Source: a bacterium (Candidatus Gribaldobacteria) CG10_big_fil_rev_8_21_14_0_10_41_12
GTDB lineage: Bacteria > Patescibacteriota > Minisyncoccia > Minisyncoccales > CG1-02-41-26
Direction: 5' to 3'
Assembly: GCA_002773545.1 (NCBI GenBank)
Contig: PFAV01000006.1
Location: forward strand, 1 to 11,384
Length of the DNA stretch: 11,384 nucleotides
The notes beneath the pieces are model-generated. The model did no database searches. It was not told where the DNA came from and was given only the letters and a program-made list of their open reading frames with translations. The position numbers and the translations under genes are program-made. Numbering within the stretch: the first letter of the stretch is position 1; each line of letters opens with the position of its first letter. Shown one piece after another: positions 1-11,384 of the stretch.

Positions 1-1492
1 ATTGAATAATCTTAATTTTCGCTAAAATAAAAACAACTAAAGCCGCATAAAAGATAAGCCAGGCCAAACCATTAATAAACATCTCTTTATTTTTACTGTT
101 CCTCCCAGTAACTATTTTAATTACTTGCGCAAAAGCCACCTGTAAATATCCAATAGCAAACGACAATCCCATAAATAAAAGCGTGTCTTCTATGGGGTCA
201 ATCATTTTTAATCTATATAAAAATGGAAATTTTTGCAAAGTTTGAGTGGTTGAGCCAAAATAACTGCCAAACAAAACACCCATTACCAAAGTAGAAATTC
301 CCCCATAAAAAAGCAACCTTAAAAGCTTGGTATCCCCAAGCTTTTTTCTCAAAAATATCAAGGGCAATAAAGTAAAAACAATCAACAAAATTCCATAGCC
401 AGCGTCTGTCAGACAAACCCCAAAAAATAGTATAAAGAAAAAGGCTAAATAAGGGGTTGGATCAACTTCGCCGGGCTTGGGCAGACCGAAAATTTCAGTT
501 ACATATTGAAAGGGTCTGATGAGCTTATGATTTTCTAAAATAACTCTTGGTTCCTCCCCTTTTTCCGGCACAATCTCTATTAAGTGGGATCCCTTGGCGG
601 ACAAAAAAACTCTTTCTTTTATTTTTTTTACTTCTTTTTCATATCCCCAAAAAACAATGTAGTCCAAAAGCCCCCCAAACAAAGTTTTGCTTTTTATCTC
701 CCAATTAATTTTTTCAACTTCCAAAACATCCCTATAAAGCTTAAAACTTCCAATCTTTTTTGCCATTAAAGAAAGTTCTTGTTTTAACGCCTCCATAACC
801 CTGCCGTTCTCTTTTGCTTTTGTTCGGAGATCGGCTCTTTCCTGAATGGGGCTCTGCTCAAAATTATAAAAAACAACCTCGCCTTTAATAACCTTAAGTC
901 CGGCCATCGTCTTGTCTTTATTTTCTTTAAGCCCGGCTAATAAATAAATTTCTTTGGCTCCCAAGCTGGTTAATGGCTTTTGAAATAATTTATTTTCTTT
1001 AATAAACAAGTCAAGCTTTGCTTGTTGTGTCTTAGCGATAGCAATAACCGAAAAAAAAGTTAGGTTGGTATCTTGGGGCAAAAAAGACAAGCCCTTAAAC
1101 TTCTCAAGTTCCAGAAAATTATTTTGGATATTCTTTTCTTCTTTATTAAGGATATCCAATTCTTTCTCTATTTTTTCTATTCTTTTGGCTTCTTGAAAAA
1201 CTTTTTCTTGGCCAGTATAATTTAAGGAAGCCGCACTAAACAAAATTTTGGAATCCTTAAATTTAGAAATAAAAGAAGGCTTTTTAATAAAAGGCGATAG
1301 ATAGCTAATAGCAAAGTCCATTGTGGCCAAGCGGTAATCCGCGGTTTGTAAATTTTTTAAGACATCTTCTTCTTTAGCTTCTCCTTGGGATTCAATTATT
1401 TCAAAAGATCCGGCCTCGGCAATGGCCTCAAATATCTTATTTTGGCTCTCCTTGGAGAAAGCCAAAATATATTTTTTGGCTACTTTAAGCAT
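1..1492 (-). CDS. ntpI: A/V-type ATPase subunit I (NtpI/AtpI, homologue of eukaryotic subunit a), 3' part missing
   Basis: I translated 1492 down to 1 by hand; the frame is open for 497 codons and leaves the window without a stop. Residues 1 to about 330 are a soluble, charged, partly coiled-coil arm. A hydrophobic membrane domain follows, opening with the family signature FGLPKPGEVDPTP near residues 335-347. Next come the first membrane helix with LTDAGYG (about 363-370, matching the conserved GDxGYG) and VLFGSYFGS near 405. Family members are usually 600-660 residues, so roughly 100-150 are missing to the left. Subunit I forms the stator half-channel for ions and links the peripheral stalks to the membrane ring of A/V-type rotary ATPases. 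Its ATG (1490-1492) overlaps the end of the upstream G/H-type gene by 13 nt, so the two are co-translated. Identification rests on motifs I can read; the ion it moves cannot be told from this part. Confidence 0.93.
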   Translation of the reverse strand, partial: MLKVAKKYILAFSKESQNKIFEAIAEAGSFEIIESQGEAKEEDVLKNLQTADYRLATMDFAISYLSPFIKKPSFISKFKDSKILFSAASLNYTGQEKVFQEAKRIEKIEKELDILNKEEKNIQNNFLELEKFKGLSFLPQDTNLTFFSVIAIAKTQQAKLDLFIKENKLFQKPLTSLGAKEIYLLAGLKENKDKTMAGLKVIKGEVVFYNFEQSPIQERADLRTKAKENGRVMEALKQELSLMAKKIGSFKLYRDVLEVEKINWEIKSKTLFGGLLDYIVFWGYEKEVKKIKERVFLSAKGSHLIEIVPEKGEEPRVILENHKLIRPFQYVTEIFGLPKPGEVDPTPYLAFFFILFFGVCLTDAGYGILLIVFTLLPLIFLRKKLGDTKLLRLLFYGGISTLVMGVLFGSYFGSTTQTLQKFPFLYRLKMIDPIEDTLLFMGLSFAIGYLQVAFAQVIKIVTGRNSKNKEMFINGLAWLIFYAALVVFILAKIKIIQ

Positions 1493-1788
1493 AAAATTCT
1501 TTCTGTTAAATAATCAACAGCTTTATTTAGCTTTTCTTTTCTAATAGCCAACATTAAAGAAAGCTCTTTTTGAGTTTTTTCTTGAAAGGCTTGTTCAATA
1601 GCTTTAAGCTTTTTTTCTTTAGCGCTTTTTATTTGCTCTTTTTCATTTGGCGTTAAAGAAACTTCTTCCAATTTTTTTTCTAACTGGCTTCTTTTTTCTT
1701 GCAAAAATAAATCAGCTTCTTGTTTAACAGCTTCAATTTTTTCTTTGATTTCCCGTTCTTTTTGCAAAACTAAAGATAATTCATTCAT
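1480..1788 (-). CDS. A/V-type ATPase peripheral-stalk subunit G/H (AhaH/NtpF-like coiled coil)
   Basis: This 102-residue protein is almost entirely charged helix (many K, E and Q) with no membrane segment, as expected for the small coiled-coil stalk subunit that pairs with subunit E in A/V-type ATPases. Sequence identity in such proteins is weak, so the call leans on length, composition and context. It lies directly before subunit I with a 13-nt overlap, and G-I is how the Thermus-type V-ATPase operon begins. Subunit E is normally about 180-200 residues, and F-type subunit b has an N-terminal membrane helix, so neither fits. The start at 1788 is the only reasonable ATG; it lies 15 nt after the carbonic-anhydrase-like stop, and no Shine-Dalgarno sequence is evident. 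An unrelated coiled-coil protein cannot be excluded on sequence alone. Confidence 0.78.
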   Translation of the reverse strand: MNELSLVLQKEREIKEKIEAVKQEADLFLQEKRSQLEKKLEEVSLTPNEKEQIKSAKEKKLKAIEQAFQEKTQKELSLMLAIRKEKLNKAVDYLTERILCLK

Positions 1789-1803
1789 ATTTTTGTTTTC
1801 TCA

Positions 1804-2211
1804 TTAAAAAATCTTTTCCAACGACAACTCCCCTTTTGATACGCCTTTGACGATATAAGCCGTAAAAATTAGTTCGGGGAATTGTTCAGCGATAATGGCT
1901 TTGATTTTAGCCAGGTCGGCTTGTTGAGTGGTTGTTTCCTCTATTGGGTCGACAATGCCGTAGGCGCCGCAGTTGTCGTGGTATAAAACAACGATATTTT
2001 TTATTTGGTGAAGTTTTTGCGATAAAGTAATTTGCTTTAATAAAAAATCTCTTTCAGCTTCAGAGCCAAGCATGTCCTTGGCCGAGCCCGCGCAAGAAAC
2101 CAAGTCATAGTCGCCCTCCTCCACGCCAATATCTTTTAGTAAACTGCTCAAAACACTGGGCTTAAGGCGAAAGTCCATACAACGAAAAACTAAATAATGA
2201 CAAATGTGCAT
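1804..2211 (-). CDS. Small beta-carbonic-anhydrase-like zinc protein
   Basis: The 135-residue protein carries the beta-carbonic anhydrase zinc pattern: CMDFR (C11, D13, R15) and HDNCGAYG (H78, C81), giving the Cys-His-Cys ligands and the Asp-Arg dyad. The segment SCAGSAKDM (39-47) falls where the family has its RNAGN-like loop. The family converts CO2 and water to bicarbonate and a proton in the cytoplasm. At 135 residues it is well below the usual 190-220, so it may be a minimal or diverged member, and activity is not assured. The start at 2211 is supported because the next ATG (M12) would remove the C11 ligand. It sits 14 nt after atpC and 15 nt before the A/V-type stalk gene, in the same apparent transcript. 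A role in proton or bicarbonate supply near the two ATPases is only an inference from position. Confidence 0.75.
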   Translation of the reverse strand: MHICHYLVFRCMDFRLKPSVLSSLLKDIGVEEGDYDLVSCAGSAKDMLGSEAERDFLLKQITLSQKLHQIKNIVVLYHDNCGAYGIVDPIEETTTQQADLAKIKAIIAEQFPELIFTAYIVKGVSKGELSLEKIF

Positions 2212-2225
2212 AAAATTATTAATTA

Positions 2226-2660
2226 TTAACTAGTCATTTGAAAAGGCGGGCTACCTTTATGCCGGCGGGCGACTTTTAGCCGAGCTAATTCTTTCTCTAT
2301 TTGTATAGCCAAGCCGGTGTAATCAACTTCTTCCCTGTTTTTCTCGCTCATTAATTTTAAGGCGCGGTCTTTGGCTTCTTTTGCTCTTTGCTCGTCAATT
2401 TCAGAGGCGTGCTCGGCCGTGTCGGCCAAAACAATCACTTTGTTTTTGGCCACTTCAATCATACCGCCCGAAACCGCCATAGCAATTTCTTCTTTGCCTT
2501 TTTTAATCATTAATTCGCCCGGCTTCAAAACGCCTACCAAAGAAATGTGGTTGGGCAAAATAGTTATTTCGCCTTGAACTGTAGGTATGGTCGCCTGGTC
2601 AATCTCGCTTTCATAAACAACCCTTTCTGGGGTGACAATTTTAAAGTTTATCTTGTTCAT
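2226..2660 (-). CDS. atpC: F-type ATP synthase epsilon subunit
   Basis: The 144-residue protein has the epsilon layout: an N-terminal beta-sandwich (about 1-85, beginning INFKIVTPERVVYESE and including GEITILPNHISLVGVL) and a C-terminal two-helix segment ending in ELARLKVARR. Epsilon belongs to the central stalk of F1, joins gamma to the c-ring and can inhibit ATP hydrolysis. The gene is last in the F-type cluster. It is separated from atpD by 66 nt made up largely of repeat sequence, so its start region lies next to a mobile-looking element. An AGAGG inside the repeat is about 14 nt before the ATG, rather far for a normal ribosome binding site. After the last expected helix there is an unusual tail of roughly 11 residues (HKGSPPFQMTS). 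Confidence 0.95.
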   Translation of the reverse strand: MNKINFKIVTPERVVYESEIDQATIPTVQGEITILPNHISLVGVLKPGELMIKKGKEEIAMAVSGGMIEVAKNKVIVLADTAEHASEIDEQRAKEAKDRALKLMSEKNREEVDYTGLAIQIEKELARLKVARRHKGSPPFQMTS

Positions 2661-2666
2661 AATAAT

Positions 2667-4139
<1,473 letters not shown>

Positions 4140-4148
4140 TTATGCTCA

Positions 4149-5054
4149 TTACTCTAACGACGCTTTGCTCACTGATATTTCAGATAGTTCTTGGGTAATG
4201 CCGGTTTGGCGCGCTTTATTAAAGCCCAAAGTTAAATCGCTCAACAGCCCGCCGGCCGCGTCCGAGGCGTTTCTCATGGCCAACATTCGTGAGGAGTGTT
4301 CGGAAGCGTTTGATTCTAAAACCGCCTGATAAATTTGTAATTCCAGCAACCGTGGTAAAAAAATTCGTAAAACAAAATCAGCGTTTGGCTCAAAAAGATA
4401 CTCTCCTCCATCAATTTGGTCTTGCTCTTCAATTTCTTTTAACAACTTTTTTTCATCTTCGCTGATGGCCGCTAAGTTTAAGGGCAGAAATTGTTTAATA
4501 ACTGGTTTTTGTTTTAAGGGGCTGATAAAATCAGTGAATACTAAAACAACTCGGTCATATTTTTGGACTAAAAACCCATTAAGCGCGGCTTGCGATAAAA
4601 ATCTCATCTCGCTTAAGTCGCTCAAGACCTCGCTTTTAGGAAAATCCGCCGCTACTAATAAACCGTTTTTAGATAAAGCCACCGCTCCCTTGCGGCCATA
4701 AGTGATAAATTCCAATTCGGCTGAGGGCGCTTGGGCGGCTACAAAAGACAAGGTTTTTTTAATAATTTGCTGGTTAAAGCCGCCGCAAAGTCCTCTATTG
4801 GAGCTTAATAATAAAATGCCGATTTTTTTGATTTCTTTTGATTGATTTAATAAGGGATGCAATGCCGGGTCGCTTTTTTGAGCTACCCTCAAAACCGCTT
4901 TCCAGGCGGTTTCGGAATATTCTCTAGAAAGCAAAGCCGAGGCAACGGCTTTTCTCATTTTGCTAGCTGAAACCATCTCCATGGCTTTGGTAATTTTTTG
5001 AGTGTTTTTAACAGAGCGAATCTGTCGTTTAATTTTACGAATTGCCAGTGCCAT
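4149..5054 (-). CDS. atpG: F-type ATP synthase gamma subunit
   Basis: The 301-residue protein has both conserved ends of gamma: the N-terminal helix IRKIKRQIRSVKNTQKITKA followed by MEMVSASKM, and a C-terminal helix with LTLGFNKARQTGITQELSEI. These two helices form the coiled coil that rotates inside the alpha3beta3 hexamer and couples ring rotation to catalysis. The length is close to the usual 285-300. The start at 5054 gives the standard MALAIRKIK beginning. A 10-bp perfect hairpin ends 7 nt before this ATG, with no visible Shine-Dalgarno sequence between, so translation may respond to that structure. The 68-nt gap after atpA is one of the largest inside this operon. Confidence 0.97.
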   Translation of the reverse strand: MALAIRKIKRQIRSVKNTQKITKAMEMVSASKMRKAVASALLSREYSETAWKAVLRVAQKSDPALHPLLNQSKEIKKIGILLLSSNRGLCGGFNQQIIKKTLSFVAAQAPSAELEFITYGRKGAVALSKNGLLVAADFPKSEVLSDLSEMRFLSQAALNGFLVQKYDRVVLVFTDFISPLKQKPVIKQFLPLNLAAISEDEKKLLKEIEEQDQIDGGEYLFEPNADFVLRIFLPRLLELQIYQAVLESNASEHSSRMLAMRNASDAAGGLLSDLTLGFNKARQTGITQELSEISVSKASLE

Positions 5055-5061
5055 AATTTTG

Positions 5062-5087
5062 CCCGATTTTGCGGAAACAAAATCGGG
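5062..5087 (-). promoter_or_regulatory. Perfect 10-bp hairpin directly before the atpG start
   Basis: CCCGATTTTG at 5062-5071 pairs exactly with CAAAATCGGG at 5078-5087 around a 6-nt loop. In the minus-strand transcript it ends 7 nt before the atpG ATG, where a ribosome would need to bind. It has no U-tract right after it, so it is not a convincing terminator. A role in translation, RNA processing or mRNA stability is inference. Confidence 0.6.
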
Positions 5088-5117
5088 AATTTCTAAATCC
5101 TAATTTCTAATTTCTAA
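5088..5117. repeat. Three copies of AATTTCTAA in the atpA-atpG gap
   Basis: The 9-mer AATTTCTAA occurs at 5088-5096, 5102-5110 and 5109-5117, the last two overlapping by two bases. It fills the rest of the gap between the atpA stop and the hairpin before atpG. No function can be assigned; short AT-rich tandem spacers may simply arise by slippage. Confidence 0.65.
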
Positions 5118-5122
5118 AAAAA

Positions 5123-6634
5123 TCAAGAAGAAAAAATACTCTTATACTCGCTAATCAAGTTTTTTAAGTCCTGTTCGGTTTGTTCGGTGATGTCTTTGGT
5201 TTCTTTAATTGATTGTAAAATAGTTTTGCCTTGGTTGTCTAAATACTGCAAAAGGCCTGTTTCAAAGTCCTTAATTTTGTTGATGGCAATGTCGTCCAGA
5301 AAACCGTTCACCGCGCTGAATAAAATGGCCACTTGGCGTTCTACTGGCATAGGGCGATACTGATCTTGTTTGAGAATTTCGGTCAGACGCCTGCCCCGCT
5401 CAATCTGCGCTTGGGTGGCTTTGTCCAAATCAGAGGCAAACTGCGCGAAAGCGGCTAACTCACGAAATTGCGCCAGCTCTAATCGCAACTTGCCCGCCAC
5501 TTTTTTCATAGCTTTAATTTGCGCGTCTGATCCCACCCGCGAGACCGACAACCCCACATTTAAGGCTGGCCTAATGCCTTGATAAAATAAATCTCCCTCC
5601 AAATAAATCTGCCCGTCAGTAATAGAAATAACATTGGTAGGAATATAAGCTGAAATATCGCCAGCTTGCGTTTCAATAATCGGCAAAGCGGTGATAGAGC
5701 CGCCTCCTTTTTCTTGGCTTATTTTGCAAGCCCGCTCTAATAACCGTGAGTGCAAATAAAAAATATCGCCGGGGTAGGCCTCTCGGCTAGGGGGACGGCG
5801 CAATAGCAATGATAGCTGGCGATAAGCCACCGCGTGCTTTGACAAGTCATCATAAACAATCAAAACATCTTTGCCCTGATCCTTAAAGTATTCAGCCATA
5901 GCGCAACCCGCGAAAGGCGCGATATAATTTAAGGCCGCCGGGTGAGACGCCGTGGCCGCCACCACTATGGTATGATCAAGCGCTCCCAGCTCGGTTAATT
6001 TAGCCACTGTTTTGGCTACGCTGGAATCTTTCTGGCCAATAGCCACATAAATACAAATAACATTTTGATCTTTTTGATTGATAATCGCGTCAATGGCCAA
6101 AGCGGTTTTGCCGGTTTGGCGGTCGCCGATAATCAATTCTCGCTGACCTCGGCCAATCGGGATAATCGCGTCAATGGCCTTAATGCCTGTTTGCAAAGAA
6201 ATTTTGACTGGCTCTCTCTCAATCACTCGGGGGGCAATTTTTTCCACTGGATAAAAGTTTTTATGGCTCAACGAGCCCTTTTCATCCAAAGGCGCTCCTA
6301 ACGGATTAACTACTCGGCCAATCAGCTCCTCGCCCACCGGCACCTCTAAAACTCGGCCGGTTGTTTTGACCATATCGCCTTCTTTAAGCTGGCGATAATC
6401 CCCCAAAATGATCACCCCGGCCAAGTCCTCTTCTAAATTCAAAACCACGCCAAAAATATCATTGGGGAAGGCCACCATTTCCAACGACATGGCCTGGCTC
6501 AAGCCATTCACCTTGGCCACGCCGTCGCCCAGCTCCACTACGAAGCCGACATTTTCCACTTGCGCTTGCGAGCGGTAGTCGCTTAACTGATTTTTGAGTG
6601 ATTCTATTAAATAATTTTTTAATTCATCGCTCAT
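5123..6634 (-). CDS. atpA: F-type ATP synthase alpha subunit
   Basis: The 503-residue protein matches the usual alpha length. It shows the P-loop GDRQTGKT (170-177), [14 protein letters not shown] (260-273), [12 protein letters not shown] (279-290), and the arginine-finger segment [13 protein letters not shown] (R366), which reaches into the catalytic site of the neighbouring beta subunit. The N-terminus, with the segment [14 protein letters not shown] at 29-42, is the standard crown domain. Alpha binds nucleotide without catalysis and alternates with beta in F1. The start at 6634 lies 3 nt after the atpH stop, so the two are tightly coupled. TGA is used as the stop codon. All key residues are present, so a working enzyme is expected. 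Confidence 0.98.
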
Positions 6635-6637
6635 AGT

Positions 6638-7036
6638 TTAAGAATTTAATTGATGATTAAGCCGTTTTAGTTCATTTTTAACCGAAGCGTCTAATAAAAA
6701 ATCTTGCCACTTCAAGATAAACCCGCCCAGCAAGCCCTTGTCAAGGCGCTCTTGCAAAATAACTTTTTCTTGGGACTTATCTGTCAAAAATTGCCGCAGT
6801 TTATTAGTAATTATTTTACTGGCCTGATGGGCTGTAAAAAGTTCAGCCCTTAATTGCCCATCTTGCTGGTCAAGATATTTTTCCAATTCAACGATAATCA
6901 AGGGCAATAAAAAAAGCGCGTTTTTCTTGAGCAATAACTTAAAAAACTTTTCCGTTATCCGCGCATGCTCTCCCTTGCCTGCTTTATTAGCTACATCGGC
7001 TAAAGCGATGGCGTATTTTTTAGGCGATATCTTCAT
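6638..7036 (-). CDS. atpH: F-type ATP synthase delta subunit (OSCP homologue), shortened
   Basis: The start at 7036 overlaps the atpF stop as ATGA, typical of coupled translation. The N-terminus (SPKKYAIALADVA, about 4-16) resembles the first helix of delta. The C-terminal part has LDKGLLGGFILKW (98-110) and LLDASVKNELKRL (114-126), matching the conserved GG and D-x-S region of the family. Delta/OSCP caps the alpha3beta3 head and ties it to the b-subunit stalk. At 132 residues it is about 45 short of the usual 175-180. Both ends are recognisable, so the loss is internal, probably in the N-terminal helical bundle or linker, not a frameshift. The position between atpF and atpA makes the assignment secure. 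Confidence 0.92.
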   Translation of the reverse strand: MKISPKKYAIALADVANKAGKGEHARITEKFFKLLLKKNALFLLPLIIVELEKYLDQQDGQLRAELFTAHQASKIITNKLRQFLTDKSQEKVILQERLDKGLLGGFILKWQDFLLDASVKNELKRLNHQLNS

Positions 7037-7527
7037 AACTCCTGTAAAATCTTTTGAGACAATTGTTCGTCTTTTTCTTGGTCTAATTTTTCCCGTAAAA
7101 TTTTCTCGGCCGCCAAAATTACCAGCCCGCTGATTTCGCCTTTTAATTCTTCTTTGGCTTTTTTTTGTTCTCTTTGTATTTGTTCTTGAGCTTGTTCTAA
7201 AATTTGTTGGGCTTGGGCGGCTGTTTTTTCGGTTAGAACAACTCTTTCTTTTTCAGCATCTTCCTTAACTTTTTGCATAATGGCTTGCGCCTCTTTTTTA
7301 GCCGTCACAAAAGCGTCTTGCCGTTCTTTTTCGCCTTCTTGCAATTGCTGGCCAATTTCCTCGGCTTGGCGCAAGCCGTCTTCAATGCGCACTGTTCTGT
7401 CTTGCATTTTCTTGGCTAATGGTTTTAAGGCAAAAAACCACAAAACAAAAACCACAATGGCAAAGTTAACCAACTGGGCGATTAAAATCTTCCAATCAAT
7501 ATGGAAGGAAGAAAGGATATCAATCAT
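7033..7527 (-). CDS. atpF: F-type ATP synthase b subunit
   Basis: The 164-residue protein starts with a short polar segment (SSFHIDWKILIAQL), then a single membrane helix (about 14-34), then a long charged, Q/E/K-rich helix running almost to the C-terminus. This is the b-subunit plan: a membrane anchor and a coiled-coil dimer forming the peripheral stalk. The N-terminal F-x-I-D-W-x-x-x-x-A-Q-L-x-N-F pattern is well conserved in the family and supports the start at 7527. It lies only 5 nt after atpE and overlaps atpH by 4 nt. There is one b gene and no b' copy, as in most non-photosynthetic bacteria. Confidence 0.96.
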   Translation of the reverse strand: MIDILSSFHIDWKILIAQLVNFAIVVFVLWFFALKPLAKKMQDRTVRIEDGLRQAEEIGQQLQEGEKERQDAFVTAKKEAQAIMQKVKEDAEKERVVLTEKTAAQAQQILEQAQEQIQREQKKAKEELKGEISGLVILAAEKILREKLDQEKDEQLSQKILQEL

Positions 7528-7532
7528 TTTTT

Positions 7533-7768
<236 letters not shown>

Positions 7769-7779
7769 AAGGACGCTTC

Positions 7780-7810
7780 TCAATTAAAATATAAAAATTA
7801 TTTTAATTGA
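7780..7810 (-). promoter_or_regulatory. AT-rich 11-bp hairpin between atpB and atpE
   Basis: TCAATTAAAAT at 7780-7790 pairs exactly with ATTTTAATTGA at 7800-7810 around a 9-nt loop. It lies in the 83-nt gap between the atpB stop and the atpE start, 25 nt before that start. Structures upstream of atpE are known in other bacteria to affect mRNA processing or translation. Here that role is inferred from position, and the stem is all A-T apart from one C-G pair. Confidence 0.5.
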
Positions 7811-7837
7811 TTATTCGGCCTTAAATAATTAAATAAT

Positions 7838-8683
7838 TTAATGCGCCTCGGCGTGATGCGAAGTCATTACAGACAAAAAAACTAATGTAAGCGTGGCAAA
7901 AATTAACGCTTGTATTATTCCTACAATAATCTCTAAAAAGATAAAAGGCAATGGCACCGCATAGGCAAAAATCGCCGCCATTGAAGCCAACAACACCTCG
8001 CCCGCAAAAACATTGCCAAATAATCGGAAGGAAAGCGAAGCCACCTTGGCTACCTCGCCCACCGCTTCAATTAACCCTACAAAAAACTGAATCGGATTAA
8101 TCAATAAGGTTGTATATTTTTTCTCTTGGAAAACTTTCCGCGGCAATTCTAAAAAAAACTTGAAGCCAGCAAAGCGATTTAAGTGGCTCCAAGCGCCCGA
8201 CATAACCACACCAAAGATATGCGTTAAAACCACTGCCATAATAGACAAGGCCAAGGTGGTGTTCAAATCAGCGGTGCCACCTCGCAGTAACGGTATAAAA
8301 AACCTTCCACCCTCGCGAGCCTCCACAAAGCCAATTGAGCCAAAGCCGGGCAACAAGCCCAGCCAATTATTAAATAAAATAAAAATAAACAAGGGTAAAA
8401 CAATCGGTAAAAACTTCATGGTTTTGCCTCGGCTGCCCGTGACGGTGTCCGCTAAATTGTAAGCGCCTTCTAAAAAAACCTCGCAATAATTCTGAAAACC
8501 CTTAGGAATCATGGCAATTTTGCGTCTGGCCATTAAAGAAAAGGCCGCCACCAAGAAAACCGCTAGCCAAGAACAAAGCAATGAATTAGTAATAGTAAAG
8601 CCGTGGAAATTAAAAAGCGGCTCGGCAAAGAGCGTGGTTTCGTGTTGAATTTCTTGGGTTAAATTAGTATCTGTTTGGTTCAT
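7838..8683 (-). CDS. atpB: F-type ATP synthase a subunit (proton channel)
   Basis: The 281-residue membrane protein has about five or six hydrophobic segments and the signature of subunit a: GGTADLNTTLALS (135-147), INPIQFFVGLIEAVGEVAK (195-213) and SLSFRLFGNVFAGE (216-229). R220 is the essential arginine facing the c-ring carboxylate, and Q258 is in the conserved GIIQALIFATLT helix. With the c-ring it forms the two half-channels for protons. The C-terminus ends in a histidine-containing tail (HHAEAH). The start at 8683 overlaps the preceding atpI/Z-like gene by 20 nt. A long N-terminal segment of about 25 polar residues precedes the first membrane helix, as is common for this subunit. Confidence 0.97.
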   Translation of the reverse strand: MNQTDTNLTQEIQHETTLFAEPLFNFHGFTITNSLLCSWLAVFLVAAFSLMARRKIAMIPKGFQNYCEVFLEGAYNLADTVTGSRGKTMKFLPIVLPLFIFILFNNWLGLLPGFGSIGFVEAREGGRFFIPLLRGGTADLNTTLALSIMAVVLTHIFGVVMSGAWSHLNRFAGFKFFLELPRKVFQEKKYTTLLINPIQFFVGLIEAVGEVAKVASLSFRLFGNVFAGEVLLASMAAIFAYAVPLPFIFLEIIVGIIQALIFATLTLVFLSVMTSHHAEAH

Positions 8684-9008
8684 TTGGGTTGTTATCGTCT
8701 AAACAATTAAAATAATCTCTTTGAACCTGTTGAGGGTCTTTTTTATTCTTTTCACTATTTTTTTTAGCATAAGTTATTTTCCATAAAAACAAAATTTCCC
8801 TAAAAATACCCATGATCGTCACGGCAAAACCCAACCCCATGCAAATAACAAAAGGCCAGCTTCCCCATTCAATAAAATATTTCTCCAAAAGCTTGCCCAA
8901 AAACAAAAACAAAACCAACGGGCCGATTAACCAGCCCCAGATCTTAAAAAAAACCTTAAGCCCAACCATTTGCCAATTGTTTTCCCCCTCGCCAAAATAA
9001 TCAGTCAT
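8664..9008 (-). CDS. AtpI/AtpZ-like small membrane protein heading the ATP synthase operon
   Basis: This 114-residue protein has two membrane helices (about 20-41 and 51-69), a short loop and a lysine-rich C-terminal tail. This is the plan of the ATPase_gene1/AtpZ family often found first in F-type operons, where members assist c-ring assembly or help with magnesium uptake in some species. The segment with GWLIGPLVLFLFLGKLLEKY and a second glycine-rich helix (MGLGFAVTIMGIFRE) fits. It is the first gene after the sigma-70 promoter at 9065-9093. The 5' leader to its ATG is about 50 nt, very AT-rich and without a Shine-Dalgarno sequence. Its 3' end overlaps atpB by 20 nt. The family call rests on layout and position more than on fixed residues. 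Confidence 0.75.
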   Translation of the reverse strand: MTDYFGEGENNWQMVGLKVFFKIWGWLIGPLVLFLFLGKLLEKYFIEWGSWPFVICMGLGFAVTIMGIFREILFLWKITYAKKNSEKNKKDPQQVQRDYFNCLDDNNPNEPNRY

Positions 9009-9064
9009 AAATAATAATTGAAAATTGAAAAAATAATAAAATAAATCTGTATGGGGGGGAAGTC

Positions 9065-9093
9065 ATTATAAGGCCACTAGCAACCCAAGTCAA
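9065..9093 (-). promoter_or_regulatory. Sigma-70 promoter of the ATP synthase operon
   Basis: On the minus strand TTGACT (9093-9088) is followed by exactly 17 nt and TATAAT (9070-9065). The -10 box is perfect and the -35 differs from consensus by one base. The predicted transcription start is near 9058, about 50 nt before the first gene. It lies immediately after the terminator-like palindrome of the preceding unit, so it is well placed to start the atp transcript. Confidence 0.85.
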
Positions 9094-9114
9094 GAGAGCG
9101 CACTTCACTCTAAA

Positions 9115-9156
9115 AGGGGTCAGCCCCCGCGCCTTTAGGCGCCGGGTCTGACCCCT
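9115..9156 (-). terminator. GC-rich palindrome, possible terminator of the leuS unit and REP-like repeat
   Basis: AGGGGTCAG (9115-9123) pairs perfectly with CTGACCCCT (9148-9156). Inside it CCC pairs with GGG and GCGCC with GGCGC around a small loop, with two mismatches. On the minus strand the stem runs into TTTT (9114-9111 side), 17 nt after the phosphatase stop, so it could terminate the leuS unit. Its core, GGGGTCAGACC-like, resembles the GGGGCAGACC core of the repeat at 2667-2763, suggesting a REP-type family. Both roles may hold. Confidence 0.65.
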
Positions 9157-9172
9157 GTCAACTTCTTACTTC

Positions 9173-9733
9173 TTATTTGAAAGCGACGCGAAAAAGCCGC
9201 CGTGGAAAATAATAAACAGCCAAACCAATGAAAATACCTATGCCCATACCAGCCGAAACATCAGAAAACCAATGCAATCCGCAAAAAACCCGAGCCAAGC
9301 TCATAACAACGCTGGCTAATAAAAACCAGAAGCCGACTTTTTTATTATAAAGAAAAACAATGGTTGATAAAGCGAAAAAAATACTAGCGTGCGTGGAAGG
9401 ATAAGCCGGCGAAGCGGCGTGCGAGACAATTAGTTGAGCATCGCCCAGCACAAAGGGTCGGGGCCTATTCCACAAAAAACCAATTGCGCCGGCTATAAAA
9501 AATCCCCAAAAACCAGCCAAGAACCCTTCAAAAAGCATCAGCCAGCGAAAGGGCAGGCCAGCCCGCGAGCTCAAACTATCGCGCACATTTTTTAAGCCAA
9601 GAATAATAAAAACAATCACTAAAATAAAAGGCAAATAATTAGCCAAAAAAATACCTAAAAAATCCAGCCAAGAATAATGAAGAACAAAACTATTAATAGA
9701 AGCGGTTAACCAAATGTCCGCGAACATATTCAT
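9173..9733 (-). CDS. PAP2-family membrane phosphatase, probably undecaprenyl-diphosphatase (BcrC-like)
   Basis: The 186-residue protein has about five or six membrane helices and the three PAP2 motifs: RPRPF (90-94), YPSTH (111-115, H115) and ARVFCGLHWFSD (147-158; R148, H154, D158). H154 is the expected nucleophile. The lysine that normally starts motif 1 (Kx6RP) is glycine here (G84); BcrC-type undecaprenyl-diphosphate phosphatases also tend to lack it, which favours that role. Such enzymes recycle the lipid carrier for cell-wall and surface glycan synthesis. It starts 1 nt after the nucleotidyltransferase stop; M3 (9727) is an alternative start. Pairing with a sugar-nucleotide gene fits envelope glycan work. 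Other lipid-phosphate phosphatases of the superfamily remain possible. Confidence 0.85.
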   Translation of the reverse strand: MNMFADIWLTASINSFVLHYSWLDFLGIFLANYLPFILVIVFIILGLKNVRDSLSSRAGLPFRWLMLFEGFLAGFWGFFIAGAIGFLWNRPRPFVLGDAQLIVSHAASPAYPSTHASIFFALSTIVFLYNKKVGFWFLLASVVMSLARVFCGLHWFSDVSAGMGIGIFIGLAVYYFPRRLFRVAFK

Positions 9734-9734
9734 T

Positions 9735-10481
9735 TTACTGCTTAGTTGTTTTGCCGCTCTTATTCAAGCGCAAAAAGTTCCCTACCTTGCGAATGTCCCC
9801 GGGGCAGCCAAAATCCAGCCAATAATCCTCTATCATTTTCAACTTTACCTTGCCGTCTTTCGCCAAATGAGTAATGGCGTCGGTAAGCTCATATTCGCCT
9901 CTGGGCGACAAGCCTACGCAAGGAATCTTGTCAAAAATATCCGGCGTGAATTTATAAAGGCCGGTATTAACCAAATTGCCAATGTATTCTTTGGGCTTTT
10001 CTTTTATTTCAATCAAAAATCCATTTTTGTCAGTGATTAAAACACCGTATTTCTCTGGATGCTCCTTTTCCACTTTGGCTGCCATATAATTATGATTGTC
10101 ATCAATGTTTATCGCCTTTAAGTCTCTTACCGAATAAAGATTATCGCCATAGACAGCTAAAAAATTTTCTTTGCCAACCAAATCGCGAACGCACTTAATC
10201 GGACATAGCGTGCCATATTCTTTTTCTTTGGGGCCTAAAATATCAAACTGATTAACAACAGTGGCTTTATAACCAAAGTCCTTCAAAAATTTTTCCATCA
10301 AATCAGCGCGATAGCCAACCACCAAAATAAAATCCTTGTATCCGGCCGCTAAAAGATTGTCAAACAAATAAGCCAAAAACGGCTTATGCTTTACATTAAT
10401 TAGAAGCTTGGACTTATTTTTACTTAAATGCTTCATTCTCGTGCCATGACCCGCCGCCGCGATTACTACTTTTTTTATCAT
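9735..10481 (-). CDS. Sugar-phosphate nucleotidyltransferase (NTP_transferase family)
   Basis: The 248-residue protein has the family fold throughout: the nucleotide loop AAAGHGTRM (8-16) with K25 in the following segment, YGDNLY (111-116) with the metal aspartate D113, EIKEKP (158-163), VNTGLYKF (171-178), and DYWLDFGCPGDI (219-230) with a second metal ligand D223. These enzymes join a sugar-1-phosphate to an NTP, making a UDP-, dTDP- or GDP-sugar. The substrate cannot be read from the sequence; glucose-1-phosphate or mannose-1-phosphate are likely candidates. There is no C-terminal left-handed beta-helix, so it is not a full GlmU. Its ATG overlaps the leuS stop (ATGA). With the PAP2 phosphatase downstream it suggests surface polysaccharide or glycolipid synthesis. 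Confidence 0.9.
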   Translation of the reverse strand: MIKKVVIAAAGHGTRMKHLSKNKSKLLINVKHKPFLAYLFDNLLAAGYKDFILVVGYRADLMEKFLKDFGYKATVVNQFDILGPKEKEYGTLCPIKCVRDLVGKENFLAVYGDNLYSVRDLKAINIDDNHNYMAAKVEKEHPEKYGVLITDKNGFLIEIKEKPKEYIGNLVNTGLYKFTPDIFDKIPCVGLSPRGEYELTDAITHLAKDGKVKLKMIEDYWLDFGCPGDIRKVGNFLRLNKSGKTTKQ

Positions 10482-11384
10482 ATGACAAAATTTATTAGTT
10501 TATTTTTTACAAAAATTGTTTTTTTGATTTCTTTATTTGCCAACCATTTAGAAATTTTTTGATCTTTCTTAACCAGCCCAACCGCTTCTTGCTCGGCCAT
10601 GTCTCTAACAACTTCAAGACCTCCTCTGGCTTTGCCGTTTATCTGAATAATCAAGTTTATTTTCTCGTCGTTAATTAAATTTATATCATATTTTGGCCAT
10701 TTTTCCAAGAAGATGCTTTCGCTATGGCCAAGCCCTTGCCATAATTCTTCAGCCAAGTGCGGGGCAAAGGGCGCTAAAATCAACAAAAACTTTTCCATAA
10801 TATCTCCAGCGATTTCTTTTTCTTTTTCCATCTCGTTAACTAAAATCATCAAGGCGGAGATGGCGGTATTAAACTTCATCGCCTCAATATCCTCTGAAAC
10901 TTTCTTAATTGTCTTGTGTAATAATTTTTCCATGCTCGCGCAGCCGTCACCCTGAGGCGTTAGCCGAAGGGTCTCATTCTTTTGAGATCCTTCGCCTGCT
11001 GGCTCAGGATGACAACTTGCTGTTGTCATTTTTAATTTTAATCGCCATACTCTCTCCAAAAATTTCTTAGAGCCTCCCAGCGATTTCGTGTCCCAAGCAA
11101 TGGCTTGATCAAACGGCCCCATAAACATTTCATAAACTCTTAAAGCGTCAGCGCCATATTGCTTGACCACTTCATCGGGATTTATGACATTGCCCTTGGA
11201 CTTGGACATTTTTTCGCCGCCCTCGCCCAAAATCATACCATGAGAAGTGCGTTTTTTATAGGGCTCGGGGCCTAAATCCTTAGGTACTTCGCCAATATCC
11301 CATAAAAACTTATAAATAAACCGCGAATAAAGCAAGTGCAAAGTGGTGTGCTCCATACCGCCATTATACCAATCAACTGGCATA
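10478..11384 (-). CDS. leuS: Leucyl-tRNA synthetase, 3' part, with an in-frame palindromic insert
   Basis: The 302 or so codons in the window are the C-terminal third of leucyl-tRNA synthetase; the gene continues beyond the right edge, and the ATG at 11383 is internal. Visible are DWYNGGMEHTTLHLLYSRF near the start, the catalytic KMSKS loop (58-62 of the visible part), INPDEVVKQYGADALR, and the anticodon-binding domain (KFNTAISALM, ILAPFAPHLAEELWQ). The C-terminal domain (LIIQINGKARG) closes it. Between RVWRLKL and LHKTIKKV, residues about 119-150 (CHPEPAGEGSQ, LRLTPQGDG and neighbours) are encoded by a palindromic repeat and look unlike the enzyme. This loop varies in length in the family, which may explain why the insert is tolerated. 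It heads the unit with the nucleotidyltransferase and the phosphatase. Confidence 0.96.
   Translation of the reverse strand, partial: MPVDWYNGGMEHTTLHLLYSRFIYKFLWDIGEVPKDLGPEPYKKRTSHGMILGEGGEKMSKSKGNVINPDEVVKQYGADALRVYEMFMGPFDQAIAWDTKSLGGSKKFLERVWRLKLKMTTASCHPEPAGEGSQKNETLRLTPQGDGCASMEKLLHKTIKKVSEDIEAMKFNTAISALMILVNEMEKEKEIAGDIMEKFLLILAPFAPHLAEELWQGLGHSESIFLEKWPKYDINLINDEKINLIIQINGKARGGLEVVRDMAEQEAVGLVKKDQKISKWLANKEIKKTIFVKNKLINFVI
10946..11013. repeat. Palindromic repeat inserted in frame inside leuS
   Basis: The outer arms GTCACCCTGAG (10946-10956) and CTCAGGATGAC (11003-11013) pair at 10 of 11 positions. The inner arms CGAAGGGTCTCA (10965-10976) and TGAGATCCTTCG (10983-10994) pair at 11 of 12 positions around a 6-nt loop. 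The GTCATCCTGAG / GAAGGATCT pattern is a repeat seen in many unrelated bacterial genomes and resembles coding palindromic elements such as those of Rickettsia. It keeps the leuS frame open, so it is translated. Confidence 0.85.

Follow-up and report, generated by a model that had tools for sequence, protein, structure and literature searches.

A predicted Na+-type A/V-ATPase operon, apparently exchanged horizontally, lies behind a complete F-type ATP synthase operon in a very small patescibacterial genome

Introduction

What places two different rotary ATPases back to back on one strand of a very small genome, and does their arrangement reflect shared expression, shared function or chance? We address this question for a Gribaldobacteria-like member of the Patescibacteria, represented by a MAG in 75 contigs (G000). 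The window analysed is the whole of its contig C63, 11,384 nucleotides long. Here F denotes the F-type and V the A/V-type ATPase.

Gene content of the locus

A preliminary description of the window had reported a full F-type set running into an A/V-type operon, and open reading frames with Pfam and NCBIfam matches bear this out. From position 9008 downwards on the minus strand, the genes follow the order AtpI-like, a, c, b, delta, alpha, gamma, beta, epsilon, a carbonic-anhydrase-like gene (CA), V-G and V-I:

9105..9165, minus strand: strong hairpin then T-run, -37.5 kcal/mol, z -6.8, upstream of the promoter-like site
9065..9093, minus strand: promoter-like site TTGACT-17-TATAAT, 56 nt before the atpI start, 11/12 matches
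8664..9008, minus strand: AtpI-like protein, 114 aa, first gene of the operon, 35-81% identity to the same-position ORF in four relatives; named by position, with no Pfam or NCBIfam match
7838..8683, minus strand: F-type subunit a, PF00119, E 2.3e-38
7533..7754, minus strand: F-type subunit c, PF00137
7033..7527, minus strand: F-type subunit b, PF00430, E 4.6e-26
6638..7036, minus strand: F-type subunit delta, short (132 aa, covering Pfam model positions 55-172 only), PF00213, E 2.5e-20
5123..6634, minus strand: F-type subunit alpha, TIGR00962 (NCBIfam), 807 bits against a cut-off of 484
4149..5054, minus strand: F-type subunit gamma, PF00231, E 3.6e-79
2727..4127, minus strand: F-type subunit beta, TIGR01039 (NCBIfam), 786 bits against a cut-off of 463
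2226..2660, minus strand: F-type subunit epsilon, PF02823 and PF00401
1804..2211, minus strand: CA, putative carbonic anhydrase (Pro_CA_2), PF20393, E 3.7e-11
1789..1872, minus strand: F/V junction, CA end plus 15-nt gap; DNA match to G002 from 1873 up and to G012 from 1799 down
1480..1788, minus strand: A/V-type peripheral stalk subunit G/H (V-G), 56-64% identity to the same-position ORF in the V operons of G012 and G022; no Pfam or NCBIfam match
2..1492, minus strand: A/V-type subunit I, truncated at the contig end after 497 residues, PF01496 (V_ATPase_I), E 1.7e-9

The F-type set is complete, with a, c, b, delta, alpha, gamma, beta and epsilon all present. The gaps of about 15 nt described earlier hold for epsilon-CA (14 nt) and CA-G (15 nt), and G and I overlap by 13 nt, but the CA gene between F and V had been missed. 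That description had also suggested looking for K, E, C, F, A, B and D beyond subunit I; all are present on contig C58, where a single strand carries the last 49 residues of I followed by K, E, C, F, A, B and D. By comparison with G012, 94 residues of I (~280 nt) lie unseen between C63 and C58. Across the two contigs the A/V set is thereby complete, with all nine subunits A, B, C, D, E, F, G/H, I and K; V-E and V-G, which have no Pfam match, are named by position and by identity to relatives.

CA also stands directly behind epsilon in G001, G002, G017, G018, G021 and G011. Its C-x-D-x-R and H-x-x-C motifs contain what we take to be the metal and dyad residues of beta-carbonic anhydrases, and in a 34-row alignment the D, R, H and second C are invariant and the first C is at least 90% conserved. 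Its structure was predicted with a pLDDT of 96.4 and a pTM of 0.90; sequence comparison with solved structures gave weak matches only, the best being a mycobacterial beta-carbonic anhydrase (E 0.067). We regard CA as a putative beta-carbonic anhydrase-like protein of the Pro_CA_2 type.

The V operon differs in origin from its surroundings

The DNA around the junction is a two-sided mosaic. Window positions 1873-10929 match the same-genus genome G002 at 80-82% identity, and positions 29-1799 match G012, from another genus, at 73.5%. On C58, positions 135-5143 match G002 in six pieces (82-88%) and positions 5638-12033 match G012 (80-82%). At the protein level, V subunits A, B and D together share 90.5% and 88.3% identity with G012 and G022 versus 77.5% with the same-genus G001. 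For F alpha, beta and gamma together, identity is 90.8% to G002, 76.3% to G001 and 64.0% to G018 of genus g11; for TopA it is 91% to G002, 80-82% to G001 and 66-68% to g11. The trees are discordant: the V tree groups G000 with g11 and, separately, G001 with G017 (100% support for both groupings), contrary to the F and TopA relationships, and an AU test rejects a V clade of G000 and G001 (P = 5e-10). These comparisons indicate that F follows the species and V does not, and that the V operon came by horizontal transfer between genera of one family. V shares only ~80% DNA identity with G012, and dS is near or above 1. V-G was not found in viral contigs.

Values of dN/dS were 0.04-0.26 for the nine V genes and 0.06-0.13 for eight F-operon genes and CA (alpha left out), indicating that both sets are under purifying selection. 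In the sister species, the place occupied by V looks different. In G001, an NTase-like gene lies 68 bases past CA, with RelA next; in G002, CA is separated from the NTase-like, RelA and TopA genes by two large genes, of which one has a Peptidase_S74 domain.

Read-through from the F promoter is likely

Upstream of the operon, the hairpin at 9105..9165 likely terminates the genes that come before it (tRNA synthetase, NTP transferase and PAP2), and the site at 9065..9093 is likely the promoter of the F-CA-V unit; the site is weak evidence by itself, the window holding 26 promoter-like sites versus 21.8 in shuffled sequence. In G001 and G002, the two same-genus relatives, the stop codon of CA is followed by a terminator hairpin. 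At the F-CA/V junction of G000, inspection of the sequence and folding revealed no terminator hairpin, which makes read-through from the F promoter likely. The linked expression proposed earlier for F and V is therefore supported as likely. A strong hairpin follows V-D, and a repeat search showed a terminator-like inverted repeat behind V-D.

Among the six relatives checked, the hairpin behind CA is present in G001, G002, G017 and G021 and absent in G011 and G018; its absence is not peculiar to G000, and this counts against the insertion reading. In G011 and G018, CA runs on without a hairpin towards other genes. No repeat at the junction was taken for an insertion mark.

From gene content, mosaic, trees, hairpin-free junction and the hairpin behind V-D, we consider it probable that a complete Na+-type A/V operon (G-I-K-E-C-F-A-B-D) passed horizontally between this genus and another in the family and came to lie behind F-CA. 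It would have been inserted between CA, the last gene of a vertically inherited H+-type F operon, and the genes that follow CA in sister species. Transcription from the F promoter would then read through CA into V, and one unit of ~16 kb would make both enzymes.

The two rotors differ in predicted ion specificity

The F subunit c has its ion site at Glu59, with Ile26 in place of the Gln/Glu and Ala60 in place of the Ser/Thr of Na+ types; judged by motif, its Na+ ligand set is incomplete. The V subunit K carries the Enterococcus hirae-type Na+ ligands Leu60, Thr63, Gln64, Gln115 and Glu144 (ligand residues for both comparisons from PMC2359735). The F rotor is thus predicted to translocate H+ and the V rotor Na+. 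This very small genome would naturally combine an H+ with an Na+ rotary ATPase, both probably encoded on one message. The Na+/H+ exchanger family PF00999 was found in 0 of the 6 genomes searched for it, so an obvious link between the H+ and Na+ gradients is missing. Most likely, one enzyme would balance the proton gradient against ATP and the other would expel Na+ while both are kept; the division of labour proposed earlier is plausible and compatible with the data.

Identity as an N-ATPase was rejected. N-ATPases are defined by the order beta-epsilon-X-X-a-c-b-alpha-gamma and either lack delta or have it fused to b; the order here is I-a-c-b-delta-alpha-gamma-beta-epsilon.

Adjacency of F and V operons is rare

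Possession of both types by one genome, considered unusual in the preliminary description, proved not to be the surprise: this co-occurrence is already known, the ProAD resource (PMC11738941) giving F and A/V types together in one genome in 890 genera, and an H+ with an Na+ ATPase in 1,137 of 1,388 genera having several ATPases. Adjacency is another matter. Within the order (247 genomes including G000, surveyed by match counts followed by re-examination of 11 of the genomes with three or more matches), at least seven carry both F and V (G000, G001, G017, G029, G163, G164 and G173). The two operons are adjacent in G000 and G017 and on different contigs in the other five. G017 has them in the opposite order and at a different locus, with a promoter-like TTGAAT-16-TATAAT in its V-to-F gap. 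A tandem conserved in the genus was rejected, as no V was seen in G002 and V is on another contig in G001; the junction of G000 recurs in no other genome searched.

Judged by contig position and frame length, F stood beside V in none of 32 other genomes with at least three matches among 383 sampled from the class, at most 7 candidates being scored per genome. In the phylum (380 sampled genomes), adjacency was found in none of 28 others with a subunit C match, all re-examined; divergent V operons may be missed by a subunit C search. Some genomes of the phylum sample hold both types (for example, G698 and G736). Likewise, the best 80 F-gamma loci from named genomes, viewed up to 10 kb per side, contained V genes in 0 of 80. 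A tandem common in the phylum was rejected on these samples, and F/V adjacency is rare: two genomes were found, with opposite orders. Titles and abstract openings, in a search outside most subscription journals, contained no report of F/V operon adjacency.

A possible intermediate of ATPase replacement

We put forward, with somewhat less than even confidence, that the tandem is an intermediate in the swap of one ATP synthase for a structurally different one, from an H+ F-type to an Na+ V-type enzyme at one locus. In a first step, the F operon would gain an Na+ V operon behind it, transcribed from the F promoter; excision of the F part would follow, leaving V under that promoter and an AtpI::CA fusion as a scar, and the cell would have switched from an H+ to an Na+ rotary ATPase. 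A database protein, P0076, is such a fusion, with AtpI residues 1-57 joined at a shared Cys-Met to CA residues 11-56. P0076 and the V-G protein P0098 each lie on a contig of 5,065 bases; on this reading P0076 would be the scar and P0098 its downstream neighbour. With this many contigs, a few coincidences in length are to be expected, and the agreement could be chance, which a rough reckoning, not a computation, puts at less than 1 in 100 for this fusion protein. The CA protein P0023 and the V-D protein P0111 both lie on 1,052-base contigs, which we take for chance.

Among the places listed from the 247 genomes of the order, no further AtpI::CA fusion was as clear, one weak match (31%, G230) spanning both parts, and tblastn (E 0.01) detected no F remnants in eight V loci and C58 of G000. 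Comparable neighbourhoods contain either F or V in sister species of the family (G011, G012, G018 and G022). In Thaumarchaeota, whole ATPase operons have been transferred and types exchanged between conserved neighbours, some genomes having both; for the mechanism of in-place exchange in archaea, the account offers speculation on virus-mediated recombination (PMC6863869). The tandem and its candidate scar suggest a sequence of steps that can be tested, in which V is inserted behind F, read-through follows and F, in front, is deleted.

Alternative explanations

V might have come to stand beside F by chance, if the space separating the convergent F-CA and NTase-RelA-TopA genes takes up foreign DNA. 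The slot is empty in G001, holds two large genes in G002 and the V operon in G000, as expected of a neutral hot spot; but the family has a second F/V adjacency, at another locus and in the reverse order (G017), and a different neighbourhood contains now F, now V (G011, G012, G018 and G022). We regard this account as possible, though doubtful.

Somewhat less likely is that the linkage itself is an adaptation, co-expression of an H+ ATP synthase and an Na+ pump at a fixed ratio being useful. The differing predicted ion specificities, two intact sets under purifying selection and the reverse-order adjacency in G017 speak for it. However, only 2 of the 7 order genomes seen with both types have them adjacent, the promoter-like site in the V-to-F gap of G017 means that the two cases may not share co-transcription, G002 manages without V, and the PF00999 exchanger is absent from 6 of 6 genomes.

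An ancestor of the family with adjoining operons, of which lineages lost one or the other, would account for the adjacency kept in two genomes and for the P-type ATPase gene found ahead of F in G011 and ahead of V in G012 and G022. We consider it improbable: the V groupings of G000 with g11 and of G001 with G017 (100% each) contradict F and TopA, and gene order and neighbourhood differ between the G000 and G017 tandems.

Two observations could point to an assembly or binning chimera: the MAG is split into 75 contigs, with one break falling within V subunit I, and outside G000 the 90% identity clusters place V-G and V-D on one contig each (1,029 and 1,052 bases) and CA on 15 contigs (longest 22,516 bases). 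Synteny makes a chimera very unlikely all the same, an assembly join at 1788-2660 included: on C63 and on C58 alike, an end of the V operon is joined to genus-g1 genes that lie side by side in G001 and G002, and a chimera would need two independent joins at one syntenic place.

Comparison with known systems

Like F-type H+ ATP synthase operons, the F part described here has eight structural subunits in the usual bacterial order with an AtpI-like gene first; it differs in its short delta, in the Pro_CA_2 gene behind epsilon and in the V operon that follows. Its V subunit K resembles that of the Na+-type V-ATPase of Enterococcus hirae (NtpK, PDB 2BL2), a two-hairpin protein with the published Na+ ligands, but here V sits behind an F operon and its Na+ use is predicted from motifs. 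ProAD (PMC11738941), in the portion of the paper available to us, reports that the types co-occur within genomes; F and A operons forming a joint unit are not described there. The Thaumarchaeota (PMC6863869) exchange A- and V-type enzymes, as opposed to the F- and A/V-types found here, and according to the available part of that account the second operon of genomes with both types has its own unique neighbours; in G000, it is joined to the first.

Structure and authenticity of the F–CA–V locus

The source genome (G000; 714 kb, 75 contigs, 84.6% complete) encodes two types of rotary ATPase back to back on one strand, as the preliminary description proposed. Relatives of its CA and V-D proteins carry the names Candidatus Gribaldobacteria and Pacebacteria, which places it in the Patescibacteria (CPR). 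The genes lie on two contigs, C63 (the whole window, 11,384 bases) and C58.

Genes of the F–CA–V locus
C63, from 9008 downwards, minus strand: F-type (F) operon, AtpI-like, a, c, b, delta, alpha, gamma, beta, epsilon
C63, 1804-2211, minus strand: CA, a carbonic-anhydrase-like gene (Pro_CA_2), after epsilon and before A/V G/H
C63, after CA, minus strand: A/V-type (V) G/H, then A/V I (497 residues)
C58 (12,033 bases), minus strand: last 49 residues of subunit I, then K, E, C, F, A, B, D

Epsilon and CA are 14 nt apart, CA and V-G 15 nt, and V-G and V-I overlap; the CA gene, unnamed in the preliminary description, lies between F and V. The V subunits that it anticipated beyond I are all on C58. 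The two pieces of I do not overlap, and by comparison with the full-length I of G012 (genus g11) 94 residues between them fall outside both contigs. From the gene content of C63 plus C58, the genome encodes 8/8 F and 9/9 A/V subunits. At 132 aa, F delta (6638-7036) is short, and its match to the OSCP model is confined to positions 55-172; relatives have delta frames of similar length.

For the tandem to be an assembly artefact, two separate errors would have to fall at the same syntenic position. In the same-genus relatives G001 (locus L006) and G002 (L009 and L008), a class I tRNA synthetase (called leucyl by eye), NTP transferase, PAP2 (with additional genes behind it in G001), the F operon and CA are followed on the opposite strand by an NTase-like gene (identified by eye and lacking a Pfam match), RelA and TopA. 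In the source genome, C63 runs from the tRNA synthetase through CA into V-G and V-I, and C58 runs from the end of V to HIT, NTase-like, RelA and TopA. Both V ends, on separate contigs, therefore abut genes that neighbour each other in relatives. The slot between CA and the NTase-like gene holds 68 bases in G001 and two large genes in G002. At the DNA level, the window matches G002 from 1873 upwards and G012 from 1799 downwards, and C58 matches G002 over 135-5143 and G012 over 5638-12033; the stretch with HIT between these C58 blocks matches neither genome.

The presence of both types in one genome is not in itself rare: ProAD reports F plus A together in 890 genera (PMC11738941). Of 33 CPR bacteria, F was reported in 20 and A/V in its place in 3, the remaining 10 having no canonical complex (PMC10656485). 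Within the order, 7 of 247 genomes, G000 included, carry both F and V, and the two are adjacent in G000 (F–CA–V) and G017 (V–F–CA). The search of relatives thus recovered the adjacency once, with the two operons reversed, and F–CA–V only in G000; no additional adjacent F/V appeared among 32 genomes re-examined from a class sample or 28 from a phylum sample. We conclude that the F–CA–V arrangement is real, rare and composed of two known machines.

Separate ancestries of F and V

Identity to G000 for F alpha, beta and gamma is 90.8% in G002, 76.3% in G001, 65.8% in G017 and 64.0% in G018 (g11). TopA is 91% identical in G002, 80-82% in G001 (two pieces) and 66-68% in three g11 genomes, with 79% over a 191-residue piece, the only one from G017. 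For V A, B and D, the values are 90.5% in G012 and 88.3% in G022 (both g11; G022 partial), 77.5% in same-genus G001 (partial) and 76.0% in G017; the G001 and G017 V are sisters (82.2% identity). Forcing G000 and G001 V together was rejected (AU p 5e-10). Judged from these sequences, F ancestry tracks species and V ancestry does not, and the DNA mosaic and trees together argue that the arrangement was made by horizontal operon insertion. Branching inside the V group of G000, G012 and G022 has a support of 60, too low to point to a V donor or a transfer direction. Estimates of dN/dS, rough because dS is near or above 1, were 0.04-0.26 across the nine V genes and 0.06-0.13 across CA and eight genes of the F operon, alpha omitted. 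The V-A of G001 (L007 2233-4518, minus strand) is split at its P-loop by a stretch that resembles an intein and contains a LAGLIDADG domain (PF14528); its Intein_splicing match is below the cut-off.

Predicted ion specificity

Na+ ligands of E. hirae K are Leu61 (backbone), Thr64, Gln65, Gln110 and Glu139, with Tyr68 in support (PMC2359735); G000 K has Leu60, Thr63, Gln64, Gln115, Glu144 and Tyr67 at the corresponding places. The Thr, Gln, Gln and Glu are kept in 15/15 aligned K proteins, drawn from 19 genomes with V loci, four of which had no K on the stretches sampled. The F c subunit has Glu59, but at the positions of Gln/Glu and Ser/Thr in Na+ c subunits it carries Ile26 and Ala60. These residues predict H+ for F and Na+ for V, the usual pairing of ions according to ProAD (PMC11738941). 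As the E. hirae V-ATPase is also reported to be capable of ATP synthesis (PMC12018189), the motif alone does not predict the direction in which F or V runs. A PF00999 Na+/H+ exchanger was found in 0/6 genomes by a search positive in 13/14 controls. By eye, the gene right behind F epsilon in G007 (L111 5344-6306, minus strand) resembles a Na+/Ca2+ exchanger.

Among other F loci of the order, that of G021 has two ORFs between beta and epsilon (L011 3999-4726), where a stretch reads N. Those of G163, G029 and G164 and the second of G026 (L120, L121, L124, L125) have, upstream of alpha, a long ORF (~260-290 aa) with a weak match to c at its C-terminal end; the L121 ORF, the one searched, had no Pfam match.

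In family f1, CA accompanies the predicted proton enzyme

In the family f1 (24 genomes), Pro_CA_2 is present in 7/7 genomes whose F is of the main type (G000, G001, G002, G011, G017, G018, G021) and in 0/2 with divergent F (G006, G007), 0/4 V-only genomes (G008, G010, G012, G022) and 0/11 without a PF00006 match, F types having been divided post hoc with the tree already seen. CA lies near F loci in the window (1804-2211) and at L006, L008, L010, L011, L110 and L113. Across the order, 77/247 genomes, G000 included, have Pro_CA_2. In at least 27 of the 77 (among the PF00006 matches listed) it is no more than ~6 kb from the F alpha or beta gene, and in 22 of those 27 it is downstream on the same strand. 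In this family, CA thus accompanies the predicted proton enzyme, not the predicted sodium enzyme. Our guess is that CA next to a proton pump could buffer or supply H+; none of the papers found linked carbonic anhydrase to an F-ATPase operon in its title or abstract opening.

Expression signals

A strong hairpin with a T-run lies 5' of atpI, followed by TTGACT-17-TATAAT at 9093-9065, although promoter-like sites are about equally frequent in shuffled sequence. Four of six relatives folded have a hairpin with a T-run 3' of CA: G001 (-18.6 kcal/mol, z -2.7), G002 (-18.3, z -3.9), G017 (-29.3, z -7.0) and G021 (-21.9, z -5.4). It is absent in G011 (z 1.9) and G018 (z -0.7), where other genes come next, and behind the CA stop in G000 (-7.5 kcal/mol, z -0.8), where a strong hairpin follows V-D (-37.5 kcal/mol, z -5.8). 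These signals fit a single ~16 kb unit that would start at the putative promoter of atpI and end with the V-D hairpin, and F and V are probably co-transcribed; judged from sequence, the linked expression first suggested is likely.

Possible exchange of F and V

In the database protein P0076, AtpI residues 1-57 (86% against the window) run through a shared Cys-Met into residues 11-56 of CA (68%), the product expected of an atpI-to-CA deletion. The longest of its two contigs is 5,065 bases, as is the sole contig of P0098, a V-G protein; both are from source lgn. If, as this equal length circumstantially hints, the P0076 and P0098 contigs are one and the same, it represents a genome with F deleted and V retained. 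The window's CA cluster has 15 outside contigs, and its V-G and V-D clusters one short contig each; strains close to G000 may lack V, or V may be poorly assembled.

In G022, V is preceded by a RarA/MgsA-type gene and a P-type ATPase gene, as it is in G012, with one extra gene between the pair, and F in G011 is preceded by the same pair. The P-type cation ATPase gene is directly upstream in all three (L096, L097, L112; G012's by similarity). In G018, of the same genus as G012, F–CA lies in the same neighbourhood, flanked by an ABC transporter gene on one side and RarA on the other. Sister species thus bear F or V in comparable places, and the tandem is possibly a step in ATPase replacement. A similar pattern has been described for Thaumarchaeota, there with A- and V-type operons (PMC6863869); here the types are F and V.
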